A DNA stretch of 64,000 nt from Roseivirga sp. Its GTDB lineage: Bacteria > Bacteroidota > Bacteroidia > Cytophagales > Cyclobacteriaceae. Shown one piece after another: positions 1 to 64,000 of the stretch. Positions within the stretch are counted from its first letter, which is position 1. The number at the start of each line of letters is the position of its first letter. Made by a program: the position numbers and the translations under genes. Location of the stretch: assembly GCA_021404565.1 (NCBI GenBank), contig JAAWWF010000016.1, positions 186,001-250,000 of the forward strand, given 5' to 3'. The notes under the pieces are model-generated. The model was not told where the DNA came from and did not search any database. It was given only the letters and a program-made list of their open reading frames with translations.

Positions 1-1
1 G

Positions 2-1084
2 GTATTTGAGCCTTCAGGTCAAGGTCGTACAGAGGTATTAGGCAATAACTCGAAGCTGTACCCTTTTAATTATGTCATTCACAATAACAGTCTTCAAATC
101 ATTGCTGATAATGACACTTTTAAGACTAAGGTATTATCCCTTACACCTGAGTTGTTAATCATCGAAGTTGATTCTTTGAGAGCTGTGAGTTTTGTACCTC
201 TACCGGAATATCACACCGGGAAGGTTCTGCCTGATTTAAAGAAGGTACTCACCAATAACTCCTGGCAGTTTGAGATAACCAGTAACCTTACCAATGAAAC
301 ATATTTGATTAGCTACCACTTCACAGATTACCTGAACAATCTTTCGTACATGTTACCAGATTTTGAAAAATCAGTTTTTACTGCCTGGTCAAGTGTTCAC
401 GTCCCGCATGAAGATCAATCTCTAATATGGTCGGTGGGAGAACATAACAACACTTCTATATTGCGAATGCAATCTGTTTTCAAAGAAAGTGAAGATTTGA
501 TATTGATAGTAAAAGCGTTCAGATCCAATACTATCGAGTTTGTTACCTGGAACATGGGCGTTCAAAATACCATTGTGGCTAGAAAGGTAAAGAGGCCAAC
601 AATGAAAAATCAGGAAAAAACTTTGAGCCTGCTGACTGGAAAAAAATGGCGAATTGATAAAGAGTCCTTTCATGTGAAGAGAAACTCCAGGTCTGAAGAA
701 CCCATAGATTTCTACACTACCTCAAGCGTTTATGCCCGAGGACCTTACTCGCTTGACAGCACTTCGTTAATTTGTCGGAATGATATAGAGCAGCAATTGG
801 TAGTTCTTCAGTTCAATCCAGATTTTACTTATAAAGTATATCGCGAACAGAGGCTCCTGGACGAGGGACGTTGGATTCTCACATTTAACGGTCAAGAAAT
901 CAGGTTGTCTAGTTCACGCGAAGAGTGGTCTGGAGATGGTGTTTACGGAGGTATAATCCGAATAGGCAAACTGCAGAAAAATAGAATAATACTTAAGAGG
1001 AGGTTCCATCACCAGCTTGACCACGACCATTCGATTGAGGAAAGCAATTGGGAAACCTACAAACCATACAGAAAACAGAAGTGA
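2..1084 (+). CDS. Lipocalin-like tandem-domain protein, 5' end outside window
   Basis: The reading frame is open from base 2 of the window, upstream of the first possible TTG start at 152, so this is the 3' part of a longer gene. The visible protein looks like repeats of a lipocalin-like domain. The first stretch, ending around 'VLSLTPELLIIEVDSL', resembles the last strands of one domain. A second begins near 'LTNNSWQFEI' and a third near 'LTGKKWRIDKESF', each opening with the L-x-x-x-x-W pattern seen at the start of such domains. Function is unknown; Bacteroidetes lipocalin-like proteins are usually secreted or lipid-anchored, but the N-terminus that would show this is missing. It ends convergent to argH, 58 bases away. 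Confidence 0.6.
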   Translation, partial: VFEPSGQGRTEVLGNNSKLYPFNYVIHNNSLQIIADNDTFKTKVLSLTPELLIIEVDSLRAVSFVPLPEYHTGKVLPDLKKVLTNNSWQFEITSNLTNETYLISYHFTDYLNNLSYMLPDFEKSVFTAWSSVHVPHEDQSLIWSVGEHNNTSILRMQSVFKESEDLILIVKAFRSNTIEFVTWNMGVQNTIVARKVKRPTMKNQEKTLSLLTGKKWRIDKESFHVKRNSRSEEPIDFYTTSSVYARGPYSLDSTSLICRNDIEQQLVVLQFNPDFTYKVYREQRLLDEGRWILTFNGQEIRLSSSREEWSGDGVYGGIIRIGKLQKNRIILKRRFHHQLDHDHSIEESNWETYKPYRKQK

Positions 1085-1142
1085 GCCACCTATTAGCGGT
1101 TCATTCTTTACTCAGTTAGCTAAGACATCATTAACCAATATG

Positions 1143-2474
1143 CTACTCCACCAATTCATTAATAGCCTGTTCCCACTTCTCAAAATCAAAGTGGGCCATA
1201 TTAGCCGCCATCATAACCTTGATTTCTTCAAGATTGAGCTGACCAATGCTGCCTTCGTGCCCATGATCCACGCTTCGTTCAGGATCAAAGTCTCCTTTCT
1301 CAATAGCCAGACCTATTTGCTTGTAAGCGTCCCGAAATGGCACACCTTGCAAGACCAGTTTATTCGTTTCCTCAACACTGAACAGGTATTTGTATTTATC
1401 CTTCACGATCAGATCTTCGCTGATCCTGACCTTATCCAGCATAAAGTCAGCCATAAACAGGCAGTCTTTCAGGTCTTGAAGGGCCGGAAACAGCACCTCC
1501 TTGATTAGCTGCATTTCCCGGTGATAACCCACGGGAAGATTCGCTGTCATCAGGGCAATATCATTGGGCAAAGCCTGAATCCGGTTGGCCTTGCCGCGCA
1601 TCAGTTCAAACACATCCGGATTCTTTTTATGGGGCATAATGCTTGAGCCTGTTGTCAGCTCATCCGGAAAGGAGATAAAGCCAAAGTCCTGGCCCATGTA
1701 CTGGCACACATCCATGGCAAACTTACCCAGCGTAGCACCGATAGCCGCCATACCCATGGCCAGTGAGCGCTCTGCCTTGCCGCGACCCATCATGGCATAA
1801 ACCACATTGTAGTTCAGGTCTTCGAATCCCAGTAGTTCTGTGGTAAACTTGCGATTGAGCGGAAATGAAGAGCCAAAGCCAGCCCCGGAACCCAGCGGGT
1901 TTTTATTCACTATTTTGTATGCTGCCTGCAGCATGTGCAGGTCATCCACGAGGCTTTCGGCATAGGCACCAAACCATAGACCAAAGGATGAGGGCATGGC
2001 CACCTGCATGTGTGTATAGCCGGGCATCAGCACAGTTTTGTATTGCTCACTCAGTTGGGTCAGTTGATCAAAAAGCACCTGGGTACCCTCAGCAATCTCT
2101 TTGATTTCCTGGCGCATAAAAAGCTTCAGGTCAACCAAAACCTGATCATTCCTGGAGCGACCGCTGTGGATTTTTTTACCTACATCTCCTAATCGCTCAG
2201 TCAGCATCAGTTCAACCTGCGAATGAATGTCTTCCACCCCGTCCCGCATTGAGAACTCGCCCGACACGATATCGCCATAAATAGACTTAAGCTCACGGTG
2301 GATCAGCTCCTTCTCCTCCTGCTCCAGTAAACCTATACTACAGAGCATTTCGGTATGGGCCAGAGAGCCCAACACGTCAAAAGGTGCCAGTTGGATATCA
2401 AACTCCAAATCGCGACCGACCGTATAGCGCTCTACTATATCCGATACTTTTGTTTCTTTTTCCCAGAGTTTCAT
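1143..2474 (-). CDS. argH: Argininosuccinate lyase
   Basis: Last step of arginine synthesis: splits argininosuccinate into arginine and fumarate in the cytoplasm as a homotetramer. The fumarase/aspartase superfamily signature GSSIMPHKKNPD lies at residues 276-287 and carries the catalytic serine loop; GYTHMQVAMP near 152-161 holds the general-acid-region histidine, and SGRSRNDQ near 104-111 is the substrate loop. At 443 residues it is slightly shorter than the E. coli enzyme (about 457). It is the last gene of the minus-strand arg operon and is separated from argE by a repeat-filled gap of 59 bases, the only gap on this side of the operon. Confidence 0.97.
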   Translation of the reverse strand: MKLWEKETKVSDIVERYTVGRDLEFDIQLAPFDVLGSLAHTEMLCSIGLLEQEEKELIHRELKSIYGDIVSGEFSMRDGVEDIHSQVELMLTERLGDVGKKIHSGRSRNDQVLVDLKLFMRQEIKEIAEGTQVLFDQLTQLSEQYKTVLMPGYTHMQVAMPSSFGLWFGAYAESLVDDLHMLQAAYKIVNKNPLGSGAGFGSSFPLNRKFTTELLGFEDLNYNVVYAMMGRGKAERSLAMGMAAIGATLGKFAMDVCQYMGQDFGFISFPDELTTGSSIMPHKKNPDVFELMRGKANRIQALPNDIALMTANLPVGYHREMQLIKEVLFPALQDLKDCLFMADFMLDKVRISEDLIVKDKYKYLFSVEETNKLVLQGVPFRDAYKQIGLAIEKGDFDPERSVDHGHEGSIGQLNLEEIKVMMAANMAHFDFEKWEQAINELVE

Positions 2475-2500
2475 CTCAATTTTTCACTGCGTTAAAAATT

Positions 2501-2544
2501 AGTCAATAGACAATAGTCGATAGCAGCAATGGACTATCGACTAT
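2501..2544. repeat. Palindromic intergenic repeat at argE-argH junction
   Basis: Two perfect 11-base arms, ATAGTCGATAG at 2513-2523 and CTATCGACTAT at 2534-2544, flank a 10-base loop, with a further degenerate copy of the same 'agtcaatagacaat' theme just upstream. The right arm lies inside the 3' end of argE and supplies its stop codon. This type of 'GACTAT' repeat looks like a dispersed intergenic element; copy number in the genome cannot be seen here. It could form an RNA hairpin between argE and argH and so affect expression of argH. Confidence 0.7.
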
Positions 2545-3595
2545 GAACCATCGTCTCAAGCATTTTTATATACAAATTTACGCCATCCTCAATCTCCTGA
2601 AGCTTGACATATTCATCCGCTGTATGCGAGCGAGCTGAATCACCCGGCCCGAGCTTCACAGAAGCAAAGGGCATCAGCGCCTGATCTGACAAGGTAGGCG
2701 AACCATACGTTTTTCTTCCCAGAGACTTACCGGCTGCTACAATCGGATGATCCTCCCCAATTCCAGAAGGGTTAAGCCGGGTGGACCTGGGAGTCACATC
2801 ACAATCCACATGCTCACGAATGACAGCCAAAGTCTCTTCATTGGTGTAGGCATCCGTAGTCCGTACATCGACTACAAAACTACATTTGTCTGGCACTACA
2901 TTGTGTTGTTTTCCTGCTTCAATCACTGTAACACTCATCTTCACAGGGCCAAGACTTTCAGAAACCCGTGGAAACTCAAAAGACCTAAACCATTCAATAT
3001 GTTGAATAGCATTGTAGATTGCATTTTCGCCTTCGTTACGGGCTGCATGTCCTGCTTTTCCTTGCGCTACACAGTCTAATACCATCAGCCCTTTTTCGGC
3101 AACAGCCAGATGCATTTGGGTCGGTTCGCCAACAATCGCAAAATCAATGTCAGGAAGATGAGGAAGCAGGCTTTCAATCCCCCCTTTACCTGAGATTTCT
3201 TCTTCAGCACTCGCAGCCAACACCAGATTATAGCAGAGATTTTCCTCGGCATAAAAATGAAGAAAGGTCGCTACCAAGGATACCAGACAGCCGCCTGCGT
3301 CATTACTACCCAAACCATAGAGCTTTCCATTTTCCGTAATTGCCGAAAACGGATCTTTGGTGTAGCCTGCATTCGGCTTAACCGTGTCGTGATGTGAATT
3401 GAGTAAGATGGAAGGCAAGTCGGGATCAAAGAACTTGTTCATTGCCCAGATGTTATTCCCTACCCTCTGGCAGTTTACACCTTCAATATTCAGAAATCCC
3501 TCTATAAGGCTGGCCGTTTCCCCCTCCTCTCTACTAAGAGAAGGAGTCTCGATCAGTGTTTTGAGTAGGCCTATCACTTTTTCCGTCAGCTTCAT
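2534..3595 (-). CDS. argE: M20 N-acyl-ornithine deacylase (ArgE type)
   Basis: Zinc-dependent deacylase of the M20 peptidase family that would release ornithine, or citrulline, from its N-acyl form. In Bacteroidetes the acylated citrulline made by ArgF' is the expected substrate. Metal ligands are visible in SHHDTVKP (H68-D70), GSNDAGG (D99) and SAEEEISG (E131-E133), and a C-terminal SARSHTADEYV carries the late histidine ligand. The length, 353 residues, fits the family. Its start overlaps the argB stop by one base (TAATG). The final residues and TAG stop are encoded by one arm of a palindromic repeat, so the C-terminus is probably non-ancestral. Acetyl versus succinyl preference cannot be read from the sequence. 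Confidence 0.9.
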   Translation of the reverse strand: MKLTEKVIGLLKTLIETPSLSREEGETASLIEGFLNIEGVNCQRVGNNIWAMNKFFDPDLPSILLNSHHDTVKPNAGYTKDPFSAITENGKLYGLGSNDAGGCLVSLVATFLHFYAEENLCYNLVLAASAEEEISGKGGIESLLPHLPDIDFAIVGEPTQMHLAVAEKGLMVLDCVAQGKAGHAARNEGENAIYNAIQHIEWFRSFEFPRVSESLGPVKMSVTVIEAGKQHNVVPDKCSFVVDVRTTDAYTNEETLAVIREHVDCDVTPRSTRLNPSGIGEDHPIVAAGKSLGRKTYGSPTLSDQALMPFASVKLGPGDSARSHTADEYVKLQEIEDGVNLYIKMLETMVHSR

Positions 3596-4383
3596 TATAA
3601 AGTAATTACAGTTCCGCTCCCTTTTCCATTCGCCAGTTTTAACACATCAGAAAAGTGCCCGATGGTAACTGTGCTGACTCCGGAACTCAGCGCATCAAAT
3701 GCGTTATCCAGTTTGGGAATCATTCCCTCTTTGATAGTTCCTTTTATTTTTAATTCCTCGTAAGAAAGGGGATTTATCTGAGGGATAACGGTTTGATTCT
3801 CGAAATCACTCAACACTCCTTTCTGTTCAAAGCAATAGATTAACTCAACATCGAATATCCGTGACAAACCACTAGACAAAACACTGGCTATAGTATCAGC
3901 ATTGGTATTAAGAAGACTTCCCAGGCCATCGTGAGTCAGTGGACATAACACAGGTGTCAGGCCCGCCTCCAGAAACATTGACAGTGAGTCAAAATTCACA
4001 AGATCCTCCGAGACATCCCCTACATAGCCATAGTCTATTTCTTTTACAGGTCTTCGTTTGGCAGCAATCACGTTAGCATCAGCACCAGTTAAACCTAAGG
4101 CATTAACTCCCTTAACTTGCAGTTGGGCTACAATCTTCTTATTTATCAAACCGCCATATACCATGGTAACGAGCTCCAGTGTCTGAGCATCGGTGATTCT
4201 GCGACCATCAAAATAGTTTGGTTTGATGCCAAGTTTTTCACCGAAGCCTGAAGCAATCTTACCTCCGCCATGTACCAATACTTTCGACCCCATAATTTTG
4301 GAAAAGTCGGTTAGGAAAGCATCCAGAGCGGCCTGGTCGTCAATTACTTTACCTCCGATTTTTATGATCTTTAGCTGATTCAT
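3595..4383 (-). CDS. argB: N-acetyl(succinyl)glutamate kinase
   Basis: Phosphorylates N-acylglutamate with ATP, the second step of arginine synthesis, as a cytoplasmic amino acid kinase family enzyme. The N-terminal KIGGKVID loop binds phosphate, VHGGGKIASGFGEKLG near residues 38-53 forms the second glycine-rich loop, and a C-terminal IKEGMIPKLDNAFDAL segment is the conserved kinase motif. It has 262 residues, close to the short arginine-insensitive type such as E. coli ArgB (258), and lacks the N-terminal helix of the arginine-inhibited hexameric type, so feedback may act elsewhere. It overlaps argF' by four bases (ATGA) and argE by one, indicating translational coupling. Confidence 0.95.
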   Translation of the reverse strand: MNQLKIIKIGGKVIDDQAALDAFLTDFSKIMGSKVLVHGGGKIASGFGEKLGIKPNYFDGRRITDAQTLELVTMVYGGLINKKIVAQLQVKGVNALGLTGADANVIAAKRRPVKEIDYGYVGDVSEDLVNFDSLSMFLEAGLTPVLCPLTHDGLGSLLNTNADTIASVLSSGLSRIFDVELIYCFEQKGVLSDFENQTVIPQINPLSYEELKIKGTIKEGMIPKLDNAFDALSSGVSTVTIGHFSDVLKLANGKGSGTVITL

Positions 4384-5324
4384 AGTTCCAGAAGTCTTTT
4401 GAAAACGGCCTGAGCAGCATATACCCGGTTTTCCGATTGGTCGAGATGAATGGCATTCGGCCCGTCCAAAACCTCGTCCTTTATCACCAGATTTCTACGC
4501 ACCGGCAGGCAGTGCATTACTTTGGCGTTATTGGTCACAGCCAAATGCTCGTTGCTTAAAGTCCAACTAGTATCCTGATTCAGAATCTTGCCATACTGCT
4601 CGTAAGAAGACCAGTTTTTTACATAAACAAAGTCTGCAGCCTTCAGGGCTTCCAATTGATCATGTATCACAGTCACATCCTGAATGAATTCCGGAGCCAA
4701 ATCATATCCTTCAGGGTTAGTCACCACCAAATCAACATCTGCCTCACGCATCCACTCCACAAAAGAATTCGGAACAGCCTGTGGCAATGCCTTGACATGT
4801 GGCGCCCAGGTCAATACCACCTTGGGCCTTCTACTCTCTTTCCAGTGCTCTTTGATGGTGACTACATCTGCCAGACTTTGCAATGGATGTCGGGTGGCAC
4901 TTTCCAGGCTCACCACAGGAACTCCTGCATGCTCCATAAATGCGGTGAGTAAGGTTTCAGCATAATCACTTTCACGGTCCTTTAATTCAGGAAATGTGCG
5001 TACACCTAACACATCGAAGTAGCGGCCCATTACAGCTGAGGCTTCCCTTATATGTTCCGCCTTATCTCCATCCATGGTCACACCATCTTCAAACTCCAAT
5101 GCCCAACCATCTTTGCCTATATCCAGCACAATCGCCTCGGCTCCCAGGTTCTGAGCGGCCACCTGGCTGCTGAGCCTGGTCCTCAAGCTTGGGTTCAGGA
5201 AAATCAACCCTACCCTCTTGCCAGGGGCCAGTGCGTGTTGATGAGGTTTCTGTTTTAATGCCAGTGCGCTTTGCACCAGCGGGCCGGGCTCCCCGGCATC
5301 TTCCAAAGATGTAAAGTGTTTCAT
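4380..5324 (-). CDS. argF': N-succinylornithine (acetylornithine) carbamoyltransferase
   Basis: Transfers carbamoyl phosphate onto an N-acylated ornithine. It is not an ordinary ornithine carbamoyltransferase: HCLPVRRN at 271-278 and the WAPHVKALPQAVPNSF block match the acylated-ornithine branch, and SLRTRLSS at 46-53 binds carbamoyl phosphate. In the loop reading MDGDKAEH the residue aligned with Pro90 of the Bacteroides fragilis succinyl-ornithine enzyme is alanine (A89). The corresponding residue of the Xanthomonas acetylornithine enzyme is glutamate (Glu92), and replacement of that glutamate by small residues is known to switch specificity to succinylornithine. I therefore infer succinylornithine as substrate. 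It overlaps argD and argB by four bases each. Confidence 0.93.
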   Translation of the reverse strand: MKHFTSLEDAGEPGPLVQSALALKQKPHQHALAPGKRVGLIFLNPSLRTRLSSQVAAQNLGAEAIVLDIGKDGWALEFEDGVTMDGDKAEHIREASAVMGRYFDVLGVRTFPELKDRESDYAETLLTAFMEHAGVPVVSLESATRHPLQSLADVVTIKEHWKESRRPKVVLTWAPHVKALPQAVPNSFVEWMREADVDLVVTNPEGYDLAPEFIQDVTVIHDQLEALKAADFVYVKNWSSYEQYGKILNQDTSWTLSNEHLAVTNNAKVMHCLPVRRNLVIKDEVLDGPNAIHLDQSENRVYAAQAVFKRLLEL

Positions 5325-6448
5325 GGTTCAAGTTCTGTTTTTAAAGCCTCAAAAAACTGATCCAATTCCGCTTTTGTCACAGCCAGTGAGGGAAGTAATC
5401 TTAGTGTATTTTTATTGGCGGCAGAACCTGTAAAGATCTTGTGGTCGAATAATAGTTTCTTTCTTAAGTCCGCAATGGAAAAGTCAAACTCGGCCCCCAG
5501 CATGAGCCCCTGCCCTCTTACCTCCTTGACTTCGGGAATTGCGCTAAGTACATCAGCAGCATACTGCCCCATCTGGGTTGCATTCTGCATTAGCTGTTCT
5601 TCCTGCAGTACCTCCAGCACCGCCATAGAAGCCGCACATGCCAGGTGATTACCACCAAAAGTAGTACCGAGCATACCATGCCAGGACTCAATCTTTGGAG
5701 ATATAAGCACACAGGCCACTGGAAAGCCATTTCCCATGCCCTTCGCCAGCGTGATTATATCCGGTCGGATTGTGGCATGCTGATGAGCAAAGAATTTACC
5801 TGTTCTGCCGGCACCAGACTGTACTTCGTCCAGGATAAATGTTACCCCATGCTCTTCGCAAAGTTCCTGAGCACGATTTAAAAATCTCGCACTTGGCGTA
5901 TAGAGTCCGGCCACTCCCTGGATTCCTTCTACAATAAAGCCAGCAACATCCTCATCAATGGCTATCTCCAAAGCTTCCAGATCGTTCATGGGAATAAACT
6001 CTACCTCATGATCTGCATTAAAAGGAGCTACAATTTTAGGGTTATGCGTAGCTGCAACAGCCCCTGAGGTACGACCATGAAAGGCCTTTTCTACGGCTAT
6101 GATCTTTTTTCTACCAGTATGAAAGGAAGCCAGCTTCAATGCATTTTCATTGGCCTCCGCACCCGTACTGCACAAAAAGAGTTTATAGTCATAGTAACCT
6201 GACATCTGCCCGATTTTCAGGGCCAGCTCACTTTGCAAAGAATTCTCAACCGCATTGGAATAGAAACCAATCTTCTTCAATTGCTCACCGATCCGCTGCA
6301 CATAATGTGGATGGCTATGACCTATAGAAATCACCGCATGTCCTCCGTACAGGTCCAGATACTCCGTTCCTTTTTTATCCCAAAGCTTTGAGCCCAGTGC
6401 TTTCACCGGCTCAATGGGATATAATGGATATACATCAAATAAGTCCAT
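5321..6448 (-). CDS. argD: Acetyl/succinylornithine aminotransferase
   Basis: Class III pyridoxal-phosphate aminotransferase interconverting N-acylglutamate semialdehyde and N-acylornithine with glutamate as amino donor. STGAEANENALKLA near 94-107 binds the cofactor phosphate, LDEVQSGAGRTG around 206-217 holds the conserved Asp207, and ITLAKGMGNG carries the Schiff-base lysine K236. Its 375 residues are a little shorter than E. coli ArgD (406). Start codon overlaps the proC stop by one base (TAATG), and its stop overlaps argF' by four. The family also includes AstC, but the biosynthetic operon context settles the role. Confidence 0.94.
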   Translation of the reverse strand: MDLFDVYPLYPIEPVKALGSKLWDKKGTEYLDLYGGHAVISIGHSHPHYVQRIGEQLKKIGFYSNAVENSLQSELALKIGQMSGYYDYKLFLCSTGAEANENALKLASFHTGRKKIIAVEKAFHGRTSGAVAATHNPKIVAPFNADHEVEFIPMNDLEALEIAIDEDVAGFIVEGIQGVAGLYTPSARFLNRAQELCEEHGVTFILDEVQSGAGRTGKFFAHQHATIRPDIITLAKGMGNGFPVACVLISPKIESWHGMLGTTFGGNHLACAASMAVLEVLQEEQLMQNATQMGQYAADVLSAIPEVKEVRGQGLMLGAEFDFSIADLRKKLLFDHKIFTGSAANKNTLRLLPSLAVTKAELDQFFEALKTELEP

Positions 6449-7257
6449 CAGCTTGTCTTTTTTATATCTTCAATTTTGTTGAAAGAGGTCACCAAACCTT
6501 TAATCAAGGCCGAACTAAGCCCCTGATGTTCCATCTCATTCAAGCCCTCTATTGTACAGCCCTTTGGCGTGGTCACCCGATCAATTTCAGACTCCGGATG
6601 TCCTCCTCCGTTTTGCAGAAGGCTGGCTGCTCCCAGGCAGGTTTGTACTGCCATATGCTGTGCTTCGGGTGCATCAAACCCCAGCTGGATGGCTCCTTGA
6701 GTCGTAGCACGAATCAGCCTCATCCAAAACGCAATACCACTGGCGCAGACTACTGTTGCTGCCTGCATCAGTGACTCTTCAATCACCATCACATCCCCCA
6801 ACGTGGCCAGTATCTCCTTAGCCAGTTCGAGCTTGGTCTCAGCCTTTCTATTACCACTGATACAGGTCATGGATTGACTGACAGCGGATGCTGTATTGGG
6901 CATGCTGCGAATCACGGCAAAATCTTGACCCAAAATGGCTTCGAAGTCAGCTATTTTCTTACCGGTAATCGTAGAGATAATCGTATGCTGACTAGCTTTC
7001 AGGCTCGATTTCAAATCCATTAGCATATCCGTCAGCTGTCCGGGTTGTACAGCAAAAATCACTACATCGGAAGCAGTAACGGCCTTATGGTTATCACTGG
7101 TAACACTTACATTGTTGTAGCCCTCAGACCAGGCTTCGAGGCTTTTCGTATTGCGCTTGGTCAGGTAGAGGGCGTCCACTCCCAGGTTCTCTGCGGCCAG
7201 AATGCCCTTGGCAATAGCCAAACCCAGATTACCCGCTCCTATAATCGATATTTTCAT
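6448..7257 (-). CDS. proC: Pyrroline-5-carboxylate reductase
   Basis: Reduces pyrroline-5-carboxylate to proline with NAD(P)H. The N-terminal Rossmann fold shows IGAGNLGLAIAKGI at residues 5-18, and the C-terminal dimerisation domain contains TTPKGCTIEGLNEME near 229-243, typical of ProC. Length 269 fits the family. It lies inside the arg operon between argC and argD, tightly coupled to argD by a one-base overlap, so proline synthesis is co-transcribed with arginine synthesis. Because pyrroline-5-carboxylate also forms from ornithine by transamination, the position could provide an ornithine-to-proline route, but that is inference. Confidence 0.93.
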   Translation of the reverse strand: MKISIIGAGNLGLAIAKGILAAENLGVDALYLTKRNTKSLEAWSEGYNNVSVTSDNHKAVTASDVVIFAVQPGQLTDMLMDLKSSLKASQHTIISTITGKKIADFEAILGQDFAVIRSMPNTASAVSQSMTCISGNRKAETKLELAKEILATLGDVMVIEESLMQAATVVCASGIAFWMRLIRATTQGAIQLGFDAPEAQHMAVQTCLGAASLLQNGGGHPESEIDRVTTPKGCTIEGLNEMEHQGLSSALIKGLVTSFNKIEDIKKTS

Positions 7258-7279
7258 TTTAATTTATTTCGATAATGTA

Positions 7280-7360
7280 TTACAGAGTGACACCGAGAAA
7301 CACAGAGGTTCACAGAGATTTCTCCGTGTAACTCTCTTTCCTCTGAGCAACTCCGTGTAA
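7280..7360. repeat. Large imperfect palindrome between argC and proC
   Basis: Two arms of about 39-40 bases, 7280-7318 and 7321-7360, are near reverse complements built from the words ACACAGAG/CTCCGTGT (for example TTACAGAGT against ACTCCGTGTAA). The element occupies almost the whole 114-base gap between argC and proC. This vocabulary is familiar from dispersed intergenic repeats in Bacteroidetes, but the family and genome copy number cannot be established here. Transcribed as part of the operon, it would form a long hairpin and could partly terminate or protect the mRNA. Confidence 0.75.
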
Positions 7361-7371
7361 TAACTAATTCC

Positions 7372-8325
7372 TCAAAAAGCTGAACCCTTAAGCTTCAGGC
7401 CGGTTGTTTCCTCCAGTCCGAACATCAGATTCAGATTTTGTACTGCTTGCCCCGAAGCTCCTTTCAATAGATTATCTATGACCGATTGGATCATCAGATA
7501 ACCATTATGTAGTGTCAGGTTGACATAGCACTTATTCGTATTCACTACCTGCTTCACATCCAGGGGTGAATCGCTTACCCAAGTAAAGGGATGTTCTTCG
7601 TAGTACTCCTTGTATACTCTGATCGCTTCTTCCAAAGGCCACTCGATATACTGATAAGCCGTGATGAGAATGCCACGTGTAAAGTTGCCTCTGTAGGGAA
7701 TGAAATTAATGGGCTGCTCAAACCATGGCTGGTACTGCATCAGGCTTTGCGTTACTTCAGCAAGGTGCTGATGTTCGAATGCCTTATAGGTAGACATATT
7801 ACCCTCTCGCCAGCTAAAATGCGTAGTTGAAGAAGGTTTTACTCCCGCGCCTGTAGAACCGGTAATACCCGATACATGCACTTCTTTCAGAGCCCCATTA
7901 TGTGCCAATGGCAAAAGTGCCAGTTGTATGGCAGTAGCAAAACAACCCGGATTGGCTACAAAACCGGTCCCTTTGATAGTGTCTCGATTGAGCTCCGGCA
8001 GACCATATACTTTATCCCCATCTAGTCGAAAATCCTGGCTCAGGTCAATTACTTTAATCTGAGAAGGCAGCTCATTTTGCTTAAGGAACTCGGATGAAGC
8101 TCCATGTCCCATACAGAGAAAGAGCACATCGATATCGAAGTTGATTTCGCCAGAAAAATTGAGCGTTGTCTCTCCCAAAAGATCGGGGTGTGCACTGTGA
8201 ACTGGCTTATCTGCTTGGCTGCGACTTTGTACAAAGGCAATTTCTACCGCAGGATGATTCAGGAGCAATCGAATAAGTTCGCCTCCTGTATAACCTGCCC
8301 CACCTATAATTCCTGCTCTAATCAT
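7372..8325 (-). CDS. argC: N-acyl-gamma-glutamyl-phosphate reductase
   Basis: NADPH-dependent reduction of N-acylglutamyl phosphate to the semialdehyde, third step of arginine synthesis. The Rossmann motif GIIGGAGYTGGELIRLL is at residues 5-21 and the catalytic cysteine C128 lies in VANPGCFATA. The length (317 residues) matches the shorter type of ArgC. The ATG overlaps the argG stop by four bases. The downstream neighbour proC follows only after an 81-base palindrome. Confidence 0.95.
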   Translation of the reverse strand: MIRAGIIGGAGYTGGELIRLLLNHPAVEIAFVQSRSQADKPVHSAHPDLLGETTLNFSGEINFDIDVLFLCMGHGASSEFLKQNELPSQIKVIDLSQDFRLDGDKVYGLPELNRDTIKGTGFVANPGCFATAIQLALLPLAHNGALKEVHVSGITGSTGAGVKPSSTTHFSWREGNMSTYKAFEHQHLAEVTQSLMQYQPWFEQPINFIPYRGNFTRGILITAYQYIEWPLEEAIRVYKEYYEEHPFTWVSDSPLDVKQVVNTNKCYVNLTLHNGYLMIQSVIDNLLKGASGQAVQNLNLMFGLEETTGLKLKGSAF

Positions 8326-9518
8326 GACTCTCCGTTTACCTGGTGATAAATGGCATTCTGGTTACCAAAGATCTTAGCAAAACCCTTGACATCATCTCCC
8401 GTCCAGGCATTGTTCATTTCTCCGTAATGTCCGAATTTGGCTGACATCAGATCATGATCCGATTCTATTCCGTTGACCTGAAAACGATAGGGAAGCAGGG
8501 TAATGAATACCTTTCCGGTCACATGCTTCTGTGTGTTGTCCATCATGGTTTCCATATCCCGCATGACAGGATCCATAAACTGACCTTCGTGCAGCCAGTT
8601 ACCATAAAAAGAAGCTATCTGATCTTTCCAGTAAATCTGCCACTTGGTGAGTACATGCTTTTCAAGTGCCTGATGCGCCTTGATGGTGAGCATAGAAGCA
8701 GCAGCCTCAAAACCAACACGGCCTTTAATCCCTATGATGGTGTCACCCACATGGATATCACGACCGATACCAAAGGGGCCGGCAAGCTTTTCAAGGAATT
8801 GAATCGCTTCATATGACGCCCCAAACTCCTTATCATTTACGGACTTCAGCTCGCCTTCGACAAAACCCAGCTCCAGCGACTCTGGCTGCTCTTTGGTCAC
8901 CTGGGTTGGGAAAGCCTCTTCCGGTAGATATCCATGAGAGCTCAATGTTTCTTTACCTCCTACTGAGGTACCCCAAAGCCCCTTGTTAATGGAGTAGGCC
9001 GCTTTGGCAAAGTCCATTTCCACACCTTTCGACTTAAGGTATTCGATTTCCTCCTCACGCGATAGCTTTAAATCGCGAATAGGCGTGATGATTTCCGCTT
9101 CTGGCAGGAATGTCTGAAAAATCATATCAAAGCGTACCTGATCGTTTCCGGCTCCCGTGCTACCATGTGCGATGTAGTCGGCATTCAGGGTTTTGGCATG
9201 CTTGGCAATGGCCATTGCCTGGCTCACACGTTCGGCACTGACAGAGAGTGGATAGGTGCTGTTCTTAAGGATATTTCCAAAAACCAGATACTTAATTACA
9301 CTCTCATAATAGTTAGCCGTTTCTTCAATCGTGGTATGAGAAGTCACACCCAATTCATAGGCCCTTTTTTCAACACCAACCAACTCTTCTTTTTCAAAAC
9401 CACCAGTGTTTACCAGTACGGAATGCACTTCCAGTCCTTTTTCTTCGGTGAGATATTTCACGCAGTACGAGGTATCAAGACCACCGCTATAAGCGAGTAC
9501 TACTTTTTTATTTGCCAT
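8322..9518 (-). CDS. argG: Argininosuccinate synthase
   Basis: Condenses citrulline and aspartate using ATP. The start MANKKVVLAYSGGLDTSYC gives the PP-loop SGGLDTS at residues 10-16 near the N-terminus, as expected; an upstream in-frame ATG at 9575 would add 19 low-complexity residues inside the preceding gene, so 9518 is preferred. STGAGNDQVRFD holds the citrulline/aspartate binding residues. The protein has 398 residues, close to the usual 400. Its start lies 11 bases inside the GNAT gene, so the two are translationally coupled. In the Bacteroidetes pathway the citrulline substrate appears after ArgE removes the acyl group. Confidence 0.96.
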   Translation of the reverse strand: MANKKVVLAYSGGLDTSYCVKYLTEEKGLEVHSVLVNTGGFEKEELVGVEKRAYELGVTSHTTIEETANYYESVIKYLVFGNILKNSTYPLSVSAERVSQAMAIAKHAKTLNADYIAHGSTGAGNDQVRFDMIFQTFLPEAEIITPIRDLKLSREEEIEYLKSKGVEMDFAKAAYSINKGLWGTSVGGKETLSSHGYLPEEAFPTQVTKEQPESLELGFVEGELKSVNDKEFGASYEAIQFLEKLAGPFGIGRDIHVGDTIIGIKGRVGFEAAASMLTIKAHQALEKHVLTKWQIYWKDQIASFYGNWLHEGQFMDPVMRDMETMMDNTQKHVTGKVFITLLPYRFQVNGIESDHDLMSAKFGHYGEMNNAWTGDDVKGFAKIFGNQNAIYHQVNGES

Positions 9519-10179
9519 TGTTTTTGTCTTTTCTTTTAAGCAGAATGGTTTTCTTAAATTTAAGCCACCGTTCAAAAAGCTTTAAATCTTTATCGAGCTC
9601 ACGCTGTTTCCATTGAGTACGCTTAGGGCTTTGATTCTTCTCCCAGGCAGGGTTATAGAGCATGGCTGTACAAATACAATTCTGACGCTTTTTGGCCGTC
9701 AGGATATCGAAATTCACACAGCTCTTGCAACCACTCCAGAATTGTTCGTCTTGGGTGAGCTCAGCGTATACCACAGGCTTATAGCCCAGCTCTGAGTTAA
9801 TTTTGAGTACGGCCGCTCCGGTTGTTAATCCAAAAATTTTGGCAGCCGGATATTTTTTCCCGGACAGGTTAAAAGTGGCCTCCTTGATTTGCTTGGCGAG
9901 TCCGTGGCCCCGAAAATTCTGAGAGACAATCAGGCCTGAGTTAGCTACAAACTGTCCATGGCTCCATACCTCTATGTAGCAGAAACCAGCCCACTGGCCA
10001 TCTTTGGTGGTAGCTATAATCGCTTTTCCCTCCGCCATTTTTCCAGCGACATAGTCAGGAGTGCGCTTGGCAATGCCGGTACCACGTATTTTCGCGGAAT
10101 TGGCAATCTCCTCAACGATCACCTCTGCATAGTGCGTGTCTGCGGCAGTTGCCTCTTTGATAATGAATTGTGATTTCAT
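9508..10179 (-). CDS. GNAT acyltransferase, candidate first enzyme of arginine synthesis
   Basis: A GNAT-fold acyltransferase of 223 residues: the acyl-CoA pyrophosphate loop is QNFRGHGLAK at 87-96, followed by the helix and the FGLTTG strand. A C-terminal extension contains C151-x-x-C154 and C168-x-C170, a possible metal site, then a basic tail rich in lysine. It is the first gene of a complete arg operon that lacks any recognisable argA or argJ, and it overlaps argG by 11 bases. I infer that it makes N-acetyl- or N-succinylglutamate from glutamate and acyl-CoA; succinyl-CoA would fit the carbamoyltransferase. It is not homologous by eye to the kinase-fused ArgA of E. coli. Fold is clear, substrate is inference. 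Confidence 0.8.
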   Translation of the reverse strand: MKSQFIIKEATAADTHYAEVIVEEIANSAKIRGTGIAKRTPDYVAGKMAEGKAIIATTKDGQWAGFCYIEVWSHGQFVANSGLIVSQNFRGHGLAKQIKEATFNLSGKKYPAAKIFGLTTGAAVLKINSELGYKPVVYAELTQDEQFWSGCKSCVNFDILTAKKRQNCICTAMLYNPAWEKNQSPKRTQWKQRELDKDLKLFERWLKFKKTILLKRKDKNNGK

Positions 10180-10190
10180 TGTTCTCTCAT

Positions 10191-10248
10191 GTCATTGCGA
10201 GCGTAGCGCGGCAATCTTTAAATGATTGACGAAACAACGTACAATGAC
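10191..10248. repeat. 58-base element with GTCATTG/CAATGAC ends
   Basis: GTCATTG at 10191-10197 and CAATGAC at 10242-10248 form terminal inverted repeats around a core containing GCGAGCGTAGCGCGGCAATC. The core word is of the dispersed palindromic type found in many bacterial genomes. It sits in the untranslated leader of the arg operon, only 12 bases upstream of the first structural gene, so it is part of the mRNA if the promoter at 10430 is used. It may be a small non-autonomous mobile element. Confidence 0.6.
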
Positions 10249-10294
10249 GCCTTTTTAAAATTCTTGAATTAAACCAATACAGTTTTCGGGGAGT

Positions 10295-10338
10295 GACCAC
10301 CACGTAGGCGGTCGGGATATAGTAAGGCGCTAGCGCCT
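10295..10338 (-). promoter_or_regulatory. Possible attenuator structures in arg operon leader
   Basis: Directly after the leader ORF two structures follow on the minus strand: a perfect 14-base palindrome AGGCGCTAGCGCCT at 10325-10338, which contains the leader stop codon in its centre, and a 7-base-pair hairpin GACCGCC/GGTGGTC (one G-U pair, 5-base loop) at 10295-10313. Such stems next to a leader ORF are the usual arrangement for ribosome-controlled attenuation. There is no good U-run directly after the hairpin, so a simple intrinsic terminator is not evident and the mechanism remains open. Confidence 0.4.
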
Positions 10339-10413
10339 GGGCCTGAATACAACAGCTACTGCAGCCACGGGACGAGGCTGTACAGAAAAGAAATATGTAG
10401 TGTTGCTACTCAT
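10330..10413 (-). CDS. Putative arg operon leader peptide
   Basis: A 27-codon ORF (ATG at 10413, TAG ending at 10330) begins about 17 bases downstream of a promoter-like sequence and 150 bases upstream of the first arg operon gene. The peptide starts MSSNTTYFFS and ends VVFRPRR; arginine occurs at residues 14, 24, 26 and 27, the last two directly before the stop, and the middle is rich in valine and alanine (V16-A-A-V-A-V-V). Position at the extreme 5' end of the transcript, small size and a stop codon inside a palindrome suggest a leader peptide sensing charged tRNA, plausibly arginine. The valine-rich stretch leaves another amino acid possible. It is too short for ordinary gene calling. Confidence 0.5.
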   Translation of the reverse strand: MSSNTTYFFSVQPRPVAAVAVVFRPRR

Positions 10414-10429
10414 TGTTCTATTGAGACGA

Positions 10430-10459
10430 CAAAGGAAATAAAAAGTTTAGAAGGGACAA
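10430..10459 (-). promoter_or_regulatory. Promoter of arg operon
   Basis: On the minus strand TTG (10459-10457) is followed after exactly 19 bases by TTCCTTTG (10437-10430). This fits the Bacteroidetes TTTG-N19-TAnnTTTG pattern with the TA reading TT. Transcription would start near 10424, about 10 bases before the leader ORF. Confidence 0.5.
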
Positions 10460-10503
10460 GTGCTTTTTTGAAAAAGTGCTGTGCAAAGGGTTGCAATAAA
10501 TAA

Positions 10504-11817
10504 TCAATAGCCAAAGGCCTGGTATTGAACAACCGCCTCCGGCTCACCTTTGTCCACTGCTTTTTTCAGATAAACCATGGCTTCATCTTTTTTGCCCTGT
10601 TCGAAGAGAAATTCTGAGTAATGAAACTCCAGTAAGTCAACGGGGGCTCCAACAGCCATCGCCTTTTGAAAGTGTTCTTCGGCAAGAGCTGTATCACCCA
10701 ATGCCTGATGATACATGGCCGTGTTTCTATGGGCGTAGCCAGGCAAATCATTAACCTCCAGGATAATTTCAATAATCGGCTTCGCAGCATCAGGTCTGCC
10801 TCCAAGAATCATTACATAAGCCATATTGCTAAACGCATAGGCATGGCGATTCAAATCCACAGCTATCTGAAAATTTGTTAAACTACCTTCATAGTCTCCC
10901 ATTCTCATATGGCAATACCCCAGGTTGTTGTAGATATCTGCCTTCAGCGGATTACTGGTCTCAAGAAAAATGGCTCTTCTGAAAATTTCTGTAGCCTGCT
11001 CCCAGTCAAAATCTTGGAAAAGCTGCGAGCCCGCTTCAAATAACTCTTCTGCTTCTGCCTCACCCTTCATTATAAGACTCACGTTGTTATGCTTGTGATA
11101 TTCAATTGCAGCATCAAGCAAAGATTCCAGCTTAGTGGAAAGATCGCCCTTCCAAACCATACCCCTATCTCCAATGAGATCTACATACAAGGCCAGTGCA
11201 TAGGCCATTACCTCTTCGGGCAAGTCCGCTATAAAACTCCATCTGGTCTCCCAATTGCCATCAGAGGTTCTACCAGTATTAACAAGCCCCTGATACAACA
11301 AAGGGCCGAAACCAAAATAGACACCCCCTAAGTATAGAAAGAGATCAGCGTCCTCACCTGTATCATACTCATATTGATCATATTCGAGCCTGATTTTGAC
11401 AAACTCATAGATGAGGCTTGAAAGTAAGGCCTTGTCGTATTTTAAAAGGCTTTTTGCCAGAATGATATGATATTGTTCCTTTGCAACGACTAATCCGGAC
11501 TGGAAGGGTTTTCCTTCTATTTCATATGGCAGGTCTTTAATATCCCTTAAATCTTCTTGAACCACATAGGTGATTTTAAGGGATTGTAAACCCAAAATGG
11601 ATTTTAAATCAGCTATCAGATTGTCTACTATTTCTCCTTCTCCTCTGGTGCTTTGAGGGAAAAATTCACCGGAAAACATGACTGCTCTATCCTCAGGGTG
11701 TGGGATTCCATAAACCTGCACCAGCCAGGTGAGATTTTCAATAACCCAACCCTTGTCCGGGTCGGTAATGGGAAAGTCCGGTCGATTCTTTTTCTTTCTA
11801 AAATTGAATAAGCCCAT
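10504..11817 (-). CDS. TPR-repeat cytoplasmic protein
   Basis: The 437-residue protein has no signal peptide. Residues 1 to about 250 form a domain I do not recognise (start MGLFNFRKKKNRPDFPITD). From about residue 255 to the end come tetratricopeptide repeats, for example AEELFEAGSQLFQDFDWEQATEIFRRAI, ADIYNNLGYCHMRMGDYEGSLTNF and AEEHFQKAMAVG units, which mediate protein-protein contacts. It lies upstream of the arg operon on the same strand but is separated from it by the arg promoter and leader, so it is probably a separate unit. No function is assigned. Confidence 0.75.
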   Translation of the reverse strand: MGLFNFRKKKNRPDFPITDPDKGWVIENLTWLVQVYGIPHPEDRAVMFSGEFFPQSTRGEGEIVDNLIADLKSILGLQSLKITYVVQEDLRDIKDLPYEIEGKPFQSGLVVAKEQYHIILAKSLLKYDKALLSSLIYEFVKIRLEYDQYEYDTGEDADLFLYLGGVYFGFGPLLYQGLVNTGRTSDGNWETRWSFIADLPEEVMAYALALYVDLIGDRGMVWKGDLSTKLESLLDAAIEYHKHNNVSLIMKGEAEAEELFEAGSQLFQDFDWEQATEIFRRAIFLETSNPLKADIYNNLGYCHMRMGDYEGSLTNFQIAVDLNRHAYAFSNMAYVMILGGRPDAAKPIIEIILEVNDLPGYAHRNTAMYHQALGDTALAEEHFQKAMAVGAPVDLLEFHYSEFLFEQGKKDEAMVYLKKAVDKGEPEAVVQYQAFGY

Positions 11818-12145
11818 GATTAAGTATGAACATACGAAAACTTACGGAGCTTGCTCAATTCTTGGAGAACCGTTTCCAGATGAGCGGCACCCTCTCCCCT
11901 CATATTCGTCCAAACCACTTTTTGAGTCCATGGGTCATATGTTTGGAGCTCTTGCCCACATAATTCTTAATGCCAAACCGGTATCTAAGAATCAAAAAAC
12001 CAGCGATTCAGGCATAGTAGCAAAATTGGTAACGAATACATCTCTGTGACTCCAATACCTCACCAAACTGCTTGAAAAGCGAAGTCCATAAGATTCAGTG
12101 GTTATTTTCATAAATTAGATATAACCAAAACTCTAATTTTTTGAT
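11818..12145. other. Gene-poor interval between TPR gene and tyrosinase
   Basis: The interval holds the divergent upstream regions of the minus-strand TPR gene and the plus-strand tyrosinase. A 45-codon plus ORF (11826-11963, start MNIRKLTELAQFLENRF) is present, and a second frame runs over the same bases; neither resembles anything I recognise and both may be chance or a gene remnant. No clear TAnnTTTG promoter, terminator or repeat was found. Confidence 0.4.
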
Positions 12146-13405
12146 ATGAAACATGAAAATCAGGCAGAGGTAAACCTCAACAGCCGAAGAAAATTCATTA
12201 AAACAGGTATTGCAGGTGCCGCTGCTGCCTCAATGCCGTTGACGATGGCTGCGCGCGAAGAGACAGCGACAACCCCAGGCAAAAGCCTTCAAACTACCCT
12301 ACGAAAACGCAAAAGCGTTATGGCTCTTACCGATCAGGAAAAGGCTGACTTCACCAATGGCATTCTCCAGCTAAAGAGAACTCCTTCACCCTTCTTTAAA
12401 AACAACATGCTGAGCTACTACGACAGCCTTGTACGTATTCACCAGCTTGCCGTAATTCAATCAAGAAAGCAAGGTTATGGCGTAGGACATAAATGCCCTT
12501 CGCTACTCACTTTTCATCGAAAACTAGTATTACTCCTGGAAGACGCCCTGAGAACGGTTACTCAAAAGGACATCACGATTCCTTATTGGGATTGGACCAA
12601 TCCCGATAGTGTTTCCATAGTATTTGCCGATGACTTCATGGGCTGCCAGATCGGTGACGATTCAGACAACTATGCAGTAACATCCGGCCCATTTAAAAAA
12701 GGTGACTACGAACTGAATCTCATTACTGTTCCTGATGGAGATGGTGATTATCTGAACTTCTGTCCGTTCCACTTTCTTACCCGTGGACCCGGAGATGGCA
12801 ACAGTGTACTACCTGACATGATGGCGAATTTACCACTCCCAACCCAGACAGACGTGGACAATGCAATGGCCGTAAGTGTTTACGATGCCGCTCCCTTTAA
12901 TCCTCTGGTAGCAAAGGAAGGTAGCTTCAGAAATTACCTGGGAGGCTGGAAAGGCCCCATGGGTGCTCCCACACTACACAATGTTGTACACTCATGGACG
13001 GGCGGATCCTGGGATAGTAGCTCTTACCGATTTTACCCGGTAAAAGTAGTGACGAAAGCGGCTACGGATACCACCCCGGAAGAGAGTATAGGCCCTGGTT
13101 GGGCCAGCTCAGCCCGATCTTATGTAGGCACCATGCAGGCCCTCCAAACTTCCGCCAATGACCCTGTTTTCTTTATCCACCACGCCAATGTAGATCGAAT
13201 CTGGGCTGAGTGGCAAGCCAAGGATGGTAATAGCGGAAGAGATGGTTATGTTAAACAAGGTGCTGCAGGACTAGAGACAGGCTGGGGGCCAGACGATGAC
13301 ATCCCACCTTTTGCTGAACATAGTGACGTACCGGAAATGATGATAAACGGCATTAAAAACTCTTCCATGCTGGACATATCAGCACTCAACTACGAGTACG
13401 TCTGA
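12146..13405 (+). CDS. Tat-exported tyrosinase family copper oxidase
   Basis: A type-3 dinuclear copper protein that would oxidise phenols, exported folded through the Tat system: SRRKFIKTG at residues 13-21 precedes a hydrophobic alanine-rich segment. Copper A ligands are H99 (in LVRIHQ), H115 (GHKC) and H124 (FHRK); copper B ligands are H278 and H282 (LHNVVH) and the HH pair at 345-346 in NDPVFFIHHANVDRIW. PYWDW at 146-150 is also typical. The protein has 419 residues without an obvious C-terminal shielding domain. It stands alone, with no caddie-type copper chaperone beside it. Possible roles are melanin formation or phenol detoxification; hydroxylase versus catechol-oxidase activity cannot be told. 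Confidence 0.9.
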   Translation: MKHENQAEVNLNSRRKFIKTGIAGAAAASMPLTMAAREETATTPGKSLQTTLRKRKSVMALTDQEKADFTNGILQLKRTPSPFFKNNMLSYYDSLVRIHQLAVIQSRKQGYGVGHKCPSLLTFHRKLVLLLEDALRTVTQKDITIPYWDWTNPDSVSIVFADDFMGCQIGDDSDNYAVTSGPFKKGDYELNLITVPDGDGDYLNFCPFHFLTRGPGDGNSVLPDMMANLPLPTQTDVDNAMAVSVYDAAPFNPLVAKEGSFRNYLGGWKGPMGAPTLHNVVHSWTGGSWDSSSYRFYPVKVVTKAATDTTPEESIGPGWASSARSYVGTMQALQTSANDPVFFIHHANVDRIWAEWQAKDGNSGRDGYVKQGAAGLETGWGPDDDIPPFAEHSDVPEMMINGIKNSSMLDISALNYEYV

Positions 13406-13520
13406 CAGCTCATTGGTAATATCATAGTAAAAATAATAACGGGGCGAGGTAGCCTGTAAACCGGCTATCTTTGTCCCCTTCTTTAAAAGCCTTTCGTTTG
13501 ACAATCAATAGAGACCACCT

Positions 13521-13745
13521 ATGTCGGTAAGTCCCATACCTCGTGATTACCCTGGAATCAATCCGTTTCTAATGGTAACCAACATTGACAAGGAAGACGA
13601 ATTTTTAACCACTGTTTTTGATGCTGTAGAGTCAGAGCGTATTAAGTTGCCCGATGGTACTGTAATGCAATGGAGATTCGCATAGATTTTTTCATAATTA
13701 TACTCGAAGCGGATTCAGAGTATATTGGAGATTATTCCTTTCGGG
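13521..13745 (+). pseudogene. Frameshifted, truncated VOC (glyoxalase-fold) gene
   Basis: An ATG at 13521 opens 54 codons beginning MSVSPIPRDYPGINPFLMV and reaching KLPDGTVMQWRFA before a TAG at 13683. This matches the N-terminal half of PhnB-like vicinal-oxygen-chelate proteins (pattern IP-x-GY-x-x-x-x-P-[YF]-L-x-V ... PDG-x-[VI]-M-H-A). In the other frame from 13670 the expected continuation appears as MEIRIDFFIIILEADSEY, resembling the HAEIRIGDSVIMLSEA segment. So one frameshift near 13668 breaks the gene, and the remaining 50 or more residues are absent before the convergent lipoprotein gene. I call it a decaying remnant; a sequencing indel would explain only the shift, not the missing tail. 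Confidence 0.7.
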
Positions 13746-13762
13746 CAACAAAAGCTACTGGC

Positions 13763-14161
13763 TTAATCCGCAATACTGTCACAAGCATCTGTTACTTCAA
13801 TGTAACTGAATGTATCAGGTAACCCGCCTACAGCCATGGCACAATAGAAGCAGTCATTATTGTTTCCCTGACCATTATTCAGCCTGATAGAAAAGATTTC
13901 CCCTGCACCATAGGCCTCATAATCGAAATGGCAGGTCAAGGAGGTTCGAAAGACGTTTTCATAAGTAGTACCTCTTCCACTGGTCCAGGTTTCTCCAAAA
14001 GACTGGGCTGACGGAGTGACAATTTGAAGCACAGCATCACCAGTGCAGTAGTACTCAACTATTTTGACTTCGATACAATCTTTCGGGGAGACATCATCAC
14101 TTTCACATGCGCTAAAGATGACAAGTAATAAGACAAGAAATAGCGTATTGAGTCTTTTCAT
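13763..14161 (-). CDS. Small lipoprotein of unknown function
   Basis: Starting at the ATG at 14161, the protein begins MKRLNTLFLVLLLVIFSAC, a lipoprotein signal with the cysteine acylated after the lipobox FSAC; the earlier ATG at 14185 would put eight polar residues before it. The mature part of about 110 residues contains eight or so cysteines (for example CIEVKIVEYYC and NDCFYCAM), suggesting disulfides in a periplasmic or surface protein. No family is recognised. It is convergent with the VOC remnant and lies 115 bases downstream of a membrane-protein gene on the same strand. Confidence 0.65.
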   Translation of the reverse strand: MKRLNTLFLVLLLVIFSACESDDVSPKDCIEVKIVEYYCTGDAVLQIVTPSAQSFGETWTSGRGTTYENVFRTSLTCHFDYEAYGAGEIFSIRLNNGQGNNNDCFYCAMAVGGLPDTFSYIEVTDACDSIAD

Positions 14162-14276
14162 GGATTCCGATTCTTTGGGTTTCATTTACTCTGACAACAA
14201 GTGAAGGGAATTGGTTGGAAGTTCTGAGCTGAAATGATAAATCTTTTGCATTAGCTCATTCACCGTGCGAAATTCA

Positions 14277-14714
14277 TCATCTGACATTCTTAAAAAATAC
14301 CATCAACAGTCGCATAGCGAAATAACCGATAAAGGGCAAAAGGGGTGTAGTATAGGTATAATATTGCCAGATGGCTGATCGGGTATCTTCTCCATGAAAA
14401 GAAGCTGACCAGTTACCCGAAAGAAAATAGGAAACAAACAGCCATAAAAAGCCGAACACTACTCCAGCATACACAAAAGCATAGTATACCTTTCGGGGAA
14501 CAGGATGTACATGGGCCTGCCGCCTGATTACCAGAAAATTGATAGGAAAAAGGGTGAACAGAAGCCCAGTGAGCAAATTACCCCAGGGCAAACCTCCACC
14601 AGGCACCATCGGCTGAACCAGAAACTTCGAAGCTGTGACCAGCAAAATCAACGCCAGGCCCTGGATGGCAATGCTGATCAAAAAGAAGACTATCTGAAAT
14701 TTTCTTTTGTTCAT
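14277..14714 (-). CDS. Four-helix membrane protein, unknown
   Basis: A 145-residue integral membrane protein with hydrophobic segments at about 9-31, 43-63, 78-100 and 117-140 and positively charged loops (NKRK at the N-terminus, RRQ in the first cytoplasmic loop). No domain that I can name. It is monocistronic or forms a pair with the downstream lipoprotein; upstream lies the terminator region of the TonB receptor gene. Confidence 0.6.
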   Translation of the reverse strand: MNKRKFQIVFFLISIAIQGLALILLVTASKFLVQPMVPGGGLPWGNLLTGLLFTLFPINFLVIRRQAHVHPVPRKVYYAFVYAGVVFGFLWLFVSYFLSGNWSASFHGEDTRSAIWQYYTYTTPLLPFIGYFAMRLLMVFFKNVR

Positions 14715-14806
14715 TATGGCAGTAGTTCATCTGCAATAAAGCAAAATTTCGACCGATCATAGGCCTGACCGGAAAGGAAGCTTGATCTTATCTGACTCTG
14801 AGGCAT

Positions 14807-14840
14807 AAAAAAACAGGAAAGAGATGAATTCTCTTTCCTG
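14807..14840 (-). terminator. Terminator of TonB receptor gene
   Basis: Perfect 10-base arms CAGGAAAGAG (14814-14823) and CTCTTTCCTG (14831-14840) with a 7-base loop. Read on the minus strand the stem is followed by seven U residues (14813-14807), a strong intrinsic terminator 54 bases after the receptor stop codon. Confidence 0.9.
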
Positions 14841-14893
14841 TCAACTATATTTTTAATCCAAACCCTGACAGTAAAGTCCGGGCAGAGATCAGT

Positions 14894-17653
14894 TTAGAAG
14901 TTCCATCTGAAAGTCGCGTTCCAGGTAGTACCGAATCCAAACCAAACTGAGTTACGCACGTCAACACCTTCCCAGGTAGTAGAAGTAGCCTCAGCGTGGA
15001 TGTTTGTATTTGATTCAGCAATATAAATCGTGTTCAACAAGTTGTTTACATTCACTCTGAAAGACGCACCTTTGTTCATCAGGTCAAATCTCCAGGTAGC
15101 ACCCAGATCAACTAAACCGTATGAAGGCAGCTTAAGTGCTCCCTGGTTATCAGGATCAGCAAAGCTGGCATCTTCGATTGAGTAATCAGCATAAAGACCA
15201 TCAACAAATCTGTAGCTCATGTCAAAGTTGAAGTTACCAACTCTGTAATCAGCCTCAATGTAAGAAGTGAATTGAGCAGCATCTCCTACTTTCACATCTT
15301 CAGTGTACAGTGTACCTGTACCGATTGAGTTTCTGTTAGCATCGAAAAGCTCTGCGTCAAAGTCCTTGGTGTATTTCCAGTCACCGGCAGAGATCATACC
15401 TCTCAGTTTCAGTCTGTCATTTGCACGGTAAGTAGCTTCCATTTCAAGACCCATGTGACGAGAGTCAACGTCCTGAATCTGAGCAGTACCTTCATCACCC
15501 AGCTGATTTTGCAGCGTTCTTTCGAGGAATCTGTTACCCCAGGTAGTAGTGTAAGCATTTACATTCAGATCAAAATCTGTAGAAGTATATCCGTAACCCA
15601 ATTCAAAAGAAGTAATAATCTCATTCTGAAGATTCAGGTTCTTAGCGTTTTGGAAGTTAGGGAATACCGCATCGAACAATGGTTGTCTTGAGATAAAACC
15701 AGTGTTGAAGAAAATGTTAGAAGCAGCATTTAAGTTGTAGTTAGCACCACCTTTAACATATCCACCTACGATGTCCACCTTTTCAGACACAGGGTAAGTT
15801 GGCTGATCGAAGTGATCAATTCTTTGGAAAGACTGATTAGAAAAACCTGCCTGCAGCACTGCTGTGAAAGAAGTTTCATCATTATACTCAACCAGACCAT
15901 TGAAGCCTTGCCATCCTACTTTGCCAATGTTGTAGTAATCAATTTTCTCTCCGTTCAATCCAGTATCTCTGAATGGAGAAGCAGCTATAGTAGACTCGAG
16001 GATCTTACCGTTTGAGTTTCTGTTACCTGTAGAATAGTAACCGTCAAGTCCTAAAAGATCGTTCAATACACGATAGTGATAACCTGTATAGCTTCTCAAA
16101 TCTACTCCTACAGAATAGCTCCATTTACCTTTGGTGATGTCTAAAGAAGAAATAGCACCAACCCAGTTGTGAGAGTTCATAGAAGCTCTTCTTACCAATA
16201 CAGCTCTGTTTACTCCATCGTTTCTGAATCCATTAGAGCCAATATGTCTTCCGGCATGTCTTGAAATATCACCGTTGTATGGGTTTGTGGTCCCTTGGTT
16301 TACAGCAACAATATTGTCGAAATTGATGGTTCCATCAGGGTGTCTTGATGCTGCTCCGTTTCCTCTTTCATTCAGGTGCTCGGTTAAGTCTCTTCTGAAA
16401 GGATAAACGTTGATATCGTTATTACGGAAGTTGTTACCTCTTGGGCCAGTTCCTCCACCTCTACCGGCAGAACCGTAAAGTGAAGTAGCCAGTTTCATGT
16501 TGTCATTGATGTCCCAATCCCAGTTGAAAGTAGCCAATGGCTTGTTGTAGAAGTTTCTTCTGATGTTGTACTCTTCGCCATTCAAAGTACCGCCATTAGT
16601 GTTCCATCTTGGATCAACACCGCTTTCACCGAAGTTTTGGTAATCTCTGATAGAAACCCAAACACTTCTTTGGTGGTGCCACTGACCAGCACCCAGCATA
16701 GACAGGTTGAAGCTATGCTTAGATCCTTCAGGAGCATAACCGATAGCCGCAAAGTACGTCCATCCTTCTCCACTTGTATTATCTACGTATCCGTTTCCAG
16801 ACCATCTGCTCAGCAAAAATGAAGCTGCCCAGCCATTATCGTTCAAACCTGTGCTTACTGCACCAGTAGTTTTTACATAACCATCGTTACCAACACCGAG
16901 TGTTACGGCACCGCCTTTTTCTCTTTCAGCAGCTTTGGTAAAGATAGATACAGTACCACCAACAGAAGGCACGGCCAATCTTGAAGCACCAAGACCACGC
17001 TGAATCTGAATACCAGAAGCTACGTCAGTTAATCCCTGCCAGTTACTCCAGTATACCCAACCATTTTCCATATCGTTTACCGGCTGACCGTTGATAAGGA
17101 ATGACGTGTTTCTCTGATCAAAACCTCTCAAAGAGAGTCTTGAATCACCGTAACCACCACCATTTTTAGTAGCATAAACACCAGGAGTTTTATTCATGAT
17201 TTCAGGAAATTCCTGGTTTCCTATTTTGAGAGAAATTTCTGCGGGAGAAATCGTAGAAACGGCAATAGGGGTTTCTCTTTGCTTTGCGATATCAATTACG
17301 CTTGAAGTCACAACAATTTCACCTAAGAAATCTGTAGATGGGAAAAACTGGATGGAACCCATGTCAGTATCTCCATTTACAGTTGTTTTAACTTCTTTTG
17401 ATGTGTAGCCAATCGAAGTAACTTTCAGGGTAACAGCGCCAGAAAGACCAGCAATTCTGAAATCACCGTTTTGTTCGGTGACAGCACCTTTGTTAGATGC
17501 ACCTACAACCACAACGGTCGCACCGAAGACACCTTCTCCGGATTCGGAATCAACAACCCTACCTTTGAGGGTACCGGAACTTTGGCCATAAGCAGTTACG
17601 CTGAACGTAACCATCATTACCGCCATAAGCACCTGTAGTAACACTTTTTTCAT
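14894..17653 (-). CDS. TonB-dependent outer-membrane receptor
   Basis: A 919-residue outer-membrane receptor. A signal peptide (MKKVLLQVLMAVMMVTFSVTAYGQ) is followed by a carboxypeptidase-regulatory-like domain at about 25-110 (GTLKGRVVDSESGEGVFGATV), a plug domain at about 115-240 (GVYATKNGGGYGDSRLSLRG, FLINGQPVNDM) and a beta-barrel ending in the aromatic TWNATFRWNF, typical of BamA-assembled barrels. The SusC signature and an adjacent SusD are absent, so it is a general TonB receptor rather than a glycan SusC. The substrate is unknown; siderophore, peptide or sugar transport are all possible. It is divergent from the secreted M14 peptidase, which might supply peptides. Confidence 0.92.
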   Translation of the reverse strand: MKKVLLQVLMAVMMVTFSVTAYGQSSGTLKGRVVDSESGEGVFGATVVVVGASNKGAVTEQNGDFRIAGLSGAVTLKVTSIGYTSKEVKTTVNGDTDMGSIQFFPSTDFLGEIVVTSSVIDIAKQRETPIAVSTISPAEISLKIGNQEFPEIMNKTPGVYATKNGGGYGDSRLSLRGFDQRNTSFLINGQPVNDMENGWVYWSNWQGLTDVASGIQIQRGLGASRLAVPSVGGTVSIFTKAAEREKGGAVTLGVGNDGYVKTTGAVSTGLNDNGWAASFLLSRWSGNGYVDNTSGEGWTYFAAIGYAPEGSKHSFNLSMLGAGQWHHQRSVWVSIRDYQNFGESGVDPRWNTNGGTLNGEEYNIRRNFYNKPLATFNWDWDINDNMKLATSLYGSAGRGGGTGPRGNNFRNNDINVYPFRRDLTEHLNERGNGAASRHPDGTINFDNIVAVNQGTTNPYNGDISRHAGRHIGSNGFRNDGVNRAVLVRRASMNSHNWVGAISSLDITKGKWSYSVGVDLRSYTGYHYRVLNDLLGLDGYYSTGNRNSNGKILESTIAASPFRDTGLNGEKIDYYNIGKVGWQGFNGLVEYNDETSFTAVLQAGFSNQSFQRIDHFDQPTYPVSEKVDIVGGYVKGGANYNLNAASNIFFNTGFISRQPLFDAVFPNFQNAKNLNLQNEIITSFELGYGYTSTDFDLNVNAYTTTWGNRFLERTLQNQLGDEGTAQIQDVDSRHMGLEMEATYRANDRLKLRGMISAGDWKYTKDFDAELFDANRNSIGTGTLYTEDVKVGDAAQFTSYIEADYRVGNFNFDMSYRFVDGLYADYSIEDASFADPDNQGALKLPSYGLVDLGATWRFDLMNKGASFRVNVNNLLNTIYIAESNTNIHAEATSTTWEGVDVRNSVWFGFGTTWNATFRWNF

Positions 17654-17731
17654 AGACGAAAATTTAATAGTAGATTAGATTTAGATATTTCAATTCAGAT
17701 TTATTAAGCACGTGACGCACTTTATCAACAG

Positions 17732-17775
17732 CAAAACTAAGGGTTTGCAAGGTCATCATTTTTTAACAAACGTTA
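17732..17775 (-). promoter_or_regulatory. Promoter and palindromic site upstream of TonB receptor
   Basis: On the minus strand TAGTTTTG (plus CAAAACTA, 17732-17739) fits the TAnnTTTG -7 box and leaves an untranslated leader of about 70 bases. About 25 bases upstream lies TAACAAACGTTA (17764-17775), with TAAC/GTTA half-sites, the same 12-mer that occurs before the acyl-CoA dehydrogenase gene at 49915. The rest of the 17654-18125 interval is AT-rich and shows no gene. Confidence 0.45.
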
Positions 17776-17983
17776 ACATTTCGCTATCAATGGTAAGTTA
17801 TATTAACTTAATCTTAACATACGGCATAAGATTTCTCGGAAACAGGTAAAAAAAGAAGTTCACCACTTCAGAAGGAATCAAAACCAATGATTATTTCTCG
17901 TTTTAAAAAAATGCTTAGAGATAGTTTGGCGGATAGCTATGCTCAGCATTTGCTCAATTCAATTTGGTTCTAGGTGAAGTATT

Positions 17984-18001
17984 TGACAAGTATATTTGTC
18001 A
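17984..18001 (+). promoter_or_regulatory. Promoter-like box inside an inverted repeat, M14 peptidase
   Basis: TATATTTG at 17991-17998 fits the Bacteroidetes -7 box for the downstream peptidase gene. It is embedded in a perfect inverted repeat TGACAA-N6-TTGTCA (17984-18001), a layout that would let a repressor cover the promoter. No good -33 element is seen at the right distance, so confidence is modest. Confidence 0.35.
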
Positions 18002-18125
18002 TACCAAATAACAGAAATTAAAGTCAAAAAAGCTCGTCATTCATCGATTCCCACTGAACTTTTTTCCATTTTTTTTACGCAAACGTTCTCATTATATTCA
18101 CCGTTTGGCAAACCATCGACACTTC

Positions 18126-20696
18126 ATGATGAACAGACTCAGAAGCACAGCGCTACTACTGCTGCTTACGCTCATCGCATCCACTTCCTACTCACAGGTT
18201 GATTTATCATATTATTTACCTGACAATGTCACCTATGACCCTCAAATCCCTACGCCTAAGAGCGTTATTGGACACGAAGTAGGAGAATGGCACATTACAC
18301 ACGACAAGCTCGTACTCTACATGCGTGCTGTAGCCGCAGCTTCAGACCGCATCACTATAGAAGACATTGGAGTGACCCATGAAGACCGTCCTCAGGTGCT
18401 ACTTACGATTACACACCCCAGTAATCAGGCAGGCATAGATAAGATCAGAGCAGATCATGTCTGGCTCACCTACCCCAATGAATCTGACAAATTCGATGTG
18501 GAAAAGATGCCTTCCGTCATTTATATGGGCTTTAGTATTCACGGTAATGAACCAAGCGGATCGAATGCCTCCATGCTGGCAGCTTACTACCTGGCAGCCG
18601 CCCAGGGGCCAGAAATAGAAACCGCTCTGAGAAATACAGTGGTACTGCTGGATCCCTCCTTTAACCCTGACGGGCTCACACGCTTCAGTAGCTGGGCCAA
18701 TATGCACAAAAGTAAAAAGGTAAACCCTGACCCCAATGACAGGGAGTATAGCGAAGTATGGCCCCGTGGTCGTACCAACCACTACTGGTTCGATCTGAAC
18801 CGTGACTGGCTGCCTGTTCAGCAACCTGAGTCGCGCAACAGAATCACCAAGTTTCACATGTGGAAACCCAACATTCTCACCGATCATCATGAGATGGGAA
18901 CTAACTCCACCTTCTTTTTTCAGCCGGGAGTACCCTCCAGAACGCATCCGCTTACACCTAAGCTAAATCAGGAACTGACTGAGAAGGTGGGTAATTACCA
19001 TGCCAGGGCCTTAGACAACTTAGGATCTTTGTACTACACCAAGGAGGGCTATGACGACTTTTACTATGGTAAAGGCTCTACTTTTCCCGACATCAATGGG
19101 GGAATCGGAATTCTCTTTGAGCAGGCCAGTTCAAGGGGACATGCTCAGGAAAGTGCCAATGGGGTGCTCAGGTTTCCGTTTACTATTCGAAACCAGTTTA
19201 CTGCGGCTCTTTCCAGCTGGCAGGCTACCCTGGAAATGCGTGAGGAGCTGCTCAACTACCAGCGAGATTTTTACAAGAAAGTGCTGAAAGAGGCAGATAA
19301 CGATGATGTTAAGGCCTATATTTTCAAGGCCGAAAAAGACCCGGCACGATCTTATCACCTGGCTGATATTCTTCAAAAGCAGGAAATAGACTTTTACAGA
19401 CCATCGCGCAGAGTGAAAGCAGATGATGATGAATATCTGCCGGAAAACAGCTACATCATTCCACTGAAACAGAGGAATTACAAAATCGCAAAGGCCATGT
19501 TTGAAAAGCGTACCAGCTTTGAAGATAGCCTGTTCTATGACATTTCAGGCTGGACCTACCCACTGGCATTCAATATGGAGTACAGCGAATTGGGCAGTCG
19601 CGAATACAGTCGCAATCAGCTGGGAGAAAAGGTGATTGAGCCTGAGTTCCCGAAGGGAGCGGTTATAGGCGGACAGAGTGCCTATGCCTACGCTTTTGAG
19701 TGGCATGGCTACTATGCTCCGAGAGCCGCCAATCGCCTGCTAAGCAAAGGGGTAAGACTAAAGGTGGCCAATTCGAAATTTACTGCATCCAAAGCCCGTG
19801 AAGAAGAGTTTGACTACGGCACCATTCTGGTACCCGTTGCCAATCAGGAACTTTCAGAATATGAGCTATTTCTGGAGATGCAGAAAATTGCCCTGGAAGA
19901 CGGCATGAATGTATATGCACTCAACACAGGTCTTACGGAAGGTGTCTCTCTTGGCAGTAACTCTTTTTCAACCCTCACCGCCCCCAAAGTAGCCGTGGTG
20001 GTAGAGTCTGGCAGCAGTGCTGATGTAGGTGAGATATGGCACCTGCTGGACACAAGAATGGATATGTACGTCACCAAACTTCCGGCAAACAGACTTACCT
20101 CAACTGTGATTGACCGGTATAACACCATCATCATGACTGGTGGGGCTAATATTGGTGAAACAGGTATCAACAACCTCAAAAGATGGGTAGGCAATGGTGG
20201 TACACTGATAGGCACTACCAGGGCTGTAAACTGGCTGGCCAACAATAAATTTTCCACACTTAAGTTTGCCTCGGGGGAGCGACCCAGCGCGGAAAATGTA
20301 CCGTATGACCAACTCACTAATTTCAGGCGGGCGCAATCCATACCTGGAGGAGTGTTTATGAGTGAGCTTGACCTTACACACCCAATGGCTTACGGTTATT
20401 ATAAAAAGGAACTACCGACTTTCAGGCGGGGAAACACCTTTATCGAGGCAAGTGACAACCTTTACAGCAACCCTGCCCGATATACCGAAGAGCCATTGCT
20501 TAGTGGCTATATAACGGAATCTAACCTGGAAGCATTAAAGGGTACTTCTACCGTAAGAGTGAGTGCCCTTGGAAGAGGCAAAGTTATTTCACTGGTAGAC
20601 AACCCGAATTTCAGGGCCTTCTGGTATGGTACAAATAAACTAATGATGAACGCCATCTTTTTCGGACGCATTGTCAATTCTGCTGCAGCTCGCTAG
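18126..20696 (+). CDS. Secreted M14 zinc carboxypeptidase
   Basis: From the ATG at 18126 the protein begins MMNRLRSTALLLLLTLIASTSYSQ, a clean signal peptide; an upstream start at 18105 would add seven polar residues. Zinc ligands are H139 and E142 in SIHGNEPSG and a histidine in TDHHEMG (H254/H255); the catalytic glutamate is E332 in GIGILFEQASSRG. This HGNE form is common in large Bacteroidetes M14 enzymes. Residues 560-760 look like a class-I-glutamine-amidotransferase-type domain (TIIMTGGANIGETGINNLKRWV), also usual in this family. At 856 residues it is much longer than pancreatic carboxypeptidase. It likely degrades peptides in the periplasm or outside the cell. Confidence 0.9.
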   Translation: MMNRLRSTALLLLLTLIASTSYSQVDLSYYLPDNVTYDPQIPTPKSVIGHEVGEWHITHDKLVLYMRAVAAASDRITIEDIGVTHEDRPQVLLTITHPSNQAGIDKIRADHVWLTYPNESDKFDVEKMPSVIYMGFSIHGNEPSGSNASMLAAYYLAAAQGPEIETALRNTVVLLDPSFNPDGLTRFSSWANMHKSKKVNPDPNDREYSEVWPRGRTNHYWFDLNRDWLPVQQPESRNRITKFHMWKPNILTDHHEMGTNSTFFFQPGVPSRTHPLTPKLNQELTEKVGNYHARALDNLGSLYYTKEGYDDFYYGKGSTFPDINGGIGILFEQASSRGHAQESANGVLRFPFTIRNQFTAALSSWQATLEMREELLNYQRDFYKKVLKEADNDDVKAYIFKAEKDPARSYHLADILQKQEIDFYRPSRRVKADDDEYLPENSYIIPLKQRNYKIAKAMFEKRTSFEDSLFYDISGWTYPLAFNMEYSELGSREYSRNQLGEKVIEPEFPKGAVIGGQSAYAYAFEWHGYYAPRAANRLLSKGVRLKVANSKFTASKAREEEFDYGTILVPVANQELSEYELFLEMQKIALEDGMNVYALNTGLTEGVSLGSNSFSTLTAPKVAVVVESGSSADVGEIWHLLDTRMDMYVTKLPANRLTSTVIDRYNTIIMTGGANIGETGINNLKRWVGNGGTLIGTTRAVNWLANNKFSTLKFASGERPSAENVPYDQLTNFRRAQSIPGGVFMSELDLTHPMAYGYYKKELPTFRRGNTFIEASDNLYSNPARYTEEPLLSGYITESNLEALKGTSTVRVSALGRGKVISLVDNPNFRAFWYGTNKLMMNAIFFGRIVNSAAAR

Positions 20697-20718
20697 GTCT
20701 GGCAAATTGTGGAAAAGT

Positions 20719-20746
20719 AAAAGGGGGCTTTTGCCCCTATTTTTAT
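20719..20746 (+). terminator. Terminator of M14 peptidase gene
   Basis: A G-rich/C-rich hairpin (AGGGGGC, loop of about four T, GCCCCT) is followed by ATTTTTAT, about 25 bases after the stop codon. Confidence 0.75.
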
Positions 20747-20767
20747 ATCCTATTCTTCAAAAAATCG

Positions 20768-20775
20768 TAATTTTG
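20768..20775 (+). promoter_or_regulatory. -7 promoter box
   Basis: TAATTTTG matches the TAnnTTTG box exactly and lies 18 bases before the ATG at 20794, which implies a very short untranslated leader. No TTTG is visible 19 bases upstream. Confidence 0.45.
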
Positions 20776-20793
20776 AAAAATACCTTTTAACAG

Positions 20794-21303
20794 ATGAGCG
20801 ACAGGCTTTTTCTTCTTGACAAAAACTACATTCTCAAACAAGCGCAGGTCGATTTGCGCCTTGAGCTGCAGGTTTTGCTGATCGATAAGATCAGGGAAGG
20901 ATACTTTGCGCTCTACAACCCACTAAGGTTACAAGACGAAACCACTGAGCTTATTGAAGGTTTTCGACCTATCCACTTCACGCTCTTTGATGAGCTGTAC
21001 GATATACTCTGTGGTATCTACCGCTTTGAAATTGGTGACAATCAATTGGAGTTTCTTTTCGATGGCCGAAGCCATTATGAAAAATATCTGGTAGACTGGA
21101 AAGAGAATTTTATTCGCTACGTAGACCAGCTATGTACAAAGCAAAACTTTATCATCGCAGGTCTGGAGCTTTCGGTGTATTACGATCCTGAAAAGAGGTC
21201 AGAACTGGCACAGAACAGGATGAAGCTCTGTGTCTTCGGGCATTTCGGGTTGAAGCTTTACAAATACAAAGGCATTCAGAAGTATGATGCTAAAATGGCT
21301 TAG
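20794..21303 (+). CDS. Conserved hypothetical cytoplasmic protein
   Basis: A 169-residue soluble protein with no signal peptide or transmembrane segment and no family I recognise. It is rich in aromatic and hydrophobic residues (FDELYDILCGIYRFEIGDNQLEFLFDG) and looks like a compact alpha/beta fold. Terminated convergently by the acylphosphatase gene, overlapping it by four bases at the 3' ends. Good Bacteroidetes-like codon use and a matching promoter box support it as real. Confidence 0.6.
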   Translation: MSDRLFLLDKNYILKQAQVDLRLELQVLLIDKIREGYFALYNPLRLQDETTELIEGFRPIHFTLFDELYDILCGIYRFEIGDNQLEFLFDGRSHYEKYLVDWKENFIRYVDQLCTKQNFIIAGLELSVYYDPEKRSELAQNRMKLCVFGHFGLKLYKYKGIQKYDAKMA

Positions 21304-21569
21304 TGCCTGATTTCAAAAGAAGAGCATCCTTCACTCAGCACCTCTTTACTTTCTAACGCTGTTACTGAAGCCATCATAGGGCCTTTGCAGCACCATATTT
21401 CAAACTCACTCAGGGCTTTATCATTTGCCTCAGCATGTATAAATACAGAACCGTCCCGTTGGTTTTTGCACCAGCCTTTTACTCCAAGTTCAAGGGCCTT
21501 ATCTTTGGTAGATGCACGAAAGAATACTCCCTGCACACGTCCTCGAACGGTGATCTCAAGTGCCCTCAC
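21300..21569 (-). CDS. acyP: Acylphosphatase
   Basis: Hydrolyses acyl phosphates such as acetyl phosphate. The 89-residue protein has the family signature RGRVQGVFFRAST at 9-21 with the phosphate-binding arginine R18 and the catalytic asparagine N36 in WCKNQRDGSVFI. Its start lies 14 bases inside deoC, so it is translated from the same mRNA. The family is ubiquitous and its physiological role in bacteria is not settled. Confidence 0.93.
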   Translation of the reverse strand: MRALEITVRGRVQGVFFRASTKDKALELGVKGWCKNQRDGSVFIHAEANDKALSEFEIWCCKGPMMASVTALESKEVLSEGCSSFEIRH

Positions 21570-22215
21570 GCCACTGTTTCATAATGGCCACACCTGCCGA
21601 TGCTCCCAGTCTGTCGGCACCCGCAGCAACCATGGCCTGTGCATCTGCCAGGATTCTGATGCCTCCTGAGGCCTTTACCCCCACATTGGAAGGAGCATTT
21701 TGCCGCATGATTCGGATGTGTTCTACGGTAGCTCCTGCGCCTGAAAAGCCTGTGGAGGTTTTTACAAAATCGGCACCTGCAGCAGCACAAAGCTGCGTAG
21801 CGGTCACAATCTCTTCTTCAGTGAGGTATGAAGTTTCCAGAATTACCTTCATCATACAGCCTGCCTCATGGGTGCGCGAAGCACATTTGGCCAGTTCAAT
21901 CTTGGTCCAGGGCAAGCCTGTTTTGAAGGAGGAAATATTCATGACTATATCGAGTTCATTGGCACCTGCCTCAATGGCCTTATCAATCTCCAGTAACTTG
22001 GTCTCAGTCATTTGATATCCCAGGGGAAACCCTATAACCGTCACCAATTGAATATCAGACTCTCCTATCTCCCTCGCTGCCTTTTTCACCCAAAAAGGAG
22101 GCACACAAACACCTACAAAACTGTGCTCCTTTGCCTCAGCTACCAATTGATCAATGTCCTTATCGACTAAAGTCGGTTTGAGATTAGTATGCTCTATGTA
22201 ACGATTAATGTCCAT
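21556..22215 (-). CDS. deoC: Deoxyribose-phosphate aldolase
   Basis: Class I aldolase splitting 2-deoxyribose-5-phosphate into glyceraldehyde-3-phosphate and acetaldehyde in deoxynucleoside salvage. The Schiff-base lysine is K152 in GADFVKTSTGFSGAGAT; ANELDIVMN (D89) and VGVKASGGIR supply the proton relay. Length 219 matches the short bacterial type. It overlaps the upstream LYS1-like gene by 11 bases and the downstream acylphosphatase by 14. No other deo genes are nearby. Confidence 0.95.
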   Translation of the reverse strand: MDINRYIEHTNLKPTLVDKDIDQLVAEAKEHSFVGVCVPPFWVKKAAREIGESDIQLVTVIGFPLGYQMTETKLLEIDKAIEAGANELDIVMNISSFKTGLPWTKIELAKCASRTHEAGCMMKVILETSYLTEEEIVTATQLCAAAGADFVKTSTGFSGAGATVEHIRIMRQNAPSNVGVKASGGIRILADAQAMVAAGADRLGASAGVAIMKQWREGT

Positions 22216-23425
22216 CTACATAGTCTTGCAGATACTGATATTTGGGCATCAACTTACCGGCATCGGTAATGGTGGCTCTTTCTATGATTTGGTCAGTATC
22301 CTCACCGATCAGGTTTGGCAGAATATGATTCAAAAACTCCTTACCAAAGTCTTCTGAGGCATTTCTCGGCAGCTCACAGGGCAGGTTATCTACCGCCATC
22401 ACGGTAATGTTCCCTTCATCTGAAAATGAGGCCTCCACCTTGTCATTGCTGGGATTGTAGTCGTAGACAGGGTCATCGATGGTGCTCGGCTGTTTGGTAG
22501 AAGGGATCGATCCTTCAATATCACAAGTGATATCAGCAATTACCCTGATTTTAAAGTCACTTTCCATGATCTCATGACGCGTAAAGAGGACCGGAGCCTT
22601 AGGGTCCCAGAATGCACCAGCGATCAGCAAATCTGCCTTAGCGGCATATTGATGAAAACTGGATTCGTATCCTTCAGGGTCTCCATAGAAGCTTTCTCTG
22701 TCAAACTCTGTCCCATCCGAAGGCTGGTTATAATCCCGTGTATTGAGCTGCGTATAGACTGGTCCTTCAAAATACTCTGACACAAACTCGGCTGGGCTTA
22801 CTTTTCTGATTCCCATGCCATTGAGTACTTCCATCGATCCCTTGGAAACGCGTCCTCCCCCGGTAAGCGCTATCTTAATTGCCGGCAGTTTTACCTTGGC
22901 ATATTCACTTTGCATATCCGCCATATCGAAGCATTCGTGGGCGGGGCGCAAATGAAAGAGGTTATACCTCCTGCCAAAGGTGAGAATGCCATTATAAGCA
23001 CCCACAATACCCGCGTATCGACCAAAAGCGATCAAACGCTGACCTTCCTTGTTGGTCAGGCACTCCCAGTCGATCAGGCGAATTTGCTTCTCCAGAATAG
23101 ACCTGAGCAAACCTCGGTTGTAATCTTGTTTTTTGATGGTATGAGAGAAGAAGAAATGTGTTTTACCACTCACCAACATATCAATCGGCACCTCTTTTAC
23201 TCCCAGAATAATGGCACAATCAGAAACATCGTCTACCAGCTCGGCACCAGCCTTGGCATACTCTTCGTCAGGAAAACATCGGATCTCACTACGCTGACAT
23301 TTGATGATCACGTTACTATAACTGGCAAGAATTTCCGCACACTGCGATGGGGTAAGCGGTACCCTGCGATCCATAGGTATTTTGCCCTCCCTGATGATTC
23401 CTATTTTGACTGACTCCATATTCAT
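22205..23425 (-). CDS. LYS1/alanine-dehydrogenase-like NAD(P) oxidoreductase
   Basis: The protein (406 residues) belongs to the AlaDH/PNT superfamily and resembles saccharopine dehydrogenase (lysine-forming). KIGIIREGKIPMDRRVPLTP at the N-terminus is the substrate-domain signature, IALTGGGRVSKGSMEVLNGMGI near 185-206 is the nucleotide-binding turn, and VMAVDNLPCELPRNAS-x-x-FG near 343-362 is the LYS1-type C-terminal motif. The reaction is uncertain: Bacteroidetes normally make lysine by the diaminopimelate route (dapF is in this window), so a degradative role is more likely. An alternative start two codons later (23419) is possible. A TAnnTTTG box at 23444-23437 lies just upstream. Confidence 0.75.
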   Translation of the reverse strand: MNMESVKIGIIREGKIPMDRRVPLTPSQCAEILASYSNVIIKCQRSEIRCFPDEEYAKAGAELVDDVSDCAIILGVKEVPIDMLVSGKTHFFFSHTIKKQDYNRGLLRSILEKQIRLIDWECLTNKEGQRLIAFGRYAGIVGAYNGILTFGRRYNLFHLRPAHECFDMADMQSEYAKVKLPAIKIALTGGGRVSKGSMEVLNGMGIRKVSPAEFVSEYFEGPVYTQLNTRDYNQPSDGTEFDRESFYGDPEGYESSFHQYAAKADLLIAGAFWDPKAPVLFTRHEIMESDFKIRVIADITCDIEGSIPSTKQPSTIDDPVYDYNPSNDKVEASFSDEGNITVMAVDNLPCELPRNASEDFGKEFLNHILPNLIGEDTDQIIERATITDAGKLMPKYQYLQDYVDGH

Positions 23426-23526
23426 ATTGTATTTGACAAAAATAGTGAATTCAGGGATTGTTCATCTATTGACCATTGACAGAAAATTAACAGCCTTATG
23501 AACATGCCTTCGTTCATGAAAGCACC

Positions 23527-24048
23527 ATGAAAAAGTCCCTTTATGTATGTCTGATACTGTCTTGTATCACCTCAGTGGCTTTGGGTCAAAAACGCCCTTC
23601 CTGCCCCGATGATGAGGTGTTGGCTCAGCTGGACTTTTGGATTGGTGAATGGAACGTTTATAACAACCGGAACATCAAGGTAGGTACTAACAAAATCTCC
23701 CGAGTTCTTAATTCATGTGCCATTCGGGAAGAGTGGACTGACAGCCAGGGTGCTGAAGGTATCAGCCTTTTCTTCAAAAACCCCAATACAGGCAAATTGA
23801 AGCAATTGTGGATCACCGAATATGCTCACTACCCGGGGGGAACCAAGGAGAAAGAAATGGTTGAGGTAGACCCCGGTCAATCCATCCGTTTCCAGGGTAG
23901 TTATCCCAGAAAGGGCAAGCCTGTACTTGACAGAACCACACTGACCAAACTATCGGATGACAAGGTCAAACAGGTGATAGAAATTTCCCTGGACAAGGGT
24001 AAATCCTGGAGGGTGACTTTTATTGGAGTCTACAAACGAACCAATTGA
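23527..24048 (+). CDS. Secreted DUF1579-like protein
   Basis: A 173-residue exported protein with the signal peptide MKKSLYVCLILSCITSVALGQ. The mature part opens with LAQLDFWIGEWNVYNNRNIKVGTNKI and CAIREEWTD, the pattern of a family of about 150-residue secreted beta-barrel-like proteins (DUF1579 or a close relative) often found in Bacteroidetes and of unknown function. Monocistronic, with its 3' end 18 bases from the convergent LanC-like gene. Confidence 0.65.
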   Translation: MKKSLYVCLILSCITSVALGQKRPSCPDDEVLAQLDFWIGEWNVYNNRNIKVGTNKISRVLNSCAIREEWTDSQGAEGISLFFKNPNTGKLKQLWITEYAHYPGGTKEKEMVEVDPGQSIRFQGSYPRKGKPVLDRTTLTKLSDDKVKQVIEISLDKGKSWRVTFIGVYKRTN

Positions 24049-24066
24049 ACCAGGTTACAGCCCTGA

Positions 24067-26145
24067 TCAGTGAAAGGGACTATCTACAAAACGAGCTCCC
24101 AGCGGCTTACCTTTCATCAAATTGTATTGATTTAGCAAGATTGAACCGAAACCGGTGGTACCGTAAAAGTAGCCGCTGAAAGTTGTCTGTTTACCCGCAT
24201 TGGCCATAAATCCAAAACGCTCCATCGGCCAGGAAAGCCCATCCTGATCTACTGATTTTGACAGAATGTGATCCAGCGTTTCCACAGCGCTTTCCAGGTA
24301 CTTTGAATCTTGGGTATAGCCATACATCTCCTGATAAAACGCTGCTACACCCGCCAGACCAAAGCGCTGATCAATGGTGAACTTATCGGAGCCAAAGCCT
24401 TCGCTGGGCTTGCCGAGGGGGTTACTCTTTAAGATGCCAGAGTAGCAGGCTTCAGCCCTCTCCAACCAGCTGACTTCACCTGTGATCTGATGAAGCTTAA
24501 TAAATAATCGGGCTACACCTGCCGGACCATGTGCCCATCCAATATCATAGGCTCTCCTCCAGCCCGGATCTGGAAATCCATATGGCACCAGGTAAGCCCC
24601 CTCTCGCTTATTGGCAATTGAGTTTAGATAGTTCACCGCGTTTAATGCAGCCTCCAAAAAGCGATCCTCAGCCGTTGCCTCATAGAGGCTTGCCATAAAA
24701 TATCCGATACCAGCCGGTCCGTGAGAAAAATTTGGCAGCACATATTTACTATTCTGCCCACGTTTCCAACTCCAGCGGTCACCTTCCTTAATTGCTCTGG
24801 TAATCAGTGTTTCACCGGCCTGCACGGCCATGGATTTGGCTTTATCACTTCCCAATTGCTCAGCTGTATAGAGTAGAAACAACCCGGTTCCGGAGAGCCC
24901 ACCAAGTACATCATTGCCCAAATCCCAGGAAATAGTATCCTGCTTGTTGTCTGCAAAATGCTCCAGCATCTCAACAATACTCAAAGCGGCCTCTTTGTAT
25001 TGCTCTTTACCTGTTCGCTTATAGAGCTCAGTCAGTGCAAAACCAGAGCCACCTACATTGCCATAGGGACTAAAAGCCCAGAATTTACCTTTCAATGAAT
25101 CTGTTTTTTGCGGTAGGTTTTCCATAAGATACTCACCAGCAAGCATGGCCTTATCCAGATATACCTGTCCGTTGGTTGCTTTGAACAAATCGAGATACCA
25201 GGCTACCTTACCTGCCACACCATCAGAATAAGAAGTCGTTACCTTATCCGGTTCGTCCAAGGCATCGGACCAATACCACTTATTTTCGTCCTTCACGGCA
25301 TTACTGTCGAGCCATACCTCTGCGGCCCTGGCAAAACCCAGGTAGTCCTCTGCTTCGTAGTTTTTGAACTGATGCAAAAACTGCCTGACGGGAGTCCAGT
25401 TTTCTTCTGAATCCAACAGGATACTACTTCCGTGCTTTCCCTTTCTCACCTGGTGATGCATACTCTTTTCATTCACAAGTGCCTCATTTACCGCTTTGGT
25501 CATGATATACTCGCTGGTGTCACTACCCGCTATTACCAGGGCTGGTTGGGATAGCTGAGTGGCCCAGTTATGAAGCATGGTAGTATCGGAATCGTTGTAT
25601 TCTCCTGGCGAAAAGCTGATCATGCCATCAACCCTGGCAGGGTGCTCGGCAGCCAGCTTGAACTGCAGCATGGCCGAAAAACTCGAACCCCAGAGCAGCG
25701 TTTTCCCCTTAAAACCCGCATGATTTGCCCAGTCCAGAGATGCCTCCATGTCTTGCACGGAAGCCATCATCCGAGGCCAAACCTCTTCTCTTCTGAATTC
25801 ATCTGTATCCTCGTAGTTGTCAACCACCTTATCAGATCCGAATCGCTGTGCTGTTTCATTGGGTATCTTCTCCCAAAAATCCTGCTTACCCCACCTCAGA
25901 TCTACGGCAAGGCAGTTGAATCCAAGCCGCTGCAACACAGGAGCAATTTGTCGATACTCGCCCCTGCTTGAGGCAGATTGATGGAACAAAAGGATGATAG
26001 GGTCACTTTGATTGCCGGTACTGTACAAATCAGCGGTGACCTCAAGACCATCAGCACTGGTAAAAGAGATTTTTTTTAAATCAGAAGATTGACGACAACC
26101 ACAGGCGAGTACCAGGGCCAGCAGGCATACTATTCTCAAAGACAT
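24067..26145 (-). CDS. Lipoprotein fusing alpha/beta hydrolase and LanC-like barrel
   Basis: Residues 1-17 form a lipoprotein signal (LLALVLACGC, acylated cysteine C15 or C17). Residues about 25-260 are an alpha/beta hydrolase: nucleophile elbow GSSFS with S155, and a histidine H238 in GKHGSS. Residues about 265-690 form a LanC-like alpha/alpha barrel with seven G-x-x-G turns, near 309, 364, 414, 475, 539, 594 and 661 (for example SHGPAGIGYF and GWAHGPAGVARLF). The Cys and Cys-His zinc ligands of lanthionine cyclases are missing: WAHG replaces W-C-x-G and QRFGLAG replaces CHG-x-AG. It is therefore unlikely to be a lanthionine cyclase and may be a periplasmic hydrolase or glycan-binding or glycan-cleaving protein. 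It follows a LytTR regulator gene on the same strand, 72 bases downstream. Confidence 0.8.
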   Translation of the reverse strand: MSLRIVCLLALVLACGCRQSSDLKKISFTSADGLEVTADLYSTGNQSDPIILLFHQSASSRGEYRQIAPVLQRLGFNCLAVDLRWGKQDFWEKIPNETAQRFGSDKVVDNYEDTDEFRREEVWPRMMASVQDMEASLDWANHAGFKGKTLLWGSSFSAMLQFKLAAEHPARVDGMISFSPGEYNDSDTTMLHNWATQLSQPALVIAGSDTSEYIMTKAVNEALVNEKSMHHQVRKGKHGSSILLDSEENWTPVRQFLHQFKNYEAEDYLGFARAAEVWLDSNAVKDENKWYWSDALDEPDKVTTSYSDGVAGKVAWYLDLFKATNGQVYLDKAMLAGEYLMENLPQKTDSLKGKFWAFSPYGNVGGSGFALTELYKRTGKEQYKEAALSIVEMLEHFADNKQDTISWDLGNDVLGGLSGTGLFLLYTAEQLGSDKAKSMAVQAGETLITRAIKEGDRWSWKRGQNSKYVLPNFSHGPAGIGYFMASLYEATAEDRFLEAALNAVNYLNSIANKREGAYLVPYGFPDPGWRRAYDIGWAHGPAGVARLFIKLHQITGEVSWLERAEACYSGILKSNPLGKPSEGFGSDKFTIDQRFGLAGVAAFYQEMYGYTQDSKYLESAVETLDHILSKSVDQDGLSWPMERFGFMANAGKQTTFSGYFYGTTGFGSILLNQYNLMKGKPLGARFVDSPFH

Positions 26146-26217
26146 AGAGCATTATTTTGTGGCAATAAGGAAATGGCCAGGTTTGAGACCAAGATATTAT
26201 TCGCCAAACAAGCCCGA

Positions 26218-27066
26218 TTATTCGTTAACGATTCCCCTATTCGTGAATTGGTTGCGGTAAGCCTTACCCAGTTTCAGGGTAATTCCGCATGAGAGCTCCA
26301 AGAACTCTCCCTTCTGACCATCATACTTGTTCAGTCGCGCGATGATATGCCCGGTATTAATAAAGTAAGAGCGGTGCGCCCTCTTAAAAGTATCTGAAGG
26401 TAGGTGAGTCTCCAGGTTTTTCATCGAATTTTTAATCAAATGGGCACCTGATGAGGTATGCAGTTTTTGATAGTGATCCTGCGCTTCTATCCAGTACACC
26501 TGATCAAATTCAACGGAAAAAGCCCTTCCATTTTCCTTGACTGTAAAGCTACTTAGCAGGTTTTTCGCTGTAACCCCGGGAGGCTTTTGGGAAGGATACA
26601 AGTCGCGATAGAAACTGACCAGCAAAACTATCGCCCAATAGATCAATAAATGAATATGAATAACATTGGTAAGGTACTTGGCAATAAACCTTGGGAAAAT
26701 GGGAGTGCTGGACAGATCAATGGCAAACAGAAACAGGTTACAGAACAGCATATGGATTAAGGCAAGTACTATACTTAAACCCAGATGCGCTGAAAATTGC
26801 CAATACCACTTCCCCTCTCTCAGTTTGATTTTATCCGTAAGCCGGAGGATAACCGGAGTGGCAAGTGCGTAAGTGCCATAGACGATCAGATTGTAAATCA
26901 GGCTAAGTTTGACGGAATAGTCTTCCACCACTGCCGCATGCTTATAGTAATTCTGAGCTAAGACAATCAGGGCAATCAGCGTAGTCGCCAGCCCGGCAAG
27001 TGAAGTGAACTTTACCTGTCTGGAAAGCGAGAGATTCCGACTTTTCAGCTCAATACTTTTTGCCAT
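26218..27066 (-). CDS. Membrane-anchored LytTR transcription regulator
   Basis: The 282-residue protein has four predicted transmembrane helices at about 18-37, 43-62, 75-97 and 107-140, then a linker and a C-terminal LytTR DNA-binding domain at about 170-275 (VYWIEAQDHYQKLHTSSG, FKRAHRSYFINTGHIIARL). It has no receiver domain, so it is a one-component, membrane-sensing regulator as seen widely in Bacteroidetes. It precedes the hydrolase-LanC gene on the same strand and is the obvious candidate to control that gene. The glycerate kinase gene ends only 32 bases upstream, so it may be co-transcribed with the glycosylglycerate operon. Confidence 0.88.
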   Translation of the reverse strand: MAKSIELKSRNLSLSRQVKFTSLAGLATTLIALIVLAQNYYKHAAVVEDYSVKLSLIYNLIVYGTYALATPVILRLTDKIKLREGKWYWQFSAHLGLSIVLALIHMLFCNLFLFAIDLSSTPIFPRFIAKYLTNVIHIHLLIYWAIVLLVSFYRDLYPSQKPPGVTAKNLLSSFTVKENGRAFSVEFDQVYWIEAQDHYQKLHTSSGAHLIKNSMKNLETHLPSDTFKRAHRSYFINTGHIIARLNKYDGQKGEFLELSCGITLKLGKAYRNQFTNRGIVNE

Positions 27067-27098
27067 AATCTAATATACTACTAATTGGTTTAGAGGTT

Positions 27099-28211
27099 TT
27101 AGTTCTTCTGTGCAAACTCCATGATAAGCTCATAAGCCCTTTCTCTGACCAAAGCAAAAGAATTGGCCATTGCCATTTCCGGACTTACATGCTCATTTAC
27201 AAGAGGATGGATACTCTCAGCCTGTAGACTTGCCTGCACCCTTTCAACCTCCTCTGCTATACCACAAATCACCGAAAAAGGGACTTCCAGCTCCCTGGCC
27301 TTTTTTGAAACTCCCGCTATCACCTTTCCCTCCACGGTCTGTAAATCCATTTTGCCTTCTCCAGAGATGATAAGGTCTGCTCCTCCCAGTTTCGTATCAA
27401 AACCGGTTATCTCCATCACGGTTTCTATTCCGGATTTAAGTTCTGCCCCCAAAAAGCTCATGGCACCATAACCCAAACCACCGGCAGCTCCGGCTCCGGC
27501 TATGTTTTCGAAACCGTTGTTTAATATTTCCTTCAGCATTCCGAGGCTTTGCTCCAGGACCACTACCATTTCATCATCTGCCCCTTTTTGTCGGCCATAA
27601 ACAAAACTGGCACCATCAGGTCCTAACAGCAGGTTCTGAACATCGGTAAGCACGGTAAAATCTACTCCAGCCAAAAGGCCATCCGTCTTATCCAATACAT
27701 CAGATATTTCACCCAGGTTCCCGCCATTCATTCCAGAACTCCTGCCTCTCTCATCCTGAAATTGAAAGCCCAAAGCTTCGGCCATTCCTGCTCCACCATC
27801 ATTAGTGGCGCTCCCCCCTATCATCAGATAGATGTGCCTGGCTCCATTGTTAATGGCATGTTTGATGAGTTCACCAGTACCATGTGTTGAGGTTTCGAAC
27901 GGATTTCGCTCCTCCGGCCTCAACAGTTGCAGACCACTGGCCAGGGCCATTTCTATAAAAGCCGAAGTTTCGTTTCTCAGATAATAGCTTTTGATCTCTC
28001 GATAGAGCGGATCTCTTACTTTGAGGGGAATCCGCTTAAGGTTCAAAGCATCTTCCAGCAAATCAAGCGTACCTTCGCCACCATCAGCCAGGGGATGACT
28101 TACCACCTCAATGGACGGGTCAAAATCGCGTATCCCTTGGGCTATCGCCAGGCATACCTCATTTGCACTAAGAGTACCTTTAAATTTATCGGGAGCAATG
28201 ACTACACGCAT
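27099..28211 (-). CDS. Glycerate kinase (GarK/GlxK type)
   Basis: ATP-dependent phosphorylation of D-glycerate; this family usually gives 2-phosphoglycerate. The start MRVVIAPDKFKGTLSANEVC and the following PLADGGEGTLDLL, IYLMIGGSATNDGGAGMAEALG and GAGAAGGLGYG blocks are diagnostic. Length 370 is normal. It is the last gene of a three-gene unit after the Na+ symporter (3-base gap) and the GH63 enzyme, so the likely source of its substrate is glycerate freed from mannosyl- or glucosylglycerate. Confidence 0.93.
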   Translation of the reverse strand: MRVVIAPDKFKGTLSANEVCLAIAQGIRDFDPSIEVVSHPLADGGEGTLDLLEDALNLKRIPLKVRDPLYREIKSYYLRNETSAFIEMALASGLQLLRPEERNPFETSTHGTGELIKHAINNGARHIYLMIGGSATNDGGAGMAEALGFQFQDERGRSSGMNGGNLGEISDVLDKTDGLLAGVDFTVLTDVQNLLLGPDGASFVYGRQKGADDEMVVVLEQSLGMLKEILNNGFENIAGAGAAGGLGYGAMSFLGAELKSGIETVMEITGFDTKLGGADLIISGEGKMDLQTVEGKVIAGVSKKARELEVPFSVICGIAEEVERVQASLQAESIHPLVNEHVSPEMAMANSFALVRERAYELIMEFAQKN

Positions 28212-28214
28212 GGG

Positions 28215-29777
28215 CTAAAACCAGTTTGGCAGGCTTACAGAAACCCATACAATGATGGCAAAGAAAGCCAGCAGGAGATAAACACTTCGTTGATTGAAGT
28301 TGATGGGTTCTATCTCAATTCCCTTACCAGAAACCATGGCATTGGGCGCAATGGTACTGACCAGATAAGCTACTGCAAAGGTTACCACCGCTCCAATGGC
28401 ATTCCACCAAAACCAGAAGATATCCGGCACAGCCAGCCACATATAAACATTGAGTCCCACACCGGCCAGCAAACCAATGTTGGCCCCAAGCCCATTGATC
28501 TTTTTCACCAGCATGGCTGCAATAAAAATGGCCAGAATAGGACCAAATGAAACTGAACCTACCTTGTTGATAGCTTCAATTACAGTATCGGCAATATCAC
28601 CTACAAAAAAGGCTATCACCACACAAACCACTCCCCAAAAGAGTGCCGTCATACGTGAAAGCCCCATATATTTTTTCTCGGGTAAATCCTTTCCTCGCGC
28701 GAACAAATCCTCCACCGAGGCAGCGCTAAGTGAATTAACCGCAGAGCTCAGGGATGACATAGCAGCTGAGAATATGGCCACTATCAACAGGCCAATGACC
28801 CCATTGGGCAAATAGTCTTTGATAAAAACCGGGATCATTTTGTCAGGTTGACCGGTCGGAATCTGTGAGAAAAATCCGGCTTCGTTCATCGCGAACGTTC
28901 CTACAACCAAACCCATTACACAATAGGCAAGGGTCACGGGAAAACGGAGCAGTCCGTTTGCCACTAGGGTCTGTCGCATGGTCTTGACGCTGCTGGCAGA
29001 GAGGAGGCGCTGTACCTGGCTCTGATCTGTGCCATAATAAGAAACGTAAAGAAAGAAACCACCCACCAGCATGGGCCAAAAGCCGAAACCGTCTCCATTC
29101 ACCCCTAGAGACGAGAAGTCTACTGCCGTTAGTCGCGCGGGGTCTACCTTGTCTACAAAATTGCCCCAGCCACCCAGGTAGTGCAATCCGAAACCAAAGC
29201 AGATGATGATGCCCACAAAGAGAATGATCATTTGAATCATGTCTCCGTAGACCACCGCCTTCATTCCGCCAAAGAGAGAATAGATCATGGTAACAATGCC
29301 TATGATAACGATGCTTTGCCACATGGGAATCTCCATGACACTCTCCAGAATAATGGCTACGGTATAAATCATTACTCCGGTACCAAAGGCCCGGCTGATC
29401 TGAAAAACAATGCTCAGCAATACGCGAGTACTGGCATCGAACCTTCTTTCTAAAAACTCATAAACACTGACAATGCCCGATTTATAAAAGGTAGGTACGA
29501 GCACCACCATCAAGAAAATCATGGCCAGAGGTACAGCAAACTCGTAGGTAAGCCAAACCATACCTCCCCCCTCCTTAAGCCCCACAAAAGCAGGGGCGGA
29601 AATAAAGCTCACAGCCGAAAGCTGGGTAGCAGCCGTACTCATGGCCAGTGGAAACCAGCCAAAACTCCTACCACCCAGGTAGTAGTCATTTTTATCTGCT
29701 TGATTTTTGAAAATAAAACCGAGGCACAGGAAGCCACCGATATAGAGGAAGATAATGGCGTAATCTAAGAAGTTCAT
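28215..29777 (-). CDS. Sodium:solute symporter (SSS family)
   Basis: A 520-residue inner-membrane protein with about 13-14 hydrophobic helices and SSS-family signatures such as the helix-8 segment SAAMSSLSSAVNSLSAASVEDL, which contains the Na2-site serines, and an early YYLGGRSFGWFPLAMST. It would import a small solute with sodium. Start codon overlaps the stop of the GH63 gene by one base (TAATG), and glycerate kinase follows after three bases, so the cargo is most likely mannosylglycerate, glucosylglycerate or a related osmolyte. Direct substrate residues cannot be read. Confidence 0.9.
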   Translation of the reverse strand: MNFLDYAIIFLYIGGFLCLGFIFKNQADKNDYYLGGRSFGWFPLAMSTAATQLSAVSFISAPAFVGLKEGGGMVWLTYEFAVPLAMIFLMVVLVPTFYKSGIVSVYEFLERRFDASTRVLLSIVFQISRAFGTGVMIYTVAIILESVMEIPMWQSIVIIGIVTMIYSLFGGMKAVVYGDMIQMIILFVGIIICFGFGLHYLGGWGNFVDKVDPARLTAVDFSSLGVNGDGFGFWPMLVGGFFLYVSYYGTDQSQVQRLLSASSVKTMRQTLVANGLLRFPVTLAYCVMGLVVGTFAMNEAGFFSQIPTGQPDKMIPVFIKDYLPNGVIGLLIVAIFSAAMSSLSSAVNSLSAASVEDLFARGKDLPEKKYMGLSRMTALFWGVVCVVIAFFVGDIADTVIEAINKVGSVSFGPILAIFIAAMLVKKINGLGANIGLLAGVGLNVYMWLAVPDIFWFWWNAIGAVVTFAVAYLVSTIAPNAMVSGKGIEIEPINFNQRSVYLLLAFFAIIVWVSVSLPNWF

Positions 29778-31123
29778 TAGTCAGCAATAAGGTCAAGCAC
29801 GACCGCAGCAGTCCAGGAAAAATGATCTCCTCCGTAACCATGTTCCAGCTGATCGGCCACGGCTGTCCGTGGATCGAAATATTCGTGAAAGCCTAATTTA
29901 TCAACTAAATCGAGAAAATCCCATTTGACCCTTTTGGCTGTCCCCATAAAGCCATAGTCAAGCAAACCGTGATAGATCAGCCAGTTCATTTGCGGCCAGA
30001 TCGGGCCTTTCCAGTACTTTTTGGGATCGAAAATCCAGTGATCTATATCAAAGCTCGGCACCACCCTGAAGCCCTCAGGCCTGTCTGCCACATCGTATAA
30101 ATTATTGCGCAGCTTGCGGGCACGCTTCGCATCAGGTATTCCGGCAAACAGTGAAACATATGCTCCTATCTCTTTTAGCTTGATATGTTTATGGCTTCGC
30201 ATATCAAAGGGAGCATAGGTTTCCAGCTCTTCCACCCAAAGTTTTTGGTCAAAGGCCCTGATGCTTTGCTTATTCCACTCTTTGATCTCTGCCACATCAA
30301 AACCAAAGCGTTCACCCAGGCGAATCAGGCTTTGGTTCGACTTGATCAGAACCGCATTGAAAAGGGTGTCTTGCACCAGAAAGGGTGATTCATCAGAAAT
30401 ACCCGTCCCCATATAGCCGTGTCTTTTGCCCAGCTCCATCAGGTACACATAACAATCGTAATCTGACTGCGAAGGGCGCTCAGAAGGGTCGGCAATCTTG
30501 TTGTCAAATCGCTCGTAAGGGGGTAAATCTCCCGGCAAGATTTTCATGCTTTTGAGAATATCATCCCAGAGAGGAGAATTATCTCTGCCCGAAGCCCAGG
30601 GGTGATAGATATAGGCCAGACCTTCTTTGTTAGGGTCGCGGTGCTGATAATAATAACGGTGCAGCTTCACCACTTTTGGAAAGAATTTCTTCGCAAAGGC
30701 CATCAGCTTGCTATTATCAGGAGCCATATCAAGCATGCGCTCCAAAATAAAACCATGCACAGGTGGTTGTGTAATGCCCGAGGTTTCTACTTGCCTCGAA
30801 GAGTAGCTGAATTTGCTCGACTGCCAGTAGTCGGGCCCTGGAAAGTAGCCTTCCCGCTTCTTGCTGTGAAACACGATGTGGGGAAGCATGCCATTATCCC
30901 ATTGCCCTAAAAACAGGTTTTCCAGCTCAGAAATGGCCTGGTCTACGTCAAAGTGAGCAAAACCCATGGCCACAAAGCCTGAATCCCAGTTCCATTGATA
31001 GGGGTATAGTTTTTTACTGGGGACGGTATACCCTCCTGTAAGAACATTTCCAGACAGTATTCCTTTTGCCTCCCGGCTCAACCGTTCGACATCTACGCGC
31101 GCAATAGATTCAGCAATCATCAT
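29777..31123 (-). CDS. GH63-family mannosyl/glucosylglycerate hydrolase
   Basis: A 448-residue cytoplasmic (alpha/alpha)6-barrel glycoside hydrolase of the MGH1-like branch. It has YPYQWNWDSGFVAMG at 40-54, the acid-bearing HPWASGRDNSP with D181, and the C-terminal HGYGGDHFSWTAA region with E427 as likely base. These positions correspond closely to the aspartate and glutamate residues described for bacterial glucosylglycerate and mannosylglycerate hydrolases, and length also fits. Products would be glucose or mannose plus glycerate, exactly what the downstream glycerate kinase needs. Trehalase-like or other oligosaccharide substrates remain possible. First gene of the operon; a hairpin and promoter box lie just upstream. 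Confidence 0.85.
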   Translation of the reverse strand: MMIAESIARVDVERLSREAKGILSGNVLTGGYTVPSKKLYPYQWNWDSGFVAMGFAHFDVDQAISELENLFLGQWDNGMLPHIVFHSKKREGYFPGPDYWQSSKFSYSSRQVETSGITQPPVHGFILERMLDMAPDNSKLMAFAKKFFPKVVKLHRYYYQHRDPNKEGLAYIYHPWASGRDNSPLWDDILKSMKILPGDLPPYERFDNKIADPSERPSQSDYDCYVYLMELGKRHGYMGTGISDESPFLVQDTLFNAVLIKSNQSLIRLGERFGFDVAEIKEWNKQSIRAFDQKLWVEELETYAPFDMRSHKHIKLKEIGAYVSLFAGIPDAKRARKLRNNLYDVADRPEGFRVVPSFDIDHWIFDPKKYWKGPIWPQMNWLIYHGLLDYGFMGTAKRVKWDFLDLVDKLGFHEYFDPRTAVADQLEHGYGGDHFSWTAAVVLDLIAD

Positions 31124-31139
31124 ATCTTATAAATAACAA

Positions 31140-31182
31140 GAGACCGGTTTTTCCATATACCGGTCTCCTGTTAGCAAAGATA
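31140..31182 (-). promoter_or_regulatory. Promoter and 5'-end hairpin of glycosylglycerate operon
   Basis: On the minus strand TATCTTTG (31182-31175) is an exact -7 box, with CTTT 19 bases upstream in the -33 position. Transcription should start near 31168. Directly there begins a perfect inverted repeat GAGACCGGT-N10-ACCGGTCTC (31167-31140), ending 16 bases before the ATG. It lacks a U-tract, so it is not a terminator; it could be an operator just downstream of +1 or a 5' RNA hairpin controlling stability or translation. Confidence 0.55.
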
Positions 31183-31205
31183 AAAAATTAGCGTTTCCGT
31201 AAAAG

Positions 31206-32723
31206 ATGAGTTTGCAAAAGGGATTTCTGAGAGGGCCGCAACTAAAGCCGGATGGCTGGTTGATCTTCAGTGGTGCTTTACTCTCGGCAGTCATCACCTT
31301 CGCCTTCTACTTTTTCTTTCTCTATTTCGCTGAAGCCCTCCGTAAGGCACTCTCCGATATACTTTTTACCATACTCCTAATGGAGGAAAGGGACGTGAAA
31401 TTCCATGGCTACAGCCTCGCACTGCTGTCTTCTGTCATAGGTCAAAGTTTTGGGCTCAGATTGATATTTCAAAACATAAAACGTCCGGCAGATGCCAAAT
31501 CGCGGCTGAATCCGAGGTTAAGCCTACATATTGTTGATACTACATTATGGTACTGGCTCTATTGGTGCACGAAACTCCTGTTCGTACTCGGTATATTCTT
31601 CACTGCCATAAGCCTACAATATGACTTAAACATCCGGGAGGATATAGGATATGTATTCTTCCTTTTTTCGTTCGTATGGTTTTTAAATAACTGGTTAGGT
31701 GCCTATAGGATTCTTCGTAAAAACTATTTCAAATGGCTGTTTTGCGCATTTCTCTACCTGATCCTGAGCTCGGTGGTTTTTGGGAACGTTAGATTGATTG
31801 ATCATAATACTCTGAATCAATATATCAAGAGAAGCTATCCGGAGTATAGATACGAGATGCAATTGGCAGAGAGTCGCACACAAATTGGTCTGCGAAGGTT
31901 CCGACCTAACACCAAAGTTCATCTCATTTGGAATGGAATCGAGGCAAAGGTTCTCTTCCGGAAATCTGATTTACCTCCACTTCGAATCAACGATCCTCTT
32001 GTTCATAAAAAGGTAAATCAGATTAGATCATCTTTGGCAGAAGTAGAACAAGACTATCTCAGGTTTATCATTGCGGCTGATACCAGGATTCCTACTTCCT
32101 CGATATTGGCATTTGAACATGTTCTCTCTACAAATGGGGTTGACAAGGTCCTTTATCGCACCAGCGTCAAAAACTCCAAATACCCCTGGCACTTCCCTCT
32201 ATTTCAAAGAACCGGGTTTCCTAAACTGATCAGCCCTGAATGCCTGGTTGCCCAACAAACGCTCTATGATTTCAAACGAGCAGGGCATAAGGCAAATCAA
32301 ATTGAATGGCCCGATGTCGGGTGTTACAGGCTGATAAGTTTTTTACAAGAAAATCGGGTTCTGGTTAAAAATGATTCCAGTGGCCTGAGGTTAAATGGCA
32401 CTCCTGTTGGCGAACAGGAATTGCTTAATATACTTGCAAACCTAATCGACAAATATGAAGGAGACCTTAACGTACTTTATCAACCTCATCCGGATGTGAG
32501 CTTCGCTGAATATCTAAAAGGAAGAGACATCATTTACCAAAGCTATATCGCCAACAGGAAAAAATATGCCCTGGACAAATACGGTTTAGAATATGAGTAC
32601 GCTGACCGGTATTGGGACCCCAGGTTGAGGGACCAATACAGAGATATTCGATGGACCTACCCTATTGCTATACTAGAGCTAACAGGCTGGAATCTGGAAT
32701 TCTATAACTATCTAAAAGAATAG
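31206..32723 (+). CDS. Membrane protein of tandem paralogue pair, copy 1
   Basis: A 505-residue protein starting MSLQKGFLRGPQLKPDGWLIF. It has about five hydrophobic segments within the first 210 residues (approximately 18-45, 65-85, 113-140, 147-165 and 173-195), then a large soluble region of nearly 300 residues. The downstream gene is a divergent paralogue with the same opening (GFLR-x-x-x-x-KP), the same LRKNYFKWL/LKKNYFKYL motif near the last helix and a shared C-terminal 'KYALDKYGLEYEYADRYWD' type segment. No family is recognised. The only notable composition is many tyrosine and tryptophan residues in the soluble part. Confidence 0.7.
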   Translation: MSLQKGFLRGPQLKPDGWLIFSGALLSAVITFAFYFFFLYFAEALRKALSDILFTILLMEERDVKFHGYSLALLSSVIGQSFGLRLIFQNIKRPADAKSRLNPRLSLHIVDTTLWYWLYWCTKLLFVLGIFFTAISLQYDLNIREDIGYVFFLFSFVWFLNNWLGAYRILRKNYFKWLFCAFLYLILSSVVFGNVRLIDHNTLNQYIKRSYPEYRYEMQLAESRTQIGLRRFRPNTKVHLIWNGIEAKVLFRKSDLPPLRINDPLVHKKVNQIRSSLAEVEQDYLRFIIAADTRIPTSSILAFEHVLSTNGVDKVLYRTSVKNSKYPWHFPLFQRTGFPKLISPECLVAQQTLYDFKRAGHKANQIEWPDVGCYRLISFLQENRVLVKNDSSGLRLNGTPVGEQELLNILANLIDKYEGDLNVLYQPHPDVSFAEYLKGRDIIYQSYIANRKKYALDKYGLEYEYADRYWDPRLRDQYRDIRWTYPIAILELTGWNLEFYNYLKE

Positions 32724-32726
32724 AAG

Positions 32727-34169
32727 ATGGGTTTACACAAAGGATTTTTAAGGGAGAGTACTTTCAAACCAACCTTGGGGGAGTGGTTGATTGCCAGTGC
32801 TATTTTTTTAGTATCATCCTTTTTTATCTATCTGCTGATCATCCAGACATACCAATTCCTGCTGTTTTCCTATACCCGATACTTGTCCGCGCATTACCGC
32901 CACATCAGTGATAAAACAGAAATGTACAGTTGGTTCATCGCGAGTTTCAGTACAGTTTCAGGGCTTAACTGGGCTATGTCTTTCTTACTCAGAAACAGGT
33001 TAAATGTAAGATCATTCAAAACCAGGTTTGCACTGCGCATTGCATACCATTATTTGAATCTCAACACATGGGGGAATATGGCATGGATTACCCGTTTTCT
33101 ATATCATCTGGCCATACTCCAAATCATGCTATTTGTCGATAACGTATTTGACCCTGCGATTGACTACAAATGGTTTTTAGTGCTCTTAACCATCAACATG
33201 TTTCTCAACACCTGGTTGATGGCTCACCGGTTTCTAAAAAAGAATTATTTCAAATACCTGTCTCTATCCAGTATCTGCCTCCTATTCGCATTTGGGCTCA
33301 TGGCCTTGAAGTCAATCGATTTTGCACATTACAACAGACTTGTCAAAAAACGGTCGGTCTTTAGTCAAGGCGAGTTTTATTTGCCAAAGGTAAACACGCT
33401 GGTATTCGAGCCTGGAACCTATAATTCAATCCCGCTCTTTGTATATGGAGACAAGGAAGCAAGGCTTCCTCTATTACGGTCAAAAAAATGGGGCAGATAC
33501 AGATTTGTAGAAGCAGATTACATCACAGATAAAATTCAACGTTCGGAAAAAAACGTGGTCCTATTGCATGTAAATCAAGAGGTTACGCTGAGGCAGCTTT
33601 GGCTGCTTGAAGATGAACTCAGGATGGACAAACAATCAGTGATTCTGCACTATAGAGCAGAGGCCCCATTTGAACCCTGGTCAAAGGATTTGTTTTCGTA
33701 TCGATGGAACTCTGAGTCTCGCTTTCTTGGGCCATGCGAACTCAACGACCCAGTTAGACCAGAAGGAGCCGCTTGTCGCGGGCTCATCCTAGGTGACTCT
33801 CCAAATGTGCTTTATATTGAATACGAACAAGGTCAGGCATATATCGACCAAAGGGCCATGACCATAGAACAAATTCTTTATAGTTTGAACAATCACTTTG
33901 AGATTTACCAGGACAAATCCATCATCTTAATAGACCCGGCCCTGGACATAACTTTTGAGGCATACACACTTTTCAAAGATCAAATCAAAAGTCATATTGT
34001 GGAGATGCGCAAAAGGTATCTTTACGATCAATACCAGATGACATATGACTATCACAGTACCTATCAATCGAAGTCGGCACAACTGACAGAAGTTGAGAAA
34101 AAAATCCCAATGAACATCGTCAATCTGAATCGTGAGAATGGAAAAATGTTCAGTGATACATATTACTGA
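32727..34169 (+). CDS. Membrane protein of tandem paralogue pair, copy 2
   Basis: A 480-residue paralogue of the preceding gene, three bases downstream, so the two are co-transcribed and probably arose by tandem duplication. It starts MGLHKGFLRESTFKP, has the same cluster of N-terminal membrane helices, the conserved AHRFLKKNYFKYL motif and the C-terminal KRYLYDQYQMTYDYHSTY segment. Identity between the copies is low over the soluble region, which implies an old duplication. A pairwise function such as a heteromeric membrane complex is possible but unproven. Confidence 0.7.
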   Translation: MGLHKGFLRESTFKPTLGEWLIASAIFLVSSFFIYLLIIQTYQFLLFSYTRYLSAHYRHISDKTEMYSWFIASFSTVSGLNWAMSFLLRNRLNVRSFKTRFALRIAYHYLNLNTWGNMAWITRFLYHLAILQIMLFVDNVFDPAIDYKWFLVLLTINMFLNTWLMAHRFLKKNYFKYLSLSSICLLFAFGLMALKSIDFAHYNRLVKKRSVFSQGEFYLPKVNTLVFEPGTYNSIPLFVYGDKEARLPLLRSKKWGRYRFVEADYITDKIQRSEKNVVLLHVNQEVTLRQLWLLEDELRMDKQSVILHYRAEAPFEPWSKDLFSYRWNSESRFLGPCELNDPVRPEGAACRGLILGDSPNVLYIEYEQGQAYIDQRAMTIEQILYSLNNHFEIYQDKSIILIDPALDITFEAYTLFKDQIKSHIVEMRKRYLYDQYQMTYDYHSTYQSKSAQLTEVEKKIPMNIVNLNRENGKMFSDTYY

Positions 34170-34196
34170 AAAACCAGGACCGTATGCCCTGGTTTT
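34170..34196. terminator. Hairpin between convergent transcription units
   Basis: AAAACCAGG (34170-34178) and CCTGGTTTT (34188-34196) pair perfectly around a 9-base loop directly after the stop codon of copy 2. The flanking A and T runs allow it to act in both directions, also for the convergent RibD-like gene. Confidence 0.7.
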
Positions 34197-34223
34197 GAAA
34201 TGAGTGATATGAATTGTGTTCTC

Positions 34224-34760
34224 TTACTCGTTATTAACACTGTATCTCAGCTCGCATACTCCTGAGCTATAAGCCGTACTGGAGGTAAGTCGAAGCTGCT
34301 GTCGATCGTAGCCATCGGCAAACAGAGACACTCCCTCACCCAGAATAATCGGCATGACAAAGACCCGTATCTCGTCAATCAGGTTGGCCTCCAGGCAAAA
34401 CTGATTAACACCGGCTCCGCCAATCAGCCAGATATCTTTGCCCTCTTCCCTTTTCAGCTCCGTGATCCTTTGAGCGATATCATCACTTAAAAAAGTCACC
34501 TCCTCGTTATCTTTAAGAGAGCCATTGCGGGTAAGCACATAATTCTGCTTACCACCATAAGGAAAGGGCATATCCTGCCGTTTGATCCACTGATAAGTAG
34601 TATTGCCCATGATGGTGGTATCCACACCCGCATAGAAGTCGAAATAACCGTAGTCAGACTTGTCCGGATTAGGTAATTCTTCCAGCCATTTAACGTCATC
34701 ATCAGGTCCGGCAATTTTGCCATCCAGGCTCGTAGCGATATAGAGGATCAGCTTTTTCAT
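34224..34760 (-). CDS. RibD C-terminal/dihydrofolate-reductase-like reductase
   Basis: A 178-residue NADPH-binding reductase of the DHFR/RibD-C superfamily: LILYIATSLDGKIAGPDDDVKWLEE at the N-terminus, TIMGNTTYQWI at about 49-59, and DIWLIGGAGVNQFCLEANLIDEI, which carries the GG cofactor turn. Such YyaP/YwjB-like proteins are not true folate reductases and their substrates are unknown. It overlaps the upstream GyrI-like gene by four bases (ATGA) and is the last gene of a small regulator-linked unit. Confidence 0.85.
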   Translation of the reverse strand: MKKLILYIATSLDGKIAGPDDDVKWLEELPNPDKSDYGYFDFYAGVDTTIMGNTTYQWIKRQDMPFPYGGKQNYVLTRNGSLKDNEEVTFLSDDIAQRITELKREEGKDIWLIGGAGVNQFCLEANLIDEIRVFVMPIILGEGVSLFADGYDRQQLRLTSSTAYSSGVCELRYSVNNE

Positions 34761-35356
34761 TTTACAGCGTAGCGCAGAATAGTTTTGAGTTTTTCTACTG
34801 CGACTTTTCTTGGGTCAGAAATATAGATTTCATGATGATAGCCATTCATCTCCAGACCATACTCTTTCATAAAAGCATAGAGCTTGTCAAGCGACTCTTT
34901 TTCCTCATCATAAGACCCAATATGCATAATCTGTACGGACCTTCCTTCATGGATTTGCTCAAACTTCAGCTGATGATTAGCCGAAAGCTTACCCTTGTTA
35001 AGTGCTACGGTCACAGCTTGTTTGAATTCCGAATCTCCCACGAAATCGGGCATCCGAAACATGATCTTCCAATGCCATTCGGCACGTGGTGTCTCATCAT
35101 AGGGCAAATCTCCTGTTACCCACCAGAAAGCTTCCATCTTAGGCACCGTAAAATCCAGGTCCTGTGCCTTGCAAATAAACTTGACCCCATAGGCAACGGC
35201 ATAGCATTGTTCAATGGCTGAGTTAAAAAGCGGGTCTTCAGGTGCTGACACCCCTTCAATGGTCAGGTAATGGTAAGGCTCCAGGTCTACTACCTGGGGA
35301 ATCATTTTGGCCTTATAGTACTCAGGATAGGCCTTGGTCATATCCAGTTTTGACAT
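34757..35356 (-). CDS. GyrI-like small-molecule-binding protein
   Basis: A cytoplasmic protein of about 199 residues of the GyrI-like/AraC effector-binding (SOUL-related) superfamily: VVDLEPYHYLTIEGVSAPED at the start, a central ALNKGKLSANHQLKFEQIHEGRSVQIMHIGSYDEE block and a C-terminal HHEIYISDPRKVAVEKLKTILRY. Stand-alone members bind hydrophobic compounds, and some hydrolyse them. The start at 35356 (MSKLDMTK) is preferred to 35362. Co-transcribed with the RibD-like reductase downstream and probably with the small ABM-like gene 26 bases upstream. Confidence 0.85.
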   Translation of the reverse strand: MSKLDMTKAYPEYYKAKMIPQVVDLEPYHYLTIEGVSAPEDPLFNSAIEQCYAVAYGVKFICKAQDLDFTVPKMEAFWWVTGDLPYDETPRAEWHWKIMFRMPDFVGDSEFKQAVTVALNKGKLSANHQLKFEQIHEGRSVQIMHIGSYDEEKESLDKLYAFMKEYGLEMNGYHHEIYISDPRKVAVEKLKTILRYAVK

Positions 35357-35382
35357 AATCATGATATTTTGGTTTTAAAGTT

Positions 35383-35688
35383 TTACTTAAAAAATGTGAA
35401 GTGATCCATAAACTCTATCTTCTCGAAAGCCTCTGCCCAGGGTTTCAGCTCCATCTTCTGCACAATGGCCGAAGCAGCTCCCTGTGCCTCTTTAAGGCTG
35501 TTCCAATAGACGATGTCTACGAATGTATTGGAGTTCTTAACTGACCGAAAGGTATCATAGCCCAGCAGTCCGGGGAAGTTTCTCACCTCCCTTCGTGCCA
35601 TCTCAAGCAAGAAGCCATAGCGCTCTTCTACCTCAGGTTTTACATGGTATACCACCAGCTCCATAATGGATGGTTTTGTTTCGCTCAT
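35383..35688 (-). CDS. ABM-like dimeric alpha/beta-barrel protein
   Basis: A 101-residue protein with the ferredoxin-like dimeric alpha-beta-barrel pattern (VVYHVKPEVEERYGFLLEMARREVRNFPGLLGYDTFRSV), as in antibiotic-biosynthesis-monooxygenase-like proteins. No catalytic assignment is possible. It lies between the WYL regulator gene and the GyrI-like gene on the same strand and likely belongs to the same regulated set. Confidence 0.65.
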   Translation of the reverse strand: MSETKPSIMELVVYHVKPEVEERYGFLLEMARREVRNFPGLLGYDTFRSVKNSNTFVDIVYWNSLKEAQGAASAIVQKMELKPWAEAFEKIEFMDHFTFFK

Positions 35689-35802
35689 ATTTGATTGGTT
35701 ATCGATTATAAAGCGAAGTAAAAGGCAGCAGGTGACAACCCTATGTCAGCAGGGTTTTGGGGGATTAAAATTTTGTGGAAAATATTTCGGGTTCTGCTAT
35801 GG

Positions 35803-36756
35803 TCAGCCCTCGTAATGATCTCTCAGCTCAGCAACCCTTTCAATCATTATATCCTTTAATGTGAGAGGAGACAGGATTTCAAGGGAATTTCCATAGGATA
35901 GCAGCCAGCGTGAAAAGTAATCCAGTGTTGGGGTTAAAAACTTCATATGCATTCTGTCTCCCACCTTCTCTTCGCTTACAAAACCCTGGTAGTACTTCTG
36001 CTCACCCATAAAACGGGCAATCTGACCGTCAACAGATATCTCAACCTCCTCCAAATCGGTTCCTCTTACCAGATCGTCCATAAATTCTCCAAAAGGCTTT
36101 CTGGAATCGGGATCAAAATGCACTTCCAGCTTTTCCAGCTTCACTATCCTGTCCACCCTGAAATCTCTGGGAGCCTTACGCAACCTGCAATAGGCCAGCA
36201 AATGCCAGTTGTTACCATAGAATATAAGCCCGAGGGGTTCCACTTCGCGAGATGAGAAATCACCCGAATGATTGGCATAATACCGAAAGCCCAAAACGGA
36301 ATGATCGATAAGCGCCTGCTGAATAGTGGCCAAAAAATTATTCGGAAAGTCTTCACTCTCCACCTTCGGGATATGTCTTACCATAATCTGAGATTCTAAT
36401 TTTTCAAGTTCATCTTTTTCCTGCGACTTCAGCACAGACTTAATCTTGAGCATGGCTTCGCTGAAGTTCTTTTCTATAGAGTGATCAGATTGTCCTTCAA
36501 TCAGCTTGGCACCCAGGACCAGCGCATTGGCCTCCTCTTGTGTAAACATGACGGGAGGCAGATGATAACCATCCAGCAAAAAGTAGCCGGTTCCAGCCTC
36601 GGCACCTATCGGTACCCCCCCTTCTTCCAATGCCCTTACATCTCTGTACACCGTTCTGAGACTAATATCAAAACGATCGGCTATCTCCTGGGCCTTGACT
36701 ACCTTCTTGCTTTGAAGCTGAATAAGTATGGCCGTCAGGCGATCGATACGGTTCAT
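35803..36756 (-). CDS. YafY-type HTH/WYL transcription regulator
   Basis: A 317-residue regulator: DeoR-like winged helix at residues 1-60 (AIDRFDIS-like turn in VKAQEIADRFDISLRTVYRDVRALEEGGVPI), then a WYL sensor domain at about 140-220 (LGFRYYANHSGDF, EPLGLIFYGNNWHLLAYCRLRKAPRDFRVDRI) and the WCX C-terminal domain. WYL domains bind ligands or nucleic acid. The gene is followed on the same strand by the ABM, GyrI and RibD-like genes, a linkage that suggests it controls them. It is divergent from the ICMT-like gene 55 bases away. Confidence 0.92.
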   Translation of the reverse strand: MNRIDRLTAILIQLQSKKVVKAQEIADRFDISLRTVYRDVRALEEGGVPIGAEAGTGYFLLDGYHLPPVMFTQEEANALVLGAKLIEGQSDHSIEKNFSEAMLKIKSVLKSQEKDELEKLESQIMVRHIPKVESEDFPNNFLATIQQALIDHSVLGFRYYANHSGDFSSREVEPLGLIFYGNNWHLLAYCRLRKAPRDFRVDRIVKLEKLEVHFDPDSRKPFGEFMDDLVRGTDLEEVEISVDGQIARFMGEQKYYQGFVSEEKVGDRMHMKFLTPTLDYFSRWLLSYGNSLEILSPLTLKDIMIERVAELRDHYEG

Positions 36757-36811
36757 GGAAAAGAGGATATTTTGTGGTGCCTAAGCTAAAGAATTATTGC
36801 TATCATTGCCC

Positions 36812-37396
36812 ATGCTTATTACGCATTTGACGTTTTTTGGTCTTTGGGTTATGTACTATGCGCTGCACAGTTTTCTGGCACTCAATAGCACAAAGGCTAA
36901 GGTTCCATTCTCACCAAGGACCTATCGCCTCCTCTACAGTACTTTTGCCGGTTTGGGGCTACTCTTCGTGCTTTTCTTCGGAGCAAGCCTGGAAAGCTCT
37001 TTTATCATAGCCCCTTCAGAAACTACCACCTACCTGGGGCTCATTCTGGCGGGAACCGGTGTATTACTGGTGAAACGCGCCTTTCGCAGCTATAGCTTCA
37101 GGGGCTTTTTGGGCTTTAAAAAAGAAGATAATTCTACCCTACATACGTCAGGTTTGCAAGGGCGCATGCGCCACCCCTTGTATACCGGCACGGTTTTACT
37201 CGTGGCAGGTTACCTCATTTTCAATCCACTGCTGGTCAATCTGGTCACCTTTGCAAGCCTGATGATCTACCTCCCCATTGGCATAAAACTGGAAGAGAAA
37301 AAGCTTCTGGAACAGTTTGGTGACGACTATAGAAGTTATCAGCAACAAGTACCGGCCCTCTTCCCAAACCCCTTCAAAAAAGCCTCTGGTAAGTAG
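36812..37396 (+). CDS. ICMT/NnrU-like membrane methyltransferase
   Basis: An integral membrane protein of 194 residues with about five hydrophobic helices and the isoprenylcysteine-carboxyl-methyltransferase-like signature RMRHPLYTGTVLLVAGYL, followed by a C-terminal LEEKKLLEQFGDDYRSYQQQVPALFP, typical of the ICMT/PEMT superfamily. The target is unknown; phospholipid or small hydrophobic compounds are usual. A TTG at 36797 in frame is possible, but the ATG at 36812 is preferred. Confidence 0.85.
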   Translation: MLITHLTFFGLWVMYYALHSFLALNSTKAKVPFSPRTYRLLYSTFAGLGLLFVLFFGASLESSFIIAPSETTTYLGLILAGTGVLLVKRAFRSYSFRGFLGFKKEDNSTLHTSGLQGRMRHPLYTGTVLLVAGYLIFNPLLVNLVTFASLMIYLPIGIKLEEKKLLEQFGDDYRSYQQQVPALFPNPFKKASGK

Positions 37397-37510
37397 TGCG
37401 TCTTTGCTGCCCTTAAACAGTAATTTACCTGTTCTGAGTCGCCTTATTCGGGGCAAACGATCTTTTTTGAAAAAAATTAATCCACTGTAAATCAAGCAAT
37501 TACAACCATT

Positions 37511-37522
37511 GCAAACGTTTGC
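37511..37522. promoter_or_regulatory. LacI-type operator upstream of alpha-amylase
   Basis: GCAAACGTTTGC is a perfect 12-base palindrome with the central CG and AAACGTTT core typical of LacI-family operators. It is 84 bases before the amylase ATG and 49 bases upstream of the -7 box at 37572. This is the likely site for a maltose/starch-responsive LacI regulator; none is encoded in this window. Confidence 0.65.
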
Positions 37523-37571
37523 TAAATTCTTTGTTATTTTTATATCATTACTTGTATAAGTACAATTTTAT

Positions 37572-37579
37572 TACATTTG
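37572..37579 (+). promoter_or_regulatory. -7 promoter box of alpha-amylase
   Basis: TACATTTG fits TAnnTTTG. A TTG lies 17 bases upstream rather than 19. It leaves a leader of only about 10 bases before the ATG at 37595. Confidence 0.45.
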
Positions 37580-37594
37580 TAAAAAATTATTCTT

Positions 37595-38971
37595 ATGCAC
37601 AGTGCAATCTTAAAAACAAGAAACCTCTTGCTGGCGGGCCTCTTCCTCCTCTTCGCCTGTCAGGAACAAGAAAGTGAACCAATCCACATCGATGATGTCG
37701 TCTCAGCCCCTGCCGGTAGCAACCAGCCACTTAAAGGGATTGGAGGCGGAGTTATGATGCAGGCTTTTTATTGGGACGTACCCAGTGGTGGAAACTGGTG
37801 GGACAGTGTAAAGGTAAAGGTGAGTGACTGGAGCAATGCCGGTATCGATGCCATTTGGCTTCCCCCAGCTTCTAAGGCTCAAAACGGACCTTTTTCAATG
37901 GGCTATGATCCATTCGATTATTATGACTTTGGAGAGTTCAATCAAATGGGCTCTACTGAAACAAGATTCGGGTCGAGAACGGAGCTTGAGAGCCTGATTA
38001 ACAGTGCGCACGACAATGGTCTCAGCGTTATTGCCGATATCGTAATCAACCATAACAGTGGCGGTGCTTCACAGGCCAACCCATTTACGGGTACCAATAC
38101 ATGGACTGATTTTCAGCCACTATCCGGTAAATTCAATCGTACCTTCTACGATTTCCATCCAAACGACTATCACTCGGCTGACCCGGGTTACTTTGGCGGT
38201 TTCCCCGACTTATGTCACCATAAAACCTATGTGCAGGACTGGCTTTGGAAAACGGATAGCTCTGTGGCCAAGTACTACAAAAACGTGATGGGTTTCGATG
38301 GCTGGAGATTCGATTATGTAAAAGGTTTTGACTCCTGGGTAGTCAATGACTGGATGAGCCATGCCGGAGGCTTTGGAGTGGGTGAGCTATGGGACAGTAA
38401 TGTGAATACGCTGGAATCATGGGCCAACAGTGCCAATGTGAGTGCTTTTGACTTTGCCGCCTACTATGCCATGAACGATGCCTTTGACGGCAATGACCTG
38501 ACCAAGCTCAACAATGATATGCTCTGGAAACGAAATGCTCAAAAAGCTGTCACCTTCGTAACCAACCACGACACGGACGAGATTTGGAACAAAATGCTGG
38601 CCTACGCCTACATACTCACGCATGAGGGATATCCTACCATGTTCTATCGTGACTACGAAGAGTGGCTGAACAAAGAGCGTCTCAATAACCTGATGTGGAT
38701 TCATAATAACCTGGCCAGCGGCAGTACTTCCATACTGTATACAGACAATGACGAATATGTAGCCCGTAGAAACGGCTGGAATGGACCTGGCCTGGTGGTT
38801 TATATCAACAACTCCAGCAACTGGCAGGAAAGATGGATTGAAACCAACTGGTCTAATACCGTGATAAAAGATTATACAGGACATTCCAATTGGGAACCAA
38901 CTACCCAATCTGGCAAATGGGTGAAAATTCAGGTTCCGCCTAACAGCTACTCCGTTTGGTCGGTCAAGTAA
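37595..38971 (+). CDS. GH13 alpha-amylase lipoprotein, archaeal-like type
   Basis: A 458-residue endo-alpha-amylase cleaving starch alpha-1,4 links, anchored as a lipoprotein (LLLAGLFLLFAC, lipidated C22). The four GH13 regions are ADIVINH at 147-153, GWRFDYVKG with nucleophile D240, GELWDSN with acid/base E264 and VTNHDTD with D326. The barrel is strikingly like the Thermococcus/Pyrococcus amylases (GH13 subfamily 7): QAFYWDVPSGGNWWD, AIWLPPASK, YSMGYDPFDYYD-like and EEWLNKERLNNLMWIHNNLA. The double cysteine found after the H in the archaeal metal-site loop is SA here (DYHSADPG), while CHH at 207-209 remains. Monocistronic with LacI-type operator and strong terminator. Confidence 0.95.
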   Translation: MHSAILKTRNLLLAGLFLLFACQEQESEPIHIDDVVSAPAGSNQPLKGIGGGVMMQAFYWDVPSGGNWWDSVKVKVSDWSNAGIDAIWLPPASKAQNGPFSMGYDPFDYYDFGEFNQMGSTETRFGSRTELESLINSAHDNGLSVIADIVINHNSGGASQANPFTGTNTWTDFQPLSGKFNRTFYDFHPNDYHSADPGYFGGFPDLCHHKTYVQDWLWKTDSSVAKYYKNVMGFDGWRFDYVKGFDSWVVNDWMSHAGGFGVGELWDSNVNTLESWANSANVSAFDFAAYYAMNDAFDGNDLTKLNNDMLWKRNAQKAVTFVTNHDTDEIWNKMLAYAYILTHEGYPTMFYRDYEEWLNKERLNNLMWIHNNLASGSTSILYTDNDEYVARRNGWNGPGLVVYINNSSNWQERWIETNWSNTVIKDYTGHSNWEPTTQSGKWVKIQVPPNSYSVWSVK

Positions 38972-39011
38972 GATAACCTTCCTGAATGTGATGAAGCATT
39001 CTGGACTCAAT

Positions 39012-39046
39012 AAAAAAGGCGAAGATTTCGAATCTTCGCCTTTTTT
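39012..39046. terminator. Terminator of alpha-amylase gene
   Basis: GGCGAAGATT (39018-39027), loop TCG, AATCTTCGCC (39031-39040), followed by six T; preceded by six A, so it could also act on the other strand. A strong intrinsic terminator about 40 bases after the stop codon. Confidence 0.95.
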
Positions 39047-39047
39047 A

Positions 39048-39278
39048 TTGTTCTTTCAACCCGGTTCAACCCTAAAAGACATCAGCTCCAAACTCATCCT
39101 TAAGCTTGCCACTATTGTTGCTTTTTCAGGCTTCGGACTGGTCTTGCTTACCATTCTGGTCAATGCCCTGTTCTCAATCAGTAACCCCACAAAGTCACTG
39201 CTGCTAGTGTCAGGATTTGCTTTAATGCTGTTAGGTACGCTTTGGAAGGTGGTTTTGGAAATGAACCAGGAAGACTAA
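39048..39278 (+). CDS. Small two-helix membrane protein (TTG start uncertain)
   Basis: The open frame extends back through the amylase terminator to 38988, which cannot be coding in a sensible mRNA. A TTG at 39048 just after the hairpin gives 76 residues; no ATG is available before the first helix. The protein has two hydrophobic helices (about LATIVAFSGFGLVLLTILVNALF and TKSLLLVSGFALMLLGTLW) and ends KVVLEMNQED. No function is recognised. The 3' end lies one base from the convergent gene. Confidence 0.45.
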   Translation: MFFQPGSTLKDISSKLILKLATIVAFSGFGLVLLTILVNALFSISNPTKSLLLVSGFALMLLGTLWKVVLEMNQED

Positions 39279-39279
39279 A

Positions 39280-39510
39280 CTACTCCTCTTCGCCCTCTTT
39301 ATCTTCAGCACCTTCTTTCCAGTCTTCTATATCATCCCGGTCTCTGAGCTTTTTGTCATCAACATTCTTGTTGAGAAATTCATTGATTTTGTCAATCGGC
39401 AGTGAGCTTTGAATCTCTCCGAACGAATCAATTTTAATATCGAAACCATCCAGGTCCTTATTCACTTTCGCTTTTTGATCCTGCGGGGCTTTTCCTTTTT
39501 TCTTTGCCAT
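39280..39510 (-). CDS. Small charged protein next to gltX
   Basis: A 76-residue, highly charged soluble protein: lysine-rich N-terminus (MAKKKGKAPQDQKAK), a conserved-looking middle FDIKIDSFGEIQSSLPIDKINEFLNKNVDDKKL and an acidic tail. It lies eight bases downstream of gltX on the same strand and is likely co-transcribed. I recognise no domain and assign no function. Confidence 0.65.
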   Translation of the reverse strand: MAKKKGKAPQDQKAKVNKDLDGFDIKIDSFGEIQSSLPIDKINEFLNKNVDDKKLRDRDDIEDWKEGAEDKEGEEE

Positions 39511-39518
39511 ATCAGCTC

Positions 39519-41027
39519 TTATTGATCTATTGTATCCAACGCTATCCGAATTCTTTCGGCTACCTCTGAGGGACCTAAGATAGTGATTATCTCCATCAGA
39601 TCAGGTCCACCAGCTTGTCCGGTCAGTGAGACTCTCAAGGCAGGCATTACCTGACCAAGCCCTAGTTCGAGGCTCTCTAGTGTGGTGACCAGCAGTGCCT
39701 TTGCCTCCTCTGGATTGATACGATCCAGTTGTCCGATAGCTTCAGCAAATTTGGCAATGCCATTGGCAGACTGCTCATTCCATTTCTTCCGAACCGTTTT
39801 CGCATCATAGCTGGCAGGTCTCTCAAAGAAAAAGCCTCCAGCCTCTGCCATTTCCGACACGAACGTCACCCGTTCTTTCAGGGAATTTACAATGGCTTCA
39901 GCCTTATCATTGCTCAGTTCCTGCTTCAAATCAGCCGTAAAGAGGGCTGCAAGTTGCTTTACATCCTTGGCCTTAAGGTATTGCTGGTTAAACCACTTAG
40001 CCTTTTCTATATCAAACTTGGCTCCTGCCTTATTGATTCGCTCCAGCGAAAACTCGGCTACCAGTTCTTCCAAAGAGAATATCTCCTGCTCGGTACCTGG
40101 GTTCCAGCCCAAAAAGGCCAGAAAATTCAGGAAAGCATCTGCAAAATAGCCTGACTCTCTGAAACCAACAGAAGACTCTTTAGCCTTTGGATCAGTCCAG
40201 TTTAACGGGAAAATCGGAAAACCCATTTTATCCGCTGCCCGCTTACTGAGCTTACCATTACCATCAGGTTTCAGCAACAAGGGAAGGTGTGCAAAAACAG
40301 GTGCTTTCCAACCCAGACTCTCATATAACAGTACATGCAATGGCGCTGAAGGCAACCACTCTTCCCCACGAATCACATGGGTGATTTCCATCAGGTGGTC
40401 GTCCACAATATTAGCCAGGTGATAGGTAGGCATCCCGTCTGACTTCATCAATACCTTATCGTCAAGGGTACTGGTGTTGAAAACCACCCATTCCCTTACC
40501 GCATCCTTAAAGCGAACATCATCATGCTTAGGCATTTTAAACCTGATCACATAGGGCGCTCCTGAGTCCAATCTCTGCTGCACTTCCTCTGCTGACAGAG
40601 TCAGCGAGTTTTTCATCTGACTGCGGGTAATGGCATTGTAGTTAGGGTTTACCACCCGGGCTTCGCTTAGGCGTGCCTTCATTGCCTCTAACTCTTCAGA
40701 AGTATCAAAGGCATAGTAGGCGTTTCCATCCGCAATCAATTGTTCGGCATACTGCGCATAAACCGATTTTCGCTCAGACTGTCGATAGGGTCCGTAATCA
40801 CCTCCCTGCACAGGGCCTTCATCCGGACTTATACCAAACCAGTTTAAAGCTTCAATGATATACTCCTCAGCCCCTTCCACAAAACGGTTCTGGTCGGTAT
40901 CCTCAATCCTCAGAATAAAGGTGCCGCCATTCTTTTTGGCAAACAGGTAGTTGTATAAAGCAGTTCTTATACCACCAATATGAAGTCCACCAGTCGGGCT
41001 TGGTGCAAATCGTACTCTAACGCTCAT
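39519..41027 (-). CDS. gltX: Glutamyl-tRNA synthetase
   Basis: Charges tRNA-Glu. Class I synthetase motifs: HIGH-type PSPTGGLHIGGIRTALYN at 10-27, KMSKS-type KLSKR in PDGNGKLSKRAADK near 253. Length 502 is usual. The anticodon-binding C-terminus is intact. Discriminating versus non-discriminating type cannot be told from these motifs. Confidence 0.96.
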   Translation of the reverse strand: MSVRVRFAPSPTGGLHIGGIRTALYNYLFAKKNGGTFILRIEDTDQNRFVEGAEEYIIEALNWFGISPDEGPVQGGDYGPYRQSERKSVYAQYAEQLIADGNAYYAFDTSEELEAMKARLSEARVVNPNYNAITRSQMKNSLTLSAEEVQQRLDSGAPYVIRFKMPKHDDVRFKDAVREWVVFNTSTLDDKVLMKSDGMPTYHLANIVDDHLMEITHVIRGEEWLPSAPLHVLLYESLGWKAPVFAHLPLLLKPDGNGKLSKRAADKMGFPIFPLNWTDPKAKESSVGFRESGYFADAFLNFLAFLGWNPGTEQEIFSLEELVAEFSLERINKAGAKFDIEKAKWFNQQYLKAKDVKQLAALFTADLKQELSNDKAEAIVNSLKERVTFVSEMAEAGGFFFERPASYDAKTVRKKWNEQSANGIAKFAEAIGQLDRINPEEAKALLVTTLESLELGLGQVMPALRVSLTGQAGGPDLMEIITILGPSEVAERIRIALDTIDQ

Positions 41028-41085
41028 AGCTTCTTCTTAAAACGGCTGCAAAAATAGTGAATCGACTGGCAATAAGCACGTGTTC

Positions 41086-41469
41086 TTAAAAGTACACGGC
41101 TATGCAGGAAATCTCCACGTTCACATCCTTAGGCAGGCGAGCCACCTCTACCGTTTCTCTGGCCGGTGGATTCTCTTTAAAGTACATACCGTAAGCTTCA
41201 TTGATGGTAGCAAACTGCCCCATGTCCTTGATAAATATGGAGCACTTCACCACATCTTCAAATCCCAGACCTGCCTCAGAGAGTATGGCATCCATATTCT
41301 TCATTACCTGATGGGTTTCCTCGGTAATATTGGCATTGATCATTTCTCCGGTATCAGCATCCATAGGAATCTGGCCTGAAACATAAAGTGTATTACCCGC
41401 TTTAACAGCCTGACTGTAAGGGCCTATCGGGGCAGGTGCATCTGGTGTGAAAATGATCTCTTTAGACAT
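41086..41469 (-). CDS. ridA: RidA family deaminase
   Basis: RidA/YjgF enzyme that hydrolyses reactive enamines and imines formed by PLP enzymes. Signature IPMDADTGEMI, VKCSIFIKDMGQFATINEAY and the C-terminal PPARETVEVARLPKDVNVEISCIAVY with the ligand-binding arginine in RETVEVA. The 127 residues match the family. Located 58 bases upstream of gltX on the same strand. Confidence 0.95.
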   Translation of the reverse strand: MSKEIIFTPDAPAPIGPYSQAVKAGNTLYVSGQIPMDADTGEMINANITEETHQVMKNMDAILSEAGLGFEDVVKCSIFIKDMGQFATINEAYGMYFKENPPARETVEVARLPKDVNVEISCIAVYF

Positions 41470-41529
41470 AGGTCATTGTTTTAATTAAATGGATATTTTT
41501 GAAGCAAATTAAAGATTTCGGAGACATTA

Positions 41530-42198
41530 ATGATGAAAAAAATACTTGTAATCGGAAATGATCAGAACCTCGCTGAGTTTAAGAGCAAATTCACAGCAAA
41601 TCATGACTATGAGTTCTGCGAAGGATATCTCATGAAAAATGACCTTGAAGATTATGACCTGGTCTTTGACTTTCTGATTGGCGACAACCCGGAGCAATTC
41701 GAGATATATGCTGAGGTTTCGGGGCTGCCGGTATTTGTAAATGCTCCTAAAATCTCTCTTGGGGAATTAGCCTTTTACCAGGCAGAGGTGAATTGTCTCC
41801 TCTTTGGCTTTAACGGAATGCCTGACTTTCTGGATCGTCCCTTACTTGAAGTGTCCTCCCTCTCCTCTGAAAATGAAGATTTGCTCAGGCAGATTTGCGC
41901 TGAGCTTGAAACAGATCTGGAAATAGTGAATGATCGGGTAGGCATGGTGACACCACGCATTCTTTGTATGATCATCAACGAAGCTTTCTATACGCTTCAG
42001 GAAGGCACCGCAACGATAGAAGATATAGATCAGGGGATGAAACTGGGCACCAACTACCCATTCGGTCCCTTTGAATGGTGCGATCGCATAGGCCTGCAGC
42101 ATGTGTATGAGCTATTGGAAGCCATCTATGAAGACACTAAAGAGGAACGATACAAAATCTGCCCGTTGCTCAAGCAAAATTACCTGAGGCTGAAATAA
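41530..42198 (+). CDS. 3-hydroxyacyl-CoA dehydrogenase-like protein, degenerate NAD domain
   Basis: The C-terminal half (about 130-222) is a clear 3HCDH C-terminal domain: VNDRVGMVTPRILCMIINEAFYTLQEG, then DIDQGMKLGTNYPFGPFEWCDRIGLQHVYELLEAIY. The N-terminal half is only about 125 residues rather than about 185 and lacks the GxGxxG NAD-binding motif (VIGNDQNLAEF instead). Catalytic function is therefore doubtful; it may be a regulatory or non-NAD paralogue. An ATG three bases later is possible. Monocistronic, ended by a hairpin shared with glmS. Confidence 0.75.
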   Translation: MMKKILVIGNDQNLAEFKSKFTANHDYEFCEGYLMKNDLEDYDLVFDFLIGDNPEQFEIYAEVSGLPVFVNAPKISLGELAFYQAEVNCLLFGFNGMPDFLDRPLLEVSSLSSENEDLLRQICAELETDLEIVNDRVGMVTPRILCMIINEAFYTLQEGTATIEDIDQGMKLGTNYPFGPFEWCDRIGLQHVYELLEAIYEDTKEERYKICPLLKQNYLRLK

Positions 42199-42221
42199 AA
42201 AAGAGGCCGAAGCCTCTTTTC
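42195..42221. terminator. Bidirectional terminator between 3HCDH-like gene and glmS
   Basis: AAGAGGC (42201-42207), loop CGAA, GCCTCTT (42212-42218). On the plus strand it is followed by TTTTC; on the minus strand by TTTTTTATTT, so it is strongest for glmS. Confidence 0.9.
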
Positions 42222-42247
42222 GTGTATTTTCTTACGTCATCAGCTAA

Positions 42248-44083
42248 TTACTCAACCGTTACAGACTTTGCCAGGTTACGTGGTTGATCTACATTACAGC
42301 CTCTCATCACCGCAATATGATACGAAAGCAATTGCTGTGGAATAACTGCAATCAGGGGCATCAGCGCATCATGTGTATGAGGCACCTCAATGACATGATC
42401 AGCCATTTTTGGAATCTCTGTATCACCCTCACTCACAATCGCGATCACCTGCCCTTTACGCGCCTTCACTTCCTGAATATTGGAAACAATCTTTTCATAA
42501 GAGCTGTCATGCGTGGCAATAAATACTACCGGCATGTTTTCATCAATTAAGGCGATAGGGCCGTGCTTCATTTCGGCAGCAGGATAACCCTCAGCATGGA
42601 TATATGAAATCTCCTTGAGCTTCAACGCGCCTTCCAGAGCAACGGGGAAGTTATAACCCCGTCCTAAATAGAGGAAGTTGGTAGCATCTTTATAAATCTC
42701 AGAGATGTACTCTATCTGTGCATTCAGGTCTAATGCTTTCGCCACCTTATCCGGAATAGACTCCAGCTCAACCAACAAATTGTGATAGTCTCTTTCTGAA
42801 AGTGTTCCTTTCTTCTGGGCAATCATCAAGGCCATCATGGTCAGCACCGAAATCTGTGCAGTAAAAGCCTTTGTACTGGCTACACCTATTTCGGGGCCGG
42901 CATGTGTATAAGATCCCGCATGGGTGGCTCTGGCAATAGAAGAGCCTACTACATTGCAAACTCCAAGAATGGTTGCTCCACGTGACTTGGCCAAAGAAAT
43001 GGCCGCCAGAGTATCTGCAGTTTCACCAGACTGTGAAATAGCAATCACAACATCTTTCTCGCTTACAACTGGATTTCTGTATCGGAACTCAGAAGCATAC
43101 TCTACCTCTACCGGAATTCTGCAGAACTCTTCGAAGATATACTCTGCTACCAGGCCTGCATGCCAAGAGGTACCACAGGCTACTATCAGAATACGATCGG
43201 CATTCATGATCTTATTCACATAGTCATTGATACCGCCAAGTACCAGTTTACCTTCGTTGGATTTTAAGCGGCCACGCAGACAGTCGCCAATCGACTTCGG
43301 CTGCTCAAAAATTTCTTTCAACATGAAATGATCATAGCCACCTTTTTCAATGGCTTCCAATTCCATGTCAACAGTCTGTATGTAGGGCTTAAGCTCTACA
43401 TCTTCAATATTTTTGATAGTAAGTGAATTGTCCTTGATGATGGCAATCTCCTGATCATCAAGGTATACTACCTCATTGGTATACTCTATAATAGGAGTAG
43501 CATCTGAGGCCAGGAAAAATTCGTCTTTCCCGATCCCAACCACCAGTGGACTACCTTTTCGAGCGGCAATCATCAGAGTCGGGTCGTCTAAAGAGATAAT
43601 TGCTATGGCATAGGCACCCACAACTTTGGTAAGTGCCAGTCGTACAGCCTCAGCCAGATCAACATCCGTATTGATATAGATATCTTCGATAAAATTGATA
43701 AAGACCTCGGAGTCCGTATCACTTTGGAAAGAATAGCCCTTTTTCAAAAGATCCGTTTTCAGGGCAGCATAATTCTCAATGATACCATTATGAATCATTG
43801 CCAGCTTACCCGACTGAGATGTATGTGGATGGGCATTGACATCATTGGGCTCACCATGAGTTGCCCATCTTGTGTGTCCTATCCCTACAGTACTCGAAAG
43901 GTCCTTGTCCTTTGCAAACTCATGCAAGTCGACAACTTTTCCCTTCTTTTTGTAAATATTAAGATCTCCGTTTAGTAAAGCAACACCAGCACTGTCATAG
44001 CCCCGGTACTCTAACCTTTGCAACCCTTTTACAATAACAGGGTATGCCTCTTTTTTCCCTATGTAGCCAACTATTCCGCACAT
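42248..44083 (-). CDS. glmS: Glutamine-fructose-6-phosphate aminotransferase
   Basis: Makes glucosamine-6-phosphate from fructose-6-phosphate and glutamine for cell-wall and LPS amino sugars. N-terminal nucleophile C2 (MCGIVGYIGKKEAYP) begins the glutaminase domain (1-about 240), then two SIS sugar-isomerase domains (for example ILIVACGTSWHAGL and ISQSGETADTLAA) and the C-terminal QPRNLAKSVTVE. Length 611 is exact for GlmS. It is the third gene after the GT5-like and DUF4270 genes, 44 bases downstream. No glmS ribozyme-like sequence is evident, as expected outside Firmicutes. Confidence 0.98.
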   Translation of the reverse strand: MCGIVGYIGKKEAYPVIVKGLQRLEYRGYDSAGVALLNGDLNIYKKKGKVVDLHEFAKDKDLSSTVGIGHTRWATHGEPNDVNAHPHTSQSGKLAMIHNGIIENYAALKTDLLKKGYSFQSDTDSEVFINFIEDIYINTDVDLAEAVRLALTKVVGAYAIAIISLDDPTLMIAARKGSPLVVGIGKDEFFLASDATPIIEYTNEVVYLDDQEIAIIKDNSLTIKNIEDVELKPYIQTVDMELEAIEKGGYDHFMLKEIFEQPKSIGDCLRGRLKSNEGKLVLGGINDYVNKIMNADRILIVACGTSWHAGLVAEYIFEEFCRIPVEVEYASEFRYRNPVVSEKDVVIAISQSGETADTLAAISLAKSRGATILGVCNVVGSSIARATHAGSYTHAGPEIGVASTKAFTAQISVLTMMALMIAQKKGTLSERDYHNLLVELESIPDKVAKALDLNAQIEYISEIYKDATNFLYLGRGYNFPVALEGALKLKEISYIHAEGYPAAEMKHGPIALIDENMPVVFIATHDSSYEKIVSNIQEVKARKGQVIAIVSEGDTEIPKMADHVIEVPHTHDALMPLIAVIPQQLLSYHIAVMRGCNVDQPRNLAKSVTVE

Positions 44084-44127
44084 AACTTAAAATTTCTTGG
44101 ATAAATATAGACTATAATCAGACGCAA

Positions 44128-45432
44128 CTACTGAAGCTCAGAGAAAATAATCCTGAGCTTTATATCCTCCGGGTCAAAAGACACTCCGCTAAGACCGGTA
44201 GCCATATTGCTCGGATATATCATAAGTTCGTCTCTCTGAAAACGACCTGTAAAATAAGACTGGATATAAGAAGTAATGGATCCAGTATAGGTCCTGGTTT
44301 CGGCATCATATACCAAACTCACCGGGTTGGTATTCCCGATTTGGTTATCTCCATCTCTTTGAATCGCCCGGAAATTACCCTGATCCTTGATCAATGTATT
44401 TCGGTCATCCGTAATCACCAGAAACATCGATTCGGGTGGAGGAATGTTGTCATCCAACTGATCAACAGGGCCTATCGTCACTTCGGCCAAATTGATAATC
44501 CGTGGATCATCCGTTAAAAAATTCTGGAAGTCAGAGATATTGATTTTGGTAACAATCCCTGCTCCGGCTTGAACAAATCTTTTGCCTGAAGCAGGCAAGT
44601 ATTCGGTTTCAAACACCTGAACACCCTCTGTAGGCGTACCCGCCCTGTCCAGATTCAAACCATAAAAACTTGGAACAGTATGGAAATTCAGTGTATGAGT
44701 CAGTGCCCTGTCAATTTCCCCTGACGAGCTAGGCTCTCTGTAGTACATAGTAATATTGGAGTTTTCAGACATTTCAATACCCAGTATGTTAGGTGATACT
44801 CCTGACCGGGCTACAAACCCTACTCCTCTGAAAAATGATTCAAATGCCTCCTGGTCTACAACCGTAGCATCTTCTGTTTTTAGTCGCTCAAACAAATCTG
44901 CTCCCCAAGCCTCATCCATGGGTAAAACATATGTTGAATCAAGCTTTGTGACCTGTAAATCACCCGCACTCAACAGTCGGGTTGAGATCACTGTGTTATC
45001 TCTGGTAATGTGTATTGTATCTGTGACGGGCCTGGCAAGAGAAAACATCTCGAGTCCCCAGTTCCTGGCCATGGCACTTGTATCGTATACGTAATTAAAA
45101 GTCAGGTTCAGCTGAACAGAATCCAAAACCGCCTCTGAGGCAATCTGAAATATGCTACCCCTGTTAAGATTCAGTCGGGAATAGCCCCTGGCTTCAAGAC
45201 TGCCAAATGTGGCATTGTCATATTGCCCTACCAACAGGGCCCCCACAGAGGAAGACCTGATAGAATCGAGAAGGACTACCGAAGATGTAACACCAATATC
45301 TATGGAAGAAAATTCGACAGGCGCCACATCGTCACCATTCAGGCCGAAGGAACCATTTTCCTCACAAGAAATAAAAAGAAAGAGGCCTATCACCAAGGCC
45401 CCTAAGCTTTTATTCTTATCCAACAAGTTCAT
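44128..45432 (-). CDS. DUF4270 lipoprotein
   Basis: A 434-residue protein with lipoprotein signal (LGALVIGLFLFISC, lipidated cysteine at about 23) and the start of the DUF4270 family found almost only in Bacteroidetes (GLNGDDVAPVEFSSIDI, SVGALLVGQYDNATFGSLEARGYSRLNL). The function is unknown. Its start overlaps the end of the GT5-like gene by 17 bases and glmS follows, a gene order that seems fixed in related genomes, so a surface or cell-envelope role is likely. Confidence 0.85.
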   Translation of the reverse strand: MNLLDKNKSLGALVIGLFLFISCEENGSFGLNGDDVAPVEFSSIDIGVTSSVVLLDSIRSSSVGALLVGQYDNATFGSLEARGYSRLNLNRGSIFQIASEAVLDSVQLNLTFNYVYDTSAMARNWGLEMFSLARPVTDTIHITRDNTVISTRLLSAGDLQVTKLDSTYVLPMDEAWGADLFERLKTEDATVVDQEAFESFFRGVGFVARSGVSPNILGIEMSENSNITMYYREPSSSGEIDRALTHTLNFHTVPSFYGLNLDRAGTPTEGVQVFETEYLPASGKRFVQAGAGIVTKINISDFQNFLTDDPRIINLAEVTIGPVDQLDDNIPPPESMFLVITDDRNTLIKDQGNFRAIQRDGDNQIGNTNPVSLVYDAETRTYTGSITSYIQSYFTGRFQRDELMIYPSNMATGLSGVSFDPEDIKLRIIFSELQ

Positions 45433-46228
45433 TATATAGATTGTAGTAAGAGTCTAAGAAGTTATCGTCTTTTTCTATTGTATCTACTTTTTTATCTTTT
45501 CCAATCTCGCTGAAAAGGCTGTTGAGGCCATCATTAACCTCTTCCTCTGCCCTTATCACAGCATCAGCATACTCAGCACCCGTCTTAATAAAGCCGGCAA
45601 AGTCTGCAGATTTAAGGTTTTCCAGCATGCTGTCATCGATATCCATCATTTTTACTTTGTCGAGTAAACCAGCATCAAACTGATGAGAAAAGACATTGTT
45701 ATAGATGGTAAATACAGATTTCGTATTCTGGAAAATCGGATCGTTTTTATAAGTAGTTTTCAAGTACATAGGTATCAGACTTGTTACCCAGTCGTTGCAG
45801 TGAACGATGTCCGGAGCCCATCCTAATTTTTTAACTGTTTCCAGTACTCCTTTGCAGAAGAAAATGGCTCGCTCATCATTATCCGCATAGAAGTTATTTT
45901 CTTTATCGAAGAAAACGGACTTACGATGAAAATAGTCTTCGTTGTCAATAAAATAAACCTGCAGCTTCGCATTAGGAATTGACGCTACCTTGATCACCAG
46001 TGGCTTCTCCTCATCACCCACTGCTATATTGATACCCGATAACCTTACTACTTCATGTAATCTGTTTTTCCTTTCATTGATAAGACCAAACCTTGGAACA
46101 AGTATTCTTATTTCCATACCCCTTTCCTGCATGGCTTGTGGCAGTTTTCTTACGAAGTCTGCAACTTCAGAGGTTTGTAGGAACGGATTGATCTCACTCG
46201 CTACGTAAAGAATTCGAAATTTTGACAT
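45416..46228 (-). CDS. Half-length glycogen-synthase-like protein
   Basis: A 270-residue protein like the N-terminal catalytic half of GT5 glycogen synthase (RILYVASEINPFLQTSEVADFVRKLPQAMQ..., PDIVHCNDWVTSLIPMYLKTTY). The C-terminal Rossmann half is missing. The ADP-glucose-binding K-x-GG loop at residues 15-18 of the classical enzyme is QTSE here. It is therefore unlikely to be an active glycogen synthase; no branching or glg genes are nearby. Such half proteins next to DUF4270 and glmS look conserved in Bacteroidetes, which argues for a real, different role. It is divergent from panC. Confidence 0.8.
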   Translation of the reverse strand: MSKFRILYVASEINPFLQTSEVADFVRKLPQAMQERGMEIRILVPRFGLINERKNRLHEVVRLSGINIAVGDEEKPLVIKVASIPNAKLQVYFIDNEDYFHRKSVFFDKENNFYADNDERAIFFCKGVLETVKKLGWAPDIVHCNDWVTSLIPMYLKTTYKNDPIFQNTKSVFTIYNNVFSHQFDAGLLDKVKMMDIDDSMLENLKSADFAGFIKTGAEYADAVIRAEEEVNDGLNSLFSEIGKDKKVDTIEKDDNFLDSYYNLYNELVG

Positions 46229-46271
46229 ATTTAAAGGAAATTTAATGAGACGTTTGTTTGAAAAACGAGCA

Positions 46272-46279
46272 CAAAATTA
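46272..46279 (-). promoter_or_regulatory. -7 promoter box for GT5-DUF4270-glmS unit
   Basis: On the minus strand TAATTTTG (plus CAAAATTA) fits TAnnTTTG and lies 43 bases upstream of the GT5-like start. The -33 position reads GTGG, so only the proximal box is good. Confidence 0.45.
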
Positions 46280-46358
46280 CTCTATTTTCCGGACAAAACC
46301 ACGATACCCCGGTAAAACCGCTTCATTTAACATGAATTAACGTCTCAACCCATCAGAA

Positions 46359-47210
46359 ATGCGACTCTTTCATACCCAACTTGAAATAAGACAGTATATC
46401 CTGGACCAACGCTGTAAGGGACACAAAATTGGATTAATCCCCACCATGGGTGCCCTGCACGAGGGACACCTCTCTCTGGTAAGAATGTCTGTGAATGCCA
46501 GTGACCTGCCGGTTGCTTCTGTTTTTGTCAACCCTACCCAGTTCAATAATCCCGAGGATTTGGAAAAATACCCCAGAAACCTGGACAAGGATCTTGAGCT
46601 GTTAGAATCGGCAGGCTGTCAAGCAGTTTTTGCCCCCTCAACCAAAGAAATGTACCCCTTTACCCCTAGTCTCACTATTGGTTTTGGCAGCCTGGAAACC
46701 GAGCTGGAAGGACGTTTCAGAGAGGGGCACTTTAAGGGAGTTGGACTGGTGGTCTCCAAGCTCTTTAACATTGTGCAGCCAGACAATGCCTATTTCGGAC
46801 AAAAGGATCTGCAGCAATATTTCATTATCGAAAGACTGGTTCAGCAACTCTCCTTCCCCATCAAACTAAAAATGGCTCCCATCATGCGGGAACCTCACGG
46901 ACTGGCCATGTCATCCAGAAATGAACGACTTTCTGAGAAAGACAGAGCTGAAGCCGGGCTTATATATCAGTCGCTGCAAATGGCTCGCGAGGAACTTCTC
47001 CGGTCCGGGCATGAAATCAGTGAAGTAAAGCAAAAAGTGGCTGAACTATTCAAAACTTCAGATCGTTTATCACTAGAGTATTTTGAGGTGATCAGCACAG
47101 ATGACTTCAAACCACTCAATGAAATCAAAAACAAAGCGACTACAGCACTCTGTATAGCTACCGAAATTGGTCAGGTGAGATTGATAGACAACTTACTTTT
47201 AATTTCGTAG
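46359..47210 (+). CDS. panC: Pantoate-beta-alanine ligase
   Basis: ATP-dependent joining of pantoate and beta-alanine to pantothenate. HIGH-type motif LIPTMGALHEGHLSLVRMS at about 26-44, FVNPTQFNNPEDLEKYP at about 58-74, GQKDLQQY and MSSRNERLSEKDR motifs are all intact. The 283 residues match the family. It starts a plus-strand unit, with panD 30 bases downstream; the two supply both halves of one step (beta-alanine from PanD). Confidence 0.98.
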   Translation: MRLFHTQLEIRQYILDQRCKGHKIGLIPTMGALHEGHLSLVRMSVNASDLPVASVFVNPTQFNNPEDLEKYPRNLDKDLELLESAGCQAVFAPSTKEMYPFTPSLTIGFGSLETELEGRFREGHFKGVGLVVSKLFNIVQPDNAYFGQKDLQQYFIIERLVQQLSFPIKLKMAPIMREPHGLAMSSRNERLSEKDRAEAGLIYQSLQMAREELLRSGHEISEVKQKVAELFKTSDRLSLEYFEVISTDDFKPLNEIKNKATTALCIATEIGQVRLIDNLLLIS

Positions 47211-47240
47211 TTTTGCGGTCGCTTTTTTGAGGAGAGGGCC

Positions 47241-47588
47241 ATGCAAATAGAAGTATTTAAATCCAAAATCCATCGTATTCGTGTCACCCAGGCAGAGTTG
47301 CACTATGTAGGCAGCATTACGCTTGACGAAGACGTAATGGAAGCAGCCAATATCATTGAAAATGAAAAGGTGCAAGTCGTAAACGTGAACAACGGGGAAC
47401 GGTTTGAAACCTACGTGATCAAAGGTGAACGAGGTACCGGCACTGTCTGCCTGAACGGGCCGGCTGCCAGAAAGGTACAGGTAGGTGATATCATCATCAT
47501 TGTTTCTTATGGGATCATGGATTTCGAAGAAGCCAAATCGCACACACCTGTCATCATTTTTCCGGATGATAACAACCGGGTAGCATAA
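47241..47588 (+). CDS. panD: Aspartate 1-decarboxylase proenzyme
   Basis: Pyruvoyl enzyme making beta-alanine from aspartate. The self-cleavage site is between G24 and S25 in [11 protein letters not shown], creating the pyruvoyl group from S25; Y-x-x-x-x-x-NG-x-R-type contacts [15 protein letters not shown] and [12 protein letters not shown] are present. Length 115 is a little shorter than E. coli PanD (126). Follows panC and precedes the flippase-like gene by nine bases. Confidence 0.97.
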
Positions 47589-47597
47589 CCATAGCCT

Positions 47598-48632
47598 TTG
47601 AAGATCAGCTATAAAGATATTCTCAAACTTATCGTGTCCATCGGGCTCACGGTTTGGGTGGTGATGGCCACTACTAAAACCATAAGTTTCGAAGATATCC
47701 TGGAAGGTCTGCGTACTGTTGAGTATGGCTGGGTTATTCTGAGCATCGCCATCTCCATTCTCAGCCATTGGCTAAGAGCCTATCGCTGGACCTTATTGCT
47801 AAATACTCAGGGACACCAACCCAGCGTTTTCACCGCGTACCTTTCGCTAATGACAGGCTATCTGGCCAATATGGCCATTCCCAGGATGGGCGAGGTAGCC
47901 CGTTGCACTGTTCTCAGCAGAGAAGAAAAGATACCCGTTTCATTTTCTTTCGGTACGGTAGTTACAGACAGATTGCTGGACCTTTTAATGCTTGGACTGT
48001 TGACTGTTTTCCTGCTTTTTATGGAATTTGATCTGCTGGAGAGTTTTTTCAGCAATTTTGTCAGCGAAAAAGCACCTATTCTGCTGGACTTATGGCCATA
48101 CCTGCTCCTGGCGGCAGTCCTTGGTCTGACCACTGTGATCTATCTGTTGCGAAAGGCCAAAGACACTGAGGATGAAAATTCCTTTCTCTTCAAGGTCGGC
48201 AAATTCACCTCAGATATGATTTCCGGTATCAGCGCTATCAGGCGGGTGAAGAAACAAGGACTATTTTGGCTGTCAACCCTGGCCATCTGGGGAGCCTATT
48301 ACCTGATGCTTTATGTGATTTCCTTCGGATTCGGACCAACTGACGATTTGTCACTTATGGCCGGAGTGGCAGTGTTGGTCATGGGCAGTTTAGGCATGGC
48401 AGCACCTGTAACAAGCGGAATCGGGGCATATCAGGCACTGGTAGCCAGCATACTCGTACTTTATGGCATAGAGCATGGTGATGGATTAGTTTTTGCAGTC
48501 GTATCACACGGATCGCAGATGTTCTCGGTAATCATTATTGGGTTTCTGAGTCTGTTGATTCTTAACTTTAGAAAAAGGAAGAAGAACCGTGTCACAGAGC
48601 AGTCAGAAAATAGTCAGCCAGCAAGCGCTTAA
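47598..48632 (+). CDS. LPG-synthase-TM/flippase-like membrane protein (UPF0104)
   Basis: A 344-residue integral membrane protein with about eight hydrophobic helices and the AglD/LPG-synthase-transmembrane family pattern: [57 protein letters not shown], and [21 protein letters not shown]. It has no GNAT-like or synthase C-terminal domain, so it is the flippase-like part only. TTG is used as start (no ATG near), nine bases after panD. It overlaps the next gene by 44 bases. Possible role in glycolipid or lipid transport. Confidence 0.85.
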
Positions 48633-49068
48633 AGCCCGTATTGAGGACTGGCAGTCTCAGGGCCAGAAAGTCGTTTTTTCCAACGGTTGTTTTGATATAG
48701 TCCACCTCGGACATATTGACTATCTTGAAAAGGCAAGATCACTGGGCGACAGGCTCGTAATAGGGCTTAACTCTGACCAATCAGTAAGACAACTGAAAGG
48801 TGAAAGCCGACCGATTAATGATTCACATGCAAGATCGAGAATGCTAGCCGCATTCGGTTTTGTGGATGGGGTAACCATTTTTGAAGAAGAAACCCCAAAA
48901 GAGTTGATCGCGTATCTTCTGCCTGATATTCTTGTGAAAGGAAGCGACTATACTGTAGAAAACATAGTCGGTGCAGACACCGTTGTAGCTAACGGTGGTG
49001 AAGTGAAAACCATCGATTTGGTCGAAGGGTTTTCAACGAGTAAATTAATTGAGAAAATAAAGAAATAG
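48589..49068 (+). CDS. rfaE2: Heptose-1-phosphate adenylyltransferase-like nucleotidyltransferase
   Basis: A 159-residue nucleotidyltransferase of the RfaE2/HldE C-terminal type: [34 protein letters not shown] contains the HIGH-like motif, and [16 protein letters not shown] and [11 protein letters not shown] follow. It would charge heptose-1-phosphate with AMP to form ADP-heptose for LPS; some relatives use other phosphosugars. The GTG start at 48589 overlaps the flippase gene by 44 bases; a shorter product from a later start would lose conserved strand 1, so this start is kept. The kinase half, rfaE1, is not in this window. Confidence 0.9.
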
Positions 49069-49071
49069 ACA

Positions 49072-49758
49072 ATGTTCTGGATGATACTTATAGGGAGTGT
49101 GCTGCTCAGCTGGATAGCAAGCTCCAACATAAAACGAAAGTTCAAAAAATACTCACAGGTAGGCCTGAGCATGGGCCTGAGCGGCAGAGAAGTGGCAGAG
49201 CTAATGCTGCGTGACCACGGCCTGCATGATGTAAAAGTGGTCTCCGTAAGAGGAAGACTCACCGATCACTATAACCCTGCGGATAAAACGGTCAACCTGA
49301 GTCCTGAAATCTATGAGGGCAGATCCGTAATGGCTACTGCAGTAGCAGCTCACGAATGTGGCCATGCGGTACAACACGCTAAAGCCTACAAGCCTCTGGA
49401 AATGAGATCGGCCATGGTGCCTATTCAAAACGCCAGTGGGCAGATTATTAACTTCATGTTTATGGCCATGCTCATTGGTTCATTTTTCCTGAACCTCTTT
49501 ATGTTCGAGCAGGCACTGCCCATCATCATCGGCTGTTACGCTGTATTTACAGCTTTTGCCTTCATCACACTTCCTGTGGAGTATGATGCCACCAAACGCG
49601 CTCTGGCCTGGATTGACGAAAGGAACATAGTGACTGGCCAGGAACATGAAATGGCCACAGACGCATTGAACGCAGCTGCCAAAACCTACCTGGTTGCAGC
49701 TCTCGGTTCCCTGGCTATGTTGCTTTACTATGTAACCCTTTTCCTCGGCAACGACTGA
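49072..49758 (+). CDS. YugP-type zinc metallopeptidase
   Basis: A 228-residue membrane protein with HEXXH-like site AAHECGHAVQHA near residues 96-107, N-terminal membrane helix (MFWMILIGSVLLSWIA), and a double C-terminal hydrophobic region. The family is annotated as neutral zinc metallopeptidase and is widespread; substrates are unknown. Begins three bases after rfaE2 and ends the panC unit, followed by a terminator. Confidence 0.9.
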   Translation: MFWMILIGSVLLSWIASSNIKRKFKKYSQVGLSMGLSGREVAELMLRDHGLHDVKVVSVRGRLTDHYNPADKTVNLSPEIYEGRSVMATAVAAHECGHAVQHAKAYKPLEMRSAMVPIQNASGQIINFMFMAMLIGSFFLNLFMFEQALPIIIGCYAVFTAFAFITLPVEYDATKRALAWIDERNIVTGQEHEMATDALNAAAKTYLVAALGSLAMLLYYVTLFLGND

Positions 49759-49802
49759 CAGAGACAATACTTCAGGGATGCCTTATTGCATCCCGATCAA
49801 AA

Positions 49803-49840
49803 AATCATCGCAAAACTGAAACCTTTGCGATGATTTTTTA
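49803..49840 (+). terminator. Terminator of panC-YugP unit
   Basis: ATCATCGCAAA and TTTGCGATGAT pair perfectly over 11 bases with a 9-base loop, followed by T-rich TTTTTATTT, about 45 bases after the last stop. Confidence 0.95.
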
Positions 49841-49890
49841 TTTCTACCTATGAATCAGGTCTTTTAAACCTTGTGGGGGCACTGGTAAAA

Positions 49891-49926
49891 TGTACTGTTT
49901 TTAGTACATTTGCCTAACAAACGTTA
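49891..49926 (+). promoter_or_regulatory. Promoter with two inverted repeats, acyl-CoA dehydrogenase
   Basis: TACATTTG (49905-49912) fits the -7 box. It overlaps a perfect inverted repeat TGTACT-N6-AGTACA (49891-49908). Just downstream, at the expected transcript start, lies TAACAAACGTTA (49915-49926), the same 12-mer as before the TonB receptor at 17764. Together they look like a regulated promoter with two operators, plausibly for a TetR-type fatty acid regulator, but no regulator is encoded here. Confidence 0.5.
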
Positions 49927-49941
49927 GTTAAAAAACGAAGT

Positions 49942-51081
49942 ATGAATTTTGAGTTAACTGAGGAGCATTTGGCGGTACAACAAGCGGCCAGAGAGTTTGC
50001 ACAAACGGAACTTCTTCCGGGAGTCATTGAAAGAGATAACAAGCAGGAATTTCCGGCTGATCAGATTCGCCAAATGGGTGAACTTGGTTTTATGGGAATG
50101 ATGGTAGACCCTAAGTATGGCGGGGGTGGTATGGACACCATTTCCTACGTACTGGCCATGGAAGAAATCTCCAAAATTGATGCTTCATGTAGCGTTTGTA
50201 TGTCCGTAAACAACAGTCTTGTTTGCTGGGGTATTGAAAAATTCGGTAGCGAGGAGCAGAAACAAAAGTACCTCAAACCACTGGCATCAGGTCAGAAAAT
50301 CGGAGCCTTTTGCCTGTCAGAACCAGAGGCTGGATCGGATGCTACCTCTCAACAGACCACAGCGGAAGACAAAGGAGATTACTATCTCCTCAATGGCACT
50401 AAAAACTGGATCACCAATGGCAATTCAGCTTCTGTCTACCTTGTAATTGCCCAGACCGATCGTGAAAAAGGACATCGCGGTATTAACTGCCTGATTGTGG
50501 AGAAAGACATGGACGGGTTTATAGTGGGTAAAAAAGAAGACAAGCTTGGTATCAGGGGTTCTGACACCCATTCGCTGATGTTTCAGGATGTGAAAGTACC
50601 GAAGGAGAATCGTATTGGCGATGAAGGTTTTGGGTTCAAGTTTGCCATGTCTACCCTGAATGGAGGCCGTATTGGCATTGCCTCACAGGCCCTGGGTATT
50701 GCCGCTGGTGCTTATGAGCTGGCCCTTGCGTATTCTAAAGAGCGTAAAGCTTTTGGCAAACCTATCTCTCAGCACCAGGCCATTCAATTTAAGCTGGCAG
50801 ATATGGCCACCGAAATTGATGCTGCCAGACTACTTTGCCTGCAGGCAGCTTCTCTTAAAGATCAGAAAAAGGATTTTGGCAAGGCCAGTGCTATGGCAAA
50901 ACTATATGCCTCTAAAGTAGCTATGGATGTAACCGTAGAGGCTGTTCAGGTACACGGTGGATATGGTTATGTGAAAGAATACCATGTTGAGCGCCTGATG
51001 AGGGATGCAAAAATTACCCAGATTTATGAAGGAACTTCTGAGATTCAGAAAATAGTTATATCCAGAGAGCTACTCAAATAA
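49942..51081 (+). CDS. Acyl-CoA dehydrogenase
   Basis: FAD-dependent first step of fatty acid or branched-chain acyl-CoA beta-oxidation. The 379-residue protein has FCLSEPEAGSDATSQQTTA and WITNGNSASVYLV FAD/substrate motifs and the catalytic glutamate E363 in QIYEGTSEIQKIVISREL, the pattern of short-chain or butyryl-CoA type enzymes. Monocistronic; regulated-looking promoter and strong terminator. Electron acceptor would be ETF, not in this window. Confidence 0.95.
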   Translation: MNFELTEEHLAVQQAAREFAQTELLPGVIERDNKQEFPADQIRQMGELGFMGMMVDPKYGGGGMDTISYVLAMEEISKIDASCSVCMSVNNSLVCWGIEKFGSEEQKQKYLKPLASGQKIGAFCLSEPEAGSDATSQQTTAEDKGDYYLLNGTKNWITNGNSASVYLVIAQTDREKGHRGINCLIVEKDMDGFIVGKKEDKLGIRGSDTHSLMFQDVKVPKENRIGDEGFGFKFAMSTLNGGRIGIASQALGIAAGAYELALAYSKERKAFGKPISQHQAIQFKLADMATEIDAARLLCLQAASLKDQKKDFGKASAMAKLYASKVAMDVTVEAVQVHGGYGYVKEYHVERLMRDAKITQIYEGTSEIQKIVISRELLK

Positions 51082-51097
51082 CCAAATTATACTATCG

Positions 51098-51143
51098 AAA
51101 TGGCCATTGGAATAAAAATTATTCCTAATGGCCATTTTTTTTT
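51098..51143 (+). terminator. Terminator of acyl-CoA dehydrogenase
   Basis: AAATGGCCATTGGAATAA pairs with ATTCCTAATGGCCATTT (one mismatch) and runs into nine T residues, about 17 bases after the stop. The T-run also provides the -33 TTTG of the next promoter. Confidence 0.95.
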
Positions 51144-51171
51144 GAAAAGGTATAAGGGAATATTACTTTTG
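51141..51171 (+). promoter_or_regulatory. Textbook Bacteroidetes promoter of araC-type gene
   Basis: TTTG (51141-51144), a spacer of exactly 19 bases and TACTTTTG (51164-51171) match TTTG-N19-TAnnTTTG completely. The ATG lies 46 bases further at 51218. Confidence 0.85.
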
Positions 51172-51217
51172 TACAGTTATGTGTGTTATACTTTTTTGAA
51201 TTAACTATTTAAATCTT

Positions 51218-52141
51218 ATGGAAGATTACAACAAGATCATTGAGTCGCTGGGTGTTAGGTTTATCAAAAGCCGAAACATGAAAGTGGCTCGTCCTGTTAC
51301 GATTGACAATTACTACGATGTTGAAAACACCGTTATAATCGTCAATAACGGGGATATTTACTACGGTGAGGATAAAGACAAGATCTCTGAAGGAGATATG
51401 CTTTTCATCCCTGGTGGTAAGTCTGTCTCGATTTCTTACGGCTCCCTGACGGCTCCTGTCGTATCAAATGACGAGTTCCTCTCGAATAAAAAGAAATATT
51501 TGCAAAATGCAACTGACGCTGAAATCAATGACTATGACATTGATGGATTCAGTCAGGTGATGTTCGAAGCGAAGGTTTTTGACTCTGTGAATTTCTTTTC
51601 GTCTTTGAATATTACTCCTTTTGCTATAAAAAATAGTACTGTGCTCGCTGACCTGATCAGGGTCATTATTGACGAAACCAATTCTACCAAACCCGGTAAG
51701 AACAGGATTATCAAAGTGAATACCGAGTACCTCGTAGTTGAAGTTATTCGCTACATCCTCGACAACAGATTGTTTGTGGAGCAGCTGGTGACTAACAGTA
51801 CTTACTTCAAGGATCCAAGGCTTATTGACATCTTTGCTTATATCAAAAACAACCTGGGCGGTGATCTTTCAAACAAGGTGCTTGCCAGTGTGGCCAATGT
51901 ATCTGAAGATTACGTAGGACAGTACTTCAAAATGCTGACAGGTATCAACCCTCAGGATTATATTGAGTACCAGCGTATGGAAGCAGCGGTTGATTTACTA
52001 AGAACCACTAAGAAGAGCATTCGCGATATCGGCCGCGAGGTTGGATACAAGGATACTGCTTATTTCTGCCGTAGGTTCAAGATGATGTTTGGTATTCCTG
52101 CAGGTAAAATGAGAAGAAGAGAGAGTTTAATTAACGTTTAA
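51218..52141 (+). CDS. AraC family transcription regulator
   Basis: A 307-residue regulator with a C-terminal AraC double helix-turn-helix at about 205-300 (LASVANVSEDYVGQYFKMLTGINPQDYIEYQRMEAA and RTTKKSIRDIGREVGYKDTAYFCRRFKMMFGIPAGKMRRR). The N-terminal 190 residues include a cupin-like beta-rich part (ISEGDMLFIPGGKSVSISYG) that may bind a ligand. Its own strong promoter lies upstream. Its 3' end overlaps pcrB by 15 bases in convergent orientation. Confidence 0.9.
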   Translation: MEDYNKIIESLGVRFIKSRNMKVARPVTIDNYYDVENTVIIVNNGDIYYGEDKDKISEGDMLFIPGGKSVSISYGSLTAPVVSNDEFLSNKKKYLQNATDAEINDYDIDGFSQVMFEAKVFDSVNFFSSLNITPFAIKNSTVLADLIRVIIDETNSTKPGKNRIIKVNTEYLVVEVIRYILDNRLFVEQLVTNSTYFKDPRLIDIFAYIKNNLGGDLSNKVLASVANVSEDYVGQYFKMLTGINPQDYIEYQRMEAAVDLLRTTKKSIRDIGREVGYKDTAYFCRRFKMMFGIPAGKMRRRESLINV

Positions 52142-52891
52142 CTCCTCATTATAAAACTGAATCACTTCAGAAACCTCGGTCAAAAAGCCGGGGTTTTTTT
52201 GTACCCCATTACCAAGAACAACGATATCAGCCCCGGCATCCAGGGCAGTTTTCACCTTATAGGCAGAGTTAAGACCTCCTCCTATAATAAGGGGCCCGTC
52301 AATATTCTTTCTTACCTGACGTATCATTTTAGCAGGCACAGGCTCCTGTGCTCCACTGCCGGCATCCATATAAATACATTGTAAACCCAGCATTTCACCG
52401 GCTATTGCCGTACTGACTGCCAGACTTGGCTTGTCATTGGGGATTGGCTGAGTATTACTCATGTAACTGACACTGGTGGGGCGCCCTGAATGAATAAGCA
52501 TATACCCCGTAGGAATGACTTCAAGCCTGCTTCGCTTTAATACGGGAGCAGCTACCACGTGCTGCCCTATTAATAGTTCAGGATTTCGCCCTGAGATCAA
52601 AGAAAGAAAGAGTATAGCATCAGCCGATGGACTGATTTGCATGGCACTGCCCGGGAAGAGTATGCAAGGAATTTCCGTGTAACTTTTAATGAACTCCACA
52701 ACAGAGGAAGTCTCACCGGAGGTAAGCAAGCTTCCTCCCACGAAAAAGTAGTCAGCCTTGTTTTCGATGCCGGCATTCAGCACCTGTACCAGCCCACCCT
52801 CATCTACATCATCCGGGTCGATCAATACTGCTATTGACTTGCGCTTTAGTTCAGCACCTGCTCTGAATTGATCAAGAATTTTCTTTGTCAT
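52127..52891 (-). CDS. pcrB: Geranylgeranylglyceryl/heptaprenylglyceryl phosphate synthase
   Basis: Condenses a polyprenyl diphosphate with sn-glycerol-1-phosphate to give an ether-linked lipid precursor. TIM-barrel PcrB/GGGPS family: SIAVLIDPDDVDE near the N-terminus, YFFVGGSLLTSGETSSVVEF, CIYMDAGSGAQEPV and IIGGGLNSAYKVKTALDAGADIVVLGNGV (phosphate loop) are present. Bacteroidetes homologues belong to a GGGPS group known to be active. A start at 52909 (six residues longer) is possible. It overlaps the upstream small membrane protein gene and is last in a four-gene unit. Confidence 0.93.
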   Translation of the reverse strand: MTKKILDQFRAGAELKRKSIAVLIDPDDVDEGGLVQVLNAGIENKADYFFVGGSLLTSGETSSVVEFIKSYTEIPCILFPGSAMQISPSADAILFLSLISGRNPELLIGQHVVAAPVLKRSRLEVIPTGYMLIHSGRPTSVSYMSNTQPIPNDKPSLAVSTAIAGEMLGLQCIYMDAGSGAQEPVPAKMIRQVRKNIDGPLIIGGGLNSAYKVKTALDAGADIVVLGNGVQKNPGFLTEVSEVIQFYNEELNVN

Positions 52892-53231
52892 CTTTGGAAT
52901 CCAGTTCACTTAAAAAAGTAGCCAGTTGCTGTGCAGCCAGCCCCAGCAAAAAAATCACGGCTTGTTCTTTGGCAGTCGACAGCAGCAGGTTGTCTTTGGC
53001 AGGTTTCTTGACAACCTCTTCCTGAACATTGCCTTTATCTTTACTCTTTTTCTTCTTTTTCCTTTTTGCGGTCAATGCATCTACGAGGAGGTATGTAGCC
53101 AGTAGACTCCCACCAATCAACAATGCTGATTTCCCTACTTTCTGAACATCTCCTTTCATATTGTTCAGCTGATCCTGAAGGGCCCCTTTCAAGTCGTTAT
53201 TCTGTTTTTGTAATTCTTCTCTTTTCGACAT
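52872..53231 (-). CDS. Small membrane protein with lysine-rich linker
   Basis: A 119-residue protein: charged N-terminus, one hydrophobic segment (KSALLIGGSLLATYLLVDALT) followed by a striking basic stretch KRKKKKKSKDK, then a second hydrophobic segment (AVIFLLGLAAQQLATFL) and an acidic tail. Function unknown. Between the holin-like gene (3-base gap) and pcrB (overlap), so part of the same unit. Confidence 0.65.
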   Translation of the reverse strand: MSKREELQKQNNDLKGALQDQLNNMKGDVQKVGKSALLIGGSLLATYLLVDALTAKRKKKKKSKDKGNVQEEVVKKPAKDNLLLSTAKEQAVIFLLGLAAQQLATFLSELDSKDDKENS

Positions 53232-53234
53232 CGA

Positions 53235-53591
53235 TTAGCTGTTTTCCACTTCTTCCTCAACCTCCTGCTCTGCTTCCGCTATTTCTTTCCGTATCCTGAA
53301 GGCAATCTTTTCCTTCAACGATAAAACTATAAAAAGCCCGATAGCAAAAAAAGCCGCTACGATCAGATATCCCCAAAAGTGGCTTTCCAGGGCATTATTA
53401 AGTATTGCCGCAACACCAAGAAACAGAAAGAGTACTACAAAAAAGGCAAACAAACTGAGTAAGCATACCAGCACGAGCTTGGTAATAGCGACCGTCAAGC
53501 CCTCCTTCATGTCAATTTTCAGGAGTTCTATCCTCGTTTCAATATACCCGGTAAGGGTATTGATAAGTTTGTCCAGGTCAAAGAGTTTCAA
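53235..53591 (-). CDS. Phage-holin-superfamily membrane protein (YqjE/Phage_holin_3_6-like)
   Basis: A 118-residue protein with two long hydrophobic helices (about VLVCLLSLFAFFVVLFLFLGVA and YLIVAAFFAIGLFIVL), an amphipathic N-terminus containing TGYIETRIELLKIDMKEG and an acidic glutamate-rich C-terminus. This is the holin-like Phage_holin_3_6/YqjE type, common on bacterial chromosomes and not evidence of a prophage. Likely coregulated with pcrB and the Na/Pi symporter. Confidence 0.8.
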   Translation of the reverse strand: MKLFDLDKLINTLTGYIETRIELLKIDMKEGLTVAITKLVLVCLLSLFAFFVVLFLFLGVAAILNNALESHFWGYLIVAAFFAIGLFIVLSLKEKIAFRIRKEIAEAEQEVEEEVENS

Positions 53592-53631
53592 GTGGCTTAT
53601 AAATCAGTCGGTAAAGATAATCAGATAATGG

Positions 53632-55236
53632 TTATCTGATAGATTCCAATTTCACTGATTTCAGCAGATGCTCATCATGATCGTAATATTCAGCAGAAAT
53701 CAATAACTTTTTCTCACTGTCAATCAGAAGATAGGCTTTGTGACATTCGCCCGAAGATGAGCTATAGGTTTTTTCCAGGGAGATTAACTCGCTCAGTTTT
53801 ACAGCATCATGATCATAAGTTTCACTATGGCTTAGCATACGCAACTTATAAGCCCCGTAGCTGTCAACTCCTTCTAAATCGGAATTATAATTGGTTCGCC
53901 CTTCAATATCTACGAAAAGCTGATCAGCATCAGCCACTACAAAGCTCGTATCCGGTAAAGCCAACTCCTGTTCCTCAGAGCCGCTTGACACTCCATTGTA
54001 AATAAGGAATTGTGCAAAACTCTTAACATTGTCTTTGTTGACAATGATCATTTGTCTGGCCTCAACCTCTTCCCGATTCATCACCGAAAATTCATACTGG
54101 GCTGTTTCTACAGAGTCGCGATTGAGATAAATGAGGGTAAAAGGCAGAAGGAAGAATGTAAATATCATGTATGAAAACCCTATCACCCTGGATTCAAGGG
54201 TCATGGCACCAAAACGATAGGCAATTTGCACCGGGATCCTCCGGATTACCGGAAAAGGGAGAAATATCAATACTCCAATGAGATTGATCAGCACATGTAC
54301 CAGGGCAATACTCAGAGCCGCTTCGGTCCTGTTAAAGGCCGCCAGCAGAGCGGTGATGGTTGTACCCAGATTAGCCCCCATAATAAAAGGAAATGCATTT
54401 TTCAGAGAAACCCGGCCGGAAGCAACCAATGGCACCATTAGTGAGGTAGTAATGGAGCTGGACTGAACCCCTGACGTGAGCAGCGTACCCCAGCCAAAGG
54501 ACTTATAGGGGTTTCTGAAGACATAGCGTCTCAGCTTATCTTTTGATTCACCAATCAGCCTAGCATAGATCACTTTTGAAAGCAACTTAATAGAGGCAAA
54601 GAGCAAAACCAGAGATAATAGAATGGTAATAAAACTCTCGGGCAGGACCTCAATCACCCACTGACTGATATTGGAAAAACTATAGTCTCCGATACTTAAT
54701 GGAGTGCCGCCACTCAGACCCATTCCTCCCAAAAAATCAGTCATGGATACAGCCAGATAAGAAAGTGTACCATAGTAATACTCAAGCGGAAATAACAGCA
54801 GCACCACTATGATGTTGAAAAAATCATGCATGGACCCTGCAGAAAGAGCCTTCCGGAATTCATTTCGCTTAGTAACAAATCCCAGCGAAACCAGCGTACT
54901 GGTAAGGGTGGTACCAATGTTCGCCCCCATGACCACAGGGATAGCATTGGGCAGAGAAATATAACCCGAGGCTACCACCGCCACAATCATGGTGGTGACG
55001 GTCGAGCTGCTTTGGATCAAGGCCGTTGTCAGTAGTCCTATAAAAAGCCCAATGAATGGATTAGAAGTGGCCAGCAGTATTGACTGAGCCGTATCTCCCC
55101 CAAGCATGGTCAGAGAACCAGCTACCATATCAATTGAGAATAGAAACAGTATGATAGCCAGCACAAACCACAGCAAAGACCCCGACCATTTCCCGGGTCC
55201 TGTGGATATCACGCTATTGCTGGCCATGTTCATCAT
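53632..55236 (-). CDS. Na/Pi symporter, no PhoU domain
   Basis: Sodium-phosphate cotransporter of the NptA/SLC34-like family with two inverted-repeat QSSS motifs, LIQSSSTVTTMIV and VQSSSITTSLMV, each followed by GANIGTT or GANLGTT. About nine membrane helices run to residue 360; the C-terminal 150 residues are soluble and mixed alpha/beta and I do not recognise them. The ATG at 55236 (MMNMASNSVIS) is preferred to the one at 55272 because a -7 promoter box overlaps the latter. Starts a unit with the holin-like, small and pcrB genes. Confidence 0.88.
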   Translation of the reverse strand: MMNMASNSVISTGPGKWSGSLLWFVLAIILFLFSIDMVAGSLTMLGGDTAQSILLATSNPFIGLFIGLLTTALIQSSSTVTTMIVAVVASGYISLPNAIPVVMGANIGTTLTSTLVSLGFVTKRNEFRKALSAGSMHDFFNIIVVLLLFPLEYYYGTLSYLAVSMTDFLGGMGLSGGTPLSIGDYSFSNISQWVIEVLPESFITILLSLVLLFASIKLLSKVIYARLIGESKDKLRRYVFRNPYKSFGWGTLLTSGVQSSSITTSLMVPLVASGRVSLKNAFPFIMGANLGTTITALLAAFNRTEAALSIALVHVLINLIGVLIFLPFPVIRRIPVQIAYRFGAMTLESRVIGFSYMIFTFFLLPFTLIYLNRDSVETAQYEFSVMNREEVEARQMIIVNKDNVKSFAQFLIYNGVSSGSEEQELALPDTSFVVADADQLFVDIEGRTNYNSDLEGVDSYGAYKLRMLSHSETYDHDAVKLSELISLEKTYSSSSGECHKAYLLIDSEKKLLISAEYYDHDEHLLKSVKLESIR

Positions 55237-55269
55237 ATGGGCTATTCTGCAGGCTTTTAAATCAAGTCG

Positions 55270-55277
55270 CAAAATTA
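55270..55277 (-). promoter_or_regulatory. -7 box of Na/Pi-pcrB unit
   Basis: Minus-strand TAATTTTG (plus CAAAATTA), an exact TAnnTTTG box. Transcription would begin near 55264, so the first usable start is 55236. The 55278-55461 stretch between this box and the divergent promoter is AT-rich and without genes. Confidence 0.55.
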
Positions 55278-55461
55278 GCAGATTAAGGGCTCCTGACTTA
55301 AGAGAACATGTAAAGCTATTGTTAACAAATAGATATCTTTAAAAATTTCTTATGTTTTTATTTCCTTGAAAATCAGACAGATACAAAACACAATGTCATA
55401 TTCACGCGACATGCAGTTTTAAGGCGAAAACGATTGAAGTATGTTATTAGAAAAAGAATTA

Positions 55462-55469
55462 TACTTTTG
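55462..55469 (+). promoter_or_regulatory. -7 box of Na/Pi-PhoU gene
   Basis: TACTTTTG, identical to the box of the AraC-type gene. A TTG lies further upstream than the usual 19 bases (about 25). Leader of about 70 bases to 55547. Confidence 0.5.
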
Positions 55470-55546
55470 TAGTACTACGTAAAATTGAACATCACTGATT
55501 CAGGAATCAACACCTCCCTACTCCCCTTATATACAGCATTTTTGTC

Positions 55547-57250
55547 ATGGATGACTTTCTGAACATCATTAGTATTCTCGGTGCACTGGGGCTCTTCATT
55601 TTCGGAATGAAGGTAATGAGTGATGGCATACAAAAGGTTGCCGGCAAAAGTCTGCGATCCGGACTCGCCAAAATGACCAATACCACCTTTGGTGGAGTCA
55701 TGACCGGTTTTGGTACTACAGCCATTATTCAAAGCTCTTCAGCTACTACGGTGATGATTGTGAGCTTCGTAAATGCAGGCCTATTGAGCCTTAAACAAGC
55801 TATTGGAGTGATTATGGGTGCCAATATCGGCACTACGGTCACTGCATTGATTATAGTAATCTTCGGCTTCAAATTCAAGATAACAGCCTTTGCCCTTCCG
55901 TTACTGGCCATTGCTGTACCCATGATTCTGGCCAAAAAAGAACGAATCAAACATCTCGGAGAATTCCTTATCGGATTCTCCATTTTATTTATAGGATTAG
56001 GAGAGCTAAAAGGCCTGGTACCCGATGAGCTGCCTCCCAATATTCAGCAATTCATATCTGACCTCGGTCAATATGGGTTTGCTTCTACTATTATTATGGT
56101 ATTGGTTGGTACGCTGGTAACCATTCTCGTACAATCTTCCAGTGCCGCGATCGCTATTACCCTTACTCTTTGCCAAAAAGGACTGATACCCTTTGAAATG
56201 GCCGCTGCCATCGTATTGGGCGAGAATATTGGTACCACTATCACTGCCAACATAGCCGCTGTAGTAGGAAATACCGCAGCCAAACGTGCTGCCAGGGCTC
56301 ACCTTATTTTTAATATCATGGGCGTCTTATGGATGCTCATACTTTTTAACCCATTCTTAAGACTTATCAATAGTATAGTTGTAGGCCTAGACCTGGGCTC
56401 CCCTTTTGAACATGTAGATTCAATCGGAGACGGGCTTACAGCCTTCCACATGTCATTTAATATCATCAACACACTACTACTCGTGTGGTTTGTAGGGTTT
56501 ATTGCCAAGGTGGTGACCAGATTGGTTCCAGAGAAAGCCAATGAAGATGAATTCGCTCCGCTCACCCATATCAAATATGACGCCCCCCTGACTACCGAAG
56601 TATCTATTCTGAGCGCCCAAAAAGAAATCATCCGTTTTGCCGAAGTTACGGTGACAATGTTTGCTAAGTTGAAATCTTTCCTGCACGAGGAAAAAGCTTC
56701 TCTTCAAACAGAACTAAAAAACAAAATTCTCAGCCTGGAAGAGCTAACCGATGACATCGAAGAAAATATAGCAAGCTATCTGGTGAAAGTGTCGGAAGCA
56801 CAACTATCAGAAGATAACTCGCTTAAGGTGTCGTCTCTCCTGAGTATTTCTCATGATCTGGAAAGAATTGGCGATATTATCTATAGAATGTCCAGAGATA
56901 TTGAAAGGGGAAATGCACACGGACTTAAATTCACCGAAAAACAAAACAAGAACATAGATTCTATTTTTGGAAAAGTAGACGAAGCCCTCGAGCATATGAT
57001 CTTAAACCTGAATGGCGATTATGGTAAAACAGATATTTCTTCCGCTGTTGAAATAGAAAAAGCGATCAATAAGCTGAAATACAAACTGAGCAAGCAACAT
57101 CTGAAAAGTACCGAGAAAAAAGAATACGACATTAAGAGTGCCATCGTTTATCGCGATTTGCTCTTCTCTGCTGAAAAAATCGGTGATCATGTCATTAATG
57201 TAAGCGAAGCGGTCTGCGGAAATTTTGGCAAAGACGATGAGGATCTATAA
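55547..57250 (+). CDS. Na/Pi cotransporter with PhoU-like C-terminus
   Basis: The 567-residue protein has the two QSSS transport motifs IIQSSSATTVMIV and LVQSSSAAIAITL with GANIGTT and GENIGTT, about nine membrane helices (1-340), and a helical C-terminal domain at about 355-560 with PhoU-like repeats (LLSISHDLERIGDIIYRMSRDIERG and VYRDLLFSAEKIGDHVINVSEAV). PhoU domains couple transport to phosphate state. It is divergent from a second Na/Pi transporter without PhoU; the two are only distantly related, so the pair may work at different phosphate levels. Confidence 0.93.
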   Translation: MDDFLNIISILGALGLFIFGMKVMSDGIQKVAGKSLRSGLAKMTNTTFGGVMTGFGTTAIIQSSSATTVMIVSFVNAGLLSLKQAIGVIMGANIGTTVTALIIVIFGFKFKITAFALPLLAIAVPMILAKKERIKHLGEFLIGFSILFIGLGELKGLVPDELPPNIQQFISDLGQYGFASTIIMVLVGTLVTILVQSSSAAIAITLTLCQKGLIPFEMAAAIVLGENIGTTITANIAAVVGNTAAKRAARAHLIFNIMGVLWMLILFNPFLRLINSIVVGLDLGSPFEHVDSIGDGLTAFHMSFNIINTLLLVWFVGFIAKVVTRLVPEKANEDEFAPLTHIKYDAPLTTEVSILSAQKEIIRFAEVTVTMFAKLKSFLHEEKASLQTELKNKILSLEELTDDIEENIASYLVKVSEAQLSEDNSLKVSSLLSISHDLERIGDIIYRMSRDIERGNAHGLKFTEKQNKNIDSIFGKVDEALEHMILNLNGDYGKTDISSAVEIEKAINKLKYKLSKQHLKSTEKKEYDIKSAIVYRDLLFSAEKIGDHVINVSEAVCGNFGKDDEDL

Positions 57251-57280
57251 ATAAGCACAACAAAGAATTTGTGCGTGTCA

Positions 57281-57309
57281 GATGCTCCAAAAGAGCATCT
57301 TTTTTTATT
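57281..57309 (+). terminator. Terminator of Na/Pi-PhoU gene
   Basis: GATGCTC (57281-57287), loop CAAAA, GAGCATC (57293-57299) followed by TTTTTTTTATTT, 30 bases after the stop. Confidence 0.95.
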
Positions 57310-57351
57310 TGCACTCAGTCAATAATCTATCAGAGTAAAAGAGGCTTGCTG

Positions 57352-58539
57352 TTAAGCCAGCTGACTCACTGCAATCCAGGCCATCAGTCCAATACTCAAC
57401 TCCATGGCATCTTCATCTATATTGAACAGAGGAGTGTGCACACCACGAGTCGTACCTTTTTCTTCATTTCCGGTACCAAGTCTATAGAAGCAAGAAGGTA
57501 CCACATGAGAGTAGTAGGCAAAATCTTCCGCCCCCATCCATAAACTCAGGTCAACGATATTTTCTGAGCCAATGTATGCTTCAGCAGCTTTTCTGGCAGC
57601 GCGGGTTGTTCCCGGGTCGTTCTCGAGAAAGGGATAACCTACAGAAATATTCACCTCACAGCTTCCCCCCATACCCTCGGCAATGCTTTCGGCCATTTTA
57701 CGAATACGCTTATGAGCTTCAAATCTCCACTCTTCGTTAAGTGCCCTAAAGGTTCCTTTCAGCTTTACTTCTTCAGGAATGATATTGGTAGCACTACCGC
57801 CCTGGATACTTCCGAAAGACAGCACCGTGGGAGTCTTAGGATCAGCATTGCGGCTTACCACTTGTTGAAGCGCTACTACAATATGTGAAGCAATCAGAAT
57901 TGGGTCTATTACTTTATCTGGTAACGCGGCATGCCCTCCCTTACCTTTTACTGTAAGATAGACTTCATCAGCACTGGCCATGTACATACCTTCACGGAAA
58001 CCAATTTTCCCGGTCGGGATGAAAGGCATTACGTGCTGTCCTACCATAGATGCCGGCTTTGGGTTTTCTAAAACACCATCTTTGATCATCAGAGAAGCAC
58101 CTCCCGGATTTTTTTCCTCACCCGGCTGAAAGACCAGTTTGACCGAACCTTCAAAATCGTTTTTAATCTCATTGAGGATTCTTGCGACCCCAAGCAAAGA
58201 AGAGGTATGTACATCATGCCCGCATGCATGCATTACTCCTTCGTTTTTAGATTTATAAGGAATGTCATTGGCTTCCACTATGGGCAGTGCATCCATATCC
58301 GCCCTGAGAGCAACTGTCTTGCTTCCGGGATTCTTACCTTCAATCATGGCAGTAACCCCTGTTTCAGCCACTCCTTCTACCGGATCAAGTCCGATTTGCC
58401 TCAGCTGCTCAGCCACATAGGCGGCCGTTTCATACTCCTGGTATGAAAGCTCTGGGTTGGCATGAATATGTCTTCTGACAGCAATGGTGTCATCAGCATA
58501 GGCTGAGGCCAGTTGCTTAATGCGTGCAAGTATACTCAT
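57352..58539 (-). CDS. M20D amidohydrolase
   Basis: A 395-residue zinc amidohydrolase of the M20D (IAA-amino acid/N-acyl-amino acid hydrolase) group: metal ligand motif HACGHDVHTSSLLG near 107-120, QPGEEKNPGGASLMIKDG near 137-154, and HAALPDKVIDPI near 210. Likely releases amino acids from N-acyl or N-acetyl forms in the cytoplasm; no export signal. Starts at the stop of the SPOR-like lipoprotein gene (TAATG). Confidence 0.92.
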   Translation of the reverse strand: MSILARIKQLASAYADDTIAVRRHIHANPELSYQEYETAAYVAEQLRQIGLDPVEGVAETGVTAMIEGKNPGSKTVALRADMDALPIVEANDIPYKSKNEGVMHACGHDVHTSSLLGVARILNEIKNDFEGSVKLVFQPGEEKNPGGASLMIKDGVLENPKPASMVGQHVMPFIPTGKIGFREGMYMASADEVYLTVKGKGGHAALPDKVIDPILIASHIVVALQQVVSRNADPKTPTVLSFGSIQGGSATNIIPEEVKLKGTFRALNEEWRFEAHKRIRKMAESIAEGMGGSCEVNISVGYPFLENDPGTTRAARKAAEAYIGSENIVDLSLWMGAEDFAYYSHVVPSCFYRLGTGNEEKGTTRGVHTPLFNIDEDAMELSIGLMAWIAVSQLA

Positions 58540-59063
58540 TACTCAATCGGGAATTTATCAGGCACCACCGTAGCATCGGGGTAGTATTTTCTGATCTCGA
58601 GATAAAGCGGCTGCGCTTCAACCTGCTGATAGAATCTGCCGATTTTCACAAAGTAGGTAGGTAGCGAATACCTGACCCGTGCCTCCAGATCAGGCACTAT
58701 ATCGTAGAGCCTGTTTCTGATGCGGCCGGCTTCCGTTTCATTGGTACCTGAATAAACCAAAATGGTATAACCCTCCAGTTCACCGGAATCGAAATTTCTC
58801 TGCCGAATGGTATCCAGCAGGACATTCAATTTATCAGAAATATCATGAACTGATTTTACAGAGTCATTTTTGATGACTTCATTTCCTCCCTGACCTTTAT
58901 CTCCTTCCAAAGCATCCACAGATGGCCTGTACTTAGAAAGGTCGTCTGTATAATCTATAATCTGATCCGTACTTTTTTGTGGAACGGCTTTTTTGCTGCA
59001 GCTGGCTGCTCCCAGCAAAATACAGAGTGTGATAAGGCCCAGAGAGTAAATAAATCTATTCAT
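58539..59063 (-). CDS. SPOR-like lipoprotein
   Basis: A 174-residue lipoprotein: signal LGLITLCILLGAASC with lipidated C22. The C-terminal 75 residues GYTILVYSGTNETEAGRIRNRLY...YFVKIGRFYQQVEAQPLYLEIRKYYPDA have the SPOR-type beta-alpha-beta repeat pattern, as in cell-division peptidoglycan-binding proteins. It overlaps secA by eight bases, so it is co-translated with the secretion ATPase, but a direct functional link is not shown. Confidence 0.8.
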   Translation of the reverse strand: MNRFIYSLGLITLCILLGAASCSKKAVPQKSTDQIIDYTDDLSKYRPSVDALEGDKGQGGNEVIKNDSVKSVHDISDKLNVLLDTIRQRNFDSGELEGYTILVYSGTNETEAGRIRNRLYDIVPDLEARVRYSLPTYFVKIGRFYQQVEAQPLYLEIRKYYPDATVVPDKFPIE

Positions 59064-62000
59064 CGATCAAAACGCATTTATTGTTTTTGATGTCCTCCTC
59101 TACCTGCTTAAACTTAACGTCTTTTCTGACCGTTCCGTCTGTGTACTGAACATTTACCCGATCATTTCTTCCATGAATCTTTTCAGACTTCACAGGAGAT
59201 ATCTTTTCTACCGGTGGACGGTTACGAGTATCTTGTCTGGAAGCCAATGCCGATTTACTTTCTTCCTTGCTCTCATTATAAGATTCCGCCCTTCTGCTCC
59301 TGGCTTCCTGTACATCATTGGGATCTCCCGTAGGAATTCCCGCTTTCACAAGGAAGGAGGTAGTCTCTTCGTTCACCTTCGACAGGAAGGTTTTGAAAAG
59401 CTCAAAAGCCTCAAATTTATAGATCAACAAGGGATCCTTCTGCTCATAAGAGGCATTTTGCACTGATTGCTTCAGGTCATCCATGTCTCTCAGGTGCTCT
59501 TTCCAGGTCAGGTCAATAATGCCCAGTGTAATGGCTTTCTCCATCACCTTGATCAGCTCAGCATTTTCGGTTTCAACCGTCTTTTCGAGGTTAACCGGTA
59601 CGTTAATCTGACGCTTACCATCCGTAAAAGGGATCAGTACATTCTTGTAAGTTCCACCCTTCTCTTTTTTAACATCTTTTACCCATGGTAAAAGGCGTGC
59701 TGCTATGGCCTTGTTCTTTGTCTGATAAGCTCCGTATGTCTCCTCATAGAGGTCATTCGTCAGGGTATTGATATCTGACTTGGTAAAACCTTCAAGGTCT
59801 ATACTGGTATCAATCCCTAAGGTACCTATACTACTCAGCTTAAAGCCGTCAAAGTCCTCTGACCCTTTTGTGTTATTGACAATATCTTCACAGGTATCAT
59901 AAATCATACTCATGATATCAAGCTGAAGCCTTTCACCCATCAGGGCGTTTTTCCTACGCTCATAAATCACGGTACGTTGCTGATTCATTACGTCATCGTA
60001 TTCCAACAGCCTCTTTCTGGTACCGAAGTTATTCTCTTCTACCTTTCTCTGAGCTCTTTCAATGGACTTGGTAATCATGGAGTGTTGAATCATCTCGCCC
60101 TCTTTAAGTCCCATTCGGTCCATCAGCTTGGCTACACGATCTGAACCGAAAAGACGCATCAGGTTGTCTTCCAGCGATACGAAGAATTGTGAAGAACCGG
60201 GATCTCCCTGCCTACCGGCACGACCTCTCAGCTGCCTGTCAACCCTTCTTGATTCATGACGCTCTGTACCAATAATCGCCAGGCCACCTGCTTCTTTCGA
60301 CTCGGGTGCCAGCTTAATATCCGTACCTCTACCTGCCATGTTGGTGGCTATGGTCACTGTTCCGGGCTTACCCGCCTCGGCTACTACATCTGCTTCACGG
60401 GCGTGCTGCTTGGCATTCAATACCTGGTGCTTGATCTTTTTGAGACTAAGCATCCGGCTCAATACCTCAGAAATTTCTACAGAAGTAGTACCCACCAGCA
60501 CTGGTCGGCCTTGTGATGTGAGCTCCATGACCTCGTCTACCACCGCATTGAATTTCTCGCGAACGGTCTTGTAAACCATATCCTGCCTGTCATCTCTCTG
60601 GATGGGGCGGTTGGTAGGTATTACTACGGTATCGAGTTTGTAAATCTCCCAGAACTCACCGGCTTCTGTTTCGGCCGTACCCGTCATACCAGCCAGTTTG
60701 TGGTACATACGGAAGTAGTTCTGGAGGGTAATGGTGGCGTATGTCTGAGTAGCATCTTCTACCGTTACATTTTCCTTCGCCTCTATCGCCTGGTGCAGAC
60801 CATCAGAATAGCGTCTGCCATCCATTACACGACCTGTCTGCTCATCTACAATCTTAACCTTGCCATCATCGAGGATATACTCCGTATCTTTTTCAAACAT
60901 GGTATACGCCTTCAATAGCTGGTTTACGGTGTGGATTCTCTGACCTTTAACAGTATAGTTCTTGATCGCTTCATCCTTCATTTTGAGCTTTTCTTCGTCA
61001 GACATTTCCGTGTCCTTCTCAAGCTCTGCCACCACAGCCCCAATGTCAGTCATAATAAAGAACTCAGGGTCATCACCTTCTCCCGTAATCAGCTCTGTAC
61101 CTTTCTCTGTGAGATTTACCGCATTTGTTTTCTCATCGATGGTAAAATAGAGGGGTTCATCTGCCTTAGGCATGTTCTTTTGGTTGTCCTGCAGATAGAA
61201 GTTCTCTGTTTTCTGCATGATCAGCTTTATACCGGTCTCACTCAGGTATTTAATCAATGGCTTATACTTTGGCAAGCCTCTGAAGGCCCTGAACAAGGCC
61301 ACTCCACCTTCGTCTTCATTACCCGCTGCTATCAGCTTTTTAGCTTCATTCAGGTATTGAGAGCACTGTTTTCTTTGCGCATCTACCAATTTCAGAATCC
61401 TAGGTTTCAATTCATGAAACTCATGTTCGTCTCCTTTGGGAATTGGTCCTGAAATGATCAGCGGAGTTCTTGCCTCATCAATCAACACAGAATCCACCTC
61501 ATCTACCATGGCAAAATGGTGCTTGCCCTGTACCAGCTCACTTTCCTCACGAGACATATTATCTCTCAGGTAATCAAAGCCGAACTCATTGTTGGTACCA
61601 TAAATAATATCACCACGATAGGCTGTTCTTCTCTCTTCAGAGTTAGGCTGGTATTTATCAATACAGTCTATTGTCAAACCGTGAAACTGGAAAATTGGAG
61701 CCATCCATTCTGAATCCCTTTTTGCCAGGTAGTCATTCACGGTTACTACATGTACTCCACGACCCGCCAGGGCATTGAGATAGGCCGGCAAAGTTGCCAC
61801 CAGGGTTTTACCCTCACCTGTGGCCATCTCTGAGATTTTACCCATATGCAGATTAATACCACCTACCAGCTGTACATCATAGTGCAGCATCTCCCAGGTC
61901 ACTTCAACTCCGGCCGCCAGCCATTTATGATGCCAGGTAGCACGGTCTCCATGAATTTCTACATGGGCACCTTTGGCCGCAATTTGTTTATCCATGATGG

Positions 62001-62409
62001 TGGCGTCCACCTCCATCTTATGATTTTCTTTAAACCTTCGGGCTGTTTCTTTTACCACAGCAAAGGCCTCGGGCATTACCTTAAGCAATACCACTTCCAG
62101 CTCTTCGTTGCGGGTTTCTTCCAGCTTATCTATCTGATCAAAAACACTCTCTTTATCGTGAAGATCCATGTCAGGATTATCTTCAACACTTTTATGTAGC
62201 TCGGCCAGCTGATCATCCACTGCCTTAAGTTCTGTGGCTATCTGATCTCTGATTTCCTGTGTTTTTCCGCGTAGGGCATCATCGCTAATTCCTGCCAACC
62301 CATCATAAACCTGATTGATTTGCTGTACATAAGGCATTACTTCCTTGATGTCGCGATCAGATTTGCTCCCGAATAGCCTTGATAAACCTTTAGTAAATAA
62401 ATTCGACAT
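59056..62409 (-). CDS. secA: SecA preprotein translocase ATPase
   Basis: Motor of Sec-dependent export. Walker A is MATGEGKTLVATLPAYLNAL near 195-214, with DEAD-type MVDEVDSVLIDEARTPLIISG, GRAGRQGDPGSSQFF and MAGRGTDIKLA (residues roughly 690). The protein has 1117 residues, more than 200 longer than E. coli SecA, with the added length typical of Bacteroidetes. The C-terminal zinc-binding cysteine motif (CxCxSGxKxKxCHG) is absent; the protein ends FKQVEEDIKNNKCVLIDE. SecB-independent or other targeting is therefore likely. First gene of a three-gene unit with the SPOR-like lipoprotein and M20D enzyme. Confidence 0.98.
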   Translation of the reverse strand: MSNLFTKGLSRLFGSKSDRDIKEVMPYVQQINQVYDGLAGISDDALRGKTQEIRDQIATELKAVDDQLAELHKSVEDNPDMDLHDKESVFDQIDKLEETRNEELEVVLLKVMPEAFAVVKETARRFKENHKMEVDATIMDKQIAAKGAHVEIHGDRATWHHKWLAAGVEVTWEMLHYDVQLVGGINLHMGKISEMATGEGKTLVATLPAYLNALAGRGVHVVTVNDYLAKRDSEWMAPIFQFHGLTIDCIDKYQPNSEERRTAYRGDIIYGTNNEFGFDYLRDNMSREESELVQGKHHFAMVDEVDSVLIDEARTPLIISGPIPKGDEHEFHELKPRILKLVDAQRKQCSQYLNEAKKLIAAGNEDEGGVALFRAFRGLPKYKPLIKYLSETGIKLIMQKTENFYLQDNQKNMPKADEPLYFTIDEKTNAVNLTEKGTELITGEGDDPEFFIMTDIGAVVAELEKDTEMSDEEKLKMKDEAIKNYTVKGQRIHTVNQLLKAYTMFEKDTEYILDDGKVKIVDEQTGRVMDGRRYSDGLHQAIEAKENVTVEDATQTYATITLQNYFRMYHKLAGMTGTAETEAGEFWEIYKLDTVVIPTNRPIQRDDRQDMVYKTVREKFNAVVDEVMELTSQGRPVLVGTTSVEISEVLSRMLSLKKIKHQVLNAKQHAREADVVAEAGKPGTVTIATNMAGRGTDIKLAPESKEAGGLAIIGTERHESRRVDRQLRGRAGRQGDPGSSQFFVSLEDNLMRLFGSDRVAKLMDRMGLKEGEMIQHSMITKSIERAQRKVEENNFGTRKRLLEYDDVMNQQRTVIYERRKNALMGERLQLDIMSMIYDTCEDIVNNTKGSEDFDGFKLSSIGTLGIDTSIDLEGFTKSDINTLTNDLYEETYGAYQTKNKAIAARLLPWVKDVKKEKGGTYKNVLIPFTDGKRQINVPVNLEKTVETENAELIKVMEKAITLGIIDLTWKEHLRDMDDLKQSVQNASYEQKDPLLIYKFEAFELFKTFLSKVNEETTSFLVKAGIPTGDPNDVQEARSRRAESYNESKEESKSALASRQDTRNRPPVEKISPVKSEKIHGRNDRVNVQYTDGTVRKDVKFKQVEEDIKNNKCVLIDE

Positions 62410-62513
62410 ACTTTTTACTTAATATCGTCTAAAGTTAATTTCTTGACCTATAATAAAGAACCCGCAGGCTCAATAATCTTTCAAATAATAAAAAACCTCC
62501 CTGTAACTGACAC

Positions 62514-63287
62514 TTAGACTGTTACTGTACCTTCAAAAACCATTTTTGCCGGCCCGATCAGGTATATATTTTTAAAGGTGTTCCCCTCTTGCTCGAATGC
62601 CACTTGTAACCGCCCCCCCATAGCCTCCAGGGTTACAGGACTCGCAGCTCCTTTTAAGCCAAGAGACAGGGCTGCCGCAGCACAACCAGTACCACAGGAA
62701 AGCGTCTCACCTTCCACACCTCTTTCATACGTTCTTATGGCTACATGATTATCATCAATCTGCTCCACAAAATTGACGTTGATTCCCTCTGCCTTGTAGG
62801 TTTCTGAATACCGGATGCTACGCCCCGTTTCTATGGGATCTACCTCCTGAACGCTTGATACATACCTGATGTAATGTGGTGAACCTGTATCGATGACAAA
62901 GTCCTTTTCGTATTCCTGAAAGTCATTCACATCATGCATCAACAGGTGTACCTGATCGTTTTTAATTTCTGCCTCATGGATACCATCAATGGCAAGAAAG
63001 CGGGTTTTCTCCGCTATAATGCCAAGGCTGTGGGCAAACATCACCGCACAACGACTACCATTACCACAAAGACTCTGACTACCATCAGGATTGAAATAGA
63101 CCATCTCAAAATCCGAGTCAGTATCATTTCCAATAAGAATCACCCCGTCCGCACCGATACCGAATTTGCGATCACAAAGCTTCTCCACGGTTTTCAGGTC
63201 GTTTCGGTCAAACACACTGTTACGATTGTCGATCATAACAAAGTCATTACCGGTACCCTGATATTTTTGAAATTGTATTTGAGGCAT
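62514..63287 (-). CDS. dapF: Diaminopimelate epimerase
   Basis: Converts LL- to meso-diaminopimelate for lysine and peptidoglycan. The active-site cysteines are in SLCGNGSRCAVMFAHSL and LSCGTGCAAAALSLG. Preferred start is the ATG at 63287 (MPQIQFQKYQGTGNDFVM), which matches family N-termini; the ATG at 63332 would add 15 residues. Result is 257 residues. Located between secA and the rplS terminator. Confidence 0.97.
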   Translation of the reverse strand: MPQIQFQKYQGTGNDFVMIDNRNSVFDRNDLKTVEKLCDRKFGIGADGVILIGNDTDSDFEMVYFNPDGSQSLCGNGSRCAVMFAHSLGIIAEKTRFLAIDGIHEAEIKNDQVHLLMHDVNDFQEYEKDFVIDTGSPHYIRYVSSVQEVDPIETGRSIRYSETYKAEGINVNFVEQIDDNHVAIRTYERGVEGETLSCGTGCAAAALSLGLKGAASPVTLEAMGGRLQVAFEQEGNTFKNIYLIGPAKMVFEGTVTV

Positions 63288-63444
63288 TGTATAAATTTCA
63301 CTCTCCGATGCAATAAACGAGCCTTTTGCCAAAGTGTGACATATTGGCTCAATTATATCAAGTCAAACAGAATGAGACCCGACTGAATGACATTTCTTTT
63401 AATAAAGAAGGCTACCAAAAACTCGTGAATAACCTTAAGGGCAT

Positions 63445-63471
63445 AAAAAAACCTCCCGGAGGGAGGTTTTT
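63445..63471 (-). terminator. Terminator of rplS
   Basis: ACCTCCC (63451-63457), loop GGA, GGGAGGT (63461-63467), with six U after the stem on the minus strand (63450-63445); 23 bases downstream of rplS. Confidence 0.9.
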
Positions 63472-63493
63472 ACTAATGCTTTTTCGATTTGAC

Positions 63494-63853
63494 TTACTTA
63501 GTCAATCTTTCTTTGATTCTTGCAGCCTTACCTTGTCTTCCTCTCAGGTAGTAGAGTTTCGCTCTTCTTACCTTACCTCTTCTCAAGACTTCAATCTTAT
63601 CGAGATTAGGAGACAACAGCGGGAAGATTCTTTCTACTGCAATACCACCAGAAATTTTTCTAACGGTGAAAGTCTCTCCATTTGAACCAGAATTCTTTCT
63701 CTGAAGAACAGTACCCTGATATTGCTGGATTCTTTCTTTACTACCCTCTTTTATCTTCACGTGAACGTTCACGGTATCGCCTGGGCCGAACTCTGGAAGA
63801 GCCGCTCTTTTGGCATTATCTTCCGCTTCTATCAATTTGATTAAATCGCTCAT
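63494..63853 (-). CDS. rplS: 50S ribosomal protein L19
   Basis: 119 residues, a full L19: [29 protein letters not shown] then [47 protein letters not shown]. Located at the 30S-50S interface. trmD lies upstream on the same strand in the usual order, but rplS also has its own promoter. Confidence 0.99.
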
Positions 63854-63870
63854 GATTCTAAATTAAATTC

Positions 63871-63898
63871 CCGTTCTTCAAAACGGACTGCAAATATA
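63871..63898 (-). promoter_or_regulatory. Promoter and leader hairpin of rplS
   Basis: Minus-strand TATATTTG (plus CAAATATA, 63891-63898) is an exact -7 box; the -33 position reads CTT. A small hairpin CCGTT/AACGG in the leader (63871-63886) might serve autoregulation by L19, but it is short. Confidence 0.55.
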
Positions 63899-63939
63899 GG
63901 GATTATCTTTTTTAATAAAGCCCCAAGCTGAAATATTTT

Positions 63940-64000
63940 TCACTCTTTCCAGAGGTTTGGTCTTCGGGCTTTGGTTCTCTCCACAGCCTGATCATATCGC
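63940..64000 (-). CDS. trmD: tRNA (guanine-N1)-methyltransferase, last 19 codons
   Basis: The extreme 3' end of the window encodes on the minus strand RYDQAVERTKARRPNLWKE followed by TGA (63942-63940). This is the conserved C-terminus of TrmD, which methylates G37 of tRNAs, and the trmD-rplS order is standard. The gene continues beyond the window. Confidence 0.9.
   Translation of the reverse strand, partial: RYDQAVERTKARRPNLWKE

Follow-up and report, generated by a model that had tools for sequence, protein, structure and literature searches.

An arginine leader-peptide control element very probably lies before the arginine operon in a 64,000-nucleotide stretch of a Roseivirga sp. genome (hereafter the window), as judged by comparison with related genomes. 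With a good deal less assurance, we favor the reading that it is an arginine-responsive leader-peptide attenuator, with premature and probably Rho-dependent termination. A short ORF rich in codons for the product of the operon lies behind a promoter, and conserved stems lie at and after the control codons. All the elements are read from the minus strand and precede a cluster of nine genes in the order GNAT-argG-argC-proC-argD-argF'-argB-argE-argH. Features are as follows.

10430..10459, minus strand: promoter, presumably of the Bacteroidota type, comprising TTG (10459-10457), N19 and TTCCTTTG (10437-10430), read from the sequence
10330..10413, minus strand: leader ORF of 27 codons, MSSNTTYFFSVQPRPVAAVAVVFRPRR, read from the sequence; Arg-tailed ORFs in relatives
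10325..10338, minus strand: HP1, perfect 14-base palindrome AGGCGCTAGCGCCT, with the leader stop in the loop
10314..10324, minus strand: HP1-HP2 spacer, rich in A/T among relatives (48% T and 31% A over 83 loci)
10295..10313, minus strand: HP2, GACCGCCTACGTGGTGGTC, 7-bp stem with a UACGU loop; covariation, and a covariance-model hit of 1.1e-7 in its own genome
10180..10294, minus strand: untranslated gap from HP2 to GNAT, rich in C and poor in G among relatives but not in the window
9508..10179, minus strand: GNAT-type acetyltransferase, first gene of the operon; best matches all below curated cut-offs, orthologues in relatives
8322..9518, minus strand: argG, best matches below cut-offs
7372..8325, minus strand: argC, over cut-off
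6448..7257, minus strand: proC, over cut-off
5321..6448, minus strand: argD, best match below cut-off
4380..5324, minus strand: argF' (N-acetylornithine carbamoyltransferase), over cut-off
3595..4383, minus strand: argB, over cut-off
2534..3595, minus strand: argE-like deacylase, below cut-offs
1143..2474, minus strand: argH, over cut-off

The leader ORF and its promoter

The original prediction, made from the window alone, was of a promoter followed by a 27-codon ORF ending Arg-Pro-Arg-Arg-stop, with the stop inside a perfect palindrome, a second hairpin right after it and the complete arg operon beyond on the same strand. All of these were found at the positions listed above, and the nine genes of the cluster are named by their matches, some below the cut-offs. 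One detail has changed; the distance from TTCCTTTG to the ATG at 10413 is 16 bases, not 17. The ORF ends Arg(AGG)-Pro(CCC)-Arg(AGG)-Arg(CGC)-TAG, giving the peptide tail FRPRR. The assignment of the promoter uses a consensus that we take to be that of the Bacteroidota.

Of 148 genomes in the family, 135 have an orthologue of the GNAT gene (137 matches). The nearest named relatives are Roseivirga species, in the order Cytophagales, and other members of the family correspond to genera of the Cyclobacteriaceae. We used the upstream regions of 130 of the 137 matches, leaving out the last seven on the list. An ORF was scored as Arg-tailed if it had at least three Arg in its last 10 residues and ended 35–260 bases before GNAT. 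Such ORFs occur in 92/130 regions compared with 4.6% of 5200 shuffled sequences, and those with at least four Arg in 49/130 compared with 0.6%. In 54/130 regions an Arg-tailed ORF has a UAYGN hairpin, with a stem of 6 bp or more, no further than 75 bases behind it, against 0.04% of the 5200 shuffles. The ORF and the arrangement of its stop and hairpin are thus kept in relatives, the absence of which had been set beforehand as grounds for rejecting the prediction.

To avoid choosing ORFs for their arginines, we also picked them by the position of HP2. In 58 loci where a hairpin with a [CT]A[CT]G loop had a stem of 6 bp or more we took the longest ORF with its stop 2–45 bases before the hairpin, which gave an ORF in 56 of them. 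Arg is by far the most enriched residue in the tails of these ORFs, making up 26.8% of the last ten residues compared with 3.1% of the body. Pro is second (11.3% against 6.1%), while Val (7.1% against 5.3%) and Ala (7.0% against 8.6%) have no clear enrichment. AGG accounts for 122 of the 150 tail Arg codons, compared with 121 of 637 in 32 long ORFs of the window. The original prediction had held that a valine/alanine stretch in the leader left the sensed amino acid uncertain. Some other leaders of the genus do have such a stretch, and that of the window is paired with the beginning of the ORF when the RNA is folded by prediction, but overall it is arginine that stands out in the tails.

The sequence of the tail differs widely between clades (FRPRR, RRPLGV, TRRPRPARFARI and PIPRRR are examples), with mainly Arg, and often Pro, in common. 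One clade with tails resembling RRFRNSFRA keeps whole residues. In 25 leaders of this clade pN/pS is 0.43 over the 14 codons before HP1, with variation mostly in the third position, the pairs compared being phylogenetically non-independent.

The presence of proC in the operon raised proline as a possible second signal. This was rejected, since Pro and proC are not associated over the named loci; in 69 of these where five or more operon genes were seen, Pro occurs in the last 8 leader residues of 23/30 loci with proC and 29/39 without. Among Roseivirga-like leaders the tail is PRR where proC is in the operon (the window, L215 and L217), and QDRR or FFRR in the loci whose operon showed no proC (L214, L216 and L219-L221), a pairing that may be explained by common descent.

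The promoter pattern recurs. The sequence TTG-N17..21-NNNNTTTG lies no more than 70 bases before the leader start in 52/83 loci, compared with 9.2% of shuffles; the strict form TAnnTTTG is rare (4/83). These 83 of the 130 loci have a UAYG-type HP2 with a stem of 5 bp or more, and are the basis of the composition and promoter counts given throughout.

Two hairpins and the gap before GNAT

In the window the TAG stop (10332-10330) lies in the loop of HP1, and the last two Arg codons are contained in its 5' arm. In the clear cases among relatives HP1 is also at the end of the ORF, usually opening with an AGG codon, and the stop codon is in the loop or a few codons past it. Hairpins at the stop score 12 or more in 59/83 loci, compared with 19.7% of shuffles and 17.5% of windows placed further up the leader. 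The minimum-free-energy fold of the window sequence includes both HP1 and HP2 (z = −2.10), and 7 of 200 shuffled sequences fold as well or better.

Covariation was analyzed in two disjoint sets of loci, of 35 and 18 (the latter with another HP1), hand-picked for similar layout from 68 that passed a filter; 15 more were skipped. Over the 35 loci 92.2% of the HP2 cells are paired and 6 of its 7 pairs have changed on both sides; for HP1 the figures are 77.1% and 2 of 5. The covariation score for the two hairpins together is 0.491, compared with 0.214 in shuffled alignments (none of 500 as high) and no more than 0.144 when the pairing is slid. For the 18 loci the corresponding values are 0.544, 0.184 (none of 500 as high) and no more than 0.131, with changes on both sides at 7/7 pairs of HP2 and 0/6 of HP1. 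A covariance model was given 99 of the 130 loci, 35 of which were its training loci, and it matched 69. The model-fitted alignment of these 69 agrees with the result, although such an alignment leans towards the model. The case rests on the scores, the paired cells and the slid controls, because the count of pairs changed on both sides is not clearly above that of the shuffles (50, 309 and 17 of 500 were as high for the 35-, 18- and 69-locus sets). HP1 exhibits little covariation because its 5' arm is coding. From these comparisons HP2 is under selection in the relatives. The alignment of relatives that had been proposed as a check, looking for a conserved Arg-ended ORF with covarying stems, therefore finds the Arg tail, the stop hairpin and HP2 recurring, with covariation in HP2.

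The loop of HP2 is kept while its stem varies. It is UACG in 59/83 loci and UAUG in 21/83, partly by construction as the search pattern required a [CT]A[CT]G loop. When 40 loci were chosen by the peptide tail alone, 39 had a loop of this kind (judged by eye in the alignments, the exception being L025). Among 86 loci in which the ORF was followed by any hairpin of 6 bp or longer, 45 had a [CT]A[CT]G-type loop, most commonly UACGU (19) and UACGC (11), the choice of ORF leaning on the earlier hairpin layouts. There are also leader classes that lack a UAYG-type HP2, such as the TRRPRPxRFxRI leaders, and other clades have other hairpins.

A search of Rfam 15 gave no match at the gathering score in the window or in the loci of 14 relatives, and a single, chance-level match at E 10. 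Three further roles for the RNA were considered and set aside. The first was that the HP2 loop forms half of a pseudoknot. CGTA, complementary to a UACG loop, is no commoner in the 5' part of loci with that loop (5/59) than of those with a UAUG loop (4/21); it is somewhat commoner in the rest of the leader (12/59 against 2/21) and in the gap (11/59 against 0/21), at no fixed place in either. The second was that HP2 mimics the anticodon arm of tRNA-Arg(ACG), which we rejected because 21/83 loops are UAUG. The third was a three-segment switch (CAUAGC near the start, GCUAUG in mid-leader and AAUAGC after HP2), which was seen in one clade, with a weak signal overall. Alternative pairing of the 5' leader with mid-leader (mean z −0.50 ± 0.16) and of the 5' arm of HP1 with that of HP2 (−0.48 ± 0.11) is similarly weak.

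There is no terminator-like site (a GC hairpin with a U-tract) before the first gene in the window, in keeping with the original observation that no U-run follows the hairpin. U-runs were found after HP1 in 4/83 loci and after HP2 in none of the 83, and intrinsic terminators are therefore not the rule. The start of GNAT is 115 bases beyond HP2 in the window, and at a mean of ∼78 bases over the 83 loci (73.5 to ATG-5). Rho loading sites are expected to be C-rich and G-poor. The C/G ratio of the gap is 1.99 over the 83 loci, with C exceeding G in 82 of them, compared with a ratio of 1.02 before 116 control genes. This composition suggests the involvement of Rho, although the window itself, with 22 C and 21 G, has hardly any skew. 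Rho is present in all 29 relatives searched, which include the window's own genome. A REP-like imperfect palindrome (CATTGCGAGCGTAGCGCGGCAATC...) occupies 10192-10249, between HP2 and GNAT; it occurs as a single copy in the window, with weak partial matches at two other places in the genome. This palindrome may account for the lack of C-skew in the gap.

Histidine operons, ArgR and wider occurrence

A similar layout is found before another operon. All 19 hisG loci of the genus (L302-L320) have a short ORF ending in His codons, including that of the window's own genome (L312), where the tail is HHVHNFHHLS; relatives have HAHHFHHLS and similar tails. In the 18 loci that were laid out, a hairpin over the stop (AUCUCUC..GAGAGAU and similar) is followed by a second hairpin, and in 9 of them this is like GGCCUACGCGG, with the same UACG loop as the HP2 of the arg leaders. 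The arg covariance model matches 8 of the 18 his leaders at E ≤ 0.013; it also gave one false hit (E 0.0043) elsewhere in L312. The his leader of the window's own genome has a different HP2 loop, and was missed by the arg model. Downstream of the his leader the C/G ratio is 2.2. Since the layout is common to the his operon it is not peculiar to arginine. The ribosome-mediated attenuation geometry originally proposed is thus kept in its Arg-tailed ORF, stop hairpin, HP2 and promoter, but it is neither arginine-specific nor that of classical attenuation with an intrinsic terminator.

The regions upstream of pheA and ilvD had no consistent leader, but these genes are perhaps internal to their operons, and two of the loci (L337 and L349) are cut by a contig end and misplaced. 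Ile/Val-rich short ORFs end 278 bases before an ilvD match in the same genus (MKQLTVIISVIIISPSG, L352) and 139 bases before one in the same order (MFANIIVVVVVILCTQTV, L365). They are possible branched-chain leaders.

Many bacterial arginine operons are controlled by ArgR. In the family, none of 148 genomes has a match to ArgR (TIGR01529) over the cut-off; there is one weak partial match, and none in the window's own genome. In a sample of 247 genomes of the phylum, 93 have a match at E ≤ 0.001 (25 over the cut-off) and 103 have the GNAT gene. The two occur together in four of the 93 ArgR-matching genomes (G440, G462, G631 and G639, the first two weak), so that 99/103 GNAT-bearing genomes have no ArgR match. 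In the family of G631 and G639 (f30) the ArgR gene is directly upstream of GNAT, where other families carry the leader, and no Arg leader was seen at the one such locus read (G639, L197). Several families have the GNAT gene with neither an ArgR match nor a visible leader. From this distribution the leader and ArgR look to be alternatives to each other, the correlation being over few lineages.

In the window's own genome the covariance model of HP1 and HP2 has one significant hit, the arg leader, with the next at 0.096. Across the order 55/291 genomes have a hit at E ≤ 0.01. Thirty of these hits were made into loci, including the window's own and several from training genomes; every one of them is followed by GNAT-argG, and six come from other families (f13 and f16). 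In the phylum sample 40 upstream regions were read, using the same definition of an Arg tail. Arg-tailed ORFs were found in 3/4 regions from family f23, 5/5 from f24, 5/8 from f26, 3/3 from f27, 3/3 from f42, 1/3 from f43 and 1/1 from f58, and in 0/13 from f11, f13, f25, f30, f41, f44, f46, f48, f56 and f60 together. Those of f43 and f58, and two of the f26 cases, may be due to chance, since in all of these the ORF scored ends 254–260 bases upstream. In all 79 named loci that had upstream sequence there is an ORF with two or more Arg in its last 14 residues, and 49 of them, Chitinophaga included, have three or more. The tails of Pedobacter, often NFTPRI, have two Arg only. Clades such as Chitinophaga and Pedobacter have other hairpins at the stop. 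In f26 (L190-L193) Arg leaders have a stop hairpin such as CCCGTAAGGG, together with another repeated core of the second hairpin, TAGGTGAGTCC, a second type of HP2.

Proposed mechanism and alternatives

In the attenuator that we favor, transcription would start just upstream of 10413 and a ribosome would translate the 27-codon leader. When charged tRNA-Arg is scarce (in the relatives mostly that reading AGG), the ribosome would stall on the last Arg codons. As these lie in the 5' arm of HP1, the hairpin would be held open and the RNA behind the stop shielded, and transcription would continue into GNAT-argG. If arginine is plentiful the ribosome would reach the stop and leave. HP1 and HP2 would then fold, and transcription would end ahead of GNAT, within the untranslated gap, with Rho as the most likely agent. 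We infer the translation, the stalling, the polarity of the switch and the Rho step. For the ORF, its Arg codons, HP1, HP2, the position of the promoter, the lack of a usual intrinsic terminator and the failure to find ArgR, the comparison of related loci provides the support. The role of the HP2 loop falls outside this model.

The classical his, trp and leu attenuators have a leader ORF rich in codons for the product of the operon, followed by hairpins, before biosynthetic genes. The arg leader shares this plan, but its control codons run into the stop, which is in or beside HP1, it has a UAYG loop in HP2 and as a rule it has no U-run terminator. In Escherichia coli tnaC the end of the leader is beside an exposed Rho-loading region, the start of which is covered by the stalled ribosome, and the TnaC arrest peptide senses free tryptophan. 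The position of the ORF end next to a Rho-loading region is the likeness with the arg leaders. With control codons at the very end of the ORF, a stalled ribosome would cover the start of the gap. In Salmonella, too, translation of the orf34 leader of speF interferes with Rho termination (PMC6386406). The arg leaders differ from TnaC in having Arg codons in common in place of an arrest peptide.

Leader-peptide attenuation before amino-acid operons has been suggested in Bacteroidota. Clues for it were reported in Flavobacterium psychrophilum, with hisG and pheA among the conserved 5' elements (PMC9723704); section 19 of that report names no arginine operon, though its Table S7 may list arg. Long 5' UTRs in Bacteroides thetaiotaomicron contain short ORFs reminiscent of leader peptides (PMC7366714). 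A search for attenuators by means of Rho-independent terminators (PMC2965389) has, in the main text as available, none of the terms Bacteroid-, arginine or argG. No arginine leader peptide before arg genes in Bacteroidota was found in open-licence titles and the starts of abstracts, among the matches listed, and to that extent the original statement that such control has not been described holds. The kind of control is known; its use for arg in Bacteroidota, the stop-at-hairpin layout with a UAYG loop and the sharing with his look to be new.

An alternative that we consider unlikely keeps the arginine-sensing leader but places its effect after transcription, such that stalling or completion alters the fold and so changes mRNA decay or the initiation of translation at GNAT-argG. 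It would agree with the general absence of an intrinsic terminator and of a clear C-rich gap in the window, and there are precedents. In Salmonella, arginine controls the stability of speF mRNA via orf34 and the position of its stop (PMC6386406). Like the arg leader, orf34 is a short ORF with Arg codons that responds to arginine and in which the stop position matters. It differs in being enterobacterial, in having two consecutive Arg codons in a conserved domain, in also sequestering the speF ribosome site, and in its target, which is ornithine decarboxylase and not arginine synthesis (PMC6386406). In Staphylococcus aureus the rbfL leader likewise senses arginine shortage through AGA/AGG codons, at which the ribosome pauses and a downstream ribosome site is blocked; unlike the arg leader it is repressive, acting on a biofilm regulator and not a biosynthetic operon (PMC13009471). 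Against this alternative, GNAT at 115 bases from HP2 (mean ∼78 over 83 loci) is too far away for direct occlusion by a ribosome, and the leader pairs weakly with the sequence ahead of GNAT (mean z −0.24 ± 0.12 and −0.17 ± 0.11).

It is improbable that the element works by classical attenuation, in which one of the hairpins is an intrinsic terminator whose U-tract has degenerated in this lineage. The T-rich spacer after HP1 and the four loci with a U-run there are what this would leave, but no locus of the 83, and not the window, has one after HP2, and a ribosome arriving at the stop codon covers HP1. Less probable by some way is an arrest peptide, in which the nascent tail would itself bind free arginine and stall on or close to the stop, as TnaC does with tryptophan, high arginine being the signal. 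The placing of the Arg codons at the very end of the ORF and the retention of whole residues in the RRFRNSFRA clade (pN/pS 0.43) would suit it. However, the tails of different clades have mainly Arg and often Pro in common, the bias to AGG fits decoding and not recognition of a peptide, and induction by plentiful arginine has the wrong sign for a biosynthetic operon. We give scarcely any credence to the idea that the ORF is there by chance and the structured RNA alone matters, as a riboswitch or protein site; a kept loop on a varying stem is typical of a recognised element, but the Arg enrichment, the codon bias, the third-position variation, the replacement of Arg by His before hisG and the lack of an Rfam match all argue against it.

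The arginine-responsive attenuator would provide codon-based sensing of arginine to a family with no ArgR found, alongside a matching histidine sensor at the his operon. We offer more tentatively the possibility of an attenuation module used across the Bacteroidota, at least for arginine and histidine operons. In this module control codons would run into a stop held in HP1, a UAYG-loop HP2 would be recognised by a trans-acting partner (protein, ribosome or polymerase), and termination would be of the Rho type without an intrinsic terminator, standing in for ArgR at arg. If this is correct it would be a general scheme for the phylum, one overlooked by terminator-based genome scans because it has no U-run. 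The kept loop of HP2 raises the question of its binding partner, which is directly testable.
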